From the NCBI GenBank assembly GCA_036984305.1, contig BQWY01000001.1, positions 1,178,001 through 1,242,000 on the forward strand: DNA of 64,000 nucleotides. Direction: 5' to 3'. A program made the translations under genes and the position numbers. Each line of letters begins with the position of its first letter. Within the stretch, counting starts at the first letter, position 1. Of the stretch, positions 1-64,000 are shown piece by piece. The notes beneath the pieces are model-generated. The model was not told where the DNA came from. It did not search any database and saw only the letters and a list, made by a program, of their open reading frames with translations. The DNA is from Nitrospira sp. Lineage in GTDB: Bacteria; Nitrospirota; Nitrospiria; Nitrospirales; Nitrospiraceae.

Positions 1-2609
1 TGTGTCTTCACGGTGAGGTGTCCGCCCCGCTCGGTCATGGCGTCCAGCGCGTTGATGAATAGGTTCAACAGCACCTGCTTGATTTGCTGGCGGTCGAGCG
101 TCACGTAGGGGAGCCCGGAAGCCAATTCCCGCGTCAGCCGCACGCCTTTCGACGTGGCTTTGATCTCGATGAAATACAAGCAAGAATTCACGACTTCGTT
201 CAAATCTTGCTCCGTCAGCTGCGGCTCCATGTATCGCGCATAGTCCAAAATTTCCTGCACGAGACGCTCGATGCGATTCACGTCCTCCGCAACGACTTGA
301 CTGAACTGCTCGACGAACTCCCGATCGTCTCGCCGGTCCGGGACCAACTGCACGAACGTCTTAATCGACGTCAGAGGATTCCGCACTTCATGGGCAAATC
401 CTCCCGCAATGGTTTCTAACGAGCGGAGGCGATCGGTGCGCCTCATCAGCGCTTGGGACCGTTTCAGATCCTCGTACAGGAGAGCATTGTCGAGCGCAAT
501 GGCGGCGTGTTGTCCGAGTGTCGTCAGGAGGCTCAGGTCGTCAATGGAAAAAATGGCTTGGTCGTGACGCGGGCCCAGGTTGAAGAATCCGACGAGGCGC
601 TCCTTGTTGATGAGCGGAATACAGACGTCCACGTCCAGCGGTTTCATGGCTTCGACGACCCCCGGGAAATGGGCGGCGGCTTTGTCTTCGAGCTCTTCTC
701 GGATCAACGGCGTGCGAAAATGATTCAGCGTGGCGGAGAGCGGATCCTGGAGTTTGATCGTGGGCGGCAGTGCCGGCAAGTCCGGTTCACGTTGAGCCGC
801 GGCGAGGGCGAATTCATGTTTTTCCCCGTCCAGCACGTACAGAGACGCGGTCGTGATGTTCATCGTGGTGGTCAGCGTGTGCACGATTTCTTTGGTGAGC
901 GAATGCAGGTCCAGGATGGCGACGAGAGACTTGGAGAACTGCACGATCGTATCGTACGCGTCGTAGCGGTCGCGCAAGAGGCGCTGTCCGACCAAGTGCT
1001 CGATCGTCTGCGGCAGGTTGGCCAGCGATCCGGAGAAGGCGATGAAAATTCCCAACAGGATACCGGCGAGCACGAAGTGCCAGCTGAGGGTGAAGACCCG
1101 AATGGTCACCACGATCGCCGTATACGCGACGAGCATGCTGAACATTTGTGTGTACAGCATGCGATGGCTGGACCAGCCTGGAACCGTGACCTCCACGAGT
1201 TGGTGGCGGATAATGGCGTAGGCAACGAGAGTGAGCCAGAGTCCCGCGATCAGCGTGCCGGTCGGGTAGAACTCGTACCCGTAGCTCTGCAGAAAGTCGA
1301 CCGAGGCGGACAATCCGACGCAAAAGGTCCAAAACGAGTATTTCAGCCGAGGGGTCTCATTGGTCCCGTACTGGCGATTGATCCGATAGGCCTTGAAGAG
1401 ATGCGCCAGCCCGATCGAGGTCGTGGTGAAGAAGTACACCAGGAACAGCGGGTGCAACAGGCCGGCTTTGCCGTAGTAGCCCCATGCAAAATGATACGGG
1501 CCGGTGATGAGCAGCGGAGTAGGAAGGATCAACAGGAAGGCGATGCTGACCAAGTACGGGATCCGGACGTGCCGAGTGCTGTCGGGGTGTCCGACGAGTC
1601 GCATGGCGAAGTGAAAGAAGGCCGCGGGGATGAAGACGATGCCGGCGTACACCGCCTTGCACCAGAACAACGCCTCCTGGGCAGTGGGTGCCGAATAGAT
1701 CATGAACGCACCGATCAGCCACAGACACACCGCTGCGCAATAGAGAGAGAACGTTCGATTGGTGGCTGAGCGAGGATTGCTGGTGATCACCAGCACGCTG
1801 CACACCGCCACCAGGACACCGGCGATCAACGGGGGCGCCGTGGCCACGGTCGCCCGTGTGCTCAGGAGCGTTCCGAACGCGGCGGTGACCGTAATCGCAC
1901 CGACAACGATCACGTAGGCCAGACTCTTGTTGAGCATGACGCTGATGTCCATGAGGCGATACCGGATGATCGCGTAGGACATGATGATCGGGTAGAGTGG
2001 CACCGTGAAGTTGAGCAGTGGGTAGAGGTCTACACCGAATACGGGGAGAAACGCCGTGCCGCCGCCCGAGAAGCCGAGCGCTGTCGCCAGGAAGAAGTAT
2101 TTCAATTGGTCCTTCTTCAGCCCGGTGGCGTGACGGTACGCACCGTACATTTCGTAGTGTCCGTAGAGAATGACGGAGAAGAAGAACAGGACGAAGTACG
2201 GGTAGAGGATGGACGGAGGCGAATCGTAGTAAAACGAGTCGAAGACGAACCGAAGGTCCTTGATAAACCAATCCGTGAACAGATTGGCGAGGAGAAAGCC
2301 GAGTCCACACGCATAGGTCAAGAGGATCAGCCGCGTACGACGTATATTCAAAAAGACAAAAATGAAATGCAGGAACAGGACGGGAATGAAAATGACGCCG
2401 ACGTGGCTGATTTTCCACCAGGTCAGTGCGATAGTCGGATCGAGCGTCGATGCGATCCGGTAGGCACCAAACCCCCAGACCGCCACGGCGAGCGCAAACA
2501 GCGCCCAAAGCCGGTTCGGACGCCGCTCCGGTGCCTTCGCATAGACCACAAGTGCGAGCACACTGCTTGTAATGCCGGTCAGCAGGCCTGAGAGGGCAAA
2601 AAGATTCAT
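1..2609 (-). CDS. Membrane-bound sensor histidine kinase (PrsK-like), C-terminus cut by window edge
   Basis: Sensor kinase of a two-component system, read from ATG at 2609 down to the window edge; about 869 residues are visible and the catalytic ATPase domain is lost beyond position 1. Order: two successive polytopic membrane modules (about residues 1-225 and 228-480), a GAF domain (about 545-705), then a HisKA dimerisation domain with the H-box FAHEVRNPL (phospho-accepting His740) and the N-box NLFINALDAM near the edge. The membrane modules each end alike (SYAIIRYRLMDISV and AYAIIRHQLVEVTV), which indicates an internal duplication. Domain order resembles PEP-CTERM-associated PrsK kinases, but no PEP-CTERM gene is visible here, so the signal is unknown. 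No response regulator lies upstream; one may lie beyond the left edge. Confidence 0.9.
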   Translation of the reverse strand, partial: MNLFALSGLLTGITSSVLALVVYAKAPERRPNRLWALFALAVAVWGFGAYRIASTLDPTIALTWWKISHVGVIFIPVLFLHFIFVFLNIRRTRLILLTYACGLGFLLANLFTDWFIKDLRFVFDSFYYDSPPSILYPYFVLFFFSVILYGHYEMYGAYRHATGLKKDQLKYFFLATALGFSGGGTAFLPVFGVDLYPLLNFTVPLYPIIMSYAIIRYRLMDISVMLNKSLAYVIVVGAITVTAAFGTLLSTRATVATAPPLIAGVLVAVCSVLVITSNPRSATNRTFSLYCAAVCLWLIGAFMIYSAPTAQEALFWCKAVYAGIVFIPAAFFHFAMRLVGHPDSTRHVRIPYLVSIAFLLILPTPLLITGPYHFAWGYYGKAGLLHPLFLVYFFTTTSIGLAHLFKAYRINRQYGTNETPRLKYSFWTFCVGLSASVDFLQSYGYEFYPTGTLIAGLWLTLVAYAIIRHQLVEVTVPGWSSHRMLYTQMFSMLVAYTAIVVTIRVFTLSWHFVLAGILLGIFIAFSGSLANLPQTIEHLVGQRLLRDRYDAYDTIVQFSKSLVAILDLHSLTKEIVHTLTTTMNITTASLYVLDGEKHEFALAAAQREPDLPALPPTIKLQDPLSATLNHFRTPLIREELEDKAAAHFPGVVEAMKPLDVDVCIPLINKERLVGFFNLGPRHDQAIFSIDDLSLLTTLGQHAAIALDNALLYEDLKRSQALMRRTDRLRSLETIAGGFAHEVRNPLTSIKTFVQLVPDRRDDREFVEQFSQVVAEDVNRIERLVQEILDYARYMEPQLTEQDLNEVVNSCLYFIEIKATSKGVRLTRELASGLPYVTLDRQQIKQVLLNLFINALDAMTERGGHLTVKT

Positions 2610-2663
2610 TCAGTGGAATCAATCGGCAGGTTAGGACAACCCTGCCGTGAAGAGCACGAATCA

Positions 2664-2688
2664 CCGACGTTCGGGGGCGGAACGTCGG
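2664..2688. other. Perfect 9-bp inverted repeat between HMG-CoA reductase fusion and histidine kinase
   Basis: CCGACGTTC and GAACGTCGG pair perfectly around a 7-base loop. On the minus strand it lies 133 bases after the reductase stop and 55 bases before the kinase start. There is no T-run on either side, so it is not a textbook intrinsic terminator; it could be an RNA hairpin, a Rho-linked end or an operator. Confidence 0.5.
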
Positions 2689-2820
2689 GCGGACTATCCG
2701 GCGTGTGTTGTTCCACACCGCGCGGATTACTTGCGGGCCAGTATATGCTACCTGGTGCTGCGGGGGAAGCGAGATTTGCCGAAGCGTCGAAAGAACCGGC
2801 CCGCACTCCAGCGAAACGGG

Positions 2821-4635
2821 TTAGCGCCCCGGCGCGCGACTTTTCAATGGATTGAGTACGGACAATGGGGGAGTGGTCTCGGGAGACGGCTTCCGCCCGT
2901 ATTTCTTGTGTGCATTGGCAAAGGTGCCGTTTGCCACCCGTGCGCAAATACCGATCTCGCCGGCAAGGGTTGCGGCGGCGACGATTTCCGAAAATTTCTT
3001 GGCTTTCCCGGTGCCATGACACCCCAGCAGTTGGAGGCACTCCCGTTGTGTGGCTAGATTGGTTCCTCCGCCGACCGTCCCAACCAGCAGGCTAGGTAAC
3101 TTCAGACTGACGTAGAGCCCTCGATCCTCGGTCAGTTCAAAGTTCGTGACGCTGACGTAGGAGTCGACGATGCACGCGATGTCCTGTCCACAGGCCGTGA
3201 ACATGGCCGCGAGCATGTTCGCGGTATGGCCGTTGATGCCCACCATGCCCACATGGGCCGTGCAGAGACGCACGGCGTGATAGAAGTCGACGATTGCCTC
3301 GGGAGTGATGTGGAAGGCCCGCTTAATGAGCGGGGCCGGAATTGTGACTTCGGCAATGACGGTTTTCCCATATCCCGCGATGAAATTATGCGCCGTGACC
3401 TTCTTGATAGAGGAGAAATTCGGCTGCAGATAAAAGCGCTTCGGCTTCGACACTCTTACGATGAACTTACAGGCTTCCTCCGTCGCGAAGGTCACCATAT
3501 TGATGCCCATGGCATCGCCGGTGGAGTACACGAATTTGACCACGACGTTTTTGTCGAAGATGTGCGGCTCTAGCGCGACCAATTCTCCGTGGCGGGTAGC
3601 AGTTTCGGCGTATTGCTTGATCTGGACGAAATTTGACTGGACCCACTGCGAGAAGCGGTGAGCGGAGCGGACGGAGTCGAATACGAACAATGGAGAAATG
3701 TGCAAATGGTCGGTCAGCAATGCAGTCTGCGCGCCGCCGGCCAGCGACATGAGGAGCATGCTCTCGCTGCATGTGTAGACCAGGGCCCCTTCGGTGGTGG
3801 CCATCGGAACGTAGAAATTCCCGCGGGCGAATTGGCCGTTGATCCGAAGCGGCCCTGCGACCCCGAGTGGGATTTGCGCGGAGCCGATGAAATGCTCGAC
3901 GTTCCCACGCAGATTCTCGGGGCTTTCAGTGTAGACGCCGATATGATGCAGCGGGGCGTTGCATTTCTGGGACAGCCAGTCACGGCGGATCTTTGCCGCG
4001 GTAGAGGAATAGCTTGTGCGTTTCAGCTTGGGGAGTAGATCGCGTGCAGTCAGTTTATCTCCCTCTTCGTCCGCCAATGCGGTCTGATGGCTTTCAGAGT
4101 CGTCACGCAGCGGCTGTATGGTAATCGATGCCGCCTCCCCCGCCAGTGTGTCGTGAGCCACATACAAATGAAAAAACGACCGTTGCTGGGTTTCCTCGCT
4201 CAGATGAAGTTCTTGAATGGCGGAGGCGAGGATTTGACGCTCCCAGGCCCTCACGGCGATGAATCGAATTCCGACTGCGAAGCGGCGGCAGTCGTGATCG
4301 CTCATTGGCAGGCAATACGCCACCATCCCCGCGAGATTGAGGTGGCAGACATCTCCAAAGGTGCAGCGCAACTCCAGCGGGCTTCCGGGACGGAGTCCGG
4401 TTTCCATAATGACCCGGAGACCCCCGGAACTCAGGTTGTCGGTTCGGCCAGATAGGTTGGCTTCGCCGGTATGCACCAGAAGAGGAATGTGCACGACCTG
4501 ACGACTGGCATGACGAATTGGAGGAGAGGCAGCCGGCGCGGGAGTGACCGAGTGGCTGAGGTCGGTGCTCCCGTCTCCTTGTTGTTCCGGCACACCGTTC
4601 CGCGGATCGGAAGGCGGTCGGCCCCACTGCTGCAT
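2821..4635 (-). CDS. PilZ domain fused to class I-like HMG-CoA reductase
   Basis: A 604-residue protein. Residues about 35-145 form a PilZ domain with both c-di-GMP contact motifs, RHASR (41-45) and NLSSGG (67-72). Residues about 200-581 are HMG-CoA reductase-like: ENLRGN then IPLGVAGPL, MATTEG with the catalytic Glu (282), DAMGINM, the KK pair (411-412) holding the catalytic Lys, GQD (Asp485), GTVGGGT, and the C-terminal HKKYGR with the catalytic His (576). All four catalytic residues known for class I HMGR therefore appear present. Known role of that family: NADPH-dependent reduction of HMG-CoA to mevalonate. I chose ATG 4635 because GAGGAG lies 7 bases upstream; an upstream TTG at 4656 has no such site. 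Substrate and c-di-GMP control are inference. No other mevalonate gene is in the window. Confidence 0.88.
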   Translation of the reverse strand: MQQWGRPPSDPRNGVPEQQGDGSTDLSHSVTPAPAASPPIRHASRQVVHIPLLVHTGEANLSGRTDNLSSGGLRVIMETGLRPGSPLELRCTFGDVCHLNLAGMVAYCLPMSDHDCRRFAVGIRFIAVRAWERQILASAIQELHLSEETQQRSFFHLYVAHDTLAGEAASITIQPLRDDSESHQTALADEEGDKLTARDLLPKLKRTSYSSTAAKIRRDWLSQKCNAPLHHIGVYTESPENLRGNVEHFIGSAQIPLGVAGPLRINGQFARGNFYVPMATTEGALVYTCSESMLLMSLAGGAQTALLTDHLHISPLFVFDSVRSAHRFSQWVQSNFVQIKQYAETATRHGELVALEPHIFDKNVVVKFVYSTGDAMGINMVTFATEEACKFIVRVSKPKRFYLQPNFSSIKKVTAHNFIAGYGKTVIAEVTIPAPLIKRAFHITPEAIVDFYHAVRLCTAHVGMVGINGHTANMLAAMFTACGQDIACIVDSYVSVTNFELTEDRGLYVSLKLPSLLVGTVGGGTNLATQRECLQLLGCHGTGKAKKFSEIVAAATLAGEIGICARVANGTFANAHKKYGRKPSPETTPPLSVLNPLKSRAPGR

Positions 4636-4731
4636 CAGCTTACTCCTCGGGAGCAACGGAGAGCTGTGAGTTGCACATGGAGACGCGACGCATCCTACGA
4701 AAATGGCGTCCGGCTCCGTAAAAGACAGGGG

Positions 4732-4760
4732 ATTATCTGAAGAATCACCTAATTTGTCAA
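4732..4760 (-). promoter_or_regulatory. Near-consensus sigma70-type promoter for the PilZ-HMGR gene
   Basis: Minus strand: -35 TTGACA (4760-4755), 17-base spacer, -10 GATAAT (4737-4732). That is 6/6 and 5/6 matches. Predicted start of transcription near 4725 gives a leader of about 90 bases to ATG 4635. Confidence 0.7.
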
Positions 4761-4870
4761 CGTCATGGAAATGGTCCTAATAGACGGACCCGAGAGGTGA
4801 TTTCTGGAGCGCAGAAGGTCCTAGTCCAATTTGCTTGGGGACGAATGCTCTTAGGGCGGTCTGAGCCCGT

Positions 4871-5572
4871 TCAGTCCTGGCTGTGTTGGAGCAATGCGGA
4901 CAATTCTCGCGGCAGCAACAGCGTGATACAGGTAGGGGTATTCGGCCCTTCGTGGAAGGCGGCGAGCAGCAGTTGCGGTTGTGGCACCGCTTCAGGGGGA
5001 AAGGTCAAGAGAGCCGGGAAATCGATCACCGATCGCGTGATCGGGCCCGCCATGAGACGCAGTCGAAGCGCCATCAGGATATCCCGCAATCGCCCCTCGC
5101 GGGCGGTTTCGGGAATGCTGTCGGATGCGGTGACGACGGTATCCCAGAGCGGTCTCGTCATGCCCACTACGTAGGGTACTCCCATGCTCTTGGCGAAGGG
5201 AGTGATTTCGATCAATCCGCCAGCTTCGATCGCCTGCTCACGACTGACCTCAACGTCGTGCTCGTCTTGATCGGTGACCTGAGGTTCGGCGGCTCGGGAC
5301 GGATCGTGTGAGGCGTCCATCGTCGGGAGATCGGTCTTCGTCGGTGGAACGGCGTCTTCCGCATGCAGAGTCGTTTTCACCGTTGGTGACTTGTCCTCTG
5401 CACCGATCGCTAGCGGGGCGTCCTCAGTTGGGTCTACTCCGCGCGCCCGCAGGATGCCATCATAGACGGCTCTAGCCGATTGCGACCACCGCGGGCTAAA
5501 AGGCCGACCGGAAAAGGCAGCCTCGGCCGCCAGTCGTTCATCAAAGCTCAGTTCTCTTGAGTGCGTGCTCAT
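4871..5572 (-). CDS. DUF6573-like protein with low-complexity linker
   Basis: A 233-residue soluble protein of unknown function. The C-terminal half (about residues 115-230) matches my memory of DUF6573: SREQAIEAGGLIEIT followed by GVPYVVGMTRPLWDTVV; that family is mostly found on phages and plasmids. The first 45 residues form a separate small helical motif (LSFDERLAAEAAF, then FSPRWSQSARAVYDGI), joined by an acidic, Asp/Glu/Pro/Thr-rich linker. ATG 5572 is chosen although no ribosome binding site is visible; a TTG start at 5608 would overlap a TTGACA box, which argues against it. No signal peptide or membrane segment. It stands alone between HMGR and the MFS gene. Confidence 0.7.
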   Translation of the reverse strand: MSTHSRELSFDERLAAEAAFSGRPFSPRWSQSARAVYDGILRARGVDPTEDAPLAIGAEDKSPTVKTTLHAEDAVPPTKTDLPTMDASHDPSRAAEPQVTDQDEHDVEVSREQAIEAGGLIEITPFAKSMGVPYVVGMTRPLWDTVVTASDSIPETAREGRLRDILMALRLRLMAGPITRSVIDFPALLTFPPEAVPQPQLLLAAFHEGPNTPTCITLLLPRELSALLQHSQD

Positions 5573-5579
5573 ACTATTA

Positions 5580-5608
5580 ATGAATAGCGCGACTTGCCCT
5601 AATGTCAA
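5580..5608 (-). promoter_or_regulatory. Candidate promoter, perfect -35, leaderless arrangement
   Basis: Minus strand TTGACA at 5608-5603; a weak -10 (TATTCA or ATTCAT) follows after 16-17 bases. Transcription would start within a few bases of ATG 5572, consistent with the missing ribosome binding site. Confidence 0.4.
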
Positions 5609-5726
5609 GCATCGTGCGGCACCAAACCCGATCGCTCCTTATAAGTGCTTCATGTACCAGGAGAAAGGTCATGCTTTTTTCTTGGCGTCGAAAGAGCCGC
5701 TAACAGCGTTTCTCTGAGGGCGGCCA

Positions 5727-7007
5727 TCAATCGGGGAGAGGGTGGCCCTTCGTTTCGGGAGCCATCGGCAACGCGAGGAGTCCAACTATATACACGAGTC
5801 CAACGGTGGTCGCGGCCAGGGCCACGTCGCCCATGGCGGCGACAAGCGAGCCGGTCAGAAATGGACCGGCTGACGCCAGGATGCGACCCGCATTGAAACA
5901 AACGCCTGCTCCGGTCGCTCGCAGGCGCGTCGGGAACAGTTCGGGGAGGTAAATGGGAAAGCCGCTGAAGATGCCGTTGTTGAAGAATCCCAATACAGGG
6001 AGAAAGACAACGAGGTGCATATAGGATTGAGAAGAGAGGAAGGTGATCGGAAGCATGATCAGACTTCCCACGCACATGAGCCCAAAAATTGGACGTCGTC
6101 CCCATCGATCGGCGAGCGGACCGAAGCTCAAATACCCAATCACGGCGCCGGCATTCAGCGCCATGATGGCATAGCTGACATACGGAGCGATGTCGCGCTT
6201 GCTCAGGCCCGCCATGTCCGGGAACGTATGAATGAGCATGGGAGTCCACGTGGTCGTGCCCCAGAGTCCGAAGACGGCGACGAACGCCAGGATCGATCCG
6301 GCCAGGGTCGCCCGGCGAAATGGAGGGGCAAGGAGTTCGCTGAGGGCGGACAGCGACGATGAAGCGGGATGCAAGTCCTCTCTGGCGCGACTCCTATGCC
6401 ACCGCTCCGGCTCTTTGACCACCAAACGAACCAACAGGGCCACGAGTGCCGGAAGCACGCCGACGGCGAACAGCCACCGCCAGCCGAGTTCTTTTAAAAG
6501 CAAATTGAACAGCGCTGCTAGGAAGAAACCTGCTGCCCAGGCAGATTGGAGAATCCCAGCCGCCTTGGCTCGCTTGTCCTCCGGCCATACTTCGGCCACC
6601 AGCGCGGCTCCTGCCGCCCATTCCCCTCCGATTCCGAGGGCGGTCAAGAAACGGTAGATGGCCAGATGCCACCAGTCCTGAGAGAACGCCGCAAGCCCCG
6701 TGAATCCCGCATACACGAGAATCGTGACGATGAGAGTTTTGGTACGACCATAACGGTCGGCCACAATTCCGAACGCGATGCCGCCGATTGCCCAGCCGAT
6801 GAGAAAGATGGAAAAAATCACTCCGCCGTACCATCCGATCTGTTCCTCGTGAGTCGGTGTGCCGGTCGCGCTGGGCAAGAGTTCGTCCAGCGCCGGATGC
6901 AGGACGATGGCGTAAATCGTGGCATCCATCGCGTCGAACACCCAGCCAAGCCACGCGACGAAGAGGACCAGCCATTGATAGGGTGTAATGGAATGCCACC
7001 AAGACAT
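5727..7007 (-). CDS. MFS transporter (12 transmembrane helices)
   Basis: A 426-residue inner-membrane secondary carrier of the major facilitator superfamily. It shows the loop 2-3 signature DRYGRTKT, the TM4-5 pattern RFLTALGIGGEWAAG typical of the metabolite:H+ symporter and aromatic-acid/sugar-like branches, and the second-half copy ADRWGRRP. Length and twelve hydrophobic segments fit the superfamily. The substrate cannot be read from sequence. ATG 7007 opens the frame with WW-rich N-terminus before TM1. It is monocistronic as far as I can see, with its own promoter upstream and a divergent J-domain gene beyond. Confidence 0.92.
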   Translation of the reverse strand: MSWWHSITPYQWLVLFVAWLGWVFDAMDATIYAIVLHPALDELLPSATGTPTHEEQIGWYGGVIFSIFLIGWAIGGIAFGIVADRYGRTKTLIVTILVYAGFTGLAAFSQDWWHLAIYRFLTALGIGGEWAAGAALVAEVWPEDKRAKAAGILQSAWAAGFFLAALFNLLLKELGWRWLFAVGVLPALVALLVRLVVKEPERWHRSRAREDLHPASSSLSALSELLAPPFRRATLAGSILAFVAVFGLWGTTTWTPMLIHTFPDMAGLSKRDIAPYVSYAIMALNAGAVIGYLSFGPLADRWGRRPIFGLMCVGSLIMLPITFLSSQSYMHLVVFLPVLGFFNNGIFSGFPIYLPELFPTRLRATGAGVCFNAGRILASAGPFLTGSLVAAMGDVALAATTVGLVYIVGLLALPMAPETKGHPLPD

Positions 7008-7039
7008 GCGGGCGTCTGTCGATTACGGATGACATGGGC

Positions 7040-7068
7040 AGGCTAGTGGCACGTTCAATGGTTGTCAA
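7040..7068 (-). promoter_or_regulatory. Promoter candidate for the MFS gene
   Basis: Minus strand -35 TTGACA (7068-7063), 17-base spacer, -10 TAGCCT (7045-7040). The -35 is perfect, the -10 matches 3 of 6. Confidence 0.5.
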
Positions 7069-7092
7069 GCACGGGATTCCGGCAGACCACGT

Positions 7093-7122
7093 TTGCCCGT
7101 GTTGAAAACGCGGTGCTATAGT
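7093..7122 (+). promoter_or_regulatory. Extended -10 promoter for the J-domain gene
   Basis: TGCTATAGT (7114-7122) is an extended -10 element; a poor -35 TTGCCC lies 18 bases upstream. Transcription would start within about 5 bases of ATG 7132, so the mRNA is probably leaderless or nearly so. Confidence 0.5.
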
Positions 7123-7131
7123 GCTGAATCA

Positions 7132-7770
7132 ATGTCGCGCCAAAATTATTACGAGATCCTTGGAGTCCGGCGCGACGCGTCGGACGACGAGATTAAAAAG
7201 GCCTACCGCAAGCTCGTCTTTCAGTATCATCCCGATCGCAACCCGGACAGCAAAGATGCGGAAAACAAAATCAGGGAGATCAATGCGGCCTACGCGATTA
7301 TCGGTGATCCGGACGCACGACGGTCCTACGAACGTTTGCGCTGGGGTGATGAGGTGCGTGACGAGGGGCCGGATGCGGAGACGGTTCTCGAGACCATGTG
7401 CGAGAAGTTGGAAGACGAAGGCCGGAAGGAACTGTTCGCGCTCCTTATGACTCAGGCGGCCCGTATCAAACAGGAACTGGCATTGCTTCGCGAGCGTGTC
7501 GTGGCTGAGCAGGGCTATGATTCATTCCGGGAGGACCTGGTGCTGGCGCGGGGTTTGGAAGTCCTCAAGGAATTGGTCTCACTAGACATGGAATCGCGGA
7601 AAACGCGGCTTCTGGAAGTTGCCGTGCAGATGATGCGATCGCAACGGGTGATCGGGCAGCACGATGACCGGCAAGCCGCCGAATTACTGGAACGGTTCGA
7701 ACGTCGCTATACAAAGGGGCGCCTCCATGGATTTGCCGCGGCGCTGGAGTTGTTTTATGAGCGGCGATGA
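7132..7770 (+). CDS. J-domain (DnaJ-like) co-chaperone
   Basis: A 212-residue protein with an N-terminal J domain (about residues 5-70): [13 protein letters not shown], the HPD tripeptide (33-35) needed to stimulate DnaK ATPase, and the helix IV region. No Gly/Phe region, zinc centre or CTD I/II of true DnaJ follows. Instead residues 75-212 are mostly charged helix without a recognised family, which makes this a type III J protein with a private partner domain. ATG 7132 starts directly at the J domain; earlier in-frame TTG/GTG codons add only non-conserved residues and overlap the promoter. Likely cytoplasmic; its client is unknown. Confidence 0.92.
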
Positions 7771-7848
7771 CGTGCAGAAGTAGCCGTGAGTCGTTCGTAT
7801 GCCAGGCATGGGCCAGGGCCCGGCATTCCGTACCTCTGTTCCACCGCG

Positions 7849-9069
7849 CTAGCGCTCGGCCAGCGCGCCACTGACAACTCGTCCTCGTTGTATCACGGCT
7901 AGAAGCCGGGCCCGGTCTCGTACGTAGGCCACCTTCTTTGACGGATCGCCGTCGATCACCAGCAGATCTGCCTCTTTGCCGGGTTCGACGGAGCCGATCA
8001 CGTCGGCCAGTCCGATGAGATCCGCCGCTTTGGTAGTGGCGGAGACAATGGCCTCCATCGGGCTCATGCCGAGCGCGACCATCCTCTCCAACTCCTGCGC
8101 ATTTTCTCCGTGTACATTGAAGGGGGTCCCGGCATCCGTGCCCATGGCGATAGGTAGTTGGCGGCGATGGGCCTCGCGGAAGCTGACCTGATGTCGTTTG
8201 GTCATGGCCTTGGCCTTGTCGAGCGCGCTCTCGGGGATGCCGCAGCCTCGCCGGCAGGCCGCCGTGGTGGCAAGCGCGGAAAGGGTCGGGACCATGTAGA
8301 CGCCATGCCGGCCCATGAGGGTTGCGGATTCGTCGTCCATCAAGGTGGCATGTTCAATGGAATGCACCCCGGCCCGGACGGCATTCTTGATTCCCGTCGC
8401 CCCGTGGGCATGGGCGGCTACTTTGCGTCCCGCACGGCCGGCCTCGTCCACGGCTGCAGCGAGCTCGTCATCCGTTAACTGGGCTTGATCGGGCGATGTG
8501 CCCGGCGTGAGCACACCACCTGAGGCAATGACCTTGATGACCTCTGCACCAGCCGCAATCTGCGCACGTACGACTTCCCGCGCCTGGTCGGGTCCCTCGA
8601 TCTCGCGTCCGATGAACCGCGCATGGCCGCCGATCATGCAAATCGCCAGGCCGGCTCCCACAATGCGTGGACCACGCGTCAGGCCCTTTTCGATCGCGCG
8701 CTTCAACGAGAAGATGGAATGATCTCGTGCGCCGACGTCGCGGACGGTCGTGAATCCCGCATCGATGGTCTGTCGCGCCATCTGGCTGGCTTTCAACAAC
8801 GTCTCGGATGGGGTTTCTCTCTCCAAGGCGTCGACAACATCCGGTTCCGCTCCGAGACAGAGATGCACATGGCAGTCGATCAGCCCCGGGAGCACGGTTA
8901 ACCCGCCCACGTCCAGGTCGGTGTAGCCACGGGGTACCGTCGTAATCCGGCTTGGACCGACGGCGCGGATCCGTGAACCATCGATCAGGATGGTCTGACG
9001 TTCGAGTCGACCGCCGCGTCCATCAAGGACACGAACCCGCCGCAACGCGAATTTGGTAGGTTCGCCCAC
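7849..9069 (-). CDS. Metal-dependent amidohydrolase (Xaa-Pro dipeptidase-like)
   Basis: A 406-residue amidohydrolase-superfamily enzyme. Visible metal site: HVH after PGLIDC, the carboxylated Lys in EVIKVIASGG, His in KVAAHAHG, His in SIEHATLM, and the Asp in MGTDAGTP. A C-terminal beta-sandwich stretch (GSVEPGKEADLLVIDGDP) is typical of the imidazolonepropionase/prolidase-like branch. Members hydrolyse Xaa-Pro dipeptides or related amides; the exact substrate is uncertain. It starts at GTG 9069 with GGAAG 8 bases upstream, 3 bases after the stop of the haem protein gene, so it is the last gene of a three-gene operon. Confidence 0.88.
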   Translation of the reverse strand: MGEPTKFALRRVRVLDGRGGRLERQTILIDGSRIRAVGPSRITTVPRGYTDLDVGGLTVLPGLIDCHVHLCLGAEPDVVDALERETPSETLLKASQMARQTIDAGFTTVRDVGARDHSIFSLKRAIEKGLTRGPRIVGAGLAICMIGGHARFIGREIEGPDQAREVVRAQIAAGAEVIKVIASGGVLTPGTSPDQAQLTDDELAAAVDEAGRAGRKVAAHAHGATGIKNAVRAGVHSIEHATLMDDESATLMGRHGVYMVPTLSALATTAACRRGCGIPESALDKAKAMTKRHQVSFREAHRRQLPIAMGTDAGTPFNVHGENAQELERMVALGMSPMEAIVSATTKAADLIGLADVIGSVEPGKEADLLVIDGDPSKKVAYVRDRARLLAVIQRGRVVSGALAER

Positions 9070-9072
9070 GAC

Positions 9073-9663
9073 TCAGTCTTCCACTGGAATCGTGATGATG
9101 ATGCCGCCCATGACGTCGTCCAGCTTGTAGTCGCGCCGAGGGCTGTTGGGGTGCTTGTTGTGGCAATCGACGCAGCTGCTCGAGATCGCCCGATCCGGGT
9201 AGATGGCCTGAAACCAGCGACCCTTGCTGGTTTTCAAAAACCCCGTCACGGGTCGTTCCGGATTGAGCAAGACTGCTTGGAGCCCTTTCCGTTCGAAATC
9301 GGACGTTGGACTATTCCACACGTACAGCGGTGTCAAGCTGGCGAGGCGGATCGTCACTTGCAGGTTCTTTTGAGCCACCAAGCGGCCGGATTCCATGAGA
9401 AACTGCGCCGGGAGCGGCAGTCCCTTTTCCTCCCGCCAGTGTTCGACCGCCTCGACGATGTTTTGGTCGTGCATCTTGTTCACCACGTTCTCGGTATAAT
9501 TGATCCGATTGGCTTCGACCACGGCATGAATATATTCCGCCGTTTTCTCCGGTGACACTCGTGGTTCGGGTTCGGACATTCGATCGGCCACCAGCATCAC
9601 CGCGACGGTGCCGATGGCACCCAACAACACTCCGATCGCAAGGCCTCCTAACACGTCTCTCAT
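9073..9663 (-). CDS. Membrane-anchored Tll0287-like (DUF3365) haem-binding protein
   Basis: A 196-residue protein with one N-terminal membrane anchor (about residues 5-25) and a periplasmic domain ending in a single c-type haem site CVDCH (164-168). The PERPVTGFLK and VMGGIIITIP segments fit the Tll0287-like/DUF3365 domain, a PAS-like haem sensor or electron-carrier fold. There is no kinase or other output domain, so it is either a small redox protein or a partner subunit. Start ATG 9663 forms an ATGA overlap with the stop of the upstream aminotransferase and is preceded by GGAG 6-7 bases away. Translational coupling with the aminotransferase is likely; the functional link is unclear. Confidence 0.85.
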   Translation of the reverse strand: MRDVLGGLAIGVLLGAIGTVAVMLVADRMSEPEPRVSPEKTAEYIHAVVEANRINYTENVVNKMHDQNIVEAVEHWREEKGLPLPAQFLMESGRLVAQKNLQVTIRLASLTPLYVWNSPTSDFERKGLQAVLLNPERPVTGFLKTSKGRWFQAIYPDRAISSSCVDCHNKHPNSPRRDYKLDDVMGGIIITIPVED

Positions 9664-10904
9664 GGTGTGCTCCGCTCCGAATGGATGGTTGGACCCTCGT
9701 CCAGCACGGATGCGGCGGCCGCGAGAGCCGCACCCGGAGCCGGACAGCGCCAGCCTCGGCGCAACCAAATGAGTTCCAAGGCCTGTAACAGGGACAGAAC
9801 GTTGGAGGCAGTTGATGATTCACCCATCAATCCGATTCGCCAAACTGATCCTTGCAGCGGGCCCAGTCCACCGCCGATTTCGATGCCGTGGCTGCGGAGT
9901 AATTCCGCACGGACTTGTTGATCGTCTATTCCCGTCGGCAGGGTGAGGCAGTGGAGCATCGGCAAGCGCTCGTTCTCGAGCGGCAAGGGCGTCAGCCCCA
10001 GTGTCGCCATGCCGGCCACCAGCGCTCGGCCGTGTCTGCGGTGACGAGCGAATCGGTTTTCAAGGCCTTCCTCGAGCACTAATCGTAACGCCTCGCGTAG
10101 GGCGTAGATCATGGAAATGGGTGCCGTGTGATGGTAGCGCCGCGTCGACTCATCCCAATAGTCGGCGAGGAGCGAGAAGTCGAGGTACCAACTCGGACAG
10201 GGAACACGGCGCCGTCGCATGGCGGCGAGTGCGCGCGGGCTGAGCGTCACGGGCGCGAGCCCGGGGGGACAGCTCAAGCATTTTTGGGTGGCGCTGTAAC
10301 AGGCGTCGATATGCCAGGCATCTACCTGTACCGGAATGCCCCCCAGCGAGGTGACAGCATCCACAACGAACAAGGTGTCGGTCTCGTGGCAGAGGCGTCC
10401 GATCTCGGACAGAGACTGACACGCGCCGGTGGAGGTTTCGGCGTGGACGATCGCCACCAACTTCACCGGCCCGGACCGACGCACGGTGGATCGAATGGTC
10501 TCGACATCAATGGTCCGTCCCCACGGGGCCTCCACTCGAATGACCTTGGCCCCGCCCCGCTCGGCGATCGTGGCCAGGCGTGAGCCGAAGACGCCGTTCA
10601 CGCCGACGACTGCGGTATCTCCCGGCTCCAGGAGGTTGACCATCACACCTTCCATACCGGCCGATCCGGTGCCGGACAGGGCCATCGTAAACGAGTTCGT
10701 CGTCCCGAAAATCTGCCGAAGGGCGGCCTGAGTTTCGTCCAAGAGCTGGAGGAACTCTGGATCGAGATGGCCGATGAGCGGCGCCGAGAGGGCATGGAGG
10801 ACGCGGGGGTGCACCAGGCTGGGGCCAGGCCCCAATAGCAATCGGGGAGATGGGAAGAACTCCCTCTGGAGGAGGGACGCGCTCTTGTCTTCCGGGCCAC
10901 TCAT
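9660..10904 (-). CDS. Class V aminotransferase (alanine/serine-glyoxylate aminotransferase family)
   Basis: A 414-residue PLP enzyme. Family marks: FFPSPRLLLGPGPSLVHPRVL at the N-terminus region, GTGSAGMEG for cofactor phosphate, HAETSTGACQ, VDAVTSLGG with the pyridine-binding Asp, and SATQKCLSCPPG with the Schiff-base Lys. The closest type is alanine-glyoxylate/serine-glyoxylate/serine-pyruvate aminotransferase, used in glyoxylate and serine metabolism; the amino donor cannot be fixed here. ATG 10904 has GGTGGG 7 bases upstream; the frame stays open further upstream but that part is not conserved-looking and covers the divergent promoter region. First gene of the operon with the haem protein and the amidohydrolase. 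Confidence 0.9.
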   Translation of the reverse strand: MSGPEDKSASLLQREFFPSPRLLLGPGPSLVHPRVLHALSAPLIGHLDPEFLQLLDETQAALRQIFGTTNSFTMALSGTGSAGMEGVMVNLLEPGDTAVVGVNGVFGSRLATIAERGGAKVIRVEAPWGRTIDVETIRSTVRRSGPVKLVAIVHAETSTGACQSLSEIGRLCHETDTLFVVDAVTSLGGIPVQVDAWHIDACYSATQKCLSCPPGLAPVTLSPRALAAMRRRRVPCPSWYLDFSLLADYWDESTRRYHHTAPISMIYALREALRLVLEEGLENRFARHRRHGRALVAGMATLGLTPLPLENERLPMLHCLTLPTGIDDQQVRAELLRSHGIEIGGGLGPLQGSVWRIGLMGESSTASNVLSLLQALELIWLRRGWRCPAPGAALAAAASVLDEGPTIHSERSTP

Positions 10905-11041
10905 ACGATATCCCACCAAGATGAGAAGGACGCAAGCCTGTTGTGCGGCACCATCGGTATCATGATATCCGCCCGCAGTATAGCGGAGACGGGTGACGAC
11001 CGTCACGCGGGCTCGACGGTGGCCAGCCGGCGATGTCCGCT

Positions 11042-11049
11042 GATATACT
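11042..11049 (+). promoter_or_regulatory. Extended -10 element before the CPBP protease gene
   Basis: TGATATACT-type extended -10 (TATACT at 11044-11049) without a good -35. Predicted start near 11056 leaves only about 9 bases before ATG 11065, which also lacks a ribosome binding site. Confidence 0.4.
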
Positions 11050-11064
11050 AATTTGATTGTGACA

Positions 11065-12546
11065 ATGGACTCGTTGACGACCCTCGCCTCCACCACTTCC
11101 CTGTCAGGTCCAGACCCCAAGCCAAAGGGCGTACCCTGGCAATACGATCCTGGATTTTCTCGCGTGGTCACTGTCCTCGCGGCGGGGGTGTTTTGTGCCT
11201 GTGCGGGCTGGGTTTCATTCCTCCTCTGGACGAGCGAGGGGCTGGATCGCATTGCGCTTCCCGAGCGGGCGCTCAGCTTGATGGTTGGGCGGACGATGGA
11301 TGTGGAAGAAGCCGTCAAACAGGCACCGGACTGGGAGTACACTCTCTATCAGTGGTTGTCCAGCGGCAGCGCTTCCGAGCGCGCAGAGGCGATTGCCTGG
11401 TACGAAGAGCTTGCGGATCGAACCGTCGATCCCACGGTGCACGTACAGTTGGCTATCCTTCGGGCCGAAGCCGGCCAGTTGGAGAAAGTCGAGCGTCAGG
11501 CGATGGCCTGGGCCATGCGAGCGCCACCATACCCCACCTTCGCCAAGGCCCTCCAGGGCGCGTATTTCCAGGCGCCGATCGATCCCGATACCGCGATGCA
11601 CCTGCAGGCGGAAATCGCCGATTTGTTACCGGCCGGTTGGTTCTACGATCGCCTCGCGATCCGTCTCGCGGAAGGCAGCCACGATACGTCGCTCCTCGCC
11701 TCCCTTGAGATGGCCGCGCACAAACGGGCCGGGCGGCTCTTCACGTGGTTCCGTTGGTTTTCATTTATGGAACTTGGAACGGTCCTGCTCGGGACCGGGA
11801 TCTTGCTCTATGCCTGGCGCCGTCGTGACCCTGGATTTCTGCGCTACGGAGCAGCGACCCAACCTCCAGTATGGCCGGGGGGAATCGGGGCCCGTGTGCT
11901 GTTGAGAGGCGGAGCAATAGGGGCGGTATTGTTGCTCACGCTGACCTGGTACGGACTCGATCATCCCTTGCTTCGAATGGTCGCCATTCCGGTGACTAAC
12001 CTACCCCTGCTGGTGCTTGCGCAGCGTCATTTGCTGGAGCCGGCCGGGCTGGGCTTCCGAGACGGGTTCGGATTGCGGCCGTTACCCGGTCGACGCGCTC
12101 GGATTTTCCTCGCCGTCCCCGCGCTGGTTGCGGCTGGACTGGTCGGAGAATGGCTGGTTGGACGGATTGCCGAACCTCTCAGTTTGTCGAGCCATTGGAC
12201 CGAGTGGTTCGATGGCGACCTCGTCTGGGCGCCAGGTCCGGTGTTGGCTCTGAGTCTGGTCGAGTACATCGTGTTCGCTCCGATCTTCGAAGAATTGGCC
12301 TTTCGTGGATTATTGTTCGGCGTACTGCGGCGCCGATATGCGTTCGGACCCGCGGCGGTCTGCAGTGCCGGCATTTTCTCCCTCGCACATGGATATGGGG
12401 TACTGGGGTTTATGGGTGTCTTCTGGAGCGGCTTAGTGTGGGCCTGGGGATATGAAAAAACCGGCAGCCTCCTTCCTGGCATCATCGCACACGGCATTAA
12501 TAATCTTCTGGTGTGCCTCTCCGTCATTGCCCTCCTCAGAAGTTGA
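11065..12546 (+). CDS. CPBP-family intramembrane metalloprotease with N-terminal helical domain
   Basis: A 493-residue inner-membrane protein. After one membrane segment (about residues 30-55), residues 70-210 are soluble and helical, reminiscent of tetratricopeptide-type packing (DVEEAVKQAPDWEYTLYQWL onward). Then come about seven membrane helices carrying the CPBP/Rce1-type motifs: FEELAFRG (EExxxR, near residue 407), FSLAHGYG and HGINNL. These form the glutamate/histidine active site of CAAX-like prenyl endopeptidases; in bacteria they process or protect against peptides, or act in protein sorting (EpsH-like distant kin). ATG 11065 is used; an in-frame TTG at 11053 is possible. No operon partner. 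Confidence 0.88.
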   Translation: MDSLTTLASTTSLSGPDPKPKGVPWQYDPGFSRVVTVLAAGVFCACAGWVSFLLWTSEGLDRIALPERALSLMVGRTMDVEEAVKQAPDWEYTLYQWLSSGSASERAEAIAWYEELADRTVDPTVHVQLAILRAEAGQLEKVERQAMAWAMRAPPYPTFAKALQGAYFQAPIDPDTAMHLQAEIADLLPAGWFYDRLAIRLAEGSHDTSLLASLEMAAHKRAGRLFTWFRWFSFMELGTVLLGTGILLYAWRRRDPGFLRYGAATQPPVWPGGIGARVLLRGGAIGAVLLLTLTWYGLDHPLLRMVAIPVTNLPLLVLAQRHLLEPAGLGFRDGFGLRPLPGRRARIFLAVPALVAAGLVGEWLVGRIAEPLSLSSHWTEWFDGDLVWAPGPVLALSLVEYIVFAPIFEELAFRGLLFGVLRRRYAFGPAAVCSAGIFSLAHGYGVLGFMGVFWSGLVWAWGYEKTGSLLPGIIAHGINNLLVCLSVIALLRS

Positions 12547-12588
12547 TCAAGAGGGCGTTCACGGCCAGGTCCGGTTGCGCCCATGACT

Positions 12589-13410
12589 TCAATCAGGAGA
12601 AGGCGGGCGGGCCTCGATCTCCTCCAGTGCGGCATACAGATCCGGGAAGGCAAGATCCTTCTGCAGTTCGCTTCGAAGTTTGCTTGTCTTGACGCGCTTT
12701 CCCGATCCAAGCTCTCTTTGCGGAGCCGAGGAATGGATGTCCCATCGCTCGCTGGCAGTTTGGCAGACCGATGCCCACGTACGCGGCGTGCCGTCGCTGA
12801 CGTTATAGACCGCCCCCGCCCGTCCGAGTTCAAGGGCAGCCAGGCAGATGGTGGCTAAGTCTTCCACGTGAATCAGGTTCACGTACTTCCGAGAGGCGGT
12901 CACCCGCCTTTGCCTGATCCACTCCAAGGGATTCCGTCCCGGACCGTAGATGCCGGCCACTCGCAGGACGATGGCGTTGCACTGGGCTCGCAGCCATTCT
13001 TCGCCTTGCACACGGGGTCGTGTCAGATCGAGGGGGGCTCCTTCGTCGATCCAGGGAGGTGGATAGGCATCGTGTGTTTCCAAGTCGTACGCGCTGGTGC
13101 TACCGAGGACGACGAGTCGTCGTGAGCTAAGTCCCGCCGTCCGGGCAAAGGCCGCGACCTGTTCGAGTGGTTCAGCAGGAAAGCACCACAACACATCCGC
13201 TTCGGCTGGGATGGCCGTCCATGTTCCAGTCTGTTGGATGTCGAAGTGGAGTCGGTCTTGCGAGTCGGCATAGAGAAGATGGTGCTCGGGCGTTCGGCTT
13301 GTGACAATGATGCGAGTTTTGGAGCCTCGTTTCATCCCATAGAGTGTGCGTGCGGTATAGCCGCCACCAAGGATCACGAGCAAGCGAGAAGAAGGGAGGA
13401 CAGGCTCCAT
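12589..13410 (-). CDS. SDR-family NAD(P)-dependent epimerase/reductase (YeeZ-like)
   Basis: A 273-residue atypical short-chain dehydrogenase. N-terminal Rossmann glycine motif LVILGGGYTART (about residues 10-20), then VLGSTSAYD, GIYGPGRNPL and the late motif NLIHVEDLA. The usual Tyr-x-x-x-Lys is replaced by a region around SAYDLETHD, as seen in the YeeZ-like subgroup, so catalysis is not assured. Substrate unknown; nucleotide-sugar or small-molecule reduction is possible. ATG 13410 directly precedes the Rossmann strand. Convergent with the CPBP gene (42-base gap); no co-transcribed partner. Confidence 0.85.
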   Translation of the reverse strand: MEPVLPSSRLLVILGGGYTARTLYGMKRGSKTRIIVTSRTPEHHLLYADSQDRLHFDIQQTGTWTAIPAEADVLWCFPAEPLEQVAAFARTAGLSSRRLVVLGSTSAYDLETHDAYPPPWIDEGAPLDLTRPRVQGEEWLRAQCNAIVLRVAGIYGPGRNPLEWIRQRRVTASRKYVNLIHVEDLATICLAALELGRAGAVYNVSDGTPRTWASVCQTASERWDIHSSAPQRELGSGKRVKTSKLRSELQKDLAFPDLYAALEEIEARPPSPD

Positions 13411-13610
13411 ATAAATGAGGTCAGTGTAGGTACCGGCAGACCATAGTGTATCTAATTCGTCACAAGATGTATCTCTCCGGCCTTACCGGCTAGGGCGTAC
13501 GTGGCAATGCGCTACAGAGCAGGCCCAGGAAGCAACAGATGAATAACTTCGGCAAGTGAATAACTTAGCAATCTGTGAGCGGGCCGAGCGGAAATGTAAA
13601 GGTTTCCGGT

Positions 13611-13901
13611 ATGGACCTTGCGATTACCCATCAGCAAGGATATAACTTTCGCCCCCGGGTATCGATGACTACCAGCAACCTTGATGTGGACCTCCCGGCA
13701 GTAAGTGGAGGTGATAGAAAGGTGGAACGAATTGCGAAGACGGGTGCCAGCGTGCTTCCGCCGCGATGTCCGATCTGTGGCGAGACTGCGCATCGGAGCC
13801 TTCGGCGTGGGTGCTCAGATTATCTGCATCGGCTCATGGGAACGCATCCGTGGCGATGTAACCGGTGTCGGCATCGATTCTATCTGAAGCGGCGCCAATG
13901 A
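13611..13901 (+). CDS. Small zinc-ribbon protein, tandem paralog 1
   Basis: About 96 residues. The C-terminal 48 residues hold a treble-clef/zinc-ribbon pattern: RCPICG, then HPWRCNRCRHRFYLKRRQ, so four Cys in two CxxC pairs about 27 residues apart. ATG 13611 follows AAAGG at 8 bases; later starts (ATG 13665) or an earlier GTG (13575) are possible since the N-terminal half is not conserved with its paralog. Function unknown; a nucleic-acid or protein-binding role is only suggested by the basic tail LKRR. The next gene is a diverged copy. Confidence 0.7.
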   Translation: MDLAITHQQGYNFRPRVSMTTSNLDVDLPAVSGGDRKVERIAKTGASVLPPRCPICGETAHRSLRRGCSDYLHRLMGTHPWRCNRCRHRFYLKRRQ

Positions 13902-13958
13902 CGCGCCATGGTGCTCTGCAAAGCAACTAAGATTGCCAGGTGATGGGGGGACGTACTC

Positions 13959-14204
13959 GTGTTCGAAACCGTTGACAAAGAGACCGCACAGACAAAGGCC
14001 TTGGGTGCTTGGGCGCTCCCCATGTCGAATCCGGAGACGGAGGGCGCGGCAAGGGCGGTGCCGGTCCGTTGTCCAAAATGCGGCGAGCTTTCGACCAGTT
14101 GCGTTCGACTTCGTTGGCCGGACCTATTTCGACGTCTCGTCGGATCCCACCCCTGGCGTTGCCCGTCCTGCTCCTTGCGATTCTATCTGAAGCGGCGCCA
14201 CTAG
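13959..14204 (+). CDS. Small zinc-ribbon protein, tandem paralog 2
   Basis: About 81 residues from GTG 13959 (GGGGGG about 9 bases upstream), or shorter from ATG 14022. Its C-terminus repeats the pattern of the gene before it: RCPKCG, a LFRRLVGSHPWRCPSC segment and the end RFYLKRRH. The N-terminal halves of the two proteins are unrelated. The pair lies 57 bases apart in the same direction and is probably the result of tandem duplication. Function unknown. Confidence 0.7.
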   Translation: MFETVDKETAQTKALGAWALPMSNPETEGAARAVPVRCPKCGELSTSCVRLRWPDLFRRLVGSHPWRCPSCSLRFYLKRRH

Positions 14205-14446
14205 CGCCTTCTCAAGATCCTGCCTCCCTATTCTCGGACCTGATGACCCGGTTGAGTCCGACGATCATCCTAACGAGATGTGGTGCATACTTGCCCTCAT
14301 CGACCATGTGCGCGCATGGATGATCTCACCGTGAACGGTTGGCGAGATGATGTGGCCCGTCTACAGCGGACCGGCATCGTTTGATAACCAGTAGTCACGA
14401 TCACGCCGTAGCACAGGTCGATGGCGCGTGGTAGCATACCATCGCC

Positions 14447-17400
14447 ATGCCGCTCACCTCCTTTCACCCTCTGATCGCCGAATGGTTCCGAACGAAGGTT
14501 GGACGGCCGACCGACGTCCAGGCTCAGGCATGGCCGGCCATTCGATCCGGGACCGATACGCTCATCGCCGCCCCCACCGGCTCGGGCAAGACCTTCGCCG
14601 CCTTCCTTACCTGTATCGACCAACTGTTGACTCAGGCAATCGGCTGTCAATTGGAGGATCGTACGCAGGTTCTCTACGTCTCCCCTCTCAAGGCCCTCAG
14701 CAATGACATTCACAAGAACCTCCAGCAGCCGCTCACCGAGATCGGGGAGGCTGCACTGGCCGCCGGGGTCTTGATGCCCGAACTGCGCGTGGTCGTGCGG
14801 ACCGGCGATACTCCCATGCTCGATCGGCAGCGTATGCTGCGACGGCCGCCGCATATCCTGGTGACCACGCCGGAATCGCTCTTTATCTTGCTGACCGCCG
14901 ACAAGAGTCGGGCGCTGTTGAAAACCGTCCGCACCGTCATTGTCGACGAGATCCACGCGGTCGCTTCGAGCAAACGAGGGTCGCATCTCGCATTGTCGCT
15001 CGAGCGGTTGGACGCATTGGCGGAGGTCAAGCCGGTGCGCATCGGGCTGTCGGCGACGCAGAGACCCATCCACACGATCGCGCGGTTTCTGGTGGGGGCG
15101 CGACCGGATCCGCGTATCATCGACGTCGGGCACCGGCGGGACATGGACTTGGCGGTCGAAGCGCCGAAGGATGAGCTCAGCGCGGTGGCGACCAACGCGA
15201 TATGGGGGGAACTCTACGACCGCCTCGCCCATCTCGTTCGGACGCATCGATCGACCCTGGTGTTCGTGAATACCCGGCGTCTGGCCGAGCGGGTCGCGCA
15301 TCATTTGGAGGAGCGTTTGGGTGATCTCGGGTCCGACGCCGTTGCAGCCCATCATGGCAGTCTCTCGCGCCAGATCCGGCTGTCGGCGGAAACGCGGTTG
15401 AAGAGCGGGAGGACCCGCGTGGTGGTCGCCACCGCCTCACTCGAATTGGGTATCGACGTCGGAACAGTCGACTTGGTGTGTCAGATTGGGTCGCCACGCG
15501 CGATCGCCACCTGTTTGCAACGTGTGGGACGCGCAGGGCACTGGGTTAGGGCCACCCCCAAGGGCCGGCTCTTCGCGACCACGCGGGATGAATTGCTGGA
15601 GTGTGCTGCGCTGGTGCGGGCCATTCGGACCGGTGCTCTAGACGAAATTCAGGTGCTTTCCGAGCCGTTGGACATTCTGGCGCAGCAAGTCGTCGCTGCG
15701 GCCGCCACCCAACCATGGAAGGAAGACGACGTCTACGCGATGGTCCGACAGGCCTATCCGTACCGTCGGCTGGCCAGGGCCGACTTCGATGCCGTCGTCC
15801 GCATGGTGTCCGACGGAATCGCGACGTCGCGAGGTCGTGGACAGGCGTATGTCCATCACGACCGCATCAATCGACGGTTGCGGGGGCGCCGTGGAGCCCG
15901 TCTGGCTGCCATCACCTCAGGCGGGGCGATCCCGGACACGGCCAACTACGTGGTGGTGGCGGAGCCGGCGGGGACCGTCGTGGGCTCGGTCGACGAGGAT
16001 TTCGCCGTCGAGAGCCTCGCCGGCGATATCATGCTGTTGGGGAACACGTCCTGGCGCATCAAAGGGGTGGAGACGGGGACCGTTCGAGTGGAGGATGCAC
16101 AGGGTGCGCCACCGAACATTCCGTTTTGGAGGGGGGAGGCGCCGGCTCGTACGGCCGAACTGTCCGCCGAAGTGGCCGCACTACGCCAAGAGATATTCGT
16201 ACGCGCCTCTTCCAAGCCGTCTCAGCATGCAGCCCGCAGCTCGCAGCACTCAGTAATTGAGTGGTTGCATCAAGAGTGCGGTCTCGACGCACGCGGAGCG
16301 CAGCAGGCCGTAGAGTTCGTCTTGGCGGGGCACTCGGTGCTCGGCGCGGTCCCGACGCAGGACACGATCGTCGCGGAACGATTTTTCGATGAAAGCGGTG
16401 GTATGCAGCTGGTGATCCACGCGCCGTTCGGGGGGCGGATCAACAAGGCTTGGGGGTTGGCCTTGCGGAAGCGTTTTTGCGTCACGTTCGACTTCGAATT
16501 GCAGGCAGCGGCAACGGACGAGGGCATCGTGATTTCGTTGGGCGAAAAGCACAGCTTCCCGCTCGCCACGATCTTTCAATTCCTCCACTCCGAGTCGGTG
16601 CGCGAGGTGGTCACGCATGCCGTGCTTGCGGCGCCGATGTTCACCACGCGGTGGCGCTGGAACGCCTCGCGCGCCCTCGCGCTGCTGCGCTTCGCCAGAG
16701 GCAAAAAAGTTCCGCCGCAAATTCAGCGCATGAGAGCGGAGGATCTGCTGGGGGCGGTATTCCCTGATGCCATTGCCTGCCAAGACAATTTTCACGGAGA
16801 GCGGGTCGAACGTCGGATTCCCGATCATCCGCTCGTGACCGAAACCATGCGCGATTGTCTTTCGGAAGCGATGGATGTGGATGGACTGGTTGACGTCCTC
16901 CGCCGTATCGAAGCGGGAACCCTCCGCTGCGTGGCAGTCGAGACGCCGATTCCGTCGGTGTTTTCACACGGGATCCTCAATGCGAGCCCCTACGCCTTTC
17001 TCGACGACGCCCCACTGGAAGAACGCAGGGCGCGGGCGGTGCAAATGCGTAGGAGCCTGCCCGCCGAATTGACCGCGCAATTCGGCGCACTGGATCCGGC
17101 GGCCATCGCCGAAGTAGCCGATGAATCGTGGCCTGTTGTGCGAGACGCGGATGAGTTGCACGATGCACTGCTGACCCTCGTGTGGCTGCCTGAGGAAGAG
17201 GCCAAGCAATGGGCTCTCTATCTTCCCGCTCTGATGGAGGCAGGCCGCGTCACGCCGGTCGAGCTTCCTTTTTCACCTCTTGCCGTTCGCCGGGAAACGG
17301 GATGGGTGGCAACGGAACAGGTACCGCTTGTCCAGGCGATGTTCTTACAGGAAGACGAGGCGGCCACCGACCAGGTGATTCATGGATGGATGGAGAGTAT

Positions 17401-18760
17401 TGGCCCGACGACGGCTCAGGAATTGGGACTGCGACTCGCCATCCGTGCCGAAGCTGTGATGGACGCGCTTCTTCGCCTCGAGACTAAGGGGCAGGTCCTA
17501 CGCGGAGTATTCCGCCCTTCTGCATCTCAGACCTCAGCACGTGGCACTCAGAACTCAGCACTTCATGAGGAGTGGTGCCACCGGCGTCTGCTCGCTCGCA
17601 TCCATCGGTTGACGATCGGCGCTCTCCGAAGAGAGGTCGAACCCGTCACGGCCGCCGACTTCATGCGGTTTTTGTTCCAGTGGCAGCATGTGGCGCCGGG
17701 GTCTCGCCTGCATGGGGAGTCGGGCCTCTTCGAGGTGGTCGCCCAACTGGCTGGGTACGAAGCCGCCGCCTCGGCGTGGGAGCCGCATCTCCTTCGAACT
17801 CGAGTCGAAAAGTACGAGTTCGGCCTGTTAGATCGCTTGTGTTTGAGCGGGTCGGTGAGCTGGGGACGGCTCAGCCCACGCCAAAATGGCCAGGCTCCGA
17901 GCGGTTCTGCTGGGAAACGCGTGCTCCCAACGAGCTCCGCTCCGATCAGTCTGTTCCCCCGAGACCAAGCGGGGTGGCTCCTCGAAGCCGTCCATGCTGA
18001 CGATCAGTTTTCAGGTCCGACGTTGTCACCGGCCGCCCAGGAGGTGCAGCGCGCGCTCTCAGCGCGAGGGGCCTGCTTTTTTGCAGACGTGGTCGCGGCG
18101 ACGGGTCGACTGAAGACCGAAGTAGAGGATGCGCTGTGGGAGCTGGTGGCTGCGGGTGTGGTGACCGCCGACGGTTTCGACAATTTGCGGGCACTCATGG
18201 ACCCGCATCGACGCCGAGCCGAGGGCCGCGAGCGGCTGCGTCGACCTCGGCATGCCGCAGGCCGGTGGGCGCTGCTTCGGCCGGCGACTTCTCCGTCAGC
18301 CTCGACGATCGAGGCATCGCAGGTCGTGGAATCTGTCGCGCGTCAACTCTTGAAGCGGTATGGCGTCGTCTTTCGCGACGTGCTCCGACGGGAGTCGTTG
18401 GTCGTGTCGTGGCGCGATCTGCTGGTGCAGTACAGGCGCATGGAGTTGCAGGGAGAGGTGCGCGGCGGGCGTTTCGTGGCAGGATTCACGGGCGAGCAGT
18501 TTGCCTTGGCCGAAGCCGTTGAAACCTTGCGCATCATTCGCAAGACCTCGGGGCATCATGCCGCCCATGCCGAGGTGCGGTTGTCGGCGGCCGACCCACT
18601 CAATCTCACCGGAGCGATTCTGCCGGGGGCCAGAGTACCAGCCGTTGCGTCCCATGTGATTATCTTCCGAAACGGACTCCCCGTGGCCATGCAGGAAGGC
18701 ATTTCCGATCTGGCTGTTCCGTCCGCCCGCCTGAATGAACCGGCCCTGTTCACTGGCTGA
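14447..18760 (+). CDS. lhr: Lhr-type DEAD/DEAH-box helicase
   Basis: A 1437-residue superfamily 2 helicase of the Lhr family (long helicase related), close to the length of E. coli Lhr (1538). Walker A APTGSGKT (42-49), motif II DEIH (about 167), motif III SATQ, motif VI QRVGRAGH (about 357), then the Lhr winged-helix and the long C-terminal Lhr-CTD (DUF4145/AlkZ-like parts). Lhr proteins translocate 3'-5' on single-stranded DNA and unwind RNA:DNA hybrids; a role in DNA repair is proposed. Two short stretches (about residues 591-604 and 1026-1039) read like inserted Ser/Gln/Ala-rich linker and derive from similar DNA repeats. No clear ribosome binding site at ATG 14447. No nuclease or ligase neighbour. 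Confidence 0.93.
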   Translation: MPLTSFHPLIAEWFRTKVGRPTDVQAQAWPAIRSGTDTLIAAPTGSGKTFAAFLTCIDQLLTQAIGCQLEDRTQVLYVSPLKALSNDIHKNLQQPLTEIGEAALAAGVLMPELRVVVRTGDTPMLDRQRMLRRPPHILVTTPESLFILLTADKSRALLKTVRTVIVDEIHAVASSKRGSHLALSLERLDALAEVKPVRIGLSATQRPIHTIARFLVGARPDPRIIDVGHRRDMDLAVEAPKDELSAVATNAIWGELYDRLAHLVRTHRSTLVFVNTRRLAERVAHHLEERLGDLGSDAVAAHHGSLSRQIRLSAETRLKSGRTRVVVATASLELGIDVGTVDLVCQIGSPRAIATCLQRVGRAGHWVRATPKGRLFATTRDELLECAALVRAIRTGALDEIQVLSEPLDILAQQVVAAAATQPWKEDDVYAMVRQAYPYRRLARADFDAVVRMVSDGIATSRGRGQAYVHHDRINRRLRGRRGARLAAITSGGAIPDTANYVVVAEPAGTVVGSVDEDFAVESLAGDIMLLGNTSWRIKGVETGTVRVEDAQGAPPNIPFWRGEAPARTAELSAEVAALRQEIFVRASSKPSQHAARSSQHSVIEWLHQECGLDARGAQQAVEFVLAGHSVLGAVPTQDTIVAERFFDESGGMQLVIHAPFGGRINKAWGLALRKRFCVTFDFELQAAATDEGIVISLGEKHSFPLATIFQFLHSESVREVVTHAVLAAPMFTTRWRWNASRALALLRFARGKKVPPQIQRMRAEDLLGAVFPDAIACQDNFHGERVERRIPDHPLVTETMRDCLSEAMDVDGLVDVLRRIEAGTLRCVAVETPIPSVFSHGILNASPYAFLDDAPLEERRARAVQMRRSLPAELTAQFGALDPAAIAEVADESWPVVRDADELHDALLTLVWLPEEEAKQWALYLPALMEAGRVTPVELPFSPLAVRRETGWVATEQVPLVQAMFLQEDEAATDQVIHGWMESIGPTTAQELGLRLAIRAEAVMDALLRLETKGQVLRGVFRPSASQTSARGTQNSALHEEWCHRRLLARIHRLTIGALRREVEPVTAADFMRFLFQWQHVAPGSRLHGESGLFEVVAQLAGYEAAASAWEPHLLRTRVEKYEFGLLDRLCLSGSVSWGRLSPRQNGQAPSGSAGKRVLPTSSAPISLFPRDQAGWLLEAVHADDQFSGPTLSPAAQEVQRALSARGACFFADVVAATGRLKTEVEDALWELVAAGVVTADGFDNLRALMDPHRRRAEGRERLRRPRHAAGRWALLRPATSPSASTIEASQVVESVARQLLKRYGVVFRDVLRRESLVVSWRDLLVQYRRMELQGEVRGGRFVAGFTGEQFALAEAVETLRIIRKTSGHHAAHAEVRLSAADPLNLTGAILPGARVPAVASHVIIFRNGLPVAMQEGISDLAVPSARLNEPALFTG
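16219..16256 (+). repeat. CTCAG/GCAC-type short repeat inside lhr, copy 1
   Basis: A run built of CTCAGCATGCAG and GCAGCACTCAG units, coding for a Ser/Gln/Ala/His linker. It sits at the junction after the helicase core/winged-helix part and resembles copy 2 at 17526. Confidence 0.45.
17526..17563 (+). repeat. CTCAG/GCAC-type short repeat inside lhr, copy 2
   Basis: Contains CTCAGACCTCAGCAC and GCACTCAGAACTCAGCAC. Codes for a Ser/Thr/Gln/Ala linker in frame, between two conserved blocks of the Lhr C-terminal region. Confidence 0.5.
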
Positions 18761-18847
18761 CAATCCAGAGAAAGCGTGCGTGCGTTCAAGAGTGAGTGTA
18801 ACTCCAGCGAGCGGTGACTCAGCGCCCCTGCCGGGCGAGTGCCGCCG

Positions 18848-19702
18848 TCAGTACACCGGCAAGGCCAGCACCGGGCACGGACCCTGGCGCAGCACTTGTT
18901 CCGTCGTGCTGCCGTGGATCATGTCGGCCCAAGACGTATGACCCTCGGTGGCCATCACAATGAGATCAGGCTTGAGTTCCGTGCTGAGATCGAGAATTGT
19001 CTCCAGGACGTTGCCCCGTGAACGGGTCGCTTGCCAAGTCCATCCTGGATAGTCCGGCGGTTGTATGGCCGGACTGAGATGGATGTCGTCGACGTGGATC
19101 AGGTGGATATCCAGGGACGCACAGCCAAGCAGGCGGCCGAGGCGATCGATCGTGTCGGCCGCCACCTGGGTGGTGTCGGTGCGGGCCGCGGGAAGCAAGA
19201 TGCGACGAAGACGGAGGGAGCCATCGCTGGCCGAAATGAACCCTTCCTGTTCCGCCGGTACGAACAGGGCGGGGGTATGAGCCGCGCGGGCAATCGGCTC
19301 GCCGACCGAGCGATGCAGCCACCGTGCGATGCCTTCCCGTCGATGACAGGCCAAGACGATCAGGTCTGCCGGATTCGACGTCACGTGATGGACGATTGCC
19401 TGGGCTGGTCGTGACGCGGCCCCACGGACTTTTCGCACGTACAGACCGAGATCTTGGACCTTTTCCTTCGGGCTGTCCTCCGGCAGCAGCCCCCAACGGG
19501 ACAAGAGCGGACGCACGCGGGGAAAGTCCTCGAAGTCGGTGGCGGTCGCCTTCGGATCGATATGCAGCAGCGTGAGGTGCGAGCGGCAGACCAGGGCCAG
19601 CTTGACGGCATGATGGAAGGCCGATTGGCTCCAGTCGGAGAAGTCGGTCGGGTGCACCACATGCCGGTGCGTGAGGTGAAATCCATGCGCGGTGGAGCTC
19701 AT
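18848..19702 (-). CDS. Universal stress protein with two Usp domains
   Basis: A 284-residue tandem UspA protein. Domain 1 (about 12-150) opens with HVVHPTDFSDWSQSAFHHAV; domain 2 (about 160-284) opens with RRILLPAA and ends with VMATEGHTSWADMIHGSTTEQVL then GPCPVLALP, a near-complete ATP-binding signature (G-2x-G-9x-G-S/T type). Domain 1 lacks a clean version of that signature, so only one site may bind ATP. Such proteins respond to starvation, redox or metal stress. ATG 19702 follows the DUF3015-like gene by 26 bases, so the two are probably co-transcribed. Confidence 0.9.
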   Translation of the reverse strand: MSSTAHGFHLTHRHVVHPTDFSDWSQSAFHHAVKLALVCRSHLTLLHIDPKATATDFEDFPRVRPLLSRWGLLPEDSPKEKVQDLGLYVRKVRGAASRPAQAIVHHVTSNPADLIVLACHRREGIARWLHRSVGEPIARAAHTPALFVPAEQEGFISASDGSLRLRRILLPAARTDTTQVAADTIDRLGRLLGCASLDIHLIHVDDIHLSPAIQPPDYPGWTWQATRSRGNVLETILDLSTELKPDLIVMATEGHTSWADMIHGSTTEQVLRQGPCPVLALPVY

Positions 19703-19728
19703 TCAACGACCCGGCTCGGGCGGTGCCG

Positions 19729-20151
19729 TCAGGGCCGTCCGTCCGGCGGCAGCGATCGCGCCGAGGTGGTCATGAGGTCCGTAAAGATCGCCAGATTTGG
19801 TCCCGGGCTATCCAGGAGGGCCAGGTGCTGCTGCGCCTTCTGCCTGAACGTCTCGCGCCGAGAATAGGGCACAGCCAGGAGGGACTCGAAGGCGCTCAGG
19901 TATTCGCCGTCTGATTGGGCGATATTCTGCTGCAAGTTGGCCCAATTGGCCGCCACGAAGACCTCCGTTCTCATGTCCTCCCGAACCAGGCCGTCCTCGG
20001 TCAACCAGGCATGTCCGGAGGTGGACGACAGAAAATTACTCACCACATCGCTCGTAGAATCCAGCGTGGCCTTGATCGTACAACCGGTCCCGAGACAGGG
20101 GAAGAATAGGAGGGACAGTACGATCATGTGAAGAGCACGGTGCCGCTTCAT
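19729..20151 (-). CDS. DUF3015-like lipoprotein
   Basis: A 140-residue envelope protein. It opens with a lipoprotein signal peptide (MKRHR, hydrophobic core, lipobox LGTGC with Cys about 24). The mature part has SSTSGHAWLTEDGL and NLQQNIAQSDGEYLSAFESLL, which fits what I recall of DUF3015 (conserved acidic GEYL segment). Function of that family is unknown. It is the first gene of a pair with the universal stress protein. The start ATG 20151 is supported by AAGGAG about 8 bases upstream. Confidence 0.8.
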   Translation of the reverse strand: MKRHRALHMIVLSLLFFPCLGTGCTIKATLDSTSDVVSNFLSSTSGHAWLTEDGLVREDMRTEVFVAANWANLQQNIAQSDGEYLSAFESLLAVPYSRRETFRQKAQQHLALLDSPGPNLAIFTDLMTTSARSLPPDGRP

Positions 20152-20280
20152 AGAACAACTCCTTCCGGTGAATGTGATGGGCGCATATTGCGCCTGGTCG
20201 ATTCAGGGGTCAACTGTCGGGTAGGGGTTCGATCTAGCGTTCAGCACCGTCTCGGGCGAACCCAGTAGAACAGTTCGAGA

Positions 20281-20499
20281 CTATCGTTTCCGACGCGGGG
20301 CGGAAACGGCAGGAGGGGGCGCGGGAACATAGAAGAATGTGCGGTTGAATGTGGTTGGACAGGTCAGGACCATATACACGGGTGCCATCTCGGTGGATGT
20401 TCGGAGACCGACCTTCCGGTTGTTGTTTGCCCAGCGCGAAAATACGGAATCCTGGATTGGTGCCCCGCTTCTATGGCCGTGTGATCCGTCGTGGTTCAT
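20281..20499 (-). CDS. Possible small protein, 72 residues
   Basis: ATG 20499 is preceded by GAGGG at 4-5 bases, a good ribosome binding site, and the frame runs 72 residues to a basic end (APRRKR). The middle (STEMAPVYMVLTCPTTFNRTFFYVPAPPPAV) has no recognisable domain or signal peptide. It is listed because of the ribosome binding site and the otherwise empty region; it may be spurious. Confidence 0.3.
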   Translation of the reverse strand: MNHDGSHGHRSGAPIQDSVFSRWANNNRKVGLRTSTEMAPVYMVLTCPTTFNRTFFYVPAPPPAVSAPRRKR

Positions 20500-20613
20500 T
20501 TGTCCCTCGATACTGTGAGCTGCCTGTCGCTGTTTGGCCTGACTCCAAACGGTATGATGTTAGGTATACCACCGGAAGTAAACTCTGTCCTAAGGCAATG
20601 GGAGGGAGACCCG

Positions 20614-20639
20614 CCCCCCCGTAGCAGGGACAGGGGGGG
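20614..20639. other. C7/G7 inverted repeat
   Basis: Seven C (20614-20620) and seven G (20633-20639) around a 12-base loop; could fold into a strong hairpin downstream of the DUF2330 stop's opposite side or stall polymerase. Position does not fit an intrinsic terminator for either neighbour. Confidence 0.3.
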
Positions 20640-20719
20640 AGCGCCTCGAAACCAAAGGTCGGCATGGATTCACCACGAGCAGCCTAAAGTTGCCGCCCCG
20701 ACACGGACAGCCGTCACCA

Positions 20720-22945
20720 TTACCGCCAAAGTCGTTGATACCATTTCAAATCGTCGGGGGCCGGTCCGTCGAGTTTCATGGAAACTCTGATGGCTTGGAT
20801 ATCCCACCCGGTGAGGTTGGCCAGGGTTTGCGCCTCCCGTTCATAGCGTGTGCGGAGGTGCTTCCGGTAGGCCGTTACAGCCGGGCAGTCATCCGTGCCC
20901 GTCCAAGGATGCCGGAGGATATATCGAGCTTGAAAGTTCGACCGGTCGGATGTTTCCTGAAACATCAGATCCTCGGGAAAATGCGCGGCGTCATACCGCA
21001 CGTGCAGCCTGGTCAGAAAGACGCGTCGTGCCTGGCTGAGAATGCCTTGCCCTCTGTGCCCGTCTTCGTCCTGCCAAAACACTCCGAGGCCACGTAGCTC
21101 TTCAGCGGAAAGAGGATTCGCCGCACAGGGATCGCACCAGTTCATATCCCAGGCATATTCCAGGAACACGCCCCGCTGGCGTTCGCGCTTCACCTGTTGC
21201 GCGAACATGTCGCGGTAGAAATCGCCGAACTGTTCCTTCACGTAGACGGGAATCTCCTGTGCGTCCGGCAACCGGATCGTTCGGTAGTTGGTGGTCTCCA
21301 CCCGACCTTGCCGGGTGAGAACGTAAATGAACAATTCCTGCGCGCCGTCGGCATTCACCGTGCCCAAACGAATGGGGAGCATGAACTTCCTCGATTCGAA
21401 GGCAATCTGCAGCGGCCGCAGGTGGGTGGCCCCGAGCTTTGCCTGCTCCGCGAGGTTCACTTTTGCGACAAAGAACTTCATGCCTTGCCTCACGTAGCTG
21501 TGGAGCACGGCGGAGGCACCCTGGGGGATCCGGTATCCGTTTTCGGTCAGCCACGTCTCAAGTCCCGCGCTTTCCTGGGCCGAGAGGATCAGGATATCGT
21601 ACTCACCGACCGTATAGCGCGCCTCAACCGTGACGCCCAGGGCACGGGCGCGTTCAGGAGCCGACGCCGAAGCCGGTAACCGATCTTCAAGCGCTCGCAT
21701 ACCCTTGAGCGACTCCATCTCGTAGCGCGTGCAGGGATTCGGGTCGAAATACTCGACCAAACGTGGAGCCGAATAGTCGGCCAGATGTTTCAGCGCGGCA
21801 GCATCGCCCACGTGGATCTGATCTTTCTCGATAAGCGTGGGGACGGGCACGACCATCGCAAACTCTTGTACGTCGCCGCGGAAATCGTTCGCCATCGTGA
21901 TCACGGTTTTGTTGTCGTGACGGGCGATGGCCACTTCGGAAGCTTTGTTGAACAGGCTGGTATCGGCCTTTGCCACGTAGAACCCGCAAAAGGCCGAGAC
22001 CTGGGAACTCCACGCAAAGAGGATGAGGACAAGGACGCCGAAGGGCAGAGACCGTTTCATGGAAACCTCCTTTGTCATGAGTGGGATGCGTGCCGCGTAC
22101 AGCGCAGCCATCGGCACCGGCGGCAGAGTGGGCGATGGAACCCTAAACCAGGAATAGCGAATTCCCGGTAGCAATCGATCAATGAGTGGGACGAATGGGG
22201 CCAGCGTGACCAGCGACCAGAGTAGGGCGCTCGGACGATACAGAGAGAACTGGATGGCATAAGCGCTGAGGGCCACGAATGCCCCATGGACCAGTCGGCC
22301 GGTCCGTGAATCAGGCGTTGTCTTGGGATCCGAGGTCATGAAGAAGGCAAACAGGAGCAACGCGCCTGTTTCGAGTTGGTGGAGGGGAATCGTGAGCGGA
22401 TCGCCCAGCCACAGGGCTCGCCCGAGCAGGATGAGGCTATACGTGGCGAGAAAGGCGAGGCTCGTATCGCTGCGTGTCGCACGCGCGACCACCATCGTCC
22501 CGAGGCAGGCCATCAGAAAGCCCACGATGGCTTCTCGCCCCCATTGCCCCGCGGAAACCCAGCCCAGTTCGGTGGCGACCATGATCGTCAACGCGAGCGC
22601 CGTGGGATTGAAGACATGCTTGCCGTTCCACCGGATGACAAACTTACTGACTATCGCAACAAACGCCGCCAGCGCGGCGACGGTGAGATCATTGGTTCTG
22701 AGCAACAGACACAGCGACAGTGATGAAATCAGGGCGCTCTTGGGATCGAATGACGGGAGGTTCGCTATGCGCGTGCCGGCGTACTGCGTCAGCAGCGCGG
22801 CGCCGATCGTGACGGCAATTTGCAGGATTGTAACGTCGAACCGCAGCCGAAGTAGGCCGTAGGTCAATAATATACTCAGGCTCGCGATCTGAAGTAGGCG
22901 AGGGTCGGAGCACTGCAGTGTGGTTTTCAGCCTGCTGAGCGTCAT
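20720..22945 (-). CDS. RnfD/NqrB-like membrane domain in one frame with secreted DUF2330 protein
   Basis: One uninterrupted frame of 741 codons from ATG 22945 (GAGG 6 bases upstream). Residues 1-285: polytopic membrane protein of the RnfD/NqrB type, with the family signature MTSDPKTTPDSRTG and FNPTALALT; no SGAT-type flavinylation motif is seen. Residues 296-741: a complete DUF2330 protein with its own signal peptide (MKRSLPFG, hydrophobic core, VSAFCGFY), then the conserved MANDFRGDVQEFAMVVPVP. The second part has its own ATG at 22060 with AAGGAGG 5 bases upstream, so it is almost surely also made as a separate 446-residue exported protein. Related pairs are known to me as separate adjacent genes; here the first lacks a stop. 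DUF2330 function is unknown; the pair suggests an envelope redox function. Confidence 0.85.
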   Translation of the reverse strand: MTLSRLKTTLQCSDPRLLQIASLSILLTYGLLRLRFDVTILQIAVTIGAALLTQYAGTRIANLPSFDPKSALISSLSLCLLLRTNDLTVAALAAFVAIVSKFVIRWNGKHVFNPTALALTIMVATELGWVSAGQWGREAIVGFLMACLGTMVVARATRSDTSLAFLATYSLILLGRALWLGDPLTIPLHQLETGALLLFAFFMTSDPKTTPDSRTGRLVHGAFVALSAYAIQFSLYRPSALLWSLVTLAPFVPLIDRLLPGIRYSWFRVPSPTLPPVPMAALYAARIPLMTKEVSMKRSLPFGVLVLILFAWSSQVSAFCGFYVAKADTSLFNKASEVAIARHDNKTVITMANDFRGDVQEFAMVVPVPTLIEKDQIHVGDAAALKHLADYSAPRLVEYFDPNPCTRYEMESLKGMRALEDRLPASASAPERARALGVTVEARYTVGEYDILILSAQESAGLETWLTENGYRIPQGASAVLHSYVRQGMKFFVAKVNLAEQAKLGATHLRPLQIAFESRKFMLPIRLGTVNADGAQELFIYVLTRQGRVETTNYRTIRLPDAQEIPVYVKEQFGDFYRDMFAQQVKRERQRGVFLEYAWDMNWCDPCAANPLSAEELRGLGVFWQDEDGHRGQGILSQARRVFLTRLHVRYDAAHFPEDLMFQETSDRSNFQARYILRHPWTGTDDCPAVTAYRKHLRTRYEREAQTLANLTGWDIQAIRVSMKLDGPAPDDLKWYQRLWR
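22061..22072 (-). promoter_or_regulatory. Internal ribosome binding site for DUF2330
   Basis: AAAGGAGG lies 5 bases before ATG 22060 on the minus strand, inside the longer reading frame. In the +1 frame a TGA falls just upstream (near 22077), exactly where a separate upstream gene would be expected to stop. Confidence 0.75.
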
Positions 22946-23251
22946 GCGGCACCTCGTGAGTTCGCCCCTCTCGGGTTCTACTCACGATATGCCGCTGGGC
23001 CTGAAATCCTTTCAGACCAAAATGCTTGAAATGGCCGCCATTGTTGTTGGCGCATCCATAACGTACTCAACGTATTGAAAAACATACGGCTCGCTAGGTG
23101 GTTTCATTGACGGGAACAGATTATGACCAGACGGTTTCCTCCTCGTGCTCCGATTTGTGGTTGCTTGTTTACATCCGTGAAGCCTCGGCATCGGTTTGCA
23201 CCGGATTCCCCTTATAAAAACGGGACACCAGGTTCAAACGCACTTGCGACT
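22946..23251. other. Intergenic region, 306 bases
   Basis: Leader/promoter space of the RnfD/DUF2330 gene. AT-richer than its surroundings around 23040-23100, with a direct repeat AACGTA-CTC-AACGTA (23060-23074). I see no convincing gene or complete promoter. Confidence 0.4.
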
Positions 23252-23890
23252 CTACTGCACCTTCTGGCGTACCATTCTGCCGCGGAAGTCCTCCGTGAGG
23301 TGATGCATCAGTGAGGGCACCATTTCCTTGCGGGGATTGCCGTCGTTCAACGAGGCATTCACGCCACGCTTGGTCGACACACTGACGGCGCCCACTTGCC
23401 GCTTCGCCCAGGCAGAGCCGCTCCACACACTTGCGCCCGACTTGGTTTCCATCAGCTTGGAGGAGATGTCGCCTCTCACTTCGGTGCGTACACCGCCCTG
23501 AAGCTTTGTGATGTCTGCGACGCGGATATCGGTCTTTGGTTCGGAATAGACGAGGTAGCCGATAAACACGGCGTTGACGTGATACTTCTTGCCGATCTTC
23601 GTCAATGCCTCCGCGTCCAACTGACTGGCCCCCACGGATTCCAGCACCGCCAGGCGGTTGCCCAGTTCGAGGAGGGGCGTGCCGGGCACGGCACCCTGGA
23701 TCTGCTCCTGGAATTGCTGTGTGGCGTAGGTGCTCATAGCGTGGTCAGAATTCGAATCGAATGTGACAACGCCGATCGTGCCGTAGGACTTCAGATCCAT
23801 GCGTGGCGGCACAGGGACAACGACCGTCTTGGAGCATCCCCACTGGGCGACCAGAAGTAGCAGCATGGCACATGCAGCATATCGTGGCAT
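23252..23890 (-). CDS. Lipoprotein, CsgG/GNA1162-like
   Basis: A 212-residue exported protein. Signal peptide with lipobox AQWGC (Cys about 19). The mature part begins with VVPVPPRMDLKSYGTIGVVTF and contains LAVLESVGASQLDAEALTKIGKKYHVNAVFIGYLVYSEPK, a pattern shared by CsgG/FlgO/GNA1162-type lipoproteins that assemble at the outer membrane. The second Met (ATG 23890) is chosen because AAGGAGG lies 8 bases upstream; for the first Met (23896) the gap is only 2 bases. It precedes the RnfD/DUF2330 gene on the same strand but 306 bases apart. Exact role unknown. Confidence 0.8.
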   Translation of the reverse strand: MPRYAACAMLLLLVAQWGCSKTVVVPVPPRMDLKSYGTIGVVTFDSNSDHAMSTYATQQFQEQIQGAVPGTPLLELGNRLAVLESVGASQLDAEALTKIGKKYHVNAVFIGYLVYSEPKTDIRVADITKLQGGVRTEVRGDISSKLMETKSGASVWSGSAWAKRQVGAVSVSTKRGVNASLNDGNPRKEMVPSLMHHLTEDFRGRMVRQKVQ

Positions 23891-24008
23891 CGGCATGTCC
23901 TCCTTCTCTGTGACGGCACCGGAGCAGGTATAGTAAGTATAGCTGAGGCTGCGGAGGCGTATGGTGTTACAGCGGGACAGTGCTCACTTGGGCTTTGGAC
24001 CTGCCCCC

Positions 24009-24034
24009 CTAGCTGCCCCGACGAGGCAGCCTAG
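24009..24034. other. Imperfect inverted repeat upstream of the L7/L12-like gene
   Basis: CTAGCTGCC and GGCAG-C-CTAG pair around the 7-base loop CCGACGA (one unpaired C). It lies in the divergent region 128 bases before ATG 24162 and may be an operator or leader hairpin. Confidence 0.4.
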
Positions 24035-24161
24035 AAACTAGAGATCCGTCACCTTCCAAGCGAGTTCATGTCAAAATAGTCTCAAGAACCTGACCGGTGG
24101 TCGGGGTCATTGAACATGGGGCCGTCCCGGCCGAGCGTCCGAATGAGGTGAAGGAGAACGG

Positions 24162-24626
24162 ATGATGACGAAGGGAAATGCGAACGTGAAGCCGAGCCGC
24201 TCAGCCATTTCAGCAGAAGCCGTCAGTGCCATCGGGCGTGGGGATCTCGTTCACGCTATCAGGCTCACGCGTGAACAAACCGGCCTAGGACTGAAAGAGG
24301 CTAAAGAGCTTGTCGAGACACACGGCCGAGATGACACACACCCGAACACGTCGGGAGGGTCGAGTTCCGTTGTGGCGACGGAGGCGGTCGTCGCACTACA
24401 GAAGGGCAAGCTGATTGACGCGGTCAAGGCGTTCCGGGAGAGGAACGGCGGGGGCTTGAAGGATGCGAAAGAAGCGGTAGAACGATACCTTGACGAACAT
24501 CCGCTGACGAAACGGCAGTTCCGTGAAGCCGCCTTACGTGATCGAAGACGAATTGGTATGATCATCCTGGCCTTGCTCGTCGCTTTGGCTCTGGGCTATG
24601 TACTGGCGACCGGACAGCCAGGCTGA
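24162..24626 (+). CDS. Membrane-anchored protein with two L7/L12 C-terminal-like modules
   Basis: A 154-residue protein. Two short modules resemble the helical hairpin of ribosomal protein L7/L12 CTD: AIRLTREQTGLGLKEAKELVE (about residues 28-50) and AVKAFRERNGGGLKDAKEAVE (about 87-107). They are followed by a basic stretch and one C-terminal membrane helix (about 133-150). The L7/L12 NTD and hinge are absent, so this is not a ribosomal stalk protein; free-standing copies of this fold are known but poorly studied. AAGGAG sits 5 bases before ATG 24162 (8 before the next ATG). The C-terminal anchor would leave the modules in the cytoplasm. First of three small genes in one direction. Confidence 0.85.
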   Translation: MMTKGNANVKPSRSAISAEAVSAIGRGDLVHAIRLTREQTGLGLKEAKELVETHGRDDTHPNTSGGSSSVVATEAVVALQKGKLIDAVKAFRERNGGGLKDAKEAVERYLDEHPLTKRQFREAALRDRRRIGMIILALLVALALGYVLATGQPG

Positions 24627-24769
24627 TGGGTGCGGGAAAGCGCCGCTGATTCTCGAAAGGTTTTTGGAGGCGTGTTCGACGTGCATGCATTCAGGGGGAG
24701 CGACCGTACCCTAACCATTTTCGGTCTCGTGACCACACTGAGACGCGAGGCCGGTTCGCAGTCATCCAC

Positions 24770-25123
24770 ATGAGAGTTCCGACCATGCCGGCCTGGCTCG
24801 TCCCCGCATTAAAGGCCGTCCTTCCGCACGTGGGCACCATCCTGTCCGCCGCGGCGCCCGTTCTCACCAAGAGGAGGACCGACTCGTCTGCCAGCCAGGC
24901 GTCGACGTTGCAACAGCAGATCGACGAATTACAGGCCGCCACACTCCAACACGATGCACAGATCAAGGAGATGGCCGGGCAAATCCGCACGACGCTCGAA
25001 GCACTGGAGCACGGCGAGGCTCTGGCAGAGCGCCGGTATCGCCGAATTTTAGCTGTGAGTCTTGCATCGGCGGTGGTGGCGACCGTGTCGATGGGGCTGG
25101 TCCTCACCCTCCTGCTCCGATGA
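24770..25123 (+). CDS. Small coiled-coil protein with C-terminal membrane anchor
   Basis: A 117-residue protein of unknown function. The N-terminal MPAWLVPALKAVLPHVGTIL is a short amphipathic/hydrophobic stretch, followed by a coiled coil (about 45-85, SASQASTLQQQIDELQAATLQ onward) and a C-terminal membrane helix (about 93-115) ending at LLLR. ATG 24770 or ATG 24785 (GAGAG 8 bases before) may be the start. It stands between the L7/L12-like and the ankyrin gene, 13 bases before the latter, which suggests a common transcript. Confidence 0.7.
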   Translation: MRVPTMPAWLVPALKAVLPHVGTILSAAAPVLTKRRTDSSASQASTLQQQIDELQAATLQHDAQIKEMAGQIRTTLEALEHGEALAERRYRRILAVSLASAVVATVSMGLVLTLLLR

Positions 25124-25136
25124 AGGCTCCTTCGAT

Positions 25137-25535
25137 ATGGATATCTGCTGGGAAGAGGCCGTGCGGCGAGGCGACGGCGATGTCGTGCAGGATCTTATCG
25201 CTCGCGGAATCGACCTCGATGCGCGCGACCGCCACGGGCAATCGGGGTTGATGCTGGCCGCCCATGCAGGCCATTTAGGGGTTGTCCAGATTTTGATCGA
25301 TGGTGGCGCGGATCTGAACATGACGGCCAAGGACGGGTTGAGCGCGTTGATGCTGGCGGTGGTTGCCGGGCATCAAGAAATCGCGCGGGCGCTGGTTCGG
25401 GCAGGCGCGGATGTGACGCTACGAGGCACGGGGGCACCAGGGTTTGCCGGCAAAACGGCCGCAGACTTGGCCACGGCTCGGGGGTGGCGCGAAGTGGTGA
25501 AAGGAAAGATGGACTTCAAGGCGGAGGGAAAATAG
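25137..25535 (+). CDS. Small ankyrin-repeat protein
   Basis: A 132-residue protein made almost only of ankyrin repeats: DGDVVQDLIARGIDLDARD, then GQSGLMLAAHAGHLGVVQILIDGGADLN and a third GLSALMLAVVAGHQEIARALVRAGADV, with a capping segment after GAPGFAGKTAADLA. Ankyrin stacks bind other proteins. ATG 25137 (MDICWEEAVRRG) is 13 bases after the preceding stop, with GAAGG 10 bases upstream; earlier frame extension overlaps that gene and is not repeat sequence. No signal peptide. Likely partner of one of the two membrane-anchored proteins before it. Confidence 0.85.
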   Translation: MDICWEEAVRRGDGDVVQDLIARGIDLDARDRHGQSGLMLAAHAGHLGVVQILIDGGADLNMTAKDGLSALMLAVVAGHQEIARALVRAGADVTLRGTGAPGFAGKTAADLATARGWREVVKGKMDFKAEGK

Positions 25536-25578
25536 GTGTTCGCCGCGCTACGCCATGCACCATCATGGATAATGCGGG

Positions 25579-27030
25579 CTAGTCGACCTCTTGGAGTTTA
25601 AGGTAGTTGGTTCCGCCAGGGTAGCCAATGCTCGTCCCCGAGAGGATCACGACCCGCTCGCCGGTCTTGACGAGTCCTTCCCCTTTGACACGGCGAACGG
25701 CCTCATCCACCCGGGTATCCGTCTGATCGATGGGCATCATCGTGCGGGGAATCACACCCCAGTAGAGCGCCATTTGCCTCCTGACGAACTCGTGTGGCGT
25801 GAATGCGATGATCGGAGCAGCCGGACGCTGCTTCGAAATCAACTGAGCCGTCCGCCCCAGTTCGCTGAAGGCCACGATGGCACGGGCTCGGATCGAAGAC
25901 ACGGCGTAGAAGGCCGCGGTGCAAATGGCCTCTGGAATTGACTCGTTGTCTCGCTCGGGCTCTTGTCGCGACTTGGTCTCCGTTTCAGCCCCCGTTTCCG
26001 CGGCTCGGATAATGCGATCCATGACTTTGACCGACGCGTATGCGTGGGCACCCACCGCCGTCTCTGCGGACAGCATGACGGCATCGGTTCCATCCAAGAC
26101 GGCGTTGGCGACGTCGGATGCCTCCGCTCTGGTCGGCCGTGGTTGCTGGATCATCGATTCGAGCATCTGCGTGGCGGTGATGACCAGACGGCGCCGGCGG
26201 TTGGCTTCCGCGATGATCCGTTTCTGCAACATCGGCACGAACTCGGGACCCATTTCGACCCCCAAATCTCCTCGGGCGATCATCACGCCGTCGGCCGCGT
26301 CGAGAATGGCGTCCAGGGCCGTCAGCGCTTCGGCGCGTTCGATTTTTGCGATGATGGGTTGGTGCCCTCCGCAGGCTTCCACCACGCGGCGCGCCATCCG
26401 GATGTCGTCCGGGCCTCGGACAAACGAGAGCGCGATGTAGTCGACCTGATGCGAGACGCCGAACCGGATATCATCCCGATCCTTATCAGTGAGCGCGGGG
26501 GCGCTGACGTCCGTGCCCGGGAGGTTGATTCCCTTATGCGATCCGATCCATCCTCCCGTTTCGACGAGGCAGTCAACGGCTCCCTCTCCGATTCTATCCG
26601 CTACCAGTTCGACGGAGCCATCGTTGATCAAGATTCGAGCGCCGGGACGGAGGTCCCGAGTCAGCGACTGATAGGCCACGGGGATCTCGATCACTTCGGA
26701 GTGGCCACGTGTGCCTGGATCGAGTGTTCGATCGGTGGTGGCGCCGGTCGGTCGCAGGCGGACGGTTTGGCCAGCCGTCACGTCGACGCCTGCCTCGGGT
26801 AACTCCCCTACGCGAAGACGCGGGCCCTGCAAGTCTTGGATGATCGCGACGGTGGTGCCTCGCCGGTCCGCGGCCTCCCGAATTGCCGAGATAGCGGCGG
26901 CATGGGAGTCATGAGTGCTGTGCGAGAAATTCAATCGGGCGGCATCCATGCCGGCCCCGATCAGGCGATCGAGCATCTCCAACGAATCACTGGCTGGGCC
27001 GATAGTAGAAACAATCTTGGCTTTTCGCAT
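25579..27030 (-). CDS. pyk: Pyruvate kinase
   Basis: A 483-residue glycolytic enzyme converting phosphoenolpyruvate and ADP to pyruvate and ATP. Clear marks: KIVSTIGPAS at the N-terminus, RLNFSHSTHD, KIERAEAL with the catalytic Lys, MIARGDLGVEMG with metal-binding acid residues, and TATQMLESM. The C-terminal allosteric domain is present (RARAIVAFSELGRTAQLISK) and length is normal. ATG 27030 puts the family-typical MRKAKIV at the start; in-frame GTG/TTG codons upstream would add 4-7 extra residues. Divergent from the phosphofructokinase fusion gene, sharing an 85-base control region. Confidence 0.96.
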   Translation of the reverse strand: MRKAKIVSTIGPASDSLEMLDRLIGAGMDAARLNFSHSTHDSHAAAISAIREAADRRGTTVAIIQDLQGPRLRVGELPEAGVDVTAGQTVRLRPTGATTDRTLDPGTRGHSEVIEIPVAYQSLTRDLRPGARILINDGSVELVADRIGEGAVDCLVETGGWIGSHKGINLPGTDVSAPALTDKDRDDIRFGVSHQVDYIALSFVRGPDDIRMARRVVEACGGHQPIIAKIERAEALTALDAILDAADGVMIARGDLGVEMGPEFVPMLQKRIIAEANRRRRLVITATQMLESMIQQPRPTRAEASDVANAVLDGTDAVMLSAETAVGAHAYASVKVMDRIIRAAETGAETETKSRQEPERDNESIPEAICTAAFYAVSSIRARAIVAFSELGRTAQLISKQRPAAPIIAFTPHEFVRRQMALYWGVIPRTMMPIDQTDTRVDEAVRRVKGEGLVKTGERVVILSGTSIGYPGGTNYLKLQEVD

Positions 27031-27044
27031 GCGCTCGTACACTC

Positions 27045-27073
27045 TTGACAAGACAATAGCAGCGGCCCACAGT
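27045..27073 (+). promoter_or_regulatory. Promoter candidate for the phosphofructokinase fusion
   Basis: -35 TTGACA (27045-27050), 17-base spacer, -10 CACAGT (27068-27073, 3 of 6). It overlaps the pyk promoter on the other strand. Confidence 0.35.
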
Positions 27074-27081
27074 TGCGTCGA
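27053..27081 (-). promoter_or_regulatory. Promoter candidate for pyk
   Basis: Minus strand -35 TCGACG (27081-27076), 17-base spacer ending in TGC, -10 TATTGT (27058-27053): an extended -10. Predicted leader about 15-20 bases to ATG 27030. Confidence 0.45.
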
Positions 27082-27115
27082 GCAATTCCTTTAGACTTTT
27101 CGGACGCGAGGGACC

Positions 27116-29425
27116 ATGCAGCCTACCACAAACGCCCTGCATTTCGTGACTGTCGAAGGTCTCCTGGCCTATGGAGAACGTTTCGCGACCGCCTCGGCTC
27201 GAGAACCGGGCATGCCGACGATGCCGCCGGCGTCAACGAACCGGGCCGGTCGCACGCCGGCTGCGATGGACGCGATCCGGCTCTTCGTCGATCGTGCAGG
27301 CCAGGGGTTCGACGATGCGGAAGCCTATCGGGGAGCCAGGCGCGCCGTCATCGACGACGCCTGCGCCGGAGACGAATTGGTCTTCTTTGCCGCCTGGAAC
27401 CGACTGTTGGCCGAGGGGGCGCTGGCACCGCTGCTCCGCGCGCCGATCCGCACGATTGTGAAGCCAACCACGCGCCGACCGGTGGCGATCGTGCCGCGCG
27501 CGCAACTCACGCCGCAACTGGCCGAAGGACGCATTGTCTTGGATCTGGGCGACGAGCGTTTTTGGCTCTTGCCGCGGGATCTTGCCGACCGCACGCTGTT
27601 CTTTACCATGCGCCACGGTATCTCCCGCGTGGAGAGTAAGACTCACCGAGTCGGGCGACGATTGGCCAATCAATTGGATTCGGAACGAGGCGTTCAGCGT
27701 GCGGATTCCGTCGGTGCCGCGCTCGCACGCATGGTCGGTGTGGTGGGGCAACAATTGGATTTTCTCCACCTCTCCAATTACCTGGACCCGCAGACGTTCC
27801 TCCATTACATCAGTCGAAGCCCCAATACGCGGCAGCTGTACGAACGCGTGATTGCTGCCTTGGTACAGTCCCCCGCCTCCTCGATCGAACCGGCCTGGGA
27901 AGCGGCGCTGGAGTCGTCGGATTTCGGCTGGCTCACGGGAGTGGAGAAAAGCATCGAGGCGGAGGAACTCGCCACCGCGTTCGGCGTGGACGTCAAAACA
28001 GCCAAGCGTTTGATCAAGGATCCTCTGTATTGTTATCCGGGCGGCAACTCCTTCTTCGATCTCTACGTCGATGTCATCGACGGCCTGCACAAGCTGGGGG
28101 CCGCACGCAGCGGCAAAGTGGCGTGCCTCTACACCCATAGTTCGACGCTTCGGGCGCTCATGATTTACTTGGACCCGAGGCCTTTCCACGAAGCCTTCAC
28201 CGAATTCAGCGACTACAAGGAAAGTCAGGACAACGTCGTCTTGCTCACCTATGAACATGGGCGTTTGTCGGGGTATTCCACCGCGGTCGGACTGTCGGAA
28301 CGGGAACGAACGGTGCGGGAGAGCTGGCTGAGCACCGAGCAGGTCCGGAAGGACCGGGTAGCCCTACGACCGCGACAAATCAAGCGCATTATCGCATTGG
28401 TGTCCGGGGGTGATTTCGCCGGGGCCGGTGCGGCGCTGAAGGAACTGCGCGTGACAGGGAATCGGTTCGGCCTGGACATTCATTTCGTCCGCCATGGATT
28501 TCTCGGCCTCGCGAACAATTGGATCGAAGTCGTCACGGAGGAGGATACGCGTGGACTGAGCAGCCACGCGAGCAGCCCCATTGGCAGCAGTCGATTCGAA
28601 GATTTCAAAGACGAAGCCGTTCAGCGGGCGGCGATGCGGCATCTGGAGCCGTTTATGCAGGACGCCGCGCTGGTCGTGTTGGGGGGAGACGGCAGCCTTC
28701 GCGGCGCGCGCGCCATCTTTGAGGCGTTCGGCGTCCAGGTGGTCGGCATCCCCGGCACCATCGACAATAACATCCAGGGCACGACCTCCCTTGGCTTCCA
28801 CTCCGCCATCGCGTTGGCCAATCAATCCATCGAGTCTCTCAAGGCGACGAGTGCCGCGATGGGAAGCGTGTTCTTCGTCGAGGTGATGGGGGCGGGCTCC
28901 GGCCACCTTGCGCTGGCGTGCGCGTACCAGGCGAGAGCGGAAGGTTTGCTGGTCAACGAGCATCCGGATCCGGATGCCTACATCGACGAGATCATCCTGG
29001 GTACGCTGAAGCGAACACTCGGGGTTCCGAATAAGAGCCACTTGTTTGTCGTCGCCGAACGGACGCCGCACCGGCATCATCCCGAGGGGGGCGTCCACGG
29101 TCTCGTCGACTATGTCGCCTCGGCCATCGCACAATGGCCGCAACGCCAGCGCCGGCCGAATCAGTACGCTCTGACACAGGCCACGAAAGCGACGATCCTC
29201 GGGCACACGCTCCGCGGAGCTCCGCCGACACCGGAGGATAAATCGATCGCACAGCATCTGGCCTATGAGGCCGTCATCCGATTGGTCCGGCGTCCCGAGG
29301 ACGCCGTCGGCTGCATGTTGGCGTATCGCGAGCCCGGAGCGATCGATGCCATTCCGCTCCATGCCGTGGCGCCCAAACAGTTCGATTGGGAGGTGTTCGC
29401 CCGCATGCATGGCACGGAACTCTAG
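27116..29425 (+). CDS. Histidine phosphatase-6-phosphofructokinase fusion
   Basis: A 769-residue protein. Residues 1-155 match nothing I know. Residues 160-400 resemble the histidine phosphatase (PGAM/FBPase-2) fold: FFTMRHGIS with catalytic RHG (166-168), YPGGNSFFDLY in the place of the YPxGESYxDL motif of FBPase-2, and LYTHSSTLRAL carrying the second His (341). Residues 423-760 are a PFK-1-type 6-phosphofructokinase: SGGD (430-433), GGDGS (523-527), PGTIDNN (546-552; base Asp550) and MGAGSGHLAL (591-600). Gly in GGDGS and PGTID point to ATP rather than pyrophosphate as donor. The second Asp of TIDND and the Arg of MGR are replaced. GAGG near ATG 27116 supports the start. Opposing phosphatase and kinase activities on one chain are inference. 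Confidence 0.88.
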   Translation: MQPTTNALHFVTVEGLLAYGERFATASAREPGMPTMPPASTNRAGRTPAAMDAIRLFVDRAGQGFDDAEAYRGARRAVIDDACAGDELVFFAAWNRLLAEGALAPLLRAPIRTIVKPTTRRPVAIVPRAQLTPQLAEGRIVLDLGDERFWLLPRDLADRTLFFTMRHGISRVESKTHRVGRRLANQLDSERGVQRADSVGAALARMVGVVGQQLDFLHLSNYLDPQTFLHYISRSPNTRQLYERVIAALVQSPASSIEPAWEAALESSDFGWLTGVEKSIEAEELATAFGVDVKTAKRLIKDPLYCYPGGNSFFDLYVDVIDGLHKLGAARSGKVACLYTHSSTLRALMIYLDPRPFHEAFTEFSDYKESQDNVVLLTYEHGRLSGYSTAVGLSERERTVRESWLSTEQVRKDRVALRPRQIKRIIALVSGGDFAGAGAALKELRVTGNRFGLDIHFVRHGFLGLANNWIEVVTEEDTRGLSSHASSPIGSSRFEDFKDEAVQRAAMRHLEPFMQDAALVVLGGDGSLRGARAIFEAFGVQVVGIPGTIDNNIQGTTSLGFHSAIALANQSIESLKATSAAMGSVFFVEVMGAGSGHLALACAYQARAEGLLVNEHPDPDAYIDEIILGTLKRTLGVPNKSHLFVVAERTPHRHHPEGGVHGLVDYVASAIAQWPQRQRRPNQYALTQATKATILGHTLRGAPPTPEDKSIAQHLAYEAVIRLVRRPEDAVGCMLAYREPGAIDAIPLHAVAPKQFDWEVFARMHGTEL

Positions 29426-29498
29426 CGTTGCCGGTTAGCGCGGCGCAAACGGACCGTCGGCGACGTGCAATCATCATGCGATCGCTCGCGCGAGTACC

Positions 29499-30326
29499 AT
29501 GAGTGACCAGGTACCTCCACGGATCTATTGCATTCCTGCGACTGACGCTCCCATCGTGGCCGTGTTCCGACGCGGGCCGACCAACTGGGCTCATGTCGGG
29601 CGGTGGGACGTCGCCAATCTGCGGTATGAGCCGGGAGCGTGGCTCACGGGGCGACTGTTCCCTCGGCGAAGCGATGTGTCCCCGGACGGGAAATTTCTGT
29701 GCTATTTCGCCCACAAGCCCGACGCGACGTGGGAGTTGGGCGATGCGTATGTGTCAGTCTCCAAACTGCCGTGGCTGACGGCCTTACACGCGTTCGGCAC
29801 CTGCGGGACCTGGACGCGCGGATATTTCTTCACGAACGATGCGGGCAAACCGGACGACGGTATGCCGGAACTGCCGATTCCATATCAGCTTCGGGCCATC
29901 CAGGCGGTGCAGTTTGAAACGGAACGGCGTCGTGGATGGGAAGAAGCGCCGGACTGCCCTCCGCGGGATCCACGAGATGCGTGGGACGAGCGGCGCAACG
30001 CCCGCATGCAGAAGCGGCAACCGGGCGGCTCTGGGCTGCTCTGCGTGGAAAGTGTGGGGCTCGCAGGAGGAGAATTCGGTGCCCAACAGGCGATCGATGG
30101 TCTGTTTGTGCGGTATTCGCTCGAAGCCGATGGCCATCTGACGGTCCGGGATGAATGGCAATGGGCAGACTGGGACCGGCAAGGGCGCCTGCTCGCCGCG
30201 ACTCGAAGCGGGAAGCTCCAAGTATTGAATTTAGAGACGGATCCCGCAACCGTCGTATTCGAAGAGGACTTGTCGGGACTCCGACCGACGCCTGTCCCCC
30301 CACCCGATTGGGCCAATACCTGGTGA
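29499..30326 (+). CDS. Conserved-looking hypothetical protein, WD/propeller-like
   Basis: A 275-residue protein without a domain I recognise. It is rich in Trp and Asp-Gly turns (GRWDVANLRYEPGAWL, VSPDGKFLCYF, EWQWADWDRQGRLLAATRSGKL), like partial beta-propeller blades, and lacks a signal peptide or membrane helix, so it is probably cytoplasmic. The segment RNARMQKRQPGGSG is charged and likely a loop. ATG 29499 is used; no clear ribosome binding site is seen. It lies 73 bases after the phosphofructokinase fusion in the same direction and could share its transcript. Confidence 0.7.
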   Translation: MSDQVPPRIYCIPATDAPIVAVFRRGPTNWAHVGRWDVANLRYEPGAWLTGRLFPRRSDVSPDGKFLCYFAHKPDATWELGDAYVSVSKLPWLTALHAFGTCGTWTRGYFFTNDAGKPDDGMPELPIPYQLRAIQAVQFETERRRGWEEAPDCPPRDPRDAWDERRNARMQKRQPGGSGLLCVESVGLAGGEFGAQQAIDGLFVRYSLEADGHLTVRDEWQWADWDRQGRLLAATRSGKLQVLNLETDPATVVFEEDLSGLRPTPVPPPDWANTW

Positions 30327-30350
30327 TCGCCTTATGGTCGACAAAGTCCG

Positions 30351-32186
30351 TTAGGGAGCGGCCGGGAGCCGGTAGAGGATCGCGGGTTTCTGGGGATCCG
30401 CGGCGTCAGCCACGTAGGTAGTCTGGACCGGTTTGGGGCCGGAGAATGTTTCCGCCACCTGCTCCATCTTTAGAGATTGGTCACCGAATCCTTTGACCCA
30501 GGTTGAAATGAGTGCCTCCAACTCTCTGGATGAGGATGCCGCCTGATCCGTGGTTGTGGCCAGCGTCAGAGCCTTGTCGAGTTCAGGAACCGGCTCCTTG
30601 CTGAAGACCACATAGCTAGGACGAATGGCCTGCTCCCGCGCATCGGCCAGAAGGATGACCTCGTAAGGGCGGTCCGGTCGCGCGGGCGCCGGCGTCGTCC
30701 CCTGACTGCCAGCCGGTGACACAACCGTCCATCCTCCGCTTGCATCTCCCATGATCACGTATAGGTACCCCGGTTGGTTGACTTCGACGGTGAGTCGGGG
30801 GATCGCAAAACCCTGGCTCAACGGCCCCGTCTGCCTTCCCTTCATCGCGGGTTGCTTGTGGTGAAACCGCAATGCCAGCGGGTACCCGCTTTGATTCCGC
30901 GTAGCGTCGGTTTTCCGATCGTCAATCGTGGTCGTGTTCTCTGCAGCATCGGACTCCTGGTTCTTGGAGAGTGCCCCTAGGATCTGATGTCGCTCGAGTG
31001 ACCCGGGTTGAACGTCGTTGGCACGACCGGTGGAGGGCGTTTCGTCGGCCGAGGCCCCTCGAACGTCGAGCGCTCCCGCAAATAGCGTGCGGGCGTTCCC
31101 GACGACGGGACGCTCGAGATTATCGACAAACGGAAGAGGCTGTGTTGGCTGTTCGGCCGCTTGGACCGACGAGCGGGTAGCAGCTACGACCGATTCGGGT
31201 TCCATCTCGAGGCTCGGTTCGGGTTCAGGAACCGCCTCCGGTTCTGGTGTGGAAGGCAAATCCGTCTCGGCCTTCTGCTCGACCTCTGGTGTGACTTCAG
31301 GCGTGAGGGAGTCCTCCGGAACCTCCGGGACGGATGCCGAAGTATCGCCGGTCATGGCTGGAACTTCCGAAGCGCCTGTGCGCGATTCGGTTGGTTCGTC
31401 TGGTTGGCCCTTGGCGCCTTTTGCGGGTACGCGCGGGAGCACAACCGGAGGCAGTTGTGCGGGCGCGGGCGGGACCGCCTCGGTGGACTCCAGGTCGGCT
31501 TCATCCGGTTGCTGATCTTCCTCAAGCGAGTCCGCCGGCTCAGAACGGTCCTTCTCCGCGACGACGGCTGTGCGCTCGCGGGCAGGGCGCGCTGGTGGCG
31601 ACGACTGGGACGCAGCCGAAGGCGCTGACGCGGCCTTTTCCCCCTTGGGGCTGACGGCAGGGGGGCGGGGTGGCACGTCGTCGGTCTTCACGGATGCAGG
31701 ACCGGACGGCTTCTCCGACCGGTTGCCGCTCACATCCTGAGGGCGGCCCGATTGCGGAGGGGTCGATTTGGCGCCTAATTTTGACCTGACCGTCGGTTCC
31801 TTGATGATTTGAGATAGCGGCCGTGCGGACTCTTCCGTGCGCTTGATGTTTTGGCTCTCTTCCCACAACTGGAGCCCCAGCACAGTCGCCAGCGCCAACA
31901 CGGCAAGGCTTCCCACGACGGTGAGTGTTTCGGGACGGACGACCCAACCAAACCAGCGTCCTACCCATGCGGTCCGTTCCTGGCCGGGTGGGTCTTTTAA
32001 TTTATCGAGCAGGCGTCGCCTGACGGCGGGATCGTCGAGGAGCTCCCGCAGCGCCTGCTCGTCGGCCAAAAGATCGAATAGGCGCTGATTGACCATGGCC
32101 GCTCGGTAGAGTGCCTGGTGCTCGGCCTCCGTGAGGGTGTTGGTGGCAAAGCCGCCGAGCAGATGTTCGAGATCCAATTCAGTCAT
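30351..32186 (-). CDS. Putative membrane anti-sigma factor with DUF4384-like C-terminal domain
   Basis: A 611-residue protein. Residues 1-75 form a helical, anti-sigma-like domain (DLEHLLGGFATNTLTEAEHQ, no zinc HxxxCxxC motif). One membrane helix follows (about 87-108). Residues 110-440 are Pro/Ser/Glu-rich and disordered. Residues about 455-590 resemble DUF4384 (VEVNQPGYLYVIMGDASG, VILLADAREQ), a domain often attached to stress sensors or kinases. Its start overlaps the stop of the ECF sigma factor gene by 8 bases, the classic arrangement of a sigma/anti-sigma pair. The periplasmic domain would sense an unknown envelope signal. Confidence 0.8.
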   Translation of the reverse strand: MTELDLEHLLGGFATNTLTEAEHQALYRAAMVNQRLFDLLADEQALRELLDDPAVRRRLLDKLKDPPGQERTAWVGRWFGWVVRPETLTVVGSLAVLALATVLGLQLWEESQNIKRTEESARPLSQIIKEPTVRSKLGAKSTPPQSGRPQDVSGNRSEKPSGPASVKTDDVPPRPPAVSPKGEKAASAPSAASQSSPPARPARERTAVVAEKDRSEPADSLEEDQQPDEADLESTEAVPPAPAQLPPVVLPRVPAKGAKGQPDEPTESRTGASEVPAMTGDTSASVPEVPEDSLTPEVTPEVEQKAETDLPSTPEPEAVPEPEPSLEMEPESVVAATRSSVQAAEQPTQPLPFVDNLERPVVGNARTLFAGALDVRGASADETPSTGRANDVQPGSLERHQILGALSKNQESDAAENTTTIDDRKTDATRNQSGYPLALRFHHKQPAMKGRQTGPLSQGFAIPRLTVEVNQPGYLYVIMGDASGGWTVVSPAGSQGTTPAPARPDRPYEVILLADAREQAIRPSYVVFSKEPVPELDKALTLATTTDQAASSSRELEALISTWVKGFGDQSLKMEQVAETFSGPKPVQTTYVADAADPQKPAILYRLPAAP

Positions 32187-32691
32187 GGTTGCGATCCGTC
32201 CAGCCGCCTCCCATCAATTCGAGGAGTTCCTTCCGGCAGCGATGGTCCCACGTATAAATGGTATTGATCGATGCCTGGCGCATCAAGATCTGAATTTGCG
32301 GAAACGACTTACCTTCCAGTTTCATACGAAACAGCTCCCGGCACCGTGATCCCAGTTGCAGTATCGCGGCGGCCAACCGTTCCTCCATTTGTTTGCGGCT
32401 TGCGAGGCTATAGGGGTCGTCCCGTGGGTCGGACAAGGTGGCCTCCTCGACCGGGACCTGGTGCTGCTCTCCCCGCCGGCGGGCTTTGCGCTGCGCGTCG
32501 ACCATCTTGAAACGAACGATTTGAAAGGCGAGGGGAACCAGGTCCCCCAGGGTTCCCACCTCCGGATATTTCTCATGGAGCAGCAACAGGACGTCCTGTA
32601 CGAGGTCCTGGGCATTGTCCCGTCCTATTCGTGATGTCGCGAAGGCAAGAATCCGTTCGCGTAGTGCCGTGAGTATCTGGTCGCGTGTCAT
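32179..32691 (-). CDS. ECF-type RNA polymerase sigma factor
   Basis: A 170-residue sigma-70 family extracytoplasmic-function factor with region 2 (FATSRIGRDNAQDLVQDVLLL, core-binding and -10 recognition) and region 4 (LQLGSRCRELFRMKLEGKSF then a helix-turn-helix INTIYTWDHRCRKEL). Region 3 is missing as expected for ECFs. The overlapping downstream gene is its likely membrane anti-sigma partner. ATG 32691 is 50 bases after the hydrolase stop. Its target promoter cannot be deduced here, but autoregulation is usual. Confidence 0.92.
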   Translation of the reverse strand: MTRDQILTALRERILAFATSRIGRDNAQDLVQDVLLLLHEKYPEVGTLGDLVPLAFQIVRFKMVDAQRKARRRGEQHQVPVEEATLSDPRDDPYSLASRKQMEERLAAAILQLGSRCRELFRMKLEGKSFPQIQILMRQASINTIYTWDHRCRKELLELMGGGWTDRNHD

Positions 32692-32741
32692 CGGAGCCGT
32701 GGCGGAACGCGGCCCCTCATTGTACTCGGTGCCGGGGCATT

Positions 32742-33755
32742 TCAGGAAGGGAGGGACCAGGGCAACAGCGTCTCGATCGACCGGAACTTCACGCCGAGGA
32801 TGCGGCAGAGCGCATACTGTCGATCGAATCGATTTGTGATAGCGATCAGGTCCCGCAGATCAGTGAGACCCATGCGACCCCAGCCGGCGACATGAAGGAC
32901 CGGCAAGGGATAGTCCGTCCCGAAGAGTAATCGGTCGTGCAGTTCCGGGTGTCGCCGGAGATGGAGCAGCATGCGCATGCGATTGAGCAGCGTCAGCGCG
33001 GAGATATCCGCATAGAAGTTGGGGAAGCGGGCCGCGAAATCTTGAAACGTCGGAAGGAATTTTTCATACAGCATGAGACCGTAGCTGCAAGCATGGGCCG
33101 CAATCACCGTGACGCCTTGCTCGAGTGGGACCCGCAGCCGATCCGGGTCGCCGACGGATTGATCTTTTCCGATCAGGCTGAACTCATAGCCGACATGGCT
33201 CAAGAGCGGCAACTTCCGCCGGGCCAACGTCCGATAGAACGGGATATAGGCTTTGTTCGCGGGATCGAACTGCTGCGCATTGGGCAGCACTTTCACGAGG
33301 ACCGCGCCGGCGTCGGCGCAACGATGCAGCTCCTCGACGGCGTCGCGGCGCTGCGGATTGATGGAGACACCGGCCAGAAACGCATCCGGGTAGCGACGGG
33401 TGGCGTCGAGTACATAGCGATTGCTCACCAGAAAATCCGTTTGCGACCGATCGAGCTGCCCGTCAGAGCCGTAGACGCCGTCCATACCGAGGAGGACCGC
33501 CTGCCTGACGCGTTGCGAGCCACGCAGCTCCGCCAGGAGGTCGTCCAGGTATTTTTGGTTGGCACGGCTGGGATCGCTCTGCGGGAGCCGGTGCTTCCAC
33601 AGGAGAAAGCGAAACAGGAGACTCTTGAGCATTTTGGCGGAAATGAAACAGCCGTTGTCCCCCTCCGGCAGGGCCGCGAGGTGGACGTGGCAGTCAATCA
33701 TTCGGGCCTTGTCCGATTCCGCGTCGTACCGTCCGGCCTGTCGATCATCGTTCAT
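32742..33755 (-). CDS. Amidohydrolase-2-like metal-dependent hydrolase
   Basis: A 337-residue TIM-barrel hydrolase of the amidohydrolase-2 (COG2159) type. Visible metal residues: DCHVHLAAL after MI, LLSHVGYEF, VIAAHACS, and the closing FGTDYPLPV with the catalytic Asp. Members decarboxylate or hydrolyse small aromatic or lactone substrates; here none can be fixed. Its ATG overlaps the TGA of the MFS/acyltransferase/ligase gene (ATGA), so it is translationally coupled and probably acts in lipid or envelope metabolism with it. An insert FLLWKHRLPQSDPSRANQKY lies near the N-terminus. Confidence 0.88.
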   Translation of the reverse strand: MNDDRQAGRYDAESDKARMIDCHVHLAALPEGDNGCFISAKMLKSLLFRFLLWKHRLPQSDPSRANQKYLDDLLAELRGSQRVRQAVLLGMDGVYGSDGQLDRSQTDFLVSNRYVLDATRRYPDAFLAGVSINPQRRDAVEELHRCADAGAVLVKVLPNAQQFDPANKAYIPFYRTLARRKLPLLSHVGYEFSLIGKDQSVGDPDRLRVPLEQGVTVIAAHACSYGLMLYEKFLPTFQDFAARFPNFYADISALTLLNRMRMLLHLRRHPELHDRLLFGTDYPLPVLHVAGWGRMGLTDLRDLIAITNRFDRQYALCRILGVKFRSIETLLPWSLPS

Positions 33756-36700
33756 GCAGATGGTCGTCCCTGCGCAGGGCCCCGCTGCATGGCTTCGGTC
33801 GCGAATCGCTTGAGTTCGCGCAGATCGAGCTTGCCCGTTCCAAGCAGGGGCAACTGCTCAACCTTGAACCATGCGTCTTTGCGGGGCAGAAACAGATTCG
33901 AGAGACCGGAGGCGGCGGCCCTTTCGAGAATCTCCGAGATCCGCGCAGGGTCCAGTGTGTGGAGGACCGCCAGCTGTTCACCCTTTTTTTCGTCCGGCAC
34001 GCCGGTGACGGCCAAGATCATGGTTTCGGCGCCCGCCGCTTCGTGCAACACCTCTTCGACGCGGCCGTGCGGAACCATTTCGCCTCCGATCTTGGAAAAG
34101 CGCGAAAGGCGGTCGGTGATAAAGAGAAATCCGTCCTCGTCAACGTAGGCCACGTCTCCGGTCACGTACCAGCCGTCGCGCACGACCTTCGCGGTGAGTT
34201 CCGGTTGCCCGAGGTACCCTTGCATGACGTTCGCGCCCTTCACGAGCAGCATCCCGGCGGTCCCTGTCGGGAGCGGCGCGAAGGTGTCGGGGTCGACGAT
34301 TCGCACTGAGATGCCGGGGAGAGGTTGCCCGACGGAGCCGCGCCGCGAGGCCGGTTGGTAAAAGCCCGCCGCCCGGAAGTCCGGACAGTTGACCGACACG
34401 ACCGGCGCGCATTCCGTCGTGCCGTAGCCTTCCATCGGGCGTATGCCGAATCGGTCCTGAAAGGCCTGGGCGAGCCGCTCCGAGAGTTTTTCCGCTCCTG
34501 TCAATACGACTCGGAGCGAGCCGAATTGCTCAGGGGTGCAGCGCCGCAGATAGAGCTGCAAGAACGTCGGTGTGGCGATACAGACAGTCAGACGATAGCG
34601 GTGGGTCATCTCGCCCACGGCCACGACGTCCAATGGAGAGGGAAGATAGACGACGCCGGTGCCGTGAATCATCGCCAGCCAGAGGGGCAGCATATAGCCA
34701 AACGAATGAAAGAAGGGAAGAATGCCCAGCAGCCGATCCTTGGCGTCCACGTGAAAGATTTGAAGCGCGGCTTGAATATTCGAGTCGATGTTGAAGTGCG
34801 ACAGCATGACGCCCTTGGGCTGCCCCGTGCTGCCGCTGCTGAATATGATGGTCGCGATATCGTCCATGGTAGGCGGCTTCGTCGCGCCGCAGGCCCGTTC
34901 CAGGACCGAGAGCGGCGCAAACAGGCCGAGCGCCATGGCGGCCAATCGCTCCTTTGTTCCGATTGCCTTGACCAGGTCGTCCAACCAGAGAACCGTCACG
35001 TTGGACGGGAGTTCCAGTTTGGCTTTGTCGACGAACAGCCTGCTCGTCACGATGGTCTGGAGCGCGGCTTGGGTAACGACGCCTTCAAGTCCGGCTCGCC
35101 CGACGGTGTAGTTGAGATTCACGGTTGTATGGCCGGTGAGCGTCGAGGCAAGATTGAGAAGCGCGCCGCCGACGCTGGGCGGCAGCAGCAGCCCAATATT
35201 GCGCTGGCCCTTCCAGTGTGGTCGAAACAGGCGAGCGAGCGCCACCGCTCCGGTGATCGCTTGCCAGCTGGATACGTGCGGTCTGGTCACGTCGGCCATG
35301 GCAAATCGGAACGGGTGTCGCCGCATGGCGCGAATGGCGGATCGATGCAAAGGCGAACGATCGTTCTTGCGTAGCCGCCAGGCCTGCTCGCTCAACTCTT
35401 GGATCGCCTGCCTGAGGTCGGATGCGGAACTCTCCGGGGGTAATGGTGGTCCGAACGAGATGGTGATCGGATAGGGGATGCGCTCCGGCCATTTTGCCAG
35501 GAAGCGGCCGCCGACGAAACTGAAGATGCTGCCCCAAATACGATCGAGATGGACGGGCACAATCGGTGTCGTCCGTCCCTTGATGATCCGCTCGAAGCCT
35601 CGACGGAACGGCAACAAGCCTCCCGTTCTCGTAATCTGGCCCTCGGGGAATATGCAGACCACTTCTCCACGATCCAGGCAGTGGCCTGCTGCCCGAAGCG
35701 CTTGCAAGATGACGCGAGGGCCGCCGGCGGAGGCAATGGGGATCGCCCCCGATAACGTCATGAACGGACGCAGGAGCGGGACGTCGAAATAGCGCGAGTC
35801 CACGAGGAATCGAATAGGGCGGTCGAGGCAGGTGATGAGGAGCACCGCGTCCAAAAACGAGACGTGGTTTGGGACGAGTAATGCCCCTCCCTCCGCCGGT
35901 ACGTGCTCCTGGCCGAGCACGCGTATGCGGTAGAGCGTTTGCGTCGCCAACAGCAGGAGGGCTCGAACGAACGATTCCGGTAGGAGCCAGAGAGCGCAGA
36001 CGGCTCCGACGACCGCGCCGAGACCGGCCACCACGAAGATGTCCGCCGCACGCAGGCCGAGCTGTCCCAACAGGCCGGCTCCCACGGAACCAGCCAGGAC
36101 ACCCGAAAACACAGCCGTGTTTTGGAGCGCAATGACAGCTCCTCGGCGATCCTTCGGCGCGCGCCACTGAACCAACGCGTTGACGGGCACGACGAACAAT
36201 CCGCTGGAGAGGCCCAGGACGGTCAACAGGATCATGGTGGCGAGAAATCCCGGCGACCATAGGCCGATTGCCAAGAGGATGATCGCCATGCCGATGACGC
36301 CGAACGGAATCAATCCAACTTCGATCTTCGAGGAGGAGAGTTTCCCAGCCAAAAAGGCTCCGATGCCGATCCCTGCTGCCAGCACGGTCATGGGAATGCC
36401 CGCGAGCGCATCTGAAAGTGCCAGCGCGCCTTTCGCATAGATCAAGATGTCCTGCCCGACGAGGCTGGCCAGCGTCCAGAAAAAGATATTGCCCATGATC
36501 GCCAGCCGCAGCACGCGGTCGTCGGTCAGTGCCGACCAAGCGCCTCGCAATGTGACCCCGAGCCCACCTTCGGCGCGCGCGGGTGGCACCTCGGGGATTG
36601 TCCAGGCCCACCCACAGCCGATACCGGCTACGAGGAGGAGCATCGCACCGGCCATCCACGGATGCGGGTCGGTGAAGTCCAACAGGATTCCGGCGACCGC

Positions 36701-37210
36701 CGTTCCGGAAATAATGGCCATAAAACTCCATAATTCCAGGAGACCATTCCCCGCTGATAATCGTTCGTGCGGCAGCAATTCCGGCAGGATGCCGTATTTC
36801 GCCGGGCTGAAAAACGCGCTGTGCACGCCCATGAGTCCGAGCACAATCAGTGGGAGCAGGGACGCCGATGGATCGAGCCAGAGGGACACCGTGCCTGCCG
36901 CCATCAGGGCGATCTCCAACACCTTCATGCTCATGATCACGGTCCGTTTGCTGATGCGATCGGCGAGGACGCCGGCGACGATGGAGCACAACATGAGCGG
37001 GAGGGTGAACACGACGAAGGCTTTCGTCGTTTGTGCCTGCGAGGCCATCTCGAACCCAGGGTCGCTCCGAGTCAGCTCGAGCGACACCTGCCGAATGGCC
37101 AGCAGGGCGACGATCAGCTTCCAGGCATTGTCGTTGAACGCACCGCAGAACTGAGCGACAAGAAGGCCGCGCAAGGGGTGCCGAGGGGATGCGGATGATG
37201 GGACGGTCAT
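33752..37210 (-). CDS. aas: Three-domain MFS-acyltransferase-acyl-ACP ligase (LplT-Aas-like)
   Basis: A 1152-residue inner-membrane protein for lysophospholipid remodelling. Residues about 10-410: MFS transporter of the LplT type (FCGAFNDNAWKL, DRISKRTVIM). Residues 425-625: PlsC-like acyltransferase with NHVSFLDA (about 445) and FPEGQI (about 520). Residues 650-1145: AMP-dependent acyl ligase with SSGSTGQPKG (about 788), YGTTE (about 930), TGDVAYVDEDGF and the C-terminal Lys in GTGKLDLRELK. In E. coli LplT and Aas are separate; here transport and repair are on one chain. The acyltransferase flips and reacylates lysophosphatidylethanolamine with ACP-bound acyl groups. ATG 37210; preceded by a lipoprotein gene 20 bases upstream. 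Confidence 0.92.
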   Translation of the reverse strand: MTVPSSASPRHPLRGLLVAQFCGAFNDNAWKLIVALLAIRQVSLELTRSDPGFEMASQAQTTKAFVVFTLPLMLCSIVAGVLADRISKRTVIMSMKVLEIALMAAGTVSLWLDPSASLLPLIVLGLMGVHSAFFSPAKYGILPELLPHERLSAGNGLLELWSFMAIISGTAVAGILLDFTDPHPWMAGAMLLLVAGIGCGWAWTIPEVPPARAEGGLGVTLRGAWSALTDDRVLRLAIMGNIFFWTLASLVGQDILIYAKGALALSDALAGIPMTVLAAGIGIGAFLAGKLSSSKIEVGLIPFGVIGMAIILLAIGLWSPGFLATMILLTVLGLSSGLFVVPVNALVQWRAPKDRRGAVIALQNTAVFSGVLAGSVGAGLLGQLGLRAADIFVVAGLGAVVGAVCALWLLPESFVRALLLLATQTLYRIRVLGQEHVPAEGGALLVPNHVSFLDAVLLITCLDRPIRFLVDSRYFDVPLLRPFMTLSGAIPIASAGGPRVILQALRAAGHCLDRGEVVCIFPEGQITRTGGLLPFRRGFERIIKGRTTPIVPVHLDRIWGSIFSFVGGRFLAKWPERIPYPITISFGPPLPPESSASDLRQAIQELSEQAWRLRKNDRSPLHRSAIRAMRRHPFRFAMADVTRPHVSSWQAITGAVALARLFRPHWKGQRNIGLLLPPSVGGALLNLASTLTGHTTVNLNYTVGRAGLEGVVTQAALQTIVTSRLFVDKAKLELPSNVTVLWLDDLVKAIGTKERLAAMALGLFAPLSVLERACGATKPPTMDDIATIIFSSGSTGQPKGVMLSHFNIDSNIQAALQIFHVDAKDRLLGILPFFHSFGYMLPLWLAMIHGTGVVYLPSPLDVVAVGEMTHRYRLTVCIATPTFLQLYLRRCTPEQFGSLRVVLTGAEKLSERLAQAFQDRFGIRPMEGYGTTECAPVVSVNCPDFRAAGFYQPASRRGSVGQPLPGISVRIVDPDTFAPLPTGTAGMLLVKGANVMQGYLGQPELTAKVVRDGWYVTGDVAYVDEDGFLFITDRLSRFSKIGGEMVPHGRVEEVLHEAAGAETMILAVTGVPDEKKGEQLAVLHTLDPARISEILERAAASGLSNLFLPRKDAWFKVEQLPLLGTGKLDLRELKRFATEAMQRGPAQGRPSA

Positions 37211-37230
37211 CGAGCCGGCACTATTGAGCC

Positions 37231-37734
37231 CTATTTCTTCGAGATGATCAAGACCGTCAACCAGATGGGCGCTGTGACGACGCCGAGGACGACTGCCGTG
37301 ATGACTGGGTACGTCACGACCGCCACGGGGACTTCCCAGAAGCGGTGCGCGCAGGATCGGCGCTTTTCAGCGGTCCACGAATCCGAGAACGGGGCAAATA
37401 GGGACACGCAGGTACCCGACTCCGGCTCGACGTGGTAGGGCCTGAGATCCCAGTCCTTCCCGGATTTTTTCGCTTTGCCCACTACGGTGACCTTCCCGCT
37501 CGTACAGAACACTCGCACCACATCCTCTCGGGGGTACCCTTTGGCGAGCGAGGGTTCCGCGCAGGTCACGTCGAGAATCGTGCCGTCCTGTTCCACCCGT
37601 AGGATCTTGCCTTCACGGGTCTCGTAATACCGCCCCTGCGAGTCTTCATCAAAGTAGGTTCGTGGAGGCAGATCGGTCGCGCAACCGGAAAGACCGAAGA
37701 CCAGAGCAACCAAACCGGAAAGGAAGCGCTTCAC
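37231..37734 (-). CDS. Putative lipoprotein with C-terminal membrane segment
   Basis: About 167 residues. Signal peptide (MKRFLSGLVALVFGLSGC, lipobox LSGC). The mature part is polar with YYETREGKILRV and a CTSGKVTVVGKAKKSG stretch, two pairs of Cys that may form disulphides, and a final hydrophobic helix (VTYPVITAVVLGVVTAPIWL) ending KK. GTG 37734 is preferred because GGAGG lies 5 bases upstream and gives a proper signal peptide; ATG 37746 adds four residues. Not a known family. It lies 20 bases before the MFS-acyltransferase-ligase gene and may be co-transcribed with it. Confidence 0.7.
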   Translation of the reverse strand: MKRFLSGLVALVFGLSGCATDLPPRTYFDEDSQGRYYETREGKILRVEQDGTILDVTCAEPSLAKGYPREDVVRVFCTSGKVTVVGKAKKSGKDWDLRPYHVEPESGTCVSLFAPFSDSWTAEKRRSCAHRFWEVPVAVVTYPVITAVVLGVVTAPIWLTVLIISKK

Positions 37735-38180
37735 GTGTTCCTCCATAGTCGTTTTCTCTCAGATGGAGTACCGATCGCATCTTGAACGAGGTTCGAGCAA
37801 AGATCAAACGGAACCGTCGATTCAGGCCGTTCGGCGTGCGCGGACTGCCGACAGATCCGTAGAAGCACAGCACGGACGAGATGCGTCGACACGGTGCTCG
37901 CGACCCTCGCGTTCACCGATCGGATCTACCGTCACGTCCTGTCATCGTCAACAGGACGACATCGGAGTACAGTGCTTGCGTACACCCTTCCTTTGCGTCT
38001 CAACGAAAACAGCAGTTGATCTGATCTGGCCGATGACTAGGTCCGATGGGACCTTCATCCAAAAGGATGGGTTCCCTTGGACAAATGTTCGTGATACCTT
38101 TCCGCAGTTTTTTTCCGCACGGTCGGATTCGTACAGCCTGATCGTCCTGTGATCCGGAACAACACGAAAGGGTTTACCCT
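37735..38180. other. Intergenic region, 446 bases
   Basis: Divergent region between the lipoprotein gene (minus) and the beta-propeller lipoprotein gene (plus). I find no convincing promoter pair, no RNA gene and no hairpin with a T-run. A small inverted repeat AGGG-TTTA-CCCT (38170-38181 region) overlaps the ribosome binding site of the plus-strand gene. Confidence 0.4.
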
Positions 38181-39671
38181 ATGCGAACACCTCGATCGTA
38201 TTCGCTGGCGGCGTTACGGGTCGTCGTTGTGATTGGCGCATTGCTCGCCGGATGTAGCGGCGGGGGCGACAGCGCTCCGGGTTCCGATACGGGAGGAACG
38301 ACCCCTCCGCCGGGTGGATCTTCGCCCACTCCGACGGGGCCCACAGGCAACATCATTTTCGGACGAACCACAGCGGGGAACGACGACCTGTTCTTGATCA
38401 AATCCGATGGCACCGGTGCCGTGACCCTGGCTGCCGATGCCGCCGCAAGGGAAACATTCAGCCAACTGTCGGGCAGCCGGGTAATTTACCAGAAGGGACC
38501 GGCCGGTTTTTCGCCCCGTGACATTTGGGGCGTCAATGTCGACGGATCCGGTGCCGGTGCGTTGGTTAATCAACCGGCCGACGAACAGGCTCGGGCGGTC
38601 GTCAACAATGTAGTGGTCTACGAATCCTCCGCCAGCCTCGGATCACAGCGAGACCTCGCCACGGTGGGTCTTGATGGCAGCAATCCCACCCCGATTCCGA
38701 GCAATCCGGTCGATGACGAATACTACGTGGGAACCGCCTCCGGTCGAATTCTCTACGAGCAGCGGACAGGGGCCCAAACGGATCTCTTCAGCGTGTTACC
38801 CAATGGTACCGGAACGCAGCCTCTCGGGGTGGGGCCCGATGAAGAATTCTTCGTCGGGACCATAGGCTCTCAGGTGTTGTTCACGAGACGGACCGATCCG
38901 AGCTCGCCGTTCGATCTCTTTGTGATCAATGCGGACGGGACGGGGGGGGCGACGCCGCTGGGGCAGACTGCAAATAGCGAAGTCTTCGCAGCCGTCGTCG
39001 GCGGTCGAGTCGTGTTCCAGCGCTGTCTACCCATGGGTGGGCAGTGTGACCTGTATAGCATTAACCCCAATGGAACCGGTGAGACCCCGCTGGCTACCTC
39101 CGCCGATAACGAATTCTTCGACGGGGCGGTTGGAACGCGCGTGCTCTACACGGTCGACGTGGGCGGGCAAACTGACTTGTATAGTGTGGACGTCACGGGC
39201 GGAGCACCGGCTCCACTCGCCACGAGCAACAGCAACATTTACAACGAATATAGCGAGGGTTTCGTCGGTAACCGCGTCATCTTTCGGCAGGAAGTCGGAG
39301 GCCAAGCCGACCTCTACAGCATCAATGCGGATGGGGCCGGTGGGGCGGTCGCGCTCGCGACGGCTCCCGAGCGGGAAAGCTTCGTGGGTGCGATCGGGGA
39401 CCGGGCGATTTTTGAGCGCTTGTCGAGCGGCAGCTTTTCCAGTCCGAGCGATATCTATAGCCGCCTGGCAGACGGAAGTGCGCCCCAGGTGCCGCTGGCG
39501 ATCACGGCCGACGATGAAGAGTACCAGGGGGCGGCAGCGGGTCGTGCCATATTCGAACGTAGGACCGGAACGGGACCGCGCGATCTGTTCAGCATCGCGC
39601 CCGACGGAAGCGGGCCGGCCATTCCACTCGGGCAGACGGCAAACGACGAGTTTTTCATCACGAGCTTCTAA
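38181..39671 (+). CDS. Secreted TolB-like beta-propeller lipoprotein
   Basis: A 496-residue envelope protein. Signal peptide with lipobox LLAGCSGG (Cys about 25), then a Gly/Pro/Thr-rich tether, then about nine copies of a 45-50-residue blade with the pattern DLFxINxDGTG-PL-x-DNExFxGxxGxRVLF, e.g. DLYSINADGAGGAVAL and DLFSIAPDGSGPAIPL. These are TolB/PD40-like blades; such propellers bind ligands or proteins in the periplasm. AAAGGG precedes ATG 38181 by 8 bases. No operon partner; function unknown. Confidence 0.88.
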   Translation: MRTPRSYSLAALRVVVVIGALLAGCSGGGDSAPGSDTGGTTPPPGGSSPTPTGPTGNIIFGRTTAGNDDLFLIKSDGTGAVTLAADAAARETFSQLSGSRVIYQKGPAGFSPRDIWGVNVDGSGAGALVNQPADEQARAVVNNVVVYESSASLGSQRDLATVGLDGSNPTPIPSNPVDDEYYVGTASGRILYEQRTGAQTDLFSVLPNGTGTQPLGVGPDEEFFVGTIGSQVLFTRRTDPSSPFDLFVINADGTGGATPLGQTANSEVFAAVVGGRVVFQRCLPMGGQCDLYSINPNGTGETPLATSADNEFFDGAVGTRVLYTVDVGGQTDLYSVDVTGGAPAPLATSNSNIYNEYSEGFVGNRVIFRQEVGGQADLYSINADGAGGAVALATAPERESFVGAIGDRAIFERLSSGSFSSPSDIYSRLADGSAPQVPLAITADDEEYQGAAAGRAIFERRTGTGPRDLFSIAPDGSGPAIPLGQTANDEFFITSF

Positions 39672-39717
39672 GTCTCGACGTTCCGCGATCGTGTCACCAT
39701 GGTGTGCCGCTCGGATC

Positions 39718-41580
39718 TCATGATGCGGGCGGCGGCTCGGCCGTGGGCAATCCTTCCAGTGCCATGATCCGGAGCGCGTTGGTCGTGGGGCAGGGGCCTG
39801 GTCGAAGTCGATAGTCGAACGTCAGGCGACCATCCTCGATCTCTTCCTCGAAATGCACGTTCGTCAGTTGCGGAATGTGTGCGTCCAACTCCGCCAACTC
39901 CAAGTCATGCGTCGTGACCAGCCCCAGGGCCGTCGTGGCGCTGAGCGCGCTCACGTAGGCGCGGCTTCCGATGAGTCGTTCTCGGTTGTTCGTGCCGCGA
40001 AAAATTTCATCGATGAGAAACAACACGGGTGGCGCATTGCGAAGTTCCGCTGCCTTGAGCAACGCCTTGAGACGCTTTACCTCGGCATAAAAGTGCGACA
40101 GTCCTTCCTCAATCGAGTCCGTCACGCGGAGGCACCCGTGGAGCCTGGCCCAGGTCCACTCGAATCGCTCGGCACATACCGGGGCGCCGGCCTGCGCGAG
40201 ACAGACATTGATCCCCACTGTTCGGAGGAATGTACTCTTCCCTGACATGTTCGATCCGGTGACGAGGAGGATGCGTCCAGCCCCCTCTAAGTGCAGGTCG
40301 TTCAGCACCCGCGAGCTGTGTGGAATGAGCGGGTGCCCCATTCGTTCGCCGACGATGGATCCGCCGGATTCGGCCGGGCGATCCGAGTCAGCTGGGCGAG
40401 GCCACGCAAAATCTGGGTGAAGCCACGCAAAGGCGCCCAATGAGCTGGCGGCCTCAACCTCCGCCAGGATCTCCAACCAGAGGGGGAACTGCGTGTGAAT
40501 TTCGGCATGAAGCCGTTGCAGGCGCCAAGTGAAATACAGGTCCCAGGGGCCGGGGAGGTTCACCAGTACGTGAACCACAGGATTGGCTCGCACACTGAGG
40601 CCGGCTACGACCGAGGCGGCATGCCTGATGCGACGGGACGGGCGAGTCGTGGCGTGCAGCAAGGGAGCACACAGCGTACGGAGGGATGCGGGCATGGAAG
40701 GCGCACGGCGTTCCAGGTACGCGAGGACGGCGCCAAGCGTGTCCAGTTCACCTTGCAGCGACAGTGCGAGTTCGAACGAATGGGCGCTTCGATCCATGAG
40801 GAGAAAGACGAACGCGTAGAGGCCGAACGACAGCATCCAATAGTCTGCGTCGAGCCACCCCGACAGTCGGGCTGCGAGGAGCACGACGGTCGCAAGAGCG
40901 AGAGCGGTCTCGATGAGGAGCAGCGGAACGAGCGTCGGCCAGCCTGCGGGCGACAGCAGCACGGCTCTCAAGCGGTCCCCGTTGATCTCCTGTTCGCCCG
41001 CCAGCATCCCTTCCACGACGAGCCGATCGCGGAATACCGGAAGTCGTGCCAGTTCGCGGGCCAGCATTTGACGCCGTTCCCATCGCAGCCGGTCGGCCGG
41101 TTGTTCGAGAAGCCATGACGACAGCCGGGCGCGCCCATTCGTGGAAACCGTGGTATCCAACAATCGCTGAAGCGAGTGAGATCCGACGATGTCCAGATCC
41201 GCGGCGTAGGGATGATCCGGCGGAGGGGAAGAGAAACGAGTCGGCAGAAGGGGCCAGTTCAATTGCACCCGCGCAAGGTGCGTGCGTTTGATACCTTGCC
41301 ACACCTTCCACCGATGCATCCGACGTTCGAGCCTGTTATGATAACCGGCGACGACGGTGAATACGATCAGGAAGACCGCGACGACGGTGTTCCCGAGGGT
41401 GTACCAGCCGAGCTTGAAACTGAGGACTGCAATCAGCGCGCTGACCACGAACAGCGCCAATCGCGCCCGAGAGAACCGCAGACTGAGTCGTTGCCCCGCC
41501 GACACACGGCGGTCGGCCCATGCGATGAGGCGAACGAGCGTTCGCTCGGGACAGGGCCCAGTGGGCGTAGAGGATCCCAT
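39718..41580 (-). CDS. Membrane-anchored MutS-family ATPase
   Basis: A 620-residue protein. Residues 38-85 contain two membrane helices; two more hydrophobic segments lie near 215-265. The C-terminal half is a MutS core ATPase: GSNMSGKSTFLR (Walker A, about residues 437-448), FLIDEIFRGTNNRER (Walker B, about 515-530), then TALGLVTTHDLELAEL. The MutS mismatch-recognition domain I and the Smr domain of MutS2 are missing, so it belongs to the uncharacterised membrane-type MutS proteins rather than mismatch repair. Start ATG 41580. Divergent from prmA. Confidence 0.9.
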   Translation of the reverse strand: MGSSTPTGPCPERTLVRLIAWADRRVSAGQRLSLRFSRARLALFVVSALIAVLSFKLGWYTLGNTVVAVFLIVFTVVAGYHNRLERRMHRWKVWQGIKRTHLARVQLNWPLLPTRFSSPPPDHPYAADLDIVGSHSLQRLLDTTVSTNGRARLSSWLLEQPADRLRWERRQMLARELARLPVFRDRLVVEGMLAGEQEINGDRLRAVLLSPAGWPTLVPLLLIETALALATVVLLAARLSGWLDADYWMLSFGLYAFVFLLMDRSAHSFELALSLQGELDTLGAVLAYLERRAPSMPASLRTLCAPLLHATTRPSRRIRHAASVVAGLSVRANPVVHVLVNLPGPWDLYFTWRLQRLHAEIHTQFPLWLEILAEVEAASSLGAFAWLHPDFAWPRPADSDRPAESGGSIVGERMGHPLIPHSSRVLNDLHLEGAGRILLVTGSNMSGKSTFLRTVGINVCLAQAGAPVCAERFEWTWARLHGCLRVTDSIEEGLSHFYAEVKRLKALLKAAELRNAPPVLFLIDEIFRGTNNRERLIGSRAYVSALSATTALGLVTTHDLELAELDAHIPQLTNVHFEEEIEDGRLTFDYRLRPGPCPTTNALRIMALEGLPTAEPPPAS

Positions 41581-41592
41581 GCAGTGGTTGAG

Positions 41593-41622
41593 ACATTACT
41601 GATTTCGATCGAAGGGCGTCAA
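41593..41622 (-). promoter_or_regulatory. Promoter candidate for the MutS-family gene, palindrome in spacer
   Basis: Minus strand -35 TTGACG (41622-41617), 18-base spacer containing the palindrome TTCGATCGAA (41604-41613), -10 TAATGT (41598-41593). The -35 touches the prmA start codon on the other strand. Confidence 0.4.
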
Positions 41623-42566
41623 TGGCCACCGGTGGGGACACGTGGGCGGCAGCCGGAGACGAGGATGCGGCGAAGACGCTGACTGATGCCCGCGAGTGGA
41701 TCGAGGTCAGTGTCCAGGTCTCCGAGTCCTCGCTCGATGCGGGAGAGTTGCTGGGGGCGTTGCAGGTCGCCGCTGTCACGGGCGGGTGGCAGGACGGGCA
41801 ACGGATTCGGCTGTATTGGCCGAGGGAAGCGTGGACGACGGACATGGCGGCGCACGTGCGCGATACGCTGGTGGCGCTTGGCTGTGAGGCCGCCACGTCG
41901 ACGCTGACCGTCTCGACGATGCCGGCCGAAGACTGGAATGCGGTCTGGGCGAGAAGCGTGAAACCGATTCGGATCGGGCGCCTTGTGGTGCGTCCGCCCT
42001 GGGACGTACCTCCGACCGAGCCGGGTCTCATCGACTTGGTCATCGAACCGAAACTGGCATTTGGAACCGGCCATCATGCCACCACGCAAATGCTGGTCGA
42101 GTGGTTGAGCGAGTCGATCACGGGAGGAGAATCCGTGCTCGACGTCGGTGCCGGTACCGGTATCCTGGCCATGGTTGCCCTGCGCTTGGGCGCGATCTAT
42201 GCCGAGGCATGGGAGCTGGATCCGCAGGTCGTGGACTACGCCCGGGGCTATGCCCGCGACAATGGCTTCGGCGATGAGCTTCGTATCCGTCAAGGATCGC
42301 CCTCCGCGGGACACGGGAGACTTCGTGCCCAGTGGGATCTTGTGCTCGCGAATCTGGATCGCGGCGGACTCACCGAGATGGCCGAGGAACTCGGCCGGCT
42401 CGGACAGGACGGGGCCGTGGTGCTGGTGTCCGGGCTTCTGACCGAGCAAGTCGTGGAGATGGAACCGGTGTTTGCGCAACAGGGACTCTACGTCACGGCC
42501 AGGCGCGATCGCGACGGCTGGGTGGCGCTTCGCTTGCAGAGGGCGCCCTCATGTGAAGGCGACTGA
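41622..42566 (+). CDS. prmA: Ribosomal protein L11 methyltransferase
   Basis: A 314-residue SAM-dependent enzyme that trimethylates ribosomal protein L11. N-terminal substrate-binding domain (about 25-110), then LAFGTGHHATT, the SAM loop LDVGAGTGILAMVALRLGA, and the post-motif DLVLANLD. In canonical PrmA the last motif reads VANIL; here Asn is kept. GAAGG stands 6 bases before ATG 41622. The N-terminal 20 residues are longer than usual. First gene of a four-gene operon with MOSC, a methyltransferase and a SUMF1-like protein, all within 0-14 bases of each other. Confidence 0.92.
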   Translation: MATGGDTWAAAGDEDAAKTLTDAREWIEVSVQVSESSLDAGELLGALQVAAVTGGWQDGQRIRLYWPREAWTTDMAAHVRDTLVALGCEAATSTLTVSTMPAEDWNAVWARSVKPIRIGRLVVRPPWDVPPTEPGLIDLVIEPKLAFGTGHHATTQMLVEWLSESITGGESVLDVGAGTGILAMVALRLGAIYAEAWELDPQVVDYARGYARDNGFGDELRIRQGSPSAGHGRLRAQWDLVLANLDRGGLTEMAEELGRLGQDGAVVLVSGLLTEQVVEMEPVFAQQGLYVTARRDRDGWVALRLQRAPSCEGD

Positions 42567-42580
42567 ACGGTGGATGGGTC

Positions 42581-43084
42581 GTGACAGGCAGGAACGCCCG
42601 ACTGTTTCAAATTAGTGTGTCGGACGGGGGTGTCCCTAAACGGCCTGTCGCGGAGGCACGAGTTGTCAGGGAAGGCATCGAGGGTGACCGGCAGCGTCAT
42701 CGGTCGATTCACGGCGGACCGGATCGCGCCGTCTGCCTCTTTTCATTGGAACGGCTCGATGCGCTGCGCGACGAAGGACATTCGATCCACCCGGGATCAG
42801 CCGGTGAAAATCTGACGCTGGCGGGGCTTGAGTGGGCCATCGTCAAACCGGGCGATCGCCTGGAGATCGGCGAACGTGTGGAGTTGGAGATCACGAGCTA
42901 TACGACTCCCTGCCGGTACAATGCCCGTTGGTTTGCGGACGGCGATTTCCATCGGATGTCCCAGAAGCGACACCCCGGCTGGAGCCGACTTTATGCGAAG
43001 GTGGTTCAGGAAGGGGTGGTCCGACAGGGGGATCCGGTGCGACACCGAGTCGGTCAACCGTACGAAGAGGAACGCCACTCATGA
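42581..43084 (+). CDS. MOSC-domain protein
   Basis: A 167-residue MOSC protein (molybdenum cofactor sulfurase C-terminal fold; YiiM-like). Marks: GIEGDRQRHRSIHGGPDRAVCLFS and HPGSAGENLTLAGLEWAIVKPGDRLEIG, and ITSYTTPCRYN with a Cys that could carry sulfur. Such proteins are linked to molybdenum-enzyme maturation or detoxifying N-hydroxylated compounds. GTG 42581 is 14 bases after prmA. The gene ends in an ATGA overlap with the next one. Confidence 0.9.
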   Translation: MTGRNARLFQISVSDGGVPKRPVAEARVVREGIEGDRQRHRSIHGGPDRAVCLFSLERLDALRDEGHSIHPGSAGENLTLAGLEWAIVKPGDRLEIGERVELEITSYTTPCRYNARWFADGDFHRMSQKRHPGWSRLYAKVVQEGVVRQGDPVRHRVGQPYEEERHS

Positions 43085-43743
43085 TGGCGCGGGTTCTGGA
43101 AGCCGAGTTGATGGACGACCCGGAGCAAGCGGCTGCGTACGCACGCGCTGATTTTGCAGAAGAAAATCAGGGCTTCGTCGACCGCTTCAGAGAATACTTT
43201 CCCGATATCGTCGATGGACATCTCGTGGACCTCGGCTGCGGTCCAGCGGATATTCCGCTGCGGATGCTACGAGCGTTGCCGGCCTGCCGCATGACCGCGA
43301 TCGATGCGTCGGGCGCGATGATTGCACTCGCTCGAGAAGCCGTCACCGCGGCGGGTCTGGATGCGCAGATCACGCTTCGGTGTGAACGCATGCAGGGGCT
43401 CGCGCTGGGTGCGCCGGCCGACGCCCTGATTTCCAACAGCCTTGTCCATCATGTGCCGAATCCCTTGCAGTTTTGGCACGCCGTCCGACGCCTTGTGAAG
43501 CCGGGTGGAGCTGTGTTCGTCATGGATCTCTTGCGTCCGGAATCAGAGGATGCGGCCCGCGAGATCGTCGAACGTTATGCGGCCGAGGAGTCGCCGATCT
43601 TACGCCGAGATTTTTTCAATTCTCTTCGGGCGGCGTTAACTGAGGACGAGGTGGCCGCGCAGTTGGCGCAGATGAATCTCTCCCGTTTGTTGATCGACGT
43701 GATCGACGATCGACACTGGGTGGTGAGCGGCCATGTGGTGTAA
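43081..43743 (+). CDS. Class I SAM-dependent methyltransferase
   Basis: A 220-residue methyltransferase. SAM-binding motifs HLVDLGCGPADIPLRML (about residues 45-60), MTAIDASGAMIALARE, and SNSLVHHVPNPLQFWHAVRRLVKPGG. Resembles small-molecule methyltransferases of the UbiE/Tam type; substrate unknown. ATG 43081 overlaps the MOSC stop (ATGA) and has GAGG about 10 bases upstream. Its stop lies 11 bases inside the next gene, so coupling on both sides is evident. Confidence 0.9.
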   Translation: MMARVLEAELMDDPEQAAAYARADFAEENQGFVDRFREYFPDIVDGHLVDLGCGPADIPLRMLRALPACRMTAIDASGAMIALAREAVTAAGLDAQITLRCERMQGLALGAPADALISNSLVHHVPNPLQFWHAVRRLVKPGGAVFVMDLLRPESEDAAREIVERYAAEESPILRRDFFNSLRAALTEDEVAAQLAQMNLSRLLIDVIDDRHWVVSGHVV

Positions 43744-44566
43744 CCGTGTTTGGCTGGCCTCGCTGGTCGCTATGGCCCTCTGGTTGTCGTACGGAGAACC
43801 AGGCCGCGCGCAACTCCAGGAACTACGCAAATCCCTCCGCGAGGCCGAGGAGGCCCGGGCGCCGGCACCGATGGTGGCGGTTCCTGCGGGGAGCTTCGTG
43901 ATGGGACGGGACGGACGGGAGGCCTTGGAAGACGAGCGGCCCGGTCACGAGGTCTGGCTCGATGCGTTCGAGATCGACCAGCACGAAGTCACGACCGCTC
44001 AGTACGCGGCGTTTCTGCATGAGACGGCCCAGCCTCCTCCCGTTTTGTGGGAGACCGTAGATTTGACCCGTCACGGCGCGAAGCCGGTCGTGGGTGTGTC
44101 CTGGGAGGACGCGAGCCTATTTTGTGCGTGGGCGGGAAAGCAGCTTCCGAGCGAGGCGCAATGGGAGAAGGCCGCACGCGGCACCGATGGTCGTCGCTAC
44201 CCGTGGGGAAACAGTGCGCCGACGAGCAAGCGGGCGAATTTCGCCTTGGGTGCCAGATTTTCGTACGATCTCGTCTTGTTTCCGGTGGGACGTTTTCCTT
44301 CCGGGGCGAGTCCCTATGGCGCCCAGGACATGGCCGGCAGCGTCTGGGAGTGGGTTCGGGATTGGTATGATGGGGCGTACTATGCGACGAGTCCGTCTCG
44401 CAACCCAACCGGACCCGAAGGAGGACAGTTCAAGGTCTTACGCGGTGGGTCCTGGTCGGACCTGCCCAAGTATCTCCTCGCCTATAGCCGATTCAAGCTT
44501 CCTCCAAGCACCCGAAACAGTTTCACCGGATTTCGCTGCGCGAAACCTGTCTCCTCGACTCCCTAG
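43733..44566 (+). CDS. Exported SUMF1/FGE-fold protein without the catalytic Cys pair
   Basis: A 277-residue protein of the formylglycine-generating-enzyme fold. N-terminal signal peptide (MWCNRVWLASLVAMALWL ... GRAQ), then VPAGSFVMGRDG, DQHEVTTAQYAAFL, LPSEAQWEKAARGTDGRRYPWGN, and YGAQDMAGSVWEWVRDWYD. The end RGGSWSDLPKYLLAYSRFKLP then GFRCAK lacks the Cys pair that real FGE uses for copper and catalysis, so it is probably a ligand-binding or structural member in the periplasm. Last gene of the prmA operon, overlapping the methyltransferase by 11 bases. Confidence 0.88.
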   Translation: MWCNRVWLASLVAMALWLSYGEPGRAQLQELRKSLREAEEARAPAPMVAVPAGSFVMGRDGREALEDERPGHEVWLDAFEIDQHEVTTAQYAAFLHETAQPPPVLWETVDLTRHGAKPVVGVSWEDASLFCAWAGKQLPSEAQWEKAARGTDGRRYPWGNSAPTSKRANFALGARFSYDLVLFPVGRFPSGASPYGAQDMAGSVWEWVRDWYDGAYYATSPSRNPTGPEGGQFKVLRGGSWSDLPKYLLAYSRFKLPPSTRNSFTGFRCAKPVSSTP

Positions 44567-44711
44567 CGCGAATCTGATCGTACCGCCTGTGCTTGGGACC
44601 AGTGTACGTGACAGGGATTGGTGCCGGAGGAACTCAGTCGGCGCGAGAAACGGTCCCGATCGACTGAAACCCGGTGGGGACTTGGGTGGGATCTTGTCGA
44701 CAGAATACGGA

Positions 44712-45686
44712 TCAATACAGGCTCTTGCTCACTTCAGGGGAAAGCTGGCTCTCGTTGCCCGAATAATCGTAGGCACTGGCAGAGAAGAAATACGTGAGAC
44801 CGTGCGGTAAATTCGAGATGGTGGTTTGGGTGGTATTCCCCACGACGAATGGCGAGCCTGGGTAGTCGTACGTCCCCGACCGAGTTCCCATGTAGATCTT
44901 GTAGCCGGCCAGATCAGGCTCGCGATTCGGACTCCATGTTAATCTGATGCTGCCCATCGATACTCCGGCCGGTGGCGGCGAGGCCGGGGGTGGGGCAGAG
45001 ATGAGCGGCACTGGGTCGCTGGGGGAGGGGGTGGTCCCGCCTGGTCCCGGGCTCGCCGGCGGGGTCGTGAGATTCAAGGACGGGCCGAGGGTGGGAAATT
45101 TGGAAAGCAGATTATTGAATCCACGGCTCGTGGGAGTCTGGGTTGGTCCGGATCTTTCCGCTGCAGCTGCAGGACTCGGCGCGGCGAGGACGGACGTTGC
45201 TCCACTCGAATTCGTTGTGGGTGACGGTACTCCCGGCTGGGTGACCGACCCGACTGCGGGACCTCGAGGGAGAATCAGGGCATGGCCGTCCGGTCCTCCG
45301 GGTGGCTTCGAGGGGTTCCCTTCTGATAGTAAGACGGAATCGGACGTTTCGTCGTGGCCCGATGGTAGCTCGGACACGGGCGATGGAGTCGTAGCCTCGA
45401 TCTTCCGTGGAGCGGGACTCGATGGTTTGACCTGAGTGGTCGACGGACTTGGATCGATGGACTGCTGCCCGCGTGATGGCGGGGAGGTCTGCGGGCTGAG
45501 CTTGGGCTGTTGAATAAGGCTATGACGCGGTGTGGGCTCGCTGGAGATCGTAGGGGGCGGCGCAACCGGGTCTTGAGCGTGAATCGCGGATACCGAACCG
45601 GTTGCGACGAGGAGTCCGATCACCGGAAGCGCGGCGAGTCGCCGCTTCATTGTCTGCTGTTGAGTGTGGGCCATGTCCCTTTCCAT
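44712..45686 (-). CDS. Exported Pro/Ser-rich protein with C-terminal fibronectin type III domain
   Basis: A 324-residue secreted protein. A signal peptide (MKRRLAALPVIGLLVATGSVSA) lies behind a short N-terminal extension; ATG 45686, 45674 or 45650 could be the start. Residues 40-230 are Pro/Ser/Thr-rich and disordered. Residues about 238-324 form an FN3 domain: IRLTWSPNREPDLAGYKIYMG, YDYPGSPF, then GLTYFFSASAYDYSGNES. Such domains occur in cell-surface or matrix proteins. Function unknown. Confidence 0.85.
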   Translation of the reverse strand: MERDMAHTQQQTMKRRLAALPVIGLLVATGSVSAIHAQDPVAPPPTISSEPTPRHSLIQQPKLSPQTSPPSRGQQSIDPSPSTTQVKPSSPAPRKIEATTPSPVSELPSGHDETSDSVLLSEGNPSKPPGGPDGHALILPRGPAVGSVTQPGVPSPTTNSSGATSVLAAPSPAAAAERSGPTQTPTSRGFNNLLSKFPTLGPSLNLTTPPASPGPGGTTPSPSDPVPLISAPPPASPPPAGVSMGSIRLTWSPNREPDLAGYKIYMGTRSGTYDYPGSPFVVGNTTQTTISNLPHGLTYFFSASAYDYSGNESQLSPEVSKSLY

Positions 45687-45721
45687 CGCTGGAGGTCAGC
45701 GTCGCGCTAACGTGTGGACTC

Positions 45722-45749
45722 AGTGTAGTCGAAGAGGGAGCGCCCGCAA
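45722..45749 (-). promoter_or_regulatory. Promoter candidate for the FN3 gene
   Basis: Minus strand -35 TTGCGG (45749-45744), 16-base spacer, -10 TACACT (45727-45722). Confidence 0.4.
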
Positions 45750-45808
45750 AAACATATGTGCTTTCATGCGCCACACAGGATCTTGTGGCGATCGTGCCGT
45801 CGGTGAGG

Positions 45809-46627
45809 TTAGGTCAGGTGGGTCGCAATCCAGTCGGTGATGAGGCCGGTCATCGTATGGAAATGCTCGGCCTTGGAAAATCCGTGGTCAGCTCCCGACA
45901 TGATTTCCAGACGGGCAGGTGCCCGCAAGGCTTCGCGCAGTCGTCGGGCCTGATGCAACGGGACCAATTCGTCTTCATCGCCCTGTACGATGAGCGTCGG
46001 GCAGGTGATCCGCGCCGCTGCCTCGTATCCGTTGTGACGGAGGCAATCCTCATAAAAGCCGTAGCGTAAGGGAATCCTGGCTGACCCACCCGTGACGTCA
46101 GGAATCGTGTGAGTTCGCTTCCATTCCGCCATGCCGCTTGAACCGAACTCCAGATGTAACACCTCGGGGAAGTCGGGAACCGGACACTTCAGGGCCACGC
46201 AGCGGAGACCTGGCGTCCGGCCGGCGACCAGAATCGCAACGAGACCACCGAAGCTTGACCCGACCAGCCCGATCTCTCGGAAGCCTTGCGAGGTTGCCCA
46301 TCCCAGGGCCGCTTCGGCTTGTCCAACCGCCGTGCTGACGGTGATGGCCTCGAATGGACCGTCGCTTTCTCCTTGGCCGAAGAAATCGAAACGAAGCGAG
46401 GCAATGTTCCGTTCGGCCAACAGTCGCGTCAACGCCTTATTCGTGGAGCTGTTCTTGTTGGAGAGAAAGCCGTGGCACAGTACGGCTAATTTTGAAGAGG
46501 TACCGGAGGGCGTCGATAAGACGCCGGCAATTCGGTGACCGGCGGTATCGACGAGGGTCACCGATCGCTCCATGGTCACCGGGATGCTCTCGGATGGCGG
46601 TCGCGGTCCTGGCGTCTGTCCATCCAA
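45809..46627 (-). CDS. Alpha/beta hydrolase (serine hydrolase, DLH/YdfG-type)
   Basis: A 272-residue alpha/beta-hydrolase. Nucleophile elbow GSSFGG (Ser), acid in QGDEDELVP, and His in SGADHGFSK form the triad; the oxyanion segment is LCHGFLSNKNSS. Fold close to bacterial esterases and acyl-peptidase-like peptidases. Substrate unknown. ATG 46627 is taken, with ATG 46573 (MERSVTLVD) as a good alternative. It starts 10 bases after the stop of the polytopic membrane gene and so is the last gene of the thiD operon. Confidence 0.9.
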   Translation of the reverse strand: MDGQTPGPRPPSESIPVTMERSVTLVDTAGHRIAGVLSTPSGTSSKLAVLCHGFLSNKNSSTNKALTRLLAERNIASLRFDFFGQGESDGPFEAITVSTAVGQAEAALGWATSQGFREIGLVGSSFGGLVAILVAGRTPGLRCVALKCPVPDFPEVLHLEFGSSGMAEWKRTHTIPDVTGGSARIPLRYGFYEDCLRHNGYEAAARITCPTLIVQGDEDELVPLHQARRLREALRAPARLEIMSGADHGFSKAEHFHTMTGLITDWIATHLT

Positions 46628-46637
46628 CGGCCAACGT

Positions 46638-47924
46638 TCATGACTCGGCGTTCCTGACGTCCGGCCGCGTGCCCCAGACCATACCGACCTTGGCGGCGAA
46701 CACGACGAAGCTGATCAGTAAGAGGGCCAAGCTGATCCACATGCTGGTTTGGACCGGAGGGGAACCCAACGGATACTGCCATGTCAGAGCCGCCACGGCT
46801 GCCAACCCCATGGTACCTAACGAGAGCGTCGCCAACTGGGGCGCATGCCAGCGCACGATCTTGGAGTGCAGTCGCGTCGCGTATGCTTGACGTTTCTTGT
46901 GGCTGGCGAGGCGTTCTTGCGCGAGCAACTCCGGGAGCCACGCCGTGAGGCCCCCGAAGGTGAGGTGCAGGAGCATCCCAACGAACATCATATGGGTGTA
47001 TGCAACCAAGTGCAGACTGCCGAACGGAAAAGGGCGTGGGTCGACCCATGCATTCAGATCCACGAGCACGCCGAGCGCAGTCGTGAGCAGCAGAAAGAGC
47101 GTGCCGAGCAATAGGTGATCGGCACTGGGGGGTCGGGTCGGTGCGGCAAGCCAGGAGCGAAACAGATTGAATCCGATGGCGATGATCGCGCACAGGAGCA
47201 CCACGCCGGCGCAGAGCTGAACAGGGATGTGGGCGACGCCGACTCCGACCAGTAGCCCGCTGATACCGAGCAACAGCCCAGTACTGCCGAGTTGTGTCAG
47301 TCGAGCGCTCCAGATCTCGATCCGTAAAGTCGCGGTCAAGAGCGACTGGAGTACGCCAACCGAAACGACCGTGAGAAAACCAAGAATCGTCAGGTGGACG
47401 TGTGCCAGGCGGGTATGAATGATCCACTCAGGAGGAACAAGACCCAGGCTGTACAACAGTCCAAACAGGCTGCCTGCCACAAACGCGGTTCCTAAAAACG
47501 CGCAGGACCACGTTGTCCACGCCGTCCCCAGCCGGCCGTGTTTGGAAAGTCCATAGACCTCCCCACAGAGCGGGAACAGCGGTCCGATGGCCACTAAGCC
47601 AGCGATGCCGGCAGCCGCGTAATGATGGAACCAAAGCCCAATGAGCATGGCGACGGTGCCGACGTTCAGAGCCAGGTAGCGGCCCGGTTGGCTCGTCGCC
47701 CCCGAAAGGCCGAGCCCATGCCGGAACGCCATCAGGGCGCCCGCCAGCATCTGCAGCACGCCGCCGATCAGGGTGCCGTGCGCATGCACGACGCGCAGGG
47801 TCGACGGGAGTGGAAGGCTGCGCACGGTGCCGACATAGAGCGCCATGCCGGTCACGGCCATGACGAGCAGCCAGGCCAACCCAGTGAGCAGGAATGTCAC
47901 GGCGCCGCAACGTGGCAGTTTCAT
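46638..47924 (-). CDS. Polytopic membrane protein, haem-copper oxidase subunit I-like
   Basis: A 428-residue protein with about 12 membrane helices. Helix-embedded His residues occur in VHAHGTLIGG, WFHHYAAAG, HTRLAHVHLTILGF and YTHMMFVGMLLHLTFGG, which recalls the haem/copper ligands of the CcoN/NorB family, though not all of the canonical pattern is evident; NnrS-type proteins are an alternative. No partner subunits (cytochrome c, subunit II) are near. ATG 47924 overlaps the thiD stop as ATGA, showing coupled translation. Function is not established; haem or metal binding is inference. Confidence 0.75.
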   Translation of the reverse strand: MKLPRCGAVTFLLTGLAWLLVMAVTGMALYVGTVRSLPLPSTLRVVHAHGTLIGGVLQMLAGALMAFRHGLGLSGATSQPGRYLALNVGTVAMLIGLWFHHYAAAGIAGLVAIGPLFPLCGEVYGLSKHGRLGTAWTTWSCAFLGTAFVAGSLFGLLYSLGLVPPEWIIHTRLAHVHLTILGFLTVVSVGVLQSLLTATLRIEIWSARLTQLGSTGLLLGISGLLVGVGVAHIPVQLCAGVVLLCAIIAIGFNLFRSWLAAPTRPPSADHLLLGTLFLLLTTALGVLVDLNAWVDPRPFPFGSLHLVAYTHMMFVGMLLHLTFGGLTAWLPELLAQERLASHKKRQAYATRLHSKIVRWHAPQLATLSLGTMGLAAVAALTWQYPLGSPPVQTSMWISLALLLISFVVFAAKVGMVWGTRPDVRNAES

Positions 47925-48730
47925 GTGGCCGTGTCGCCGGCGAGAAAGTAGAAGTGATTCGTGGGGCCTCTCCCGTGCCCGATCGCCAGACTGTGACGGA
48001 TCGCTTCCGTGACATACGTCTTGGCGGCCTGAACCGCATCGGGCATGGGTTTGCCGCGAGCCAGTTGAGCGGCAATGGCGGATGCATAGGTGCAGCCCGT
48101 TCCGTGCGTATGGGGCGTGTCGATGAACTCCCCCTTGAATACGGTGAAGAAGCGTCCGTCGTAGAGGAGATCCGTCCCCTGCTCCGCCAGCAAATGCCCT
48201 CCTTTGATCAGCACGTATCGGCATCCAAGTTGTGCGAGCTTCTTGGCAGCCTGTCGCGCGTCCGCAAGGGTACGAATCGAAACCTCGGACAGTTCCTGCG
48301 CTTCGTGTACATTGGGTGTAATGAGCTCGGCCAGCGGAAACAATTCATTGACGAGCGTGGTCTTGGCCTCCATCTGCAGTAAGGAATGCCCACTCTTTGA
48401 GATCATGACCGGATCCACCACGAGGTGAGGAATGCGTTGGGCATGCAGCCGCTTGGCGACGGTGGAGACGATGGAGTTGGAGGAGAGCATGCCGGTCTTC
48501 ACCGCAGAGACGTCGAAGTCGTCGAAGATAGCGTCGATTTGGGCTGCGATAATCGACGTGGGAAGGTCGAAGACCTGCGTGACTTCCTCCGTATTTTGCG
48601 CGGTAATCGAGGTGATGACCGACATCGCAAAGACTCCGTTGGCGGACAAGGATTTCAAGTCCGCTTGAATGCCGGCCCCACCACCGGAGTCCGATCCTGC
48701 GATTGTGAGCACCTGTTTCAAGACAGCCAT
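47921..48730 (-). CDS. thiD: Hydroxymethylpyrimidine/phosphomethylpyrimidine kinase
   Basis: A 269-residue enzyme of thiamin biosynthesis that phosphorylates HMP and HMP-P. It has TIAGSDSGGGAGIQADLK at the start, VVDPVMISKSGH, TPNVHEAQEL, VLIKGGHL and the catalytic HGTGCTYASAIAAQLA. Length is normal. ATG 48730 has GGGGTGG just upstream. Under a strong promoter (48770-48797) and coupled to the next two genes. Together with tenA (51912) it indicates HMP salvage in this genome. Confidence 0.95.
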   Translation of the reverse strand: MAVLKQVLTIAGSDSGGGAGIQADLKSLSANGVFAMSVITSITAQNTEEVTQVFDLPTSIIAAQIDAIFDDFDVSAVKTGMLSSNSIVSTVAKRLHAQRIPHLVVDPVMISKSGHSLLQMEAKTTLVNELFPLAELITPNVHEAQELSEVSIRTLADARQAAKKLAQLGCRYVLIKGGHLLAEQGTDLLYDGRFFTVFKGEFIDTPHTHGTGCTYASAIAAQLARGKPMPDAVQAAKTYVTEAIRHSLAIGHGRGPTNHFYFLAGDTAT

Positions 48731-48769
48731 GACCACCCCATGACATTACGTACCATTCTGTGCGGCTCC

Positions 48770-48797
48770 ATTATACAAACCTGTGCCATCCTGTCCA
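48770..48797 (-). promoter_or_regulatory. Strong sigma70-type promoter of the thiD operon
   Basis: Minus strand -35 TGGACA (48797-48792), 16-base spacer, -10 TATAAT (48775-48770; perfect). Predicted leader about 33 bases to ATG 48730. Confidence 0.7.
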
Positions 48798-48928
48798 GCG
48801 GGATGCAGCGTCCCGCCGCGATTCATGTCGATGGCGTAAATAAGCACATCGCTCTGTGCACGGAGAGCATGCGTGCCGCACCAGCGGAGCGGCGGAGGCC
48901 GGGCTGTCCAGAGGCGGGGGAATAGACA

Positions 48929-49399
48929 TCACTGTGGGTCGGCCACTTCCAGCTTGGCGATGGTATTGCCTCGGTGGGCGATGCGGACCTGCAGGCCTTC
49001 TCGGATCACGCCGCCTTGGCTGGCCGGGCGATTGTATCCGCCGGTCGAAAGAAAGTCCGAATAGTGGAACCGCGTCCCGTCGACCGCAAAGGCCTCGAAC
49101 CCATGACCATCATGCATTTCGAACGTGTAGTTATCGACCCGTCCTTCGGTGATCTGGATCTCGTGCGTGGCCAGCGCCTGCATAGTGGAGAAATGCGTGG
49201 CCAGAGTCCAGAGTAACCACGCCGTCCAGAGACCGGAGAAGAGCAGGAACAGCCTGCCGAGCCACGTCCATGTATAGGATTCGCGGGACTCACGAGAGAA
49301 GACGAGTACCGCACCGATCAGAATCCCGGCCGCCGCCAGGATGAGCAATTGCCAGGGGTAGGCCTCCCAGGTCATCTCAAAGACGGTACGATACTCCAT
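48929..49399 (-). CDS. Small membrane protein with C-terminal soluble domain
   Basis: A 156-residue protein of unknown function. Two membrane helices lie at about residues 15-30 and 45-65 (WQLLILAAAGILIGAVLVF and LFLLFSGLWTAWLLWTLA). The remainder (residues 75-156: ITEGRVDNYTFEMHDGHGFEAF ... FHYSDFLSTGGYNRP ... VRIAHRGNTIAKLEVAD) is a small beta-rich domain. ATG 49399 is used; a TTG 12 bases upstream gives a longer form. Monocistronic. Confidence 0.75.
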   Translation of the reverse strand: MEYRTVFEMTWEAYPWQLLILAAAGILIGAVLVFSRESRESYTWTWLGRLFLLFSGLWTAWLLWTLATHFSTMQALATHEIQITEGRVDNYTFEMHDGHGFEAFAVDGTRFHYSDFLSTGGYNRPASQGGVIREGLQVRIAHRGNTIAKLEVADPQ

Positions 49400-49430
49400 G
49401 ATGGCGCTCAAAATCCTTCAGCGGACTAGT

Positions 49431-49439
49431 ACTGTAACA
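49431..49439 (-). promoter_or_regulatory. Extended -10 element upstream of the small membrane protein
   Basis: Minus strand TGT-TACAGT (49439-49431) is an extended -10; no good -35 is seen. Confidence 0.35.
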
Positions 49440-49496
49440 GAAAACGTCCCGCTGCCGAACAGCCACGAACACGATCGACCACACGAGTGTCACCGT

Positions 49497-50525
49497 TCAA
49501 TTTTGATGGAAGAAGTATTTAAGACTGACGTTGGGATAGATCGCCTCGATGTCGTTCTGGCCAGCGACCGTGAACATCACGCCCGTGGCTCCGACCAATT
49601 TTCTGCCCGATACATCGCGAAAGAAGGTGTACTCGAGGCCGGGCTGAATTCCGATGAGTGAAAAGGTCTGAGGCGTCGTATTGGTCGGATGACCGTCCAG
49701 TCGGAAAGGAAGTTGGTGCAGCGTCGTCAATTCAACCAGATAGCCGAAGCCTGTGCGCTCGTCCAGCACGTGCTCCAGCGACAGGTGGGTCTCGACCAAA
49801 TCGCCTCCGTATACGGTCTGGTTCTGGCCCGGAATCATACTGGATGCCGGGAGATTGTATGAGTAGAACACGTTGCCGGTGATCCGGAACGGGCGGAGGT
49901 TTTTTCGAAACAGAATTCCCTGCGTAAACGCGGCTGAGCCAAATCGGCTCGATGGCACGCGAGAAAGCGGCGTGAAGCCACCGGGAATGTCCGGCGTGCC
50001 CAGCCAGCGATTTGTCGGCAACGAAACTCGACTATAGAGCCCGATCGACGGTCTCCAGGAGGCAGGGTTCTGTACGATCGGTCGATATTTCAGAACGAGA
50101 CTCGTCGTTCCGATACCGGCTCCCGAGGTTCGCCCGTCGGGATCCGTATTGGTTGAACGCCAGTAAATGCCCGACACCCCAAGTCCGACCATCACGTCGC
50201 GCGTCAATCCGTAGTAGAGGATCGCGGCTGGTGCCACGGCATCCGGGTTGAAAGGGGACGCCGTGCTTTTTGACGAGACGTTATTTTCGAACGCTCCGCT
50301 TCCGATTTGGCCTTGAACGTAAGCCCGAACGAACCAATGGCCCTGCCTTGCTACGTCGGCAGAACTGGCATAGATCGTGCCATGCGTCGGTGGATTCCAG
50401 CTCTGTCGGTATCGTTCCATTTCCTCCTTAGTGGGCACCCAGTCGATGGCGGCGACCGGTTGCACTAGGGCCAAGGCGATCACTGCACAGCCGATGAGAT
50501 TCAGGATGGTGGGCATGGCCGGCAT
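49497..50525 (-). CDS. Exported outer-membrane beta-barrel-like protein
   Basis: A 342-residue protein with a signal peptide (LNLIGCAVIALALVQPVAA) and alternating hydrophobic/polar strands to the end: HWFVRAYVQGQIGSG, GLTRDVMVGLGVSGIYW, TSLVLKYRP, FGSAAFTQGILFRKNL, THLSLEHVLDERTGFGYLVEL, YPNVSLKYFFH. This fits the MetA-pathway/phenol-degradation-type outer-membrane porin family (PF13557-like). The last residue is not the usual aromatic. ATG 50525 or 50516 could be the start. No transporter partner adjacent. Confidence 0.8.
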   Translation of the reverse strand: MPAMPTILNLIGCAVIALALVQPVAAIDWVPTKEEMERYRQSWNPPTHGTIYASSADVARQGHWFVRAYVQGQIGSGAFENNVSSKSTASPFNPDAVAPAAILYYGLTRDVMVGLGVSGIYWRSTNTDPDGRTSGAGIGTTSLVLKYRPIVQNPASWRPSIGLYSRVSLPTNRWLGTPDIPGGFTPLSRVPSSRFGSAAFTQGILFRKNLRPFRITGNVFYSYNLPASSMIPGQNQTVYGGDLVETHLSLEHVLDERTGFGYLVELTTLHQLPFRLDGHPTNTTPQTFSLIGIQPGLEYTFFRDVSGRKLVGATGVMFTVAGQNDIEAIYPNVSLKYFFHQN

Positions 50526-50562
50526 CCGCGGAGTGAGAACGGATCTGAGCGTCGTCGAGAAC

Positions 50563-51504
50563 TCAATCCGCTAAGTCCCGATATGAGAAGGATAGTATAG
50601 CCAGTTCGATGGTCAACACGAGGTAGTGGAGGACAGTCTCCGGCACACAGCTGAAGAGATGCCCAAGTCCAAGAATGCGAAAGCTCTCCAACGTGGTAGA
50701 GCCCAGCACCCATTGAATTCCGTTCATGCCCCACCCCTCGGAGAGAAAGAACAGGATCGGAATGACCCCAATGAGAAACGTCAGTCGCCAGGTATTCCCC
50801 TTCGACAACCTCCAGGCGTCCATGAGGGTTGCCTCGCGGTCTGTGGCGATCGAGGGTAAGACGAGACTGAGACGTCCGACAAGATAGGCATAGGGAATCA
50901 ACGCAGTCGCCAGGACGACCACGAAGAGGTCGGTGTGGTCGAAGAGGCGCTGAATCTCGGTGCCGGATGCGCCTGCTACAAAGAGACCCACGAGCGCACC
51001 GATGGTTCCGCCGACGAGGCCCATGGCCGCGTATCCGACGAGATTTACGAGGAGGAACCAGCCGAAGTACCGTCGTTCTCTTTTGCCGAAGTGGGGCAGC
51101 CATGCTGTTGTCGCGCGGCTTTCACCCAGGAGAATCGACCGATGCCATGGAACAGCCGCCAACGTGACAATCAGTAGATCCGGCAGGAACGTCACGACGC
51201 TGATCAGAGTTTTCGTGGTATCAGAGATCGAACCGGTCAGTACCTGTTGTTCAATCACACAGGCGAGCGATGCCATGACAACCGGAATCAGCAGGAGTTT
51301 CGGGAGTTCGTATCGATGGGCCCAAGGGTAGGCGAAGGCCAATCGTAGAATGCTCGAGATCGAAAGTTGTTTTTGTTCGAGCGTCGGCTGCTCCTGTCGT
51401 TCATGGGAGTCTGAGGATGGTGTATCCATATCCAAATGATGGTCGTGAAGCTGGCCTTCCATAGCGCAGACCAGAGCGCATGACAAGGCCCTCTTGTACG
51501 ACAT
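50563..51504 (-). CDS. Polytopic membrane protein of unknown function
   Basis: A 313-residue protein with about six membrane helices (for example LLLIPVVMASLACVIEQQVL, FGWFLLVNLVGYAAMGLVGGT, GVIPILFFL). A hydrophilic N-terminal stretch (residues 15-50) rich in His, Asp and Gln precedes them. The ISSILRLAFAYPWAHR and FKRERRYFGWFLL-type segments are reminiscent of YciC/DUF975 membrane proteins, but I cannot assign a family. ATG 51504, 51462 or 51429 may be the start; none has a convincing ribosome binding site. Confidence 0.7.
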   Translation of the reverse strand: MSYKRALSCALVCAMEGQLHDHHLDMDTPSSDSHERQEQPTLEQKQLSISSILRLAFAYPWAHRYELPKLLLIPVVMASLACVIEQQVLTGSISDTTKTLISVVTFLPDLLIVTLAAVPWHRSILLGESRATTAWLPHFGKRERRYFGWFLLVNLVGYAAMGLVGGTIGALVGLFVAGASGTEIQRLFDHTDLFVVVLATALIPYAYLVGRLSLVLPSIATDREATLMDAWRLSKGNTWRLTFLIGVIPILFFLSEGWGMNGIQWVLGSTTLESFRILGLGHLFSCVPETVLHYLVLTIELAILSFSYRDLAD

Positions 51505-51911
51505 GGTGATTGGCAGAGCCTTGCGTCACGTCGGAGCCTTGAGTTGCTAATGGCACTAGAGATCAACTTGGATTGGGCGTCCGGGTGCTACACAATGCGT
51601 CGCCCAATTGGCGCATGGCTGATGGGGCGGGTGCGGCCGTCGAGGGAGCGGCTTTCCTGTCTTCTTTCATCACTCTTTACCGCGGGTCGGTGTTAGATCG
51701 AGGCAGGGCGCCGGGGTTCTTAGCGTAATCGAAGCGTCAGCGGTTATACGTCGGGGTCGGAATCTGCCGTCCCCTCATAGGGTGGCACCTGCTGTCCGAA
51801 GCGATGTTCAACGAGCGAACATCGCGAGTTCAGGTGCCAAGGTCATCCTGGCCCCGAGGGCGCCGATGCTTCGGGAGTTGGGCGGAAGAACCTCGGTGCC
51901 CTGCCTCGCCC
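51505..51911. other. Intergenic region, 407 bases
   Basis: Leader space of the membrane-protein gene on the minus strand. It holds an 8-bp inverted repeat ATTGGGCG/CGCCCAAT (51572-51579 and 51601-51608) overlapping a second one, ATGCG/CGCAT (51595-51599 and 51612-51616). No gene or RNA family recognised. Confidence 0.4.
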
Positions 51912-52580
51912 CTACACCGGCCATTTCTCTTCCGTCCACGCCATTTCCCAGAACATCCACTCGTAGCGCGAACTGATGACGAACGCCTCCTCCATGCGCC
52001 GTCGTTCCTCCCGGCCGGCGGATTTCGCCCACAGGTCGACTCTTCCGCGCATCCACCGCTGGACGTCGGCAAACTCGGGCGACGCATAGAGCATGAGCCA
52101 GTCGCGGTAGGGATGCGTCGGCTTCGGAGGACCGTGCCGGAGGAGATGTTGGCCCACCGCGCAATAGATCCAGGCGCAGGGGAGGGCGACGACTGTAATC
52201 TCGCACGCCGACCCGGCAGCCGCCACGGCGAGCATGTGGCGGGTATAGGCAAAATTCGTGGGAGCCATCGGGACGGAAGACATCGCTGTCTTCGACAGAC
52301 TCCACTGCTTGCCATAGCTCTCGTGCAAGCTCCGCTCAACCACAATCGTTTCCTCGGCGAGTTGGTTGAGGCGCAAGGCCGACTCAGAATCGGGTGCCCG
52401 TACCGCGCCTGCGGCAAACACGCGCGCGAGCTCGCTGAGAAAGCGGGCATCCTGCAGAATGTAGTACTTGAATTTCTTGGCCGGGAGCGTGCCCTTGCCG
52501 AGCCCCACCACGAACGGATGTCGCAATTGTGCCTCCCAGATTGGCTCTGCAAGCTTTCTTAGATGCTCCGAAAACAACAT
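51912..52580 (-). CDS. tenA: Thiaminase II / aminopyrimidine aminohydrolase (TenA family)
   Basis: A 222-residue enzyme of thiamin salvage that releases HMP from degraded thiamin. Residues match the Bacillus TenA active site by position: Asp44 (YYILQDARF), Tyr112, nucleophile Cys135 (ALPCAWIYC) and Tyr139; Glu212 lies in the C-terminal FWEMAW. Position 47 is Phe instead of the family Tyr. AGGAGGGAG precedes ATG 52580 by about 7 bases. It lies 49 bases after the stop of sthA, same direction, so co-transcription is possible. Confidence 0.92.
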   Translation of the reverse strand: MLFSEHLRKLAEPIWEAQLRHPFVVGLGKGTLPAKKFKYYILQDARFLSELARVFAAGAVRAPDSESALRLNQLAEETIVVERSLHESYGKQWSLSKTAMSSVPMAPTNFAYTRHMLAVAAAGSACEITVVALPCAWIYCAVGQHLLRHGPPKPTHPYRDWLMLYASPEFADVQRWMRGRVDLWAKSAGREERRRMEEAFVISSRYEWMFWEMAWTEEKWPV

Positions 52581-52629
52581 CGGTCCGCTCCCTCCTGTCC
52601 TCCCCTCTCACTCCTTATGTCCCCGCGGC

Positions 52630-54033
52630 TCATGCCTTCGGAGCCCAGGGTCTCGGCAGGCGATTCAGGCCGTCCAGCGCTGCGACGGGATAGCACTCCG
52701 CGAGGGTGGGATAGTTGAACACGGTGTCCACAAAGTATTCGAGCGTGCCGCCGAGCGCCATCACCGTCTGGCCGATATGGATCAGTTCGGTGGCTCCGTC
52801 TCCGATGGCATGCACGCCGAGGATGTGGCGCGTTTTGGGGTCGAAGAGCAACTTCAACATGCCGGTATCGTCTCCGATGAGCTGGCCGCGGGCGATCTCC
52901 CGATATCGTGCCATGCCGACCGCATACGGCACGCCAGCCTGGGTCAGGTCGTCTTCATTCTTGCCGACCATGGAAATCTCCGGGATGGAATAGATGCCGT
53001 AGGGCAACTGATGAGAATCGCTTCGGGATGGCACCTGAAAGGCATGGCAGGCCGCCAGTCGGCCCTGCTGCATGGACGTGGAGGCAAGCGCGGGAAATCC
53101 GATGACGTCACCGGCGGCATAGATGTGCGGGATGGCCGTCTGAAACTGTGCGTTCACGGTCAGCCGGCCCCGCTCGTCGGGCGTCAGTCCGATGGCCGGC
53201 AGATTCAGTTCTTGCGTCGCGCCGACGCGGCCGACCGAGTACAAGACGGTCGTCGCCGAAATCTCCTTACCGCTCTTCAGCCCGACGACGAGGTTGTCGT
53301 CGTCGATCTTCTCGATCGCCACGACGTCCTCGCGCAGGCGCAAGATTACCCCGATGTTGCGCATATGATATTGCAAGGCTTCGATGATTTCCGTGTCGAC
53401 GAACTCAAGCAGTCGAGGCCGGCGTTCGATCAGCGTCACATGAATGCCTAGTGTCGCCAACATCGAGGCATACTCGGTGCCGATGACACCACCGCCGATG
53501 ATCGTGATCGACTTGGGGATCTGGCGAAGCGTGAGCAGTCCGTCGGTATCGATGACTCGTGTGTCATCGAACGGAATGTGGCCGGGACGGGCCGGCATCG
53601 TGCCGACGGCGATGACGATGAAGTCGGCGGTGTGCTCGACGGTATCGTCCGAATTGTGAATGCGCAGGCGATGTGGATCGAGGAAGGTCGCGGTGCCCGT
53701 GAGCATTTCCACGCGGTTGCGTGCCATCTGATTTCGGATGACCTCGATCTCGCGCGAGATGACGTGATTGGCGCGGAAGATCAAGTCGTCGATCGTGATG
53801 TCCTGTTTGACCCGGTAGCTCTGGCCGTAGAGACCGCGCTGATGAAACCCGGAGAGGTACAGCACCGCCTCTCGGAGGGATTTGCTCGGGATGGTTCCGG
53901 TGTTGAGGCAGACGCCGCCCACCACGTCCCGGCGTTCGATGAGGCCGACCGATTTGCCGAGTTTGGCTGCTTGGATAGCGGCCTTTTGACCGGCAGGGCC
54001 GCTCCCGACGACTAAGAGATCGTAGTGCGCCAT
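52630..54033 (-). CDS. sthA: Soluble pyridine nucleotide transhydrogenase
   Basis: A 467-residue flavoprotein that equilibrates NADPH and NAD. FAD site GSGPAG (10-15), the single-Cys segment GGVCLNTGTIPSK (Cys42; the second Cys of true disulfide reductases is Thr here, as in SthA), second nucleotide site IIGGGVIGTEYASMLA, and the C-terminal FNYPTLAECYPVAALDGL. Length equals E. coli SthA (466). ATG 54033 with AGGGGG 3-4 bases upstream; earlier frame extension has no conserved residues. Probably followed by tenA on one transcript. Confidence 0.93.
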   Translation of the reverse strand: MAHYDLLVVGSGPAGQKAAIQAAKLGKSVGLIERRDVVGGVCLNTGTIPSKSLREAVLYLSGFHQRGLYGQSYRVKQDITIDDLIFRANHVISREIEVIRNQMARNRVEMLTGTATFLDPHRLRIHNSDDTVEHTADFIVIAVGTMPARPGHIPFDDTRVIDTDGLLTLRQIPKSITIIGGGVIGTEYASMLATLGIHVTLIERRPRLLEFVDTEIIEALQYHMRNIGVILRLREDVVAIEKIDDDNLVVGLKSGKEISATTVLYSVGRVGATQELNLPAIGLTPDERGRLTVNAQFQTAIPHIYAAGDVIGFPALASTSMQQGRLAACHAFQVPSRSDSHQLPYGIYSIPEISMVGKNEDDLTQAGVPYAVGMARYREIARGQLIGDDTGMLKLLFDPKTRHILGVHAIGDGATELIHIGQTVMALGGTLEYFVDTVFNYPTLAECYPVAALDGLNRLPRPWAPKA

Positions 54034-54200
54034 TGTCCCCCTACTTCGACCGCCGAGCCCGTTGTCCGAGGCACACATTTGGCCTCGGTGTCATCCAGTC
54101 CTCTGCCTGTGTCGGACTCACTCGAGGATCCCCGCGGCGGACCGTGACCCCCGCGAGCCCGCGACGAGGTCTACGCGAGACATGAGAGGCGGAAAGCTCA

Positions 54201-54221
54201 CGTCTGGTGGGGTACCAGACG
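54201..54221. other. Perfect 8-bp inverted repeat between tpx and sthA
   Basis: CGTCTGGT and ACCAGACG around the loop GGGGT. On the minus strand it lies 53 bases after the tpx stop. No T-run follows. A stabilising or Rho-assisted terminator hairpin is possible. Confidence 0.45.
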
Positions 54222-54273
54222 GCGTTGGTGGTGCTCCGACCGTCTGCCCGGTGTGGCCGTGATTTCTCGCTGC

Positions 54274-54954
54274 TCACCCGGCGGTGATCAATTTGCGCGC
54301 GACTCGGAACGCTTCGTCCAGGTCGGGTAGCTGTGCCAGTTCCGGCGTGAGTTGGAGATGGCGGACGGTATTCTCCGGATCGACGACCAAAACGGCGCGA
54401 GTCAGGATGTGGGGGCCTTTAAGAAACAGCCCGGTGCTTTTCCCGAACTCCGCGTCTCGGTAGTCGGAGAGAAACGTGACGTTGTTAATTTTCGCTTCCT
54501 CGGCGAAGCGTTTCTGCGCGAACGGCGTGTCGATGCTGACGGTAATCAATTCGATCATCCGATCGAGCCCGTTGTTCTTCTCGCTCAGATAGTGTGTTTG
54601 CTGTTCGCACACTTTCGTGTCCAAGGACGGAACCACGCTGATAATGCGGACTTTGCCTTTCCCGGCCGTTCCCGTGATTGGAACGAGTTCCAGGTCCGTT
54701 TTGGTGACGTTGACCGGGTGGAGCTTCTCCCCAACCTTCACGCCAGGACCGGACAAGGGGAGGGGTGACCCCTTGAGTGTCACGGTGTTCCCGTCGCCGG
54801 CCGTCGCGCTGGTTTGGGCGATCGAATAGTCTTTGTACATGAATGCGGATTCGGCTGATTTGCCCATTCCGGCGCAGCCGCTTTGGCCGAGCAGACAGGC
54901 GGCCGCGACCGCGGCGCGTAGTGATACGACGTTGGTGAGATGCCACGAAGTCAT
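54274..54954 (-). CDS. tpx: Exported thiol peroxidase (Tpx) without resolving Cys
   Basis: A 226-residue peroxiredoxin of the Tpx class with an N-terminal export signal. Likely lipobox QSGC (Cys27; the -3 residue Gln is atypical). Peroxidatic Cys116 is in PSLDTKVCEQQT. In E. coli Tpx the resolving Cys lies in FAQSRFCG; here FAQKRFAEE has Ala151, so a 1-Cys mechanism with an external reductant is likely. It reduces peroxides in the periplasm or outer envelope. AAAGGAGA stands about 7 bases before ATG 54954. Part of a minus-strand run behind the hydrolase. Confidence 0.88.
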   Translation of the reverse strand: MTSWHLTNVVSLRAAVAAACLLGQSGCAGMGKSAESAFMYKDYSIAQTSATAGDGNTVTLKGSPLPLSGPGVKVGEKLHPVNVTKTDLELVPITGTAGKGKVRIISVVPSLDTKVCEQQTHYLSEKNNGLDRMIELITVSIDTPFAQKRFAEEAKINNVTFLSDYRDAEFGKSTGLFLKGPHILTRAVLVVDPENTVRHLQLTPELAQLPDLDEAFRVARKLITAG

Positions 54955-55007
54955 AGGTGCGTCTCCTTTTCTGCCCAAGACTTTACCACGCCGGAGACCC
55001 TTGTGCA

Positions 55008-55985
55008 TTACGGGCGGTCCAGAAATTCAAGAATCGACCGATTGACCACGTCCGGTTGCTCCCACATCGGAATGTGCCCGGCGTTCGGAACGGCGACGAA
55101 TTCGGCGTAGGGAAGGCTTGCGGCAAATTCACGTCCCACGGTCAGAGGAAAGACCCGATCTTCCTCTCCCCAGAGCACGAGGGTGCGCTGACGCACCTGA
55201 GAAAGACGAGGTGCATAGTCTGATTCCCAGATGGGAACGGTCCTGCCGATCGCGAGCACGGGCCCGATATAGTTGGTCGCTCGGCGATTCCGGCGGGAGC
55301 GATCCAATACCGCCGGGGTGAGCTGGCTGTGGTCGAAGACGATCTCCTTCAACACGCGGTCCGTGGCGGATGAGCCGACGAACCAGCTGCCTACGCGAAC
55401 AAGCCAGGCGGGCATGGACGATTCGAGCGCGCGCCGGACAAGCGGGCTCTCCAATTTTCCCTTCACATCGGCTGGGAGTCCGCTGATGAGCACCAGCCGG
55501 TCGACCCGTTCAGGAGCGGTCAACGCCATCCCGATGGCGACCCCGGCTCCCATGGAATTGCCGACGAGGGTCGCACGCTCGATCCGAAGCGCGTCCATGA
55601 AGGCGCGGAAGAAATGCAGCACTTCCTCGGGACGATACTCGAGAGCGGGCTTATCGGAAAATCCGGATCCCAGCAGGTCGAGCGTGACGACCCGAAAACC
55701 GCGGGCGAGCGCGGTCGATTGGTACTCCCATTGCCACATCGAGCCGCCGAAGCCATGAATGAGGATCAAGGGCGAACCACTGCCTTCATCGAGATACGCG
55801 AGGCGGTGGCCATCAATCTGCACGCTGTGGAGAGCGACGCGGTGAATGCCATCGAACCAGACGGGTCGCTCGACGGTGGTGCAGGCGGCCAGCAGCATGA
55901 GCATGGCGCAGGATAAGAGGATACAGGCGACGAACGACGGGCCGGCTGAGGAAACGTCTTGTGTCTCGCGTGTCCGATCCCTCAA
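55008..55985 (-). CDS. Alpha/beta hydrolase lipoprotein
   Basis: A 325-residue alpha/beta-hydrolase with an export signal and lipobox LLAAC (about residue 35). Triad: Ser in VGNSMGAG, Asp in WGEEDRVFPL, His in NAGHIPMWEQ; oxyanion segment HGFGGSMWQWE. Resembles haloalkane dehalogenase/epoxide hydrolase/esterase types; substrate unknown, but it acts in the envelope. TTG 55985 is used since GAGG stands 6 bases upstream. It begins 29 bases after the stop of the carboxylase subunit and so may share its transcript. Confidence 0.88.
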   Translation of the reverse strand: MRDRTRETQDVSSAGPSFVACILLSCAMLMLLAACTTVERPVWFDGIHRVALHSVQIDGHRLAYLDEGSGSPLILIHGFGGSMWQWEYQSTALARGFRVVTLDLLGSGFSDKPALEYRPEEVLHFFRAFMDALRIERATLVGNSMGAGVAIGMALTAPERVDRLVLISGLPADVKGKLESPLVRRALESSMPAWLVRVGSWFVGSSATDRVLKEIVFDHSQLTPAVLDRSRRNRRATNYIGPVLAIGRTVPIWESDYAPRLSQVRQRTLVLWGEEDRVFPLTVGREFAASLPYAEFVAVPNAGHIPMWEQPDVVNRSILEFLDRP

Positions 55986-56014
55986 CCTGAACCTCGACCG
56001 CAGCCTGCGTGGGA

Positions 56015-58006
56015 CTATTCGAGCTGGATCAACGTTTCGTCGATTTTGACGTTTTCGCCTTCCGACACCAGCACCGCGCTCACGCGACCATCGATGGGTG
56101 CGGGCACTCGGCTCTCCATTTTCATGGCCTCGATGATCAGAAGCGGATCGCCGGTCTTGACGGTGTCACCCACAGCGACGAGGACCTTCACCACGCGGCC
56201 AGGCATGGGTGGGGCGACGTCGCCGGGCTTGAGCGGACGCGGACGACCACCCTTTTTGCTCACGTCACTATCCTCGGCCTCCGGAACGCCTGCCAGCACT
56301 TCCTGAATCGGTTCGAGCGTCACTTCCTCCAGCTTGTCATTGACGCGAATGTAGTAGGGACGCTTGCCGTCGACCTTCCGGCCGGAGCCGGAGACATGGA
56401 TGTGGTAGGTTTCACCGTGCACACTCACGTAAAACTCCGCCGGTGCCAAGTGAAGGTCGGTGGCGGCGGCGGGACCCTTCTCCTCCCGCGGCCGCAGTTC
56501 CTCCGGCTTGAGTTGGCCGCTGGCACGTTCCTCGAAAAAATCCCTCGCGATGGCCGGGAATAACACGAACGAGAGCTGGTCTTCCAGGGTCGTCGCGGTC
56601 TCCGGAAAATCATCCTGCAGTTTTTCGAACTCCGGCTCGAGACGATCCGCCGGGCGACCTCGGATCGGTTCTTCGTCCCCGATGGCCTTGGCCTGAACCT
56701 CCCGGTCGACCGGCCCAGGAGCCTTGCCGTACAGCCCAAGAAAGTAGTTCTTCGTCTCATTGGTAATGACCTGGTAACGTTCACCGGTCAGCACGTTCAG
56801 CGTGGCTTGCGTGCCCACGATTTGGCTCGAGGGTGTCACGAGCGGTGGATAGCCCATTTCCTTTCGCACGCGAGGGACCTCTTCGAGCACTTCCTTCATG
56901 CGATCCAGTGCGTTTTGTTCGGTCAACTGAGCCGCGAGATTCGAGAGCATACCGCCGGGGATCTGCGATGTGAGAATCTCCGCATCGACTCCGGTGAAGT
57001 CACTTTCGAACTGTGAGTATTTTCGGCGCACCGTCCGGAAGTGTTCGGTGATCGGTTCGAGCCGGCGCAGATCCAACCCGGTGTCGTAGGGCGTGCCCCG
57101 CAGGGCCGCCACGAGCGTCTCGGTCGGCGGATGCGACGTCCCGCCGCTAAGCGGGGAGATTGCGGTGTCCAGCATGTCCAAGCCGGCCACGATTGCCATC
57201 AATGAAGCCATGGACGCCATCCCGGAGGTGTAGTGCGTGTGCAAATGGATAGGCACCTTGACCGCCAATTTCAGACGCCGCACGAGCTTGTAGGCCTCCA
57301 GCGGGGCCAGCAGTCCGGCCATATCCTTGATGCACAGCGTATCGGTGCCCATGTCCTCGAAGCGCTTCGCGAGATCGACGAAACGGTCGAGGCTATGCAC
57401 CGGGCTGACGGTGTAACAAATGGCCGCTTCGGCATGCTTGCCGTTCGCCTTGACCTCCTCGACGGCACGTTGCACGTTCCGCACGTCGTTCAGCGCGTCG
57501 AAGATGCGAAAGACGTCGATGCCATTGGCGCCCGAGCGCTCGATGAATTTCTCCAGCACGTCGTCGGCATAGTGGCGATAGCCCACGATATTCTGACCCC
57601 GCAGCAGCATTTGGAGCCGCGTGTTGGGCATGGCCTCGCGCAACGCGCGGAGTCGCTCCCAGGGGTCTTCCTTCAAAAATCGCAGGCACGTATCGTAGGT
57701 CGCGCCGCCCCAGACCTCGAGGGACCAGTAGCCGACTGAGTCCAACTTCTGGGCGATGGGCAGCATGTCCTCCGTGCGCATGCGCGTGGCCAAGAGCGAT
57801 TGGTGACCGTCGCGGAGGGCGACGTCCGTGAGTTGAAGGGTTCTGCCGGGGGCCGGTTGGAGACGAATCCCTGCGGCGTCCTCGTGCTCGAGTTTGACCT
57901 GCCGGACGGTCGCGCGGGTTGAGGACTTGCCGCGTGTGGGCTTGGACGCGCGCGCCGCCCTCCTCGACGGACGCGCGGGTGATTTCTTCTTCGCGGATCG
58001 TGCCAT
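56015..58006 (-). CDS. Carboxyltransferase/biotin-carrier subunit of pyruvate or 2-oxoglutarate carboxylase
   Basis: A 663-residue subunit B. Residues 1-45 are a Lys/Arg/Ser-rich tail not seen in the core family. Carboxyltransferase: LTDVALRDGHQSLLATRM, the metal/substrate segments GIDVFRIFDALND and the carboxylated Lys in CIKDMAGLL, HTHYTSGM with the metal His. C-terminal biotinyl domain PPMPGRVVKVLVAVGD ... EAMKME with biotin-Lys629. Related to PycB, OadA and the 2-oxoglutarate carboxylase CfiA of reverse-TCA bacteria; which substrate is used cannot be decided. Paired with the biotin carboxylase gene 24 bases upstream. Confidence 0.92.
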   Translation of the reverse strand: MARSAKKKSPARPSRRAARASKPTRGKSSTRATVRQVKLEHEDAAGIRLQPAPGRTLQLTDVALRDGHQSLLATRMRTEDMLPIAQKLDSVGYWSLEVWGGATYDTCLRFLKEDPWERLRALREAMPNTRLQMLLRGQNIVGYRHYADDVLEKFIERSGANGIDVFRIFDALNDVRNVQRAVEEVKANGKHAEAAICYTVSPVHSLDRFVDLAKRFEDMGTDTLCIKDMAGLLAPLEAYKLVRRLKLAVKVPIHLHTHYTSGMASMASLMAIVAGLDMLDTAISPLSGGTSHPPTETLVAALRGTPYDTGLDLRRLEPITEHFRTVRRKYSQFESDFTGVDAEILTSQIPGGMLSNLAAQLTEQNALDRMKEVLEEVPRVRKEMGYPPLVTPSSQIVGTQATLNVLTGERYQVITNETKNYFLGLYGKAPGPVDREVQAKAIGDEEPIRGRPADRLEPEFEKLQDDFPETATTLEDQLSFVLFPAIARDFFEERASGQLKPEELRPREEKGPAAATDLHLAPAEFYVSVHGETYHIHVSGSGRKVDGKRPYYIRVNDKLEEVTLEPIQEVLAGVPEAEDSDVSKKGGRPRPLKPGDVAPPMPGRVVKVLVAVGDTVKTGDPLLIIEAMKMESRVPAPIDGRVSAVLVSEGENVKIDETLIQLE

Positions 58007-58030
58007 GGGTCGTGAATCCTCAGAAACGGG

Positions 58031-59449
58031 TTACAGGCCTTCGTAGGCAGCAATGGCTGCGGATATGGCCACCGCCAAATCCTCTGGCGGCATGGTCTCG
58101 TCGTACTCGAGCAGTTCGGGATGTCGATCGATGTAGGTCGTATCGAAATGGCCCGCCCTGAAGTCCGGGTCTTTCATGATCGCTTGCATGTACGGGATGG
58201 TCGTTTTCACCCCACGCAACACGAATTCTTCGAGTGAGCGATGCATGCGGCTCACGGTTTCTTCCCAGGTCCGTCCGCGCACGGTCAACTTGGCCAGCAG
58301 CGCGTCATAGTAAGGAGGAATCGCATAGCCGGGATACACGGCTCCGTCGATTCGAACGCCGATTCCGCCGGGGGAGAGATAGGCTGACACGGTACCCGTG
58401 CAGGGTCGGAAGTTATTTTTTGGATCCTCGGCGTTGATGCGGCATTGAATGGCGTACGCGATGAAATTGACATCTTCCTGTCGTTCGGCCAGCGGCAGCC
58501 CGGCGGCGCTGGTGATTTGCGCCCGGACAATGTCGATCGCCGTGATCTGCTCCGTGACCGTGTGCTCCACCTGAATGCGAGGGTTCATTTCAATGAAATA
58601 GTACTGGCCGTCCTGGGCCAGGAGAAATTCGACGGTGCCGGCGTTGTCATAGGACACGCCACGGGCGATCTTAATGGCGGCCTCACCCATTTCCGCCCGA
58701 AGTTCGGGTGTCAAGACAAGCGACGGGGCAATCTCGATCAACTTTTGATGCCGCCGTTGGATGGAGCAATCCCGCTCGCCGACGTGGATCATGTTGCCGT
58801 GGCGATCGGCGAGAATCTGAAATTCGATATGGTGGGGCCGCTCGATGTATTTTTCGATGAAGACGCTGCCGTCGCCGAATGAGGCCAGCGCCTCCCGGGA
58901 ACAAATTTCCATGTTTTCACGCAGTTCCTCATCCGAATAGACGACCCGGAGGCCCCTGCCGCCGCCGCCTGCGCTGGCCTTGATAATGACCGGGTACCCG
59001 GCCTTCTTGGCGAACGAGAGTCCGTCTTCCACCCGCGTCACGCCGCCCTCGGTTCCGGGGACCACCGGGACGCCGACCTTCATGGCGAGTTCCCGCGCCT
59101 TGACCTTGTTTCCCATGAGGTGGATCGCCTGCGGGGAGGGACCGATAAAGGTGATCCTATTGGCCTGACAGAGGTGAGCGAATTCGGCGTTCTCCGAAAG
59201 AAACCCGTAGCCGGGGTGAATGGCATCGGCGCCGATGCGTTTGGCCAGGGCGACGATTTGAGGCCCGTCGAGGAAGCCTTTCACAGGGCCCGGTCCCACC
59301 AGGTAGGCTTCGTCGGCTTTTTTCACGTAGATAGGGCTCGAGTCGACTTCGGCGTAGATCGCCACGGTACGAATGTTCAGTTCGCGACAGGCGCGAATGA
59401 TCCGCATGGCGATTTCGCCTCGATTGGCAACAAGAATTTTCTGGAACAT
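58031..59449 (-). CDS. Biotin carboxylase subunit (PycA/CfiB/AccC-type)
   Basis: A 472-residue ATP-grasp biotin carboxylase. MFQKILVANRGEIAMRIIRA at the start, KASAGGGGRGLRVVYS (ATP), HIEFQILADRHGN, FLAQDGQYYFIEMNPRIQVEH with the catalytic residues. No biotinyl domain on this chain; it must act with the carrier of the next gene. With the neighbouring carboxyltransferase it forms a two-subunit carboxylase fixing bicarbonate onto pyruvate or 2-oxoglutarate, fitting a reverse-TCA autotroph. In contrast, a fatty-acid AccC role is less likely because of the partner gene. ATG 59449. Confidence 0.93.
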   Translation of the reverse strand: MFQKILVANRGEIAMRIIRACRELNIRTVAIYAEVDSSPIYVKKADEAYLVGPGPVKGFLDGPQIVALAKRIGADAIHPGYGFLSENAEFAHLCQANRITFIGPSPQAIHLMGNKVKARELAMKVGVPVVPGTEGGVTRVEDGLSFAKKAGYPVIIKASAGGGGRGLRVVYSDEELRENMEICSREALASFGDGSVFIEKYIERPHHIEFQILADRHGNMIHVGERDCSIQRRHQKLIEIAPSLVLTPELRAEMGEAAIKIARGVSYDNAGTVEFLLAQDGQYYFIEMNPRIQVEHTVTEQITAIDIVRAQITSAAGLPLAERQEDVNFIAYAIQCRINAEDPKNNFRPCTGTVSAYLSPGGIGVRIDGAVYPGYAIPPYYDALLAKLTVRGRTWEETVSRMHRSLEEFVLRGVKTTIPYMQAIMKDPDFRAGHFDTTYIDRHPELLEYDETMPPEDLAVAISAAIAAYEGL

Positions 59450-59533
59450 GGCAGGTCCGGCTCAAGTCGAGGTCTCGGTCGTTCCCCTTATCTTCCGCGG
59501 GCTTGTCGGAAAAATTCCGGCTAAGGTAACACA

Positions 59534-59544
59534 CCACCTGGTGG
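59534..59544. promoter_or_regulatory. Palindrome CCACCTGGTGG upstream of the carboxylase operon
   Basis: An 11-base perfect palindrome 85 bases before ATG 59449 on the minus strand. It lies between possible promoter boxes TCGACT and TACCTT (17 bases apart). It may be an operator. Confidence 0.3.
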
Positions 59545-59654
59545 AAGTCGAGAACTGCGGAGGGTATCAGACCGTGCTGAGGAATGGGAAAAGAGGCGGT
59601 GTGGGTGCAGCGTGGAATCGGTGTCGCCGCACCCATCTCGCGATGATGGACGGA

Positions 59655-60110
59655 TCAGTGCGGGAGGACCAACACCCCCTTTGATTGTGCGCTTCCGCCG
59701 CCGGCGACAACCACGACGAACGTCATCCCGTTCTTGATTTCAGGGACCGTCGCCTCGATGGTGGTATCGTTGACGAGGGTGTAGGTTACGGCGGTCTTGG
59801 AAGCCGCACTGAACGAGACTCCGTGGAAACATTCCTTCGTCCCGAAGTTTTCACCCTTAATGGTCACCTTGTCCCCGGGCTTCACTTCGTCGGGTTGCAC
59901 AGTGATGACACGAGGGCGCTTGTTGCGGTCGCAGACCGGGTCCTTTTGTACCTTTTCTTCGTCATATCCCTTGATGGATTCGGTGTCGAAGAGGGTAAAT
60001 CCGGCTCCTTCGGTCATTTGGCCCTGGTCGGCCGCCCGGGAATACGATGCGAGAGGGGACAGGAGGCAGAGCACTGCGATGCCGATCATAGGGACAGTCG
60101 CGCGAGGCAT
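59655..60110 (-). CDS. Exported IPT/TIG-domain protein
   Basis: A 151-residue secreted protein. Signal peptide (MPRATVPMIGIAVLCLLSPLASYSRA), a short linker with PVCDRNKRP, then one IPT/TIG immunoglobulin-like domain: VITVQPDEVKPGDKVTIKGENFG ... TYTLVNDTTIEATVPEIKNGMTFVVVV. IPT domains bind partners or sugars on the cell surface. ATG 60110 has AAGGAGG 5 bases upstream; ATG 60125 lies just inside the previous gene. Third gene of the fmdB-like/pstS-like operon. Confidence 0.88.
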   Translation of the reverse strand: MPRATVPMIGIAVLCLLSPLASYSRAADQGQMTEGAGFTLFDTESIKGYDEEKVQKDPVCDRNKRPRVITVQPDEVKPGDKVTIKGENFGTKECFHGVSFSAASKTAVTYTLVNDTTIEATVPEIKNGMTFVVVVAGGGSAQSKGVLVLPH

Positions 60111-60121
60111 AACGTCCTCCT

Positions 60122-61036
60122 TCATGGCTGAGCTGAATGCGGAACAGGTACGTAAAATTCGTCGATGATCTTTTGCCCTGCTGGAGAATAACAGAACTCC
60201 TCAAAAGCTGCGACCACCGGAGACCGCTCTTTTGCGGTCAAGAGGAGCACCGGCCGACGGAGCTTATAGCGGCCATCCTTCACAGTAGGCTCCTCGGGTT
60301 CGACCTTGTCCACTGAGAGGAGTCGGATCGCGACCCCGGACCGGACCGCCGCCAGCGCATGGGCGAGCGAGATGTAGGCGACCGCCGACTTCGGAGGAAG
60401 CGTTCCCACGACCGTTTTGACCACTTTGTCATCCTTGGCGAGCACGGTGGCGGAAGCGGCCATTTTCCCGCTGATGCCCAGCTCCGACTCGAACGCGTCC
60501 CGCACATTCTCGCTCCGGGGTCGATCGATGATCAGAATAGCGGTGTCCGGGCCCCCAAGGTCAGACCAATAGGCATGCTTGCCACTGAAGATGTTGGCAA
60601 TTTGTTGCGCAGTCAGGTCCTTGACGTTGTTGGACAGATGGACCACGATTCCGATCCCGTCCCATGCGATCTGTGCGGGGCTCAGGTCCGAGTCGTACGC
60701 CCCCGTCACCGCCACCTGAGCTTCCCCCGTCCTGACCAATTCTGGGGGGTTCGTGGTCTTGTCCCAGAGAAGATCGACGTAGGTGCCGGGCCATTGCTTC
60801 TCGAAGGCTCGGGCCAAGGCCTCCATCATGGGGAGTTCCGGGCCGTTTCCCGCGATCGCCAACGGCCCGCGAACGGCACCACCGGCATACGACGTCGTCG
60901 GCAGGTGCCAGCCAACGGAAGAGACGGTCAAGGCAAAGAGCACGAGCAGCCACCGTACTGTGGCGGCCGGAGCACGATGGGATAGACGGGCGGGCGGGCA
61001 GCGGCTGCGAAGCAGAATGCGGTTCACCGGGCTCAC
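60122..61036 (-). CDS. PstS-like periplasmic solute-binding protein
   Basis: A 304-residue protein with an N-terminal signal/anchor (about 28-50) and a type II substrate-binding fold: LAIAGNGPELPMMEALARAFEKQWPG, VTGAYDSDLSPAQIAWDGIGIVVH, LTAQQIANIFSGKHAYWSDLGG, IDRPRSENVRDAFE. The LTxxQIxxIFxGxxxxWxDLGG pattern is typical of PstS/SphX-type phosphate or oxyanion-binding proteins. No ABC permease or ATPase is near, so it may not feed a transporter directly. GTG 61036 is taken; no clear ribosome binding site. It lies 14 bases after the FmdB-like stop and precedes the IPT gene. Confidence 0.87.
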   Translation of the reverse strand: MSPVNRILLRSRCPPARLSHRAPAATVRWLLVLFALTVSSVGWHLPTTSYAGGAVRGPLAIAGNGPELPMMEALARAFEKQWPGTYVDLLWDKTTNPPELVRTGEAQVAVTGAYDSDLSPAQIAWDGIGIVVHLSNNVKDLTAQQIANIFSGKHAYWSDLGGPDTAILIIDRPRSENVRDAFESELGISGKMAASATVLAKDDKVVKTVVGTLPPKSAVAYISLAHALAAVRSGVAIRLLSVDKVEPEEPTVKDGRYKLRRPVLLLTAKERSPVVAAFEEFCYSPAGQKIIDEFYVPVPHSAQP

Positions 61037-61050
61037 ACGCGTGGCTAGGT

Positions 61051-61365
61051 TCAGGAATTAGATCCGGAGGACGACCCCCCATCGGATTCGAAGGTCATGT
61101 TGGGGGGGGGTGTGTTGCGCTTCCCGGTCAGAGAAGGCAACTTCGAAAACTTGTGGTTGCGCTCGTTCAGCATGTCGTACGCTTTCATTTCGGCGAAGCC
61201 GGGTTTGTGGGTGCCGACGATCTTTGAGGCGAAGTTCGACATGAGACGAGTCGCAGTTTTTGCTTTGCATTTCGGACAGGACGTATCTTCGGGTCTGGCG
61301 TACGTCGGTTGGATCAACTCGAAAACTTCCTGACAGCTTTCGCACCGGTACTCATACGTCGGCAT
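61051..61365 (-). CDS. FmdB/CxxC_CxxC zinc-ribbon regulatory protein
   Basis: A 104-residue protein with an N-terminal FmdB-family zinc ribbon: MPTYEYRCESCQEVFEL then SCPKCKAKTATRL (two CxxC pairs). The last 60 residues form a Lys- and Ser/Gly-rich tail ending in SSSGSNS. The family was named for a regulator of formamidase; general role unclear. ATG 61365 begins the typical MPTYEYRC. First gene of an operon with the PstS-like and IPT proteins. A short extended -10 box (61392-61400) may be the promoter. Confidence 0.9.
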   Translation of the reverse strand: MPTYEYRCESCQEVFELIQPTYARPEDTSCPKCKAKTATRLMSNFASKIVGTHKPGFAEMKAYDMLNERNHKFSKLPSLTGKRNTPPPNMTFESDGGSSSGSNS

Positions 61366-61391
61366 GGTGAGCCCCCGTTGTTGGCTTCCGG

Positions 61392-61400
61392 ATTAAATCA
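61392..61400 (-). promoter_or_regulatory. Extended -10 element for the fmdB-like operon
   Basis: Minus strand TGA-TTTAAT (61400-61392); no good -35. Predicted leader of about 20 bases. Confidence 0.35.
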
Positions 61401-61446
61401 CGCCGCTCGACCGCGCTGCTATCGGCAGAAGGTCCGGCGAGATACC

Positions 61447-61476
61447 TTGACCGCTTCCTGAAAATTGCATTATTGT
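61447..61476 (+). promoter_or_regulatory. Promoter candidate for the small genes at 61.5 kb
   Basis: -35 TTGACC (61447-61452; 5 of 6), 18-base spacer, -10 TATTGT (61471-61476; 4 of 6). Leader about 64 bases to ATG 61547. Confidence 0.45.
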
Positions 61477-61546
61477 AGCAGCTTTGCAGTCAATTCGACT
61501 AGGGGGTTGGGGTGCGACTTGAACATCGTGAAGAGGAGAGGACACC

Positions 61547-61723
61547 ATGCCGGTATTGATTCGACGGTACAAGGCCAGCGGCGGGTTCATGCAGGAGGAG
61601 CGCATCGACGAGGAGGACCGCATCGAGCGGTATATGCGCTTATTTGACAAGGACGATGTCAAGAAGCTCAACACAGGCGTCAAGGTGTTCATTGAAAAGG
61701 ACGAGTGGCAGTTACTGCCCTAG
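61547..61723 (+). CDS. Very small charged protein, 58 residues
   Basis: A 58-residue protein that begins MPVLIRRYKASGG and is rich in Glu, Asp, Arg and Lys (EERIDEEDRIERYMRLFDK), ending WQLLP. AGAGG 5 bases before ATG 61547, the good promoter upstream and the strong compositional bias support a real gene. No known family; cytoplasmic. It lies 29 bases before the next small gene. Confidence 0.7.
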   Translation: MPVLIRRYKASGGFMQEERIDEEDRIERYMRLFDKDDVKKLNTGVKVFIEKDEWQLLP

Positions 61724-61752
61724 ACCCGCCCGCCGGGCTCTCGTACATACAC

Positions 61753-61956
61753 GTGATTTATTGGATTCACATCGCACGATCGATCGACCGCACCACACTC
61801 CATCGGGAACGCTGTTCCGAAGTGCCTTCGGTTCCGACCAAATCGGATTTCTGGGAGGGAGGTTGGTTTGACTATCCCGACAAGGAGCGGGCCCTCTTGG
61901 CGATGGAACAGGCCGGCACAACGGATACCCGCCGCTGCGCCCTCTGCAAGCCGTAA
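61753..61956 (+). CDS. Small Cys-containing protein, 67 residues
   Basis: About 67 residues from GTG 61753 (an open frame extends to GTG 61705, overlapping the preceding gene). The second half TKSDFWEGGWFDYPDKERALLA then TTDTRRCALCKP shows a CxxC near the end and a further Cys in HRERCSEV, spaced so that they could bind a metal or form a disulphide. Not a family I can name. No signal peptide. Confidence 0.65.
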   Translation: MIYWIHIARSIDRTTLHRERCSEVPSVPTKSDFWEGGWFDYPDKERALLAMEQAGTTDTRRCALCKP

Positions 61957-61995
61957 CTCGCCGTTATCCCGTGCCGGACCAGGCGTCGCTTCTCC

Positions 61996-62865
61996 GTGAT
62001 TCCACGACTGGCATTGCTTGCCACTACGCTGGTGTGGGGGGCGACCTTTCCGGCGACCAAAGCGGCGCTTGGGCAGATCCCGCCGTTGTCGTTCCTCTTC
62101 CTGCGATTTGGTCTTGGGGCCGTGGTGGCCATAGCGGCCGCGAGGCTGTGCGGATATCGCCTCGAGTGTAACTGGGTGGTGTTTCGCATGAGCCTGATCG
62201 CGACGGGGTGGTTGTGGCTCGCCTACGTCTGTCAAACCATTGGATTGGAGTATACGACCGCCTCGAACTCCGCCTTTATTACGGTGCTCTACGTGGTCTT
62301 CGTTCCCATTATTCTCCTACGATTCGGAGCGACCACGTGGACGGCGATCGCGTTGGCTGTGCTAGGACTCTGGCTCCTGGTGCGACCGTCAGCGTCGATG
62401 AACGTCGGAGATCTGCTCAATCTTGCGTGTGCCGCCGCCTTTGCCGGCCATATTGCCTGCCTGGAGCGATACACGAGAGTGGGGCAATCGGTGTCGCTCT
62501 TGTTGTGGCAGATGATCTTGACCACGGTCGCTATGGGGGCCGCCTCGATCTGGGAACGCCCTCCCGCTCAGGCGTTCGAGCCAACCCCTGTGCTGTTGGT
62601 GAGTCTCACGGTGACGGGCGTGCTGGCGACGGGCGCGTTCGCCGTCCAGATGTGGGTGCAGCGCATCGTGCCGGCCCAGCAGGTGGCGTTGATCTTTGCA
62701 TTGGAACCGGCCTGTGCGGCCTGGCTGGCCTGGACGTTTCTTGACGAGTCCTTGGATGCGCGGGGGTGGATTGGGAGTGCTTGTATCTTTGCGGCGACGT
62801 TGGTCGGGACGCTCAGTCGTGGGGAAGCGCACGGCGAGCCGACCCGCAGCCTGACGAATACGTAG
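61996..62865 (+). CDS. EamA/DMT-family transporter
   Basis: A 289-residue inner-membrane protein with ten membrane helices and two EamA repeats: VWGATFPATKAALGQIPPLSFLFLRF (repeat 1) and ALEPACAAWLAWTFLDESLDARGWIG (repeat 2). The drug/metabolite transporter family exports amino acids or metabolites; the substrate is unknown. GTG 61996 is the only sensible start. It follows the small protein by 39 bases and precedes a hypothetical gene by 13 bases, so it is likely part of that run. Confidence 0.92.
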   Translation: MIPRLALLATTLVWGATFPATKAALGQIPPLSFLFLRFGLGAVVAIAAARLCGYRLECNWVVFRMSLIATGWLWLAYVCQTIGLEYTTASNSAFITVLYVVFVPIILLRFGATTWTAIALAVLGLWLLVRPSASMNVGDLLNLACAAAFAGHIACLERYTRVGQSVSLLLWQMILTTVAMGAASIWERPPAQAFEPTPVLLVSLTVTGVLATGAFAVQMWVQRIVPAQQVALIFALEPACAAWLAWTFLDESLDARGWIGSACIFAATLVGTLSRGEAHGEPTRSLTNT

Positions 62866-62878
62866 AGGGAGAAGAACG

Positions 62879-63355
62879 ATGGCGCAGAAATTCGGCAACG
62901 GGCGATGGGTGCGCGATGGTTTCTTGGACAATCGGACCCCTGGATCGGTGGTCGGTCGGCTTCACGTGGCATCCCTTGGGCCGGTGGAGGTGTGTTTGCA
63001 GGGAGATTTCAAAGATGACTTGGCTGGACGAATGATTTGCCTGCGAAACAGCGGATTCGAAGACGACGAAATGGCGGGACAGGTATTGGACGATATGGAG
63101 TCACCGCAGCTCGGTACCGTCTTTCTCATCTCCTTCGACCCACATCCCAACCTGCCGCCACATCCGTATATCGAATGGTTTTCGCAACGTAACCATCATT
63201 ACCGCATCGAGTTGGCGGTCGGCGATGCCTGGATTGCAACAGCTGATGAAGAGGAACGGTTTGATCCTGAGAGTGCCGCCATTCGGGCCCGCTTGGCAGA
63301 CCGCCTGCAACAATCGTCACAACCCTTCAACGGAGCCGAGTCGGACTGGGCGTAG
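62879..63355 (+). CDS. Hypothetical protein of 158 residues
   Basis: A 158-residue, mostly acidic soluble protein (VLDDMESPQLGTVFLISFDPHP ... YIEWFSQRNHHYRIELAVGDAW). No recognised motif, signal or membrane segment. GAGGGAGAAG upstream of ATG 62879 is a good ribosome binding site. It is the last gene of the plus-strand run 61.5-63.4 kb and could be co-transcribed with the EamA transporter. Confidence 0.8.
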   Translation: MAQKFGNGRWVRDGFLDNRTPGSVVGRLHVASLGPVEVCLQGDFKDDLAGRMICLRNSGFEDDEMAGQVLDDMESPQLGTVFLISFDPHPNLPPHPYIEWFSQRNHHYRIELAVGDAWIATADEEERFDPESAAIRARLADRLQQSSQPFNGAESDWA

Positions 63356-63456
63356 CAAACTCGTGCGGGGCAGCGGCAGCGATCACGGCGCCGGTCCCCT
63401 CACGTTCGAGTTGGCGACTTGCTCTTCGCGGGACGGATGGAAGATCGCCGAAGCGG

Positions 63457-64000
63457 TTAGACGGCGACGGCTTCCTGTTGCGGACGCGAATCTCGTACGT
63501 GCAACGGGACGGGGCGGAGATCCCAGATCAACCCCGCCCACGACATGACTTTCAGGATATAGTAGGAGATGTCGACCTCCCACCAGTAGAAGCCCTGCCG
63601 TGCGGATGCGGGATAGTAGTGGTGGTTGTTGTGCCAACCTTCCCCGAAGGTGATGAGCGCCAAGGTAAAATTGTTGCGGCTGAAATCGCCGGTCTCGTAT
63701 CGCCGCGATCCCCAGCGATGGGCGAGGGAATTGATCGTATACGTGCAGTGACTAACCAGCACCGTGGAGAGGAAGAAGCCGACGATCAACATCTGCATCC
63801 CGGAGGTGCCGAGCGAAGGCCACAGCGCATTGAGCCCGACGCCGAAGAAGAACGTGAACGTGCCGAGGGCGATCGGAATGACGAGATCGAACCGGTCGAG
63901 CCAGCACAGTTCCGGGTACTTCGCCAAATCGTTCACCGTTTTCAGATCGGTTGGCGCGTTCACCGGGGCCAGAAACCAGCCCATATGACTCCAGACAAAG
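63457..64000 (-). CDS. Fatty acid (acyl-CoA type) desaturase, N-terminus beyond window edge
   Basis: C-terminal 180 residues of a stearoyl-CoA-type delta-9 desaturase; the reading frame runs through the right edge (FVWSHMGWFLAP starts at the last bases), so the first His boxes are outside. Visible are the third His box GEGWHNNHH and a short segment SLAHRWGSRRYETGD, with membrane segments LVIPIALGTFTFFFGVGL and MQMLIVGFFLSTVLVSH between. These enzymes use a di-iron centre to introduce a cis double bond into membrane acyl chains. Internal Met at 63984 is not the start. Confidence 0.93.
   Translation of the reverse strand, partial: FVWSHMGWFLAPVNAPTDLKTVNDLAKYPELCWLDRFDLVIPIALGTFTFFFGVGLNALWPSLGTSGMQMLIVGFFLSTVLVSHCTYTINSLAHRWGSRRYETGDFSRNNFTLALITFGEGWHNNHHYYPASARQGFYWWEVDISYYILKVMSWAGLIWDLRPVPLHVRDSRPQQEAVAV

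Follow-up and report, generated by a model that had tools for sequence, protein, structure and literature searches.

The alpha-hydroxyketone systems CqsA/CqsS, LqsA/LqsS, and JqsA/JqsT each combine a synthase that uses acyl thioesters with a polytopic receptor kinase; the synthases CqsA, LqsA, and JqsA are PLP enzymes. In Ralstonia, quorum sensing by PhcB/PhcS (PMC8578825) relies on a methyl 3-hydroxy fatty-acid signal; a methyltransferase makes it, and a histidine kinase senses it. HisKA_7TM (PF16927) is mentioned as a sensor domain in one report (PMC5847659), and the two papers found to name it mention, in the passages concerned, no enzyme partner, unlike the pair described here, whose kinase belongs to the same Pfam sensor family (PF16927) as these archaeal and bacterial proteins. 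The pair lies in a 64-kb stretch of a Nitrospira genome (64,000 nucleotides, hereafter the window) and consists of a PilZ-HMG-CoA reductase (HMGR)-like fusion gene and a 7TM kinase gene. By analogy, it would work like PhcB/PhcS or CqsA/CqsS while being a member of neither, as it has no component family in common with them beyond “histidine kinase” and “methyltransferase.” The product type of PhcB/PhcS would suit pairs of LuxD acyltransferase plus methyltransferase that we found in relatives; PhcB/PhcS nonetheless has other enzyme families, whereas the window unit has PilZ on the putative synthase and a HisKA_7TM sensor. Compared with CqsA/CqsS-type systems, the enzyme class itself is exchanged here and PilZ is carried. 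We consider it somewhat better than an even bet that the unit pairs an exchangeable signal synthase with a receptor kinase and that c-di-GMP could gate synthesis, with product, sensing, and gating all predicted. Its features are as follows:

1..2609, minus strand: histidine kinase of 972 aa with two HisKA_7TM domains, GAF, HisKA, and HATPase; extends 309 bases beyond the window start
1188..1826, minus strand: second 7TM domain of the kinase (domain match)
1944..2585, minus strand: 7TM-1, the first of the two 7TM sensor domains and the portion of the kinase that varies together with enzyme type among relatives
2821..4656, minus strand: gene for the PilZ-HMGR-like fusion; 611 codons when read from TTG4656 and 604 when read from ATG4635, where an earlier note on this DNA placed the start
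2893..3996, minus strand: HMGR-like domain, aa 221-588 (PF00368, HMG-CoA_red, 1.2e-110), with catalytic E289, K418, D492, and H583 retained
4123..4194, minus strand: conserved post-PilZ extension, QQRSFFHLYVAHDTLAGEAA region, aa 155-178 (alignment), common to fusions with other enzymes
4225..4515, minus strand: PilZ domain, aa 48-144 (PF07238, 1.2e-9), whose modeled fold matches PilZ/c-di-GMP structures
4420..4437, minus strand: [DN]xSxxG c-di-GMP motif, NLSSGG, aa 74-79 (motif match)
4501..4515, minus strand: RxxxR c-di-GMP motif, RHASR, aa 48-52 (motif match)
4732..4760, minus strand: sigma-70-like promoter TTGACA-17-GATAAT, 5' of the fusion gene (11/12 consensus matches)

The PilZ domain with both c-di-GMP motifs and the near-consensus promoter that the earlier note had claimed are borne out (PF07238 at 1.2e-9, RHASR, and NLSSGG; TTGACA-17-GATAAT at 4760-4732 (-)), and the 11/12 matches of the promoter compare with a mean of 0.2 sites in shuffled sequence; sigma-54 sites occurred in the 64-kb window at chance level. 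Structure prediction, which that note had proposed, modeled the N-terminal part as a PilZ fold (AlphaFold, pLDDT 84), and the best matches of this model in a fold search of the PDB were the PilZ/c-di-GMP crystal structures 5y6g (YcgR), 4rt0 (Alg44), and 4xrn; at sequence level, a profile search for the PilZ module in the PDB gave no match, and the full-length model was confident for the HMGR part only. BcsA cellulose synthase and Alg44, among the closest PDB folds, likewise have PilZ joined to a biosynthetic protein; they serve polysaccharide synthesis, whereas the window unit would pair acyl or thioester chemistry with a 7TM kinase. Upstream of the fusion gene lies a 245-codon ORF (4871-5608 (-)) with a weak DUF6573 match (0.015) and no counterpart at the collinear site of a related genome, G012.

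A search for PilZ and HMGR in one protein, also proposed in the earlier note, recovered the fusion from five further genomes, four of the same class (G369, G495, G496, and G499) and one of Elusimicrobia (L070), two phyla in total, which excludes a chance or misassembled fusion. HMGR was present in 6/396 genomes of the phylum sample and 6/270 of the class, G229 being among them, and the whole protein had no full-length match in 61 related genomes besides that of the window. Our search of open-access journal papers turned up neither a PilZ-HMGR fusion nor a PilZ-enzyme/7TM-kinase unit, in line with the earlier note, which knew of no described PilZ-reductase fusion. Two other HMGRs (L068:1361-4063 and L069) carry a C-terminal EcKL/APH-type kinase domain, lie beside a PEP-synthase-like gene, and have an N terminus that is PilZ-like yet Pfam negative.

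The partner gene, absent from the earlier note, is the 7TM histidine kinase at 2609 and below, which is directly downstream of the fusion gene and encodes the sole HisKA_7TM protein of the source genome. All six PilZ-HMGR fusions (window, G369, G495, G496, G499, and Elusimicrobia L070) directly precede a 7TM kinase, as do two HMGRs that lack PilZ, those of G282 and G272. Among the 80 bacterial and archaeal HMGR loci fetched, a 7TM kinase was near HMGR in only two, L070 and L076 (the same sequence as L067, from G272), and near none of the remaining 78 close HMGRs. In an 87-row HMGR tree, the 7TM-paired HMGRs formed one clade (99/92), inside which the three PilZ-fused HMGRs grouped together (100/94). 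No response regulator adjoins the kinase in the source genome, a point against reading the pair as a signal unit.

The HMGR-like domain has the fold, catalytic Glu/Lys/Asp/His, and NADPH motif of class I HMG-CoA reductase. Catalytic Glu559, Lys691, Asp767, and His866 (human numbering) correspond to E289, K418, D492, and H583 of the fusion; the earlier note had claimed them as Glu282, Lys411, Asp485, and His576 in its own numbering, and all are invariant in 28 aligned HMGRs. These residues and the NADPH motif GDAMGxNM are fully conserved across the 7TM-paired clade. The fusion differs from class I enzymes in its N-terminal PilZ, in the mevalonate pathway not found in its genome, and in the residues that hold the substrate. 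Roles of Arg590, Ser684, Asp690, and Lys735 in contacting the HMG group are known from structures (PMC9500038); relative to solved HMGRs, the fusion has I320, Q411, I417, and V462 at these positions, and Arg568 is likewise lost (Glu instead). In all 79 other HMGRs compared, position 568 is Arg and position 690 is Asp/Glu, whereas Ser684 and Lys735 vary in many bacterial relatives also, so that the loss of Arg568 and Asp690 is what is special to the clade of the fusion; loss of Lys735 was dropped as a distinguishing mark because bacterial relatives lack it too. Against the NCBIfam equivalog TIGR00533, the fusion scores 333.8 bits, below the cut-off of 441.8. An alignment mixing PilZ modules with HMGRs was misaligned and was dropped. 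Because the catalytic and NADPH residues stay while the HMG contacts are changed, the domain probably still works as a reductase, with another acyl thioester as substrate, as judged from these residues. A noncatalytic domain that binds a ligand or CoA and feeds the kinase as a sensor module would also account for the diverged substrate contacts, yet is hard to reconcile with catalytic Glu, Lys, Asp, and His and an NADPH motif fully conserved across the clade, and we hold it to be very improbable.

The earlier note had read the protein as a c-di-GMP-controlled, mevalonate-forming HMGR feeding isoprenoid synthesis, perhaps of hopanoids or carotenoids, a reading with which the retained catalytic residues and GDAMGxNM agree. 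The search for further mevalonate genes that it proposed, carried out as family searches of the source genome (completeness 99.97%), found no HMG-CoA synthase, and the mevalonate kinase model met just two GHMP kinases, both below cut-off, of which one (L019) adjoins sugar-nucleotide genes and the other (L020) stands beside threonine synthase and is therefore taken as homoserine kinase. Dxr of the MEP pathway is present (496 bits). Moreover, the conserved neighbor of the fusion gene is a sensor kinase rather than isoprenoid genes, and an apparent mevalonate operon within the order (G229, Nitrospirales) employs a different HMGR, unfused and PilZ-less. Pathway content and substrate residues, with four HMG contacts replaced, led us to discard an isoprenoid role, and we give the mevalonate-forming reading hardly any credence; of the earlier interpretation, the PilZ-HMGR fusion with intact motifs stands and the isoprenoid supply falls. 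The fusion protein probably makes a signal rather than isoprenoids. The G229 locus itself (L229, G229:C19:133500-142500), unusual for Nitrospirales, holds a class-II-like HMGR in an apparently full mevalonate operon, with an HMG-CoA synthase-like gene, several GHMP kinases/decarboxylase, and an IDI-like gene close by.

With the whole protein as query, the 61 related genomes yielded eight N-terminal-only matches, seven of which were taken further. In these, the PilZ module carries a TENA/haem-oxygenase-like domain (G015, G053, and G014), KAS III (G046, G031, and G011), or a LuxD-type acyltransferase plus methyltransferase (G004), and a 7TM kinase follows the PilZ-enzyme gene in 7/7. A second, weaker set, from the Nitrospira-like genera fetched, joins PilZ to an acyl-ACP-reductase domain and also precedes a 7TM kinase. 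The fusions share PilZ as their N-terminal carrier, and the enzyme at the C terminus has been swapped several times. Among solved structures, the nearest relatives are UndA for the TENA type (4.7e-28), a long-chain acyl-ACP reductase for the acyl-ACP-reductase type (6e-20), and FabH/OleA/PqsD for the KAS III type, all of which act on fatty acyl groups. One 17-kb stretch (L053, G182:C24) holds two ORFs of the acyl-ACP-reductase type on opposite strands. In G198 (L189:2383-6001), PilZ-PilZ-LuxD acyltransferase-methyltransferase and the 7TM kinase form a single reading frame; its junction reads as a frameshift, probably an assembly error, and the ORF was not used as proof of linkage.

7TM domains of this kind occur in 90/236 Nitrospirales genomes, and 33 of 40 sampled 7TM kinases have an enzyme gene preceding or fused: 17 LuxD-methyltransferase, 10 HAD hydrolase, 3 UndA-like, 2 acyl-ACP reductase, and 1 KAS III (representatives checked by Pfam). 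A synthase-type gene beside a receptor-type kinase gene is an arrangement conserved across relatives. Since the non-HAD enzymes use or make fatty-acyl compounds, the predicted ligands are likely lipophilic (alcohol, aldehyde, alkene, ketone, or ester). The ten 7TM kinases preceded by a HAD hydrolase count against the signal-unit reading. At these loci (L197-L217), there is no acyl enzyme before the kinase, and the 7TMs nest beside LuxD-paired ones. The predominance of acyl-chain enzymes would also fit membrane homeostasis, in which a lipid or hydrocarbon of the membrane is produced or modified by the enzyme and the 7TM kinase of the same cell monitors either the amount of that compound or the condition of the membrane, with no cell-to-cell signal; a polytopic sensor and an orphan kinase without an adjacent regulator are consistent with this. 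Such a role does not call for a separate 7TM type per enzyme, unless the kinases sense the individual products directly, and we regard it as unlikely, though worth weighing.

The relation of enzyme to sensor favors the signal-unit reading. The window and G012, of the same family and another genus, are collinear over ~40 kb, and at the same site G012 has a PilZ-acyl-ACP-reductase gene instead of the PilZ-HMGR gene and the 245-codon ORF. Identity between the two kinases is 79% in the catalytic core versus 31% in 7TM-1, whereas 7TM-1 of G012 is 57-65% identical to the 7TMs of acyl-ACP-reductase pairs in other genera, with the change of affinity near aa 250 of the G012 kinase. The kinase-core tree joins the two as sisters (97/92), with enzyme types dispersed over it (7 changes versus 7.8 when shuffled). 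The 7TM-1 tree of the same rows has 4 enzyme-type changes, the minimum, and window and G012 as 7TM-1 sisters were rejected (p-AU 8e-62); with 53 rows, 5 changes were counted, again the minimum, versus a shuffled mean of 31.6. Taken over the whole family, enzyme type follows the 7TM-1 tree, not the kinase tree. Co-inheritance of linked genes accounts for part of this match; G012 is a domain-level exchange, and the case for exchange at that level rests mainly on it. The HMGR pair of the window does not display the match: its 7TM-1 groups as sister with UndA-paired 7TMs, apart from the other HMGR-paired ones, which tells against the signal-unit reading. Enzyme-linked change of the sensor independent of the kinase is a prediction of a synthase/receptor pair. 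That enzyme and 7TM-1 were exchanged together, irrespective of the kinase core, disagrees with a c-di-GMP effector operon, in which PilZ-enzyme and kinase would be separate outputs and inputs on one promoter and the product would not be sensed by the 7TM; with PilZ motifs intact in the HMGR, KAS III, and LuxD types and GGDEF proteins present, that arrangement has some appeal, and we judge it improbable.

As the source genome encodes GGDEF proteins, predicted c-di-GMP control of the fusion enzyme is plausible. The motif pair is intact in the HMGR, KAS III, and LuxD types of fusion but absent from the acyl-ACP-reductase fusions and from 2/3 UndA-type fusions, and the G369-type PilZ reads DxGxxG; such control is therefore not universal, a further point against the signal-unit reading in its gated form. 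The acyl-ACP-reductase fusions (L044-L054) keep PilZ-like domains despite loss of the paired motifs. This retention hints at a role besides c-di-GMP binding, and, given the motif losses in these and some UndA-type fusions, PilZ may serve for placement or docking as well.

For the signal unit, we envisage that the HMGR-like domain would act on some acyl thioester, not HMG-CoA, and reduce it to an alcohol or a similar lipophilic product, which, secreted or dissolved in the membrane, would be the ligand of 7TM-1; the kinase would relay the ligand signal to a response regulator, and c-di-GMP on PilZ would switch or place the synthase and so couple signal output to the biofilm or lifestyle state of the cell. 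More tentatively, and at somewhat less than even confidence, the loci may represent an undescribed class of communication unit, in which a fatty-acyl enzyme, carried by PilZ and freely exchangeable, produces a lipophilic signal specific to the strain under c-di-GMP gating and the matching 7TM moves along with it between kinases that are otherwise conserved. The signal-unit proposal, if right, also cautions against labeling such reductases mevalonate enzymes. If the proposal is true, Nitrospirota, the nitrite oxidizers and their relatives, would have signal systems that differ from AHL and DSF and whose synthase has c-di-GMP input as an integral part; enzyme type would predict ligand class (alcohol, aldehyde, alkene, ketone, or ester), and the ligands of many uncharacterized HisKA_7TM kinases would become directly testable.

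Follow-up and report, generated by a model that had tools for sequence, protein, structure and literature searches.

An RnfD-like membrane protein and a DUF2330 protein are encoded by one open frame, with no stop codon between them, in the Nitrospira sp. DNA analysed here. The same stop-less junction was found in 27 of 67 Nitrospiraceae genomes, across five genus codes, and the two proteins are encoded by separate genes in the other 40. We tentatively propose that the stop codon between these two proteins may be dispensable, and that in several bacterial groups the junction toggles between a translation-coupled ATGA gene pair and a polyprotein, with an internal start as a second route to the DUF2330 protein.

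One open frame holds an internal start followed by a signal peptide

Reading of the open frames in the window, i.e. the whole 64,000-nucleotide stretch that was analysed, gave a single frame of 741 codons at 20720-22945 on the minus strand. It runs from the RnfD-like membrane protein through a linker and an internal AAAGGAGG with ATG to a signal peptide and DUF2330. In the 741-residue chain, Pfam matched NQR2_RnfD_RnfE (PF03116) at residues 138-258 with 54.6 bits (cut-off 27.7) and DUF2330 (PF10092) at residues 317-662 with 284.6-286.6 bits (cut-off 24.7).

All parts of the frame given below are on the minus strand. A short Shine-Dalgarno (SD)-like GAGG, read from the sequence at 22952-22955, lies upstream of the start of the RnfD-like membrane domain (residues 1-266, 22148..22945), which was assigned from the PF03116 match and an AlphaFold model. 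The linker that follows (residues 267-295, 22061..22147) stays open in the RnfD frame through the internal SD sequence AAAGGAGG at 22066..22073 and reads ...MTKEVS. The internal ATG at 22058..22060 is codon 296 and begins a 446-residue DUF2330 precursor; it is overlapped by a remnant ATGA at 22057-22060. Residues 296-318 (21992..22060) form the signal peptide, whose predicted cut falls between VSA and FCG (MKRSLPFGVLVLILFAWSSQVSA followed by FCG in full). The mature DUF2330 protein, assigned from PF10092, an alignment and AlphaFold models, comprises residues 319-741 (20723..21991), and the stop of the frame is at 20720-20722.

A sequence-only reading of this DNA had reported the missing stop, a strong SD and ATG with a signal peptide inside the frame, and forms of 741 and 446 residues, and our analysis bears out each of these. 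The TGA that it had placed in the +1 frame near the start is also there: one overlaps the internal ATG in the ATGA, and another lies at 22075-22077.

An internal in-frame SD with ATG occurs in 4 of the 33 window ORFs of at least 250 residues (15,898 codons in all), and in the window only the RnfD/DUF2330 frame, 1 of those 4, has a signal-peptide-like stretch after it. Because this is the lone case of SD, ATG and signal peptide among the 33 ORFs, the layout is not attributable to chance within the window. An overlap between the stop of the first gene and the start of the second is absent in the window, where the RnfD frame has no stop. The region 20300-23300 of the window showed no promoter-like site. 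Elsewhere in the window, a 154-residue protein at 24162-24626 on the plus strand has a partial ribosomal L7/L12-like stretch, below the cut-off, and a hydrophobic C-terminal segment.

The junction recurs in many species

Among 175 Nitrospiraceae genomes searched, 82 had matches, and the junction was classified in the 67 in which both parts were readable. The other 15 (G018, G061, G068, G075, G087, G096, G102, G114, G131, G132, G135, G167, G187, G189 and G193) held fragments, contig ends or disrupted copies only; that of G096 (L155) was excluded as a disrupted copy with internal stops. Complete chromosomes among the fused genomes include those of Candidatus Nitrospira defluvii (L050, FP929003.1) and of L045 (CP092081.1).

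We then placed the fused or separate label on a gene tree of 73 rows from which the junction was left out (structure alignment A1 likewise held 73 sequences, a selection from the window and 122 listed references). The label changed 11 times, with at least 7 of the changes forced by starred branches, and some single fused rows may be assembly indels (the L004 difference lies in a run of A, and L089 has an ambiguous base). One clade of 16 genomes was wholly fused. A single ancestral fusion inherited by all was rejected when the 27 fused rows were held together (delta lnL 429, p-AU 3e-61).

Outside the Nitrospiraceae but within their class, L158 is fused; L159 and L160 are separate. The wider locus list consisted of the best 80 of 172 matches, in a ranking that favours fused loci, and both parts are present in 72 of these 80. 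Among these matches, the gene pair is present in several phyla, and 6 of the 38 non-Nitrospira loci with both parts are fused (L054, L055, L056, L058, L088 and L089), a fraction to be read with the same ranking in mind; an internal start with a signal peptide is present in each of the six. Comparison with orthologs, which the sequence-only reading had named as a check, thus points to a real and recurrent in-frame junction.

Short indels move the junction between phases

In the separate Nitrospiraceae genomes, the RnfD end overlaps the DUF2330 start as ATGA in 34 of 40 and as TGATG in 2, so that stop and start overlap in 36 of the 40; in 1 genome RnfD ends 37 nt upstream. In the remaining 3 (L009, L124 and L154), an SD-led start could no longer be recognised following an insertion, and the linker counts, which exclude them, cover 64 linkers. 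These three, all of one genus code, carry extra DNA beyond the RnfD tail and stop, with a gap of 203-413 nt between the RnfD core and mature DUF2330.

Of the 64 linkers, 27 were in the fused phase 0; phase 2 accounted for 36 and phase 1 for 1. Changes of linker length numbered at least 27, against 9 changes of phase, and in the 16-genome all-fused clade the linkers span 87-123 nt, every length a multiple of three. Linkers were open in the RnfD frame in 63 of 64 cases against 26.8 expected by base shuffling; as the 27 fused linkers are open by definition, the separate linkers were also counted alone, and 36 of 37 were open against 16.3 expected. The rarity of the third phase, together with the open linkers, indicates that the sequence translated after RnfD appears to matter.

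Within each of two pairs of sister loci, the junction differs by a single nucleotide. L004 has an extra A before the SD relative to L145, and L037 has an extra base between SD and ATG relative to L149. These differences show how the switch between fused and separate states happens, and the frameshift that the sequence-only reading had considered therefore holds as history.

Among the matches listed, an out-of-frame overlap of 47-148 nt was seen in 7 of the 38 non-Nitrospira loci. In these (L095, L100, L104, L106, L109, L113 and L115), the RnfD-like frame enters the signal peptide region of DUF2330 out of frame.

The internal initiation signal is conserved at the nucleotide level

In fused Nitrospiraceae, the Lys codon of the SD was AAG in 25/25 and the Glu codon GAG in 26/26, with 0 synonymous changes on the tree. 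For comparison, 18 conserved Lys columns showed a mean of 4.9 synonymous changes (minimum 1) and 23 Glu columns a mean of 5.0 (minimum 2). On branches outside the all-fused clade, part of this conservation goes back to periods when the genes were separate. Within that clade of 16 genomes, the SD codons again showed 0 changes, compared with 2.1 for Lys and 2.3 for Glu; here ordinary columns with zero change also occur (2/22 for Lys, 3/26 for Glu), so the contrast is weaker, yet it is free of any separate-state history. The start codon was ATG in 33/33 fused junctions examined.

The SD codons could drift if the long chain were the sole product. Since they have not changed in fused frames, internal initiation appears to be kept there. 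The suggestion of the sequence-only reading that fused and free DUF2330 forms are both made is thereby supported indirectly, through the conservation of SD and ATG, and we infer that both forms are synthesized.

Signal peptide and membrane topology

Read by eye, [AV]xA precedes the mature FCG start in 27/27 fused Nitrospiraceae. These frames thus have the layout of a polyprotein, in which a polytopic protein is followed, in one frame, by an internal signal peptide with an AxA-type site. The signal helix in the AlphaFold model is short (residues 300-312). K/R is absent at the signal peptide start in two fused genomes (L021 and L028) and also in four separate ones (L131, L143, L148 and L151).

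By hydropathy, K/R residues in the window protein number 16 on the membrane side that holds the RnfD C-terminus and 6 on the opposite side. The K/R distribution agreed with a cytoplasmic RnfD C-terminus in 4 of 6 sequences, was even in one and disagreed in one. The known topology of Rnf/NqrB proteins was also used for this placement, and the RnfD C-terminus is accordingly predicted to lie in the cytoplasm. Signal peptidase would then be expected to cleave the fused chain after VSA. That a signal peptide in mid-chain would route DUF2330 to the periplasm anyway, as had been argued from the sequence, fits this evidence and is the core of the mechanism that we favour, in which export is predicted.

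Proposed mechanism and alternative explanations

The sequences themselves establish how the junction is laid out and that it recurs, along with the indels, the conserved SD and the open linker. From these we consider it probable that the RnfD-like membrane protein and the secreted DUF2330 protein form a translation-coupled two-gene module whose phase drifts between ATGA and in-frame, both phases being tolerated by way of the internal signal peptide and yielding converging products. At the junction, the end of the first gene holds the SD and start codon of its partner, and in the usual Nitrospira form the ATGA (or TGATG) overlap would couple their translation. Such coupling would extend to almost every Nitrospiraceae genome whose junction was read. 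Single-nucleotide or short indels in the poorly constrained tail would bring the RnfD frame into the DUF2330 register, whereupon ribosomes completing RnfD would go on to the 741-residue chain while the kept SD and ATG would still begin the free 446-residue precursor. In chain or precursor, the signal peptide would direct DUF2330 through the membrane, with a possible cut by signal peptidase I after VSA. Because both routes carry the same signal peptide, they would converge on RnfD plus mature DUF2330. If the RnfD C-terminus is cytoplasmic, the in-frame phase would be harmless or useful; cells would tolerate it as well as ATGA, since DUF2330 would be exported by the internal signal peptide and could be released by signal peptidase. 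Signal peptidase would in effect stand in for the stop codon, so that the fused state could be gained and lost repeatedly.

The junction might instead be a functional covalent fusion, in which the uncut signal peptide serves as an extra transmembrane helix tethering DUF2330 to the RnfD-like protein. The frame kept over the 16-genome clade, with its linkers all in multiples of three, and the pairing of the two genes across phyla would suit such a fusion, but the hydrophobic core is short and is followed by [AV]xA in every fused Nitrospiraceae genome, close relatives manage without fusion, and the SD and ATG would need no conserving. We regard it as quite unlikely. A fusion selected for itself, for 1:1 stoichiometry or tethering, could exist and is not required by the coupled-module mechanism. 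Slightly less doubtful, though still unlikely in our judgement, is that nearly all DUF2330 comes from internal initiation and that read-through is a minor neutral by-product, the in-frame phase being inconsequential drift. This is consistent with the conserved SD and ATG in fused frames and with the repeated interchange of states; what speaks against it is that linkers stay open and that the third phase, in which RnfD has an out-of-frame tail, is nearly absent (the single phase 1 linker). It differs from the coupled-module mechanism mainly in proportions.

The sequence-only reading had raised loss of the stop by damage or error. Single-nucleotide indels could indeed create the layout, and the indel separating L004 from L145 is of this kind, but a sequencing artefact or decayed stop was rejected since the junction recurs in many species, in complete chromosomes and in other groups. 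It is therefore highly improbable that the window genome carries a decaying gene here or was misread in sequencing or assembly: many independent assemblies, FP929003.1 and CP092081.1 included, have the same junction, a whole clade is fused, and both domains are intact. Programmed -1 frameshifting at the ATGA form was considered as well, with a slippery site sought by sequence reading alone.

Relation to known systems

The fbcH gene of Bradyrhizobium encodes a cytochrome b/c1 polyprotein, with a polytopic part and a secreted-type part, whose internal signal sequence is cut by signal peptidase. By analogy, the RnfD/DUF2330 frame has a polytopic membrane protein first, an internal signal sequence next and a secreted-type protein last. 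Unlike in fbcH, the proteins are unrelated to those of the cytochrome, the internal SD and start are conserved, and the fused state varies among close relatives. In our literature search fbcH came up by gene name alone, in PMC3090418, and no description of the polyprotein was found. Translational coupling of gene pairs overlapping as ATGA or TGATG is described in earlier reports (Huber et al. 2019, PMC6728339; 2023, PMC10666635). The separate RnfD/DUF2330 orthologs with ATGA or TGATG resemble such pairs, whereas the window junction has no stop and the chain continues in frame. Frame-transition clusters from GeneTack are conserved gene pairs in which, according to PMC3711429, translational coupling and a frame transition can stand in for each other. 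RnfD/DUF2330 is likewise a conserved pair with interchangeable junction states; however, the frames in those clusters differ and a shift is involved, whereas the RnfD/DUF2330 junction requires no recoding and includes a signal peptide.

Our literature search found no direct precedent. As far as our searches show, the mix of fused and coupled states with a conserved internal start is new. It amounts to a replicated natural experiment on the role of the stop codon between a membrane and a secreted protein, because close relatives 1 nt apart at the junction are coupled or fused. It is also a warning for annotation pipelines, which must choose between one 741-residue protein and two, and it hints that some 'long' membrane proteins may conceal further stop-less junctions with internal signal peptides.

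The two proteins

The whole-chain AlphaFold model (mean pLDDT 81.4) has an RnfD fold in residues 1-280 and DUF2330 as a separate beta-rich domain. The RnfD-like part resembles RnfD/NqrB (PF03116) in fold (VIA Z 19.9-23.4) and in the sequence of its C-terminal half. The highest of these scores was with RnfD 8rbq_D (Z 23.4, 253 aligned, rmsd 5.2), and phmmer against the PDB matched 8ahx_D (E 1.1e-8). In contrast to RnfD/NqrB, it scored 45.2 bits against TIGR01946 (rnfD, NCBIfam), far below the cut-off of 207, and the motif [SDTA]GAT was found in none of 139 RnfD-like rows; the covalent-FMN threonine motif of RnfD is presumably SGAT. A scan of five neighbouring window ORFs gave no other Rnf subunit by name. 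At other loci, recurrent neighbours, where annotated, were mostly response regulators and kinases, and analysis of the annotated neighbours gave no recurrent partner of clear function.

Sequence comparison of the DUF2330 protein with PHROGs found no family, and with the PDB nothing (best E 0.98); our literature search found no paper naming DUF2330. Alignment A2 showed invariant cysteines, among them those of a CDPC (CxxC) motif that follows an almost invariant Trp, and this strict conservation suggests a periplasmic function in disulfide or redox chemistry. The predicted fold of DUF2330 comes closest to that of the baculovirus P35/P49 caspase inhibitors, a likeness that comes from the model and not from sequence. 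The DUF2330 model (pLDDT 72.7) matched P35 with VIA Z 10.3 (211 aligned, rmsd 4.1), the next unrelated entry scoring 7.1, and Foldseek gave E 3.9e-4 but TM 0.30/0.41 and rmsd 16.0. Mature residues 91-118 of DUF2330 form a hypervariable, low-confidence loop between invariant stretches.

Follow-up and report, generated by a model that had tools for sequence, protein, structure and literature searches.

What does a histidine phosphatase (HP) fold do when it is joined, in a single chain, to a phosphofructokinase (PFK)? Nitrospira are major nitrite oxidisers, with complete ammonia oxidisers among them, and such a gene lies in the stretch of Nitrospira sp. DNA analysed here, which we call the window (64,000 nucleotides; contig BQWY01000001.1, positions 1,178,001 to 1,242,000). 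A preliminary description proposed that the two halves carry out opposing activities at the fructose-6-phosphate (F6P)/fructose-1,6-bisphosphate (FBP) step and so form a built-in switch. Key active-site residues are replaced in both halves, and the protein is therefore probably a repurposed regulator or kinase, not a two-way switch. The explanation that we prefer, and to which we give about an even chance, is a Nitrospiria-specific chimera: a protein derived from PFK that has taken on a new function, its HP phosphate pocket being regulatory or atypical.

The features concerned, in window coordinates, are these:

25579-27051 (-): pyruvate kinase, divergent neighbour (TIGR01064, 518 bits)
27116-29425 (+): whole coding sequence of the HP-PFK fusion, 769 amino acids (ORF list, translation, homologue conservation)
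27116-27589 (+): helical region at the N terminus, residues 1-158, unmatched in Pfam (model)
27590-28300 (+): branch-1 HP fold, residues 159-395 (PF00300 and structure comparison)
27611-27619 (+): RHG motif, R166-H167-G168, kept in 73/73
27818-27829 (+): SPNT loop, residues 235-238; N237 in 73/73; aligned with GpmA R62, placement ambiguous
27908-27931 (+): LESSDFGW, residues 265-272; S267 at the general-acid Glu position in 73/73
28037-28051 (+): PGGNS loop, residues 308-312, within YPGGNSFFDLY (307-317)
28133-28144 (+): THSS, residues 340-343, with the second catalytic His, H341, kept in 73/73
28376-29371 (+): PfkA-type PFK fold, residues 421-752 (PF00365 and structure comparison)
28682-28696 (+): GGDGS, residues 523-527, ATP-type nucleotide site, kept
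28751-28771 (+): PGTIDNN, residues 546-552; base D550 kept, Asp129 equivalent N552 in 72/73
28859-28894 (+): MGSVFFVEVMGA, residues 582-593; Arg162 equivalent S/T/N584, Arg171 equivalent A593
29183-29218 (+): TKATILGHTLRG, residues 690-701; Arg243 equivalent K691, His249 and Arg252 equivalents kept

The gene is real, with only mechanical ORFs on the opposite strand, and the reading frame, its coordinates and the motifs RHG (166-168), YPGGNSFFDLY (307-317) and THSSTLRAL (340-348) are all present as first described. The source genome holds no second copy of the N-terminal and HP part elsewhere. Pfam profiles searched with the single sequence placed PF00365 on residues 424-720 (E 1.3e-54), while PF00300 stayed below its cut-off (0.024 for the whole chain, 0.0012 for the domain alone); nevertheless, PF00300 matched 24 of 24 family members, the best at 1.6e-5 to 1.6e-6. 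Alignment of the HP profile with single E. coli HPs by hhalign was weak (GpmA, E 0.003, 10% probability), so the HP assignment rests on the PF00300 matches and on structure. A sequence search of the PDB with the same profile gave a best match of only E 0.47 (PhoE/YhfR), FBPase-2 being absent. The whole-chain AlphaFold model (mean pLDDT 71) matched a histidine phosphatase over residues 159-390 (Z 15.5) and E. coli PfkA (1pfk) over residues 421-762 (Z 23.1). When the HP region was modelled alone (residues 139-417; pLDDT 76, pTM 0.78), the matching solved structures were branch-1 histidine phosphatases throughout, with Z about 18 over 190-200 residues, the best being 4ij6 (Z 18.4, rmsd 2.8, 193 residues).

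The proposed fusion of a histidine phosphatase to a PFK-1 is thus borne out at the level of fold for both halves, including the branch-1 HP fold of residues 159-395. The phosphatase fold does precede the PFK-1 (PfkA) fold, the reverse of the order in PFK-2/FBPase-2, and the kinase is indeed unrelated to PFK-2, since Pfam found PF00365 and no 6PF2K P-loop kinase domain. The suggested likeness to FBPase-2 fared less well: the motifs and the HP fold stand, but the HP half appears no closer to FBPase-2 than to other HPs. FBPase-2 chains occur among its Foldseek matches, ranked under other HPs, and are absent from the VIA matches listed; PspA, PhoE and PGM all outscore FBPase-2 in structure comparison.

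We compared the HP residues by alignment with E. coli GpmA, CobC and YtjC, and counted their states over 73 fusion members. R166, H167, G168 and H341 are kept in all 73. At the LxE general-acid position (GpmA E88), however, the alignment places S267 in every member, and between R182 and R346 there is no Arg invariant across the 73 that would correspond to the second phosphate-pocket Arg (GpmA R62). Those nearest to invariance are R244 (69/73) and R239 (57/73); the counterpart of GpmA R62 fell at two differing placements, its exact alignment being uncertain. We take the general-acid and pocket-Arg roles of these GpmA positions to be established knowledge of the family. Beside S267, residue 266 is Glu in 66 members, Asp in six and Ser in one, and D269 is present in 73/73; judging from the alignment, E266 or D269 could substitute for the missing general acid, so that the HP half has probably, though not certainly, lost phosphatase activity. 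A phosphohistidine phosphatase of the SixA kind, without a general acid, was also considered; the alignment with E. coli SixA is very poor.

Both domains are under strong purifying selection, with a median omega of 0.07 for the HP and 0.04 for the PFK half; residues 1-158 are the fastest-evolving part of the protein (0.14). Within the HP domain, conservation is higher in the pocket loops than in the remainder (P about 0.001); this, together with the omega of 0.07, indicates that the pocket is in use and rules out a vestigial HP domain.

In the PFK half (E. coli PfkA numbering), G11, R72, G102-S105 (GGDGS, including G104), G124, D127, E222, H249 and R252 are kept. Three arginines are lost from all members that have a residue there (R162 to S/T/N, R171 to A and R243 to K), and D129 is replaced by N in 72/73, L093 alone keeping D. 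By comparison, all eight PfkA-type PFKs compared, seven from the phylum and that of E. coli, keep R162, R243 and D129, and have His at 171 wherever it is not Arg. The fusion also falls short of the NCBIfam ATP-PFK cut-offs (179.6 of 253 bits for PRK03202; 170.7 of 371 for TIGR02482). The whole-chain model is weak at residues 549-616 and 626-704 of the PFK half, so the sugar site is read from the sequence alignment. Elsewhere in our sample, locus L083 (G031:C33) carries tandem PFK genes, one with D104/K124, the residues of the PPi type, and the other with G104/A124.

The stem branch of the PFK half is about 4.45 changes per site, a saturated estimate, and leads to a shallow crown. The fusion PFK is 29-31% identical to E. 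coli PfkA, against 43-47% for PfkA-type PFKs that stand alone in genomes of this phylum. Rapid change that then gives way to near standstill (median omega 0.04) is the signature of a protein whose function has changed.

When 84,980 species genomes were scanned for the fusion, matches came only from Nitrospirota (45 loci, Nitrospira moscoviensis included); because the scan matched exact peptides, distant homologues outside the phylum could be missed. The full-length chain is present in about 75 of 295 Nitrospirota genomes, all within the class of the source genome. Other PFK matches in that sample are at most 37% identical and cover the PFK half only, and it contained no free-standing remodelled half. 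Among the matches listed from plasmid records, only the PFK half was found, with less than 80% of the query covered in every case. Conservation of one continuous frame in about 75 genomes rules out a chance frame, a frameshift or an assembly artefact as the source of the fusion; assembly frameshifts are the apparent cause of the broken copies at L039, L043 and L109.

The preliminary description had asked whether the genome lacks a separate FBPase or PFK, and it lacks neither. A class I FBPase (220 bits) lies beside an aldolase gene that, judging by eye, we take to be class I; no GlpX FBPase was found in the source genome. Class I FBPase is present in 113/116 genomes of the class, with or without the fusion, which therefore does not substitute for it. 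The second PFK is a bona fide ATP-PFK, matching the PRK06830 ATP-PFK equivalog with 623 bits (cut-off 400). This gene (G000:C1:3975453-3976376, L051) aligns with G162, K243 and Y249 at the F6P positions, so these positions vary within the PRK06830-type group.

Among the roughly 72 fusion genomes of the class sample, 38, drawn from two families of the order, have pyruvate kinase adjoining the fusion, either as a divergent gene or as a downstream one on the same strand. In the remaining fusion genomes, including one large clade, it lies elsewhere, and the recurrent neighbours in that clade look non-metabolic. The fusion is the sole PF00365 protein in 10 near-complete genomes (G088, G110, G117, G127, G189, G208, G256, G125, G137 and G206), of which three have a 1-PFK above the cut-off and seven have none.

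Three further genes of the window may be recorded. A single ORF at 20720-22945 (-) combines an NqrB/RnfD-like membrane part (PF03116) with DUF2330 (PF10092), parts that are separate adjacent ORFs at loci L012, L016 and L019. In a small protein at 24162-24626 (+), a match of the ribosomal L7/L12 C-terminal kind is accompanied by a hydrophobic tail. The 1152-residue ORF at 33752-37210 (-) we take, by eye, to be an MFS transporter joined to an acyltransferase and an acyl-CoA ligase, of the lysophospholipid remodelling type.

From the observed domains, residue states, conservation, selection, linkage and separate FBPase and PFK, we infer the activity, ligand and regulation of the protein as follows. 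A PfkA-type PFK would have been joined behind an HP-fold domain and then have changed function. Its predicted binding of ATP/Mg and its catalytic base appear to have been kept, and the PFK half is thus probably a phosphotransferase or a nucleotide-responsive protein. The sugar-phosphate pocket was apparently rebuilt by replacement of Arg162, Arg171, Arg243 and Asp129, so the acceptor is presumably either something other than ordinary F6P or held in a manner new to PFKs. In the HP half the phosphate pocket is conserved but lacks the canonical acid Glu and second Arg; this half most likely serves to bind some phosphorylated metabolite, or to take phosphate slowly on H167, and to tune the kinase half. 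The role of the whole would lie near lower glycolysis, beside pyruvate kinase. More tentatively, as a doubtful extension, the protein might be a new PFK-derived enzyme, or a sensor, for another substrate, in which the HP phosphohistidine and the PFK ATP site would form one phosphoryl relay or feedback unit controlling Nitrospira glycolysis on the pyruvate kinase side.

The neofunctionalised chimera agrees with the two folds (Z 18 for HP, 23 for PFK), with the restriction of the full-length chain to a single class and the absence of free-standing remodelled halves from the phylum sample, with residue changes fixed in 72-73 of 73 members, with the long stem and the low identity to PfkA, with selection on both domains and on the HP pocket loops, with the linkage to pyruvate kinase in two families and with the PRK06830 ATP-PFK and class I FBPase of the same genome. 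Yet where the fusion is the only PF00365 protein, and in seven genomes there is no 1-PFK either, it may simply be the PFK. The weakly modelled sugar site, the candidate acids E266 and D269, the genomes in which pyruvate kinase is not adjacent and the saturation of the stem estimate also count against neofunctionalisation. A less probable reading is that the protein still works as an ATP-dependent 6-phosphofructokinase, though a diverged one, that its HP fold is an accessory regulatory domain, and that it acts alongside pyruvate kinase in glycolysis or in the use of glycogen. The sole-PFK genomes are the best argument for F6P phosphorylation, and the retained equivalents of D127, E222, R72, GGDGS, H249 and R252 and the 38 neighbouring pyruvate kinases fit as well; G162, K243 and Y249 in the PRK06830-type enzyme suggest that some of these losses are tolerable. 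Set against this are the loss of Arg171 and Asp129 together with Arg162 and Arg243, the scores under the ATP-PFK cut-offs and the very long stem.

We consider it unlikely that both halves are pseudoenzymes, forming a metabolite sensor with ATP and a sugar phosphate as its ligands and another protein, such as pyruvate kinase, under its control. Both active sites are altered at fixed positions while pocket conservation is high, and there is a precedent in eukaryotic PFK, whose C-terminal half is inactive and regulatory (PMC12203962), but invariance of both HP catalytic His residues and of the PFK catalytic base is unusual for pure pseudoenzymes. The bifunctional PFK and fructose bisphosphatase first proposed we regard as very unlikely, even with both folds present and RHG and the second His kept. 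Ser at the general-acid position in 73/73, the missing conserved pocket Arg, the replaced arginines and Asp129, the FBPase in 113/116 class genomes, a second PFK above its equivalog cut-off and the apparent lack of any special closeness to FBPase-2 all speak against it; the residue changes and the separate FBPase and PFK rule out the switch as the main reading.

Fixed, strongly selected and tied to pyruvate kinase, this protein combines an undescribed order of domains with a PFK site that has been rebuilt, and shows one way for a PFK to change function. Genome-based metabolic models that score it as a 6-phosphofructokinase may therefore be in error. The PFK superfamily was reviewed in 2025 (PMC12203962). 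That review covers PFK genes duplicated in tandem and, in yeast, an N-terminal fusion of glyoxalase-like type; it points out that the structures available for bacteria represent three phyla only, and it expects new domain fusions. It contains nothing like the HP-PFK fusion, and the word phosphatase is absent from its text. Searches of open-access literature on HP-PFK fusions and on Nitrospira PFK brought up no account of this fusion.

Among known systems, E. coli PfkA (1pfk, PF00365) shares the fold, the GGDGS loop, the ATP-type residues G104 and G124, and D127, R72, E222, H249 and R252. The fusion differs from it in R162 to S/T/N, R171 to A, R243 to K and D129 to N, in its N-terminal HP domain, and in being only 29-31% identical and below the NCBIfam ATP-PFK cut-offs. 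With branch-1 HPs (PspA 4ij6, PhoE 1h2e and dPGM; PF00300) it has in common the fold (Z 17-18), RHG, the second catalytic His and the PGGxS loop, but it has Ser at the aligned general-acid Glu, no conserved second Arg, and a PFK attached. PFK-2/FBPase-2 (PFKFB) likewise has an HP fold on the same chain as a kinase related to sugar phosphates, although there the domain order is opposite; the fusion has a PfkA-type kinase in place of the PFK-2 P-loop fold, and its HP pocket is altered. Yeast PFK, with its glyoxalase-like N-terminal domain (PMC12203962), also carries a domain of an unrelated enzyme family N-terminal to PFK; however, the fusion carries a different domain, and one half of the yeast enzyme is still canonical and active.
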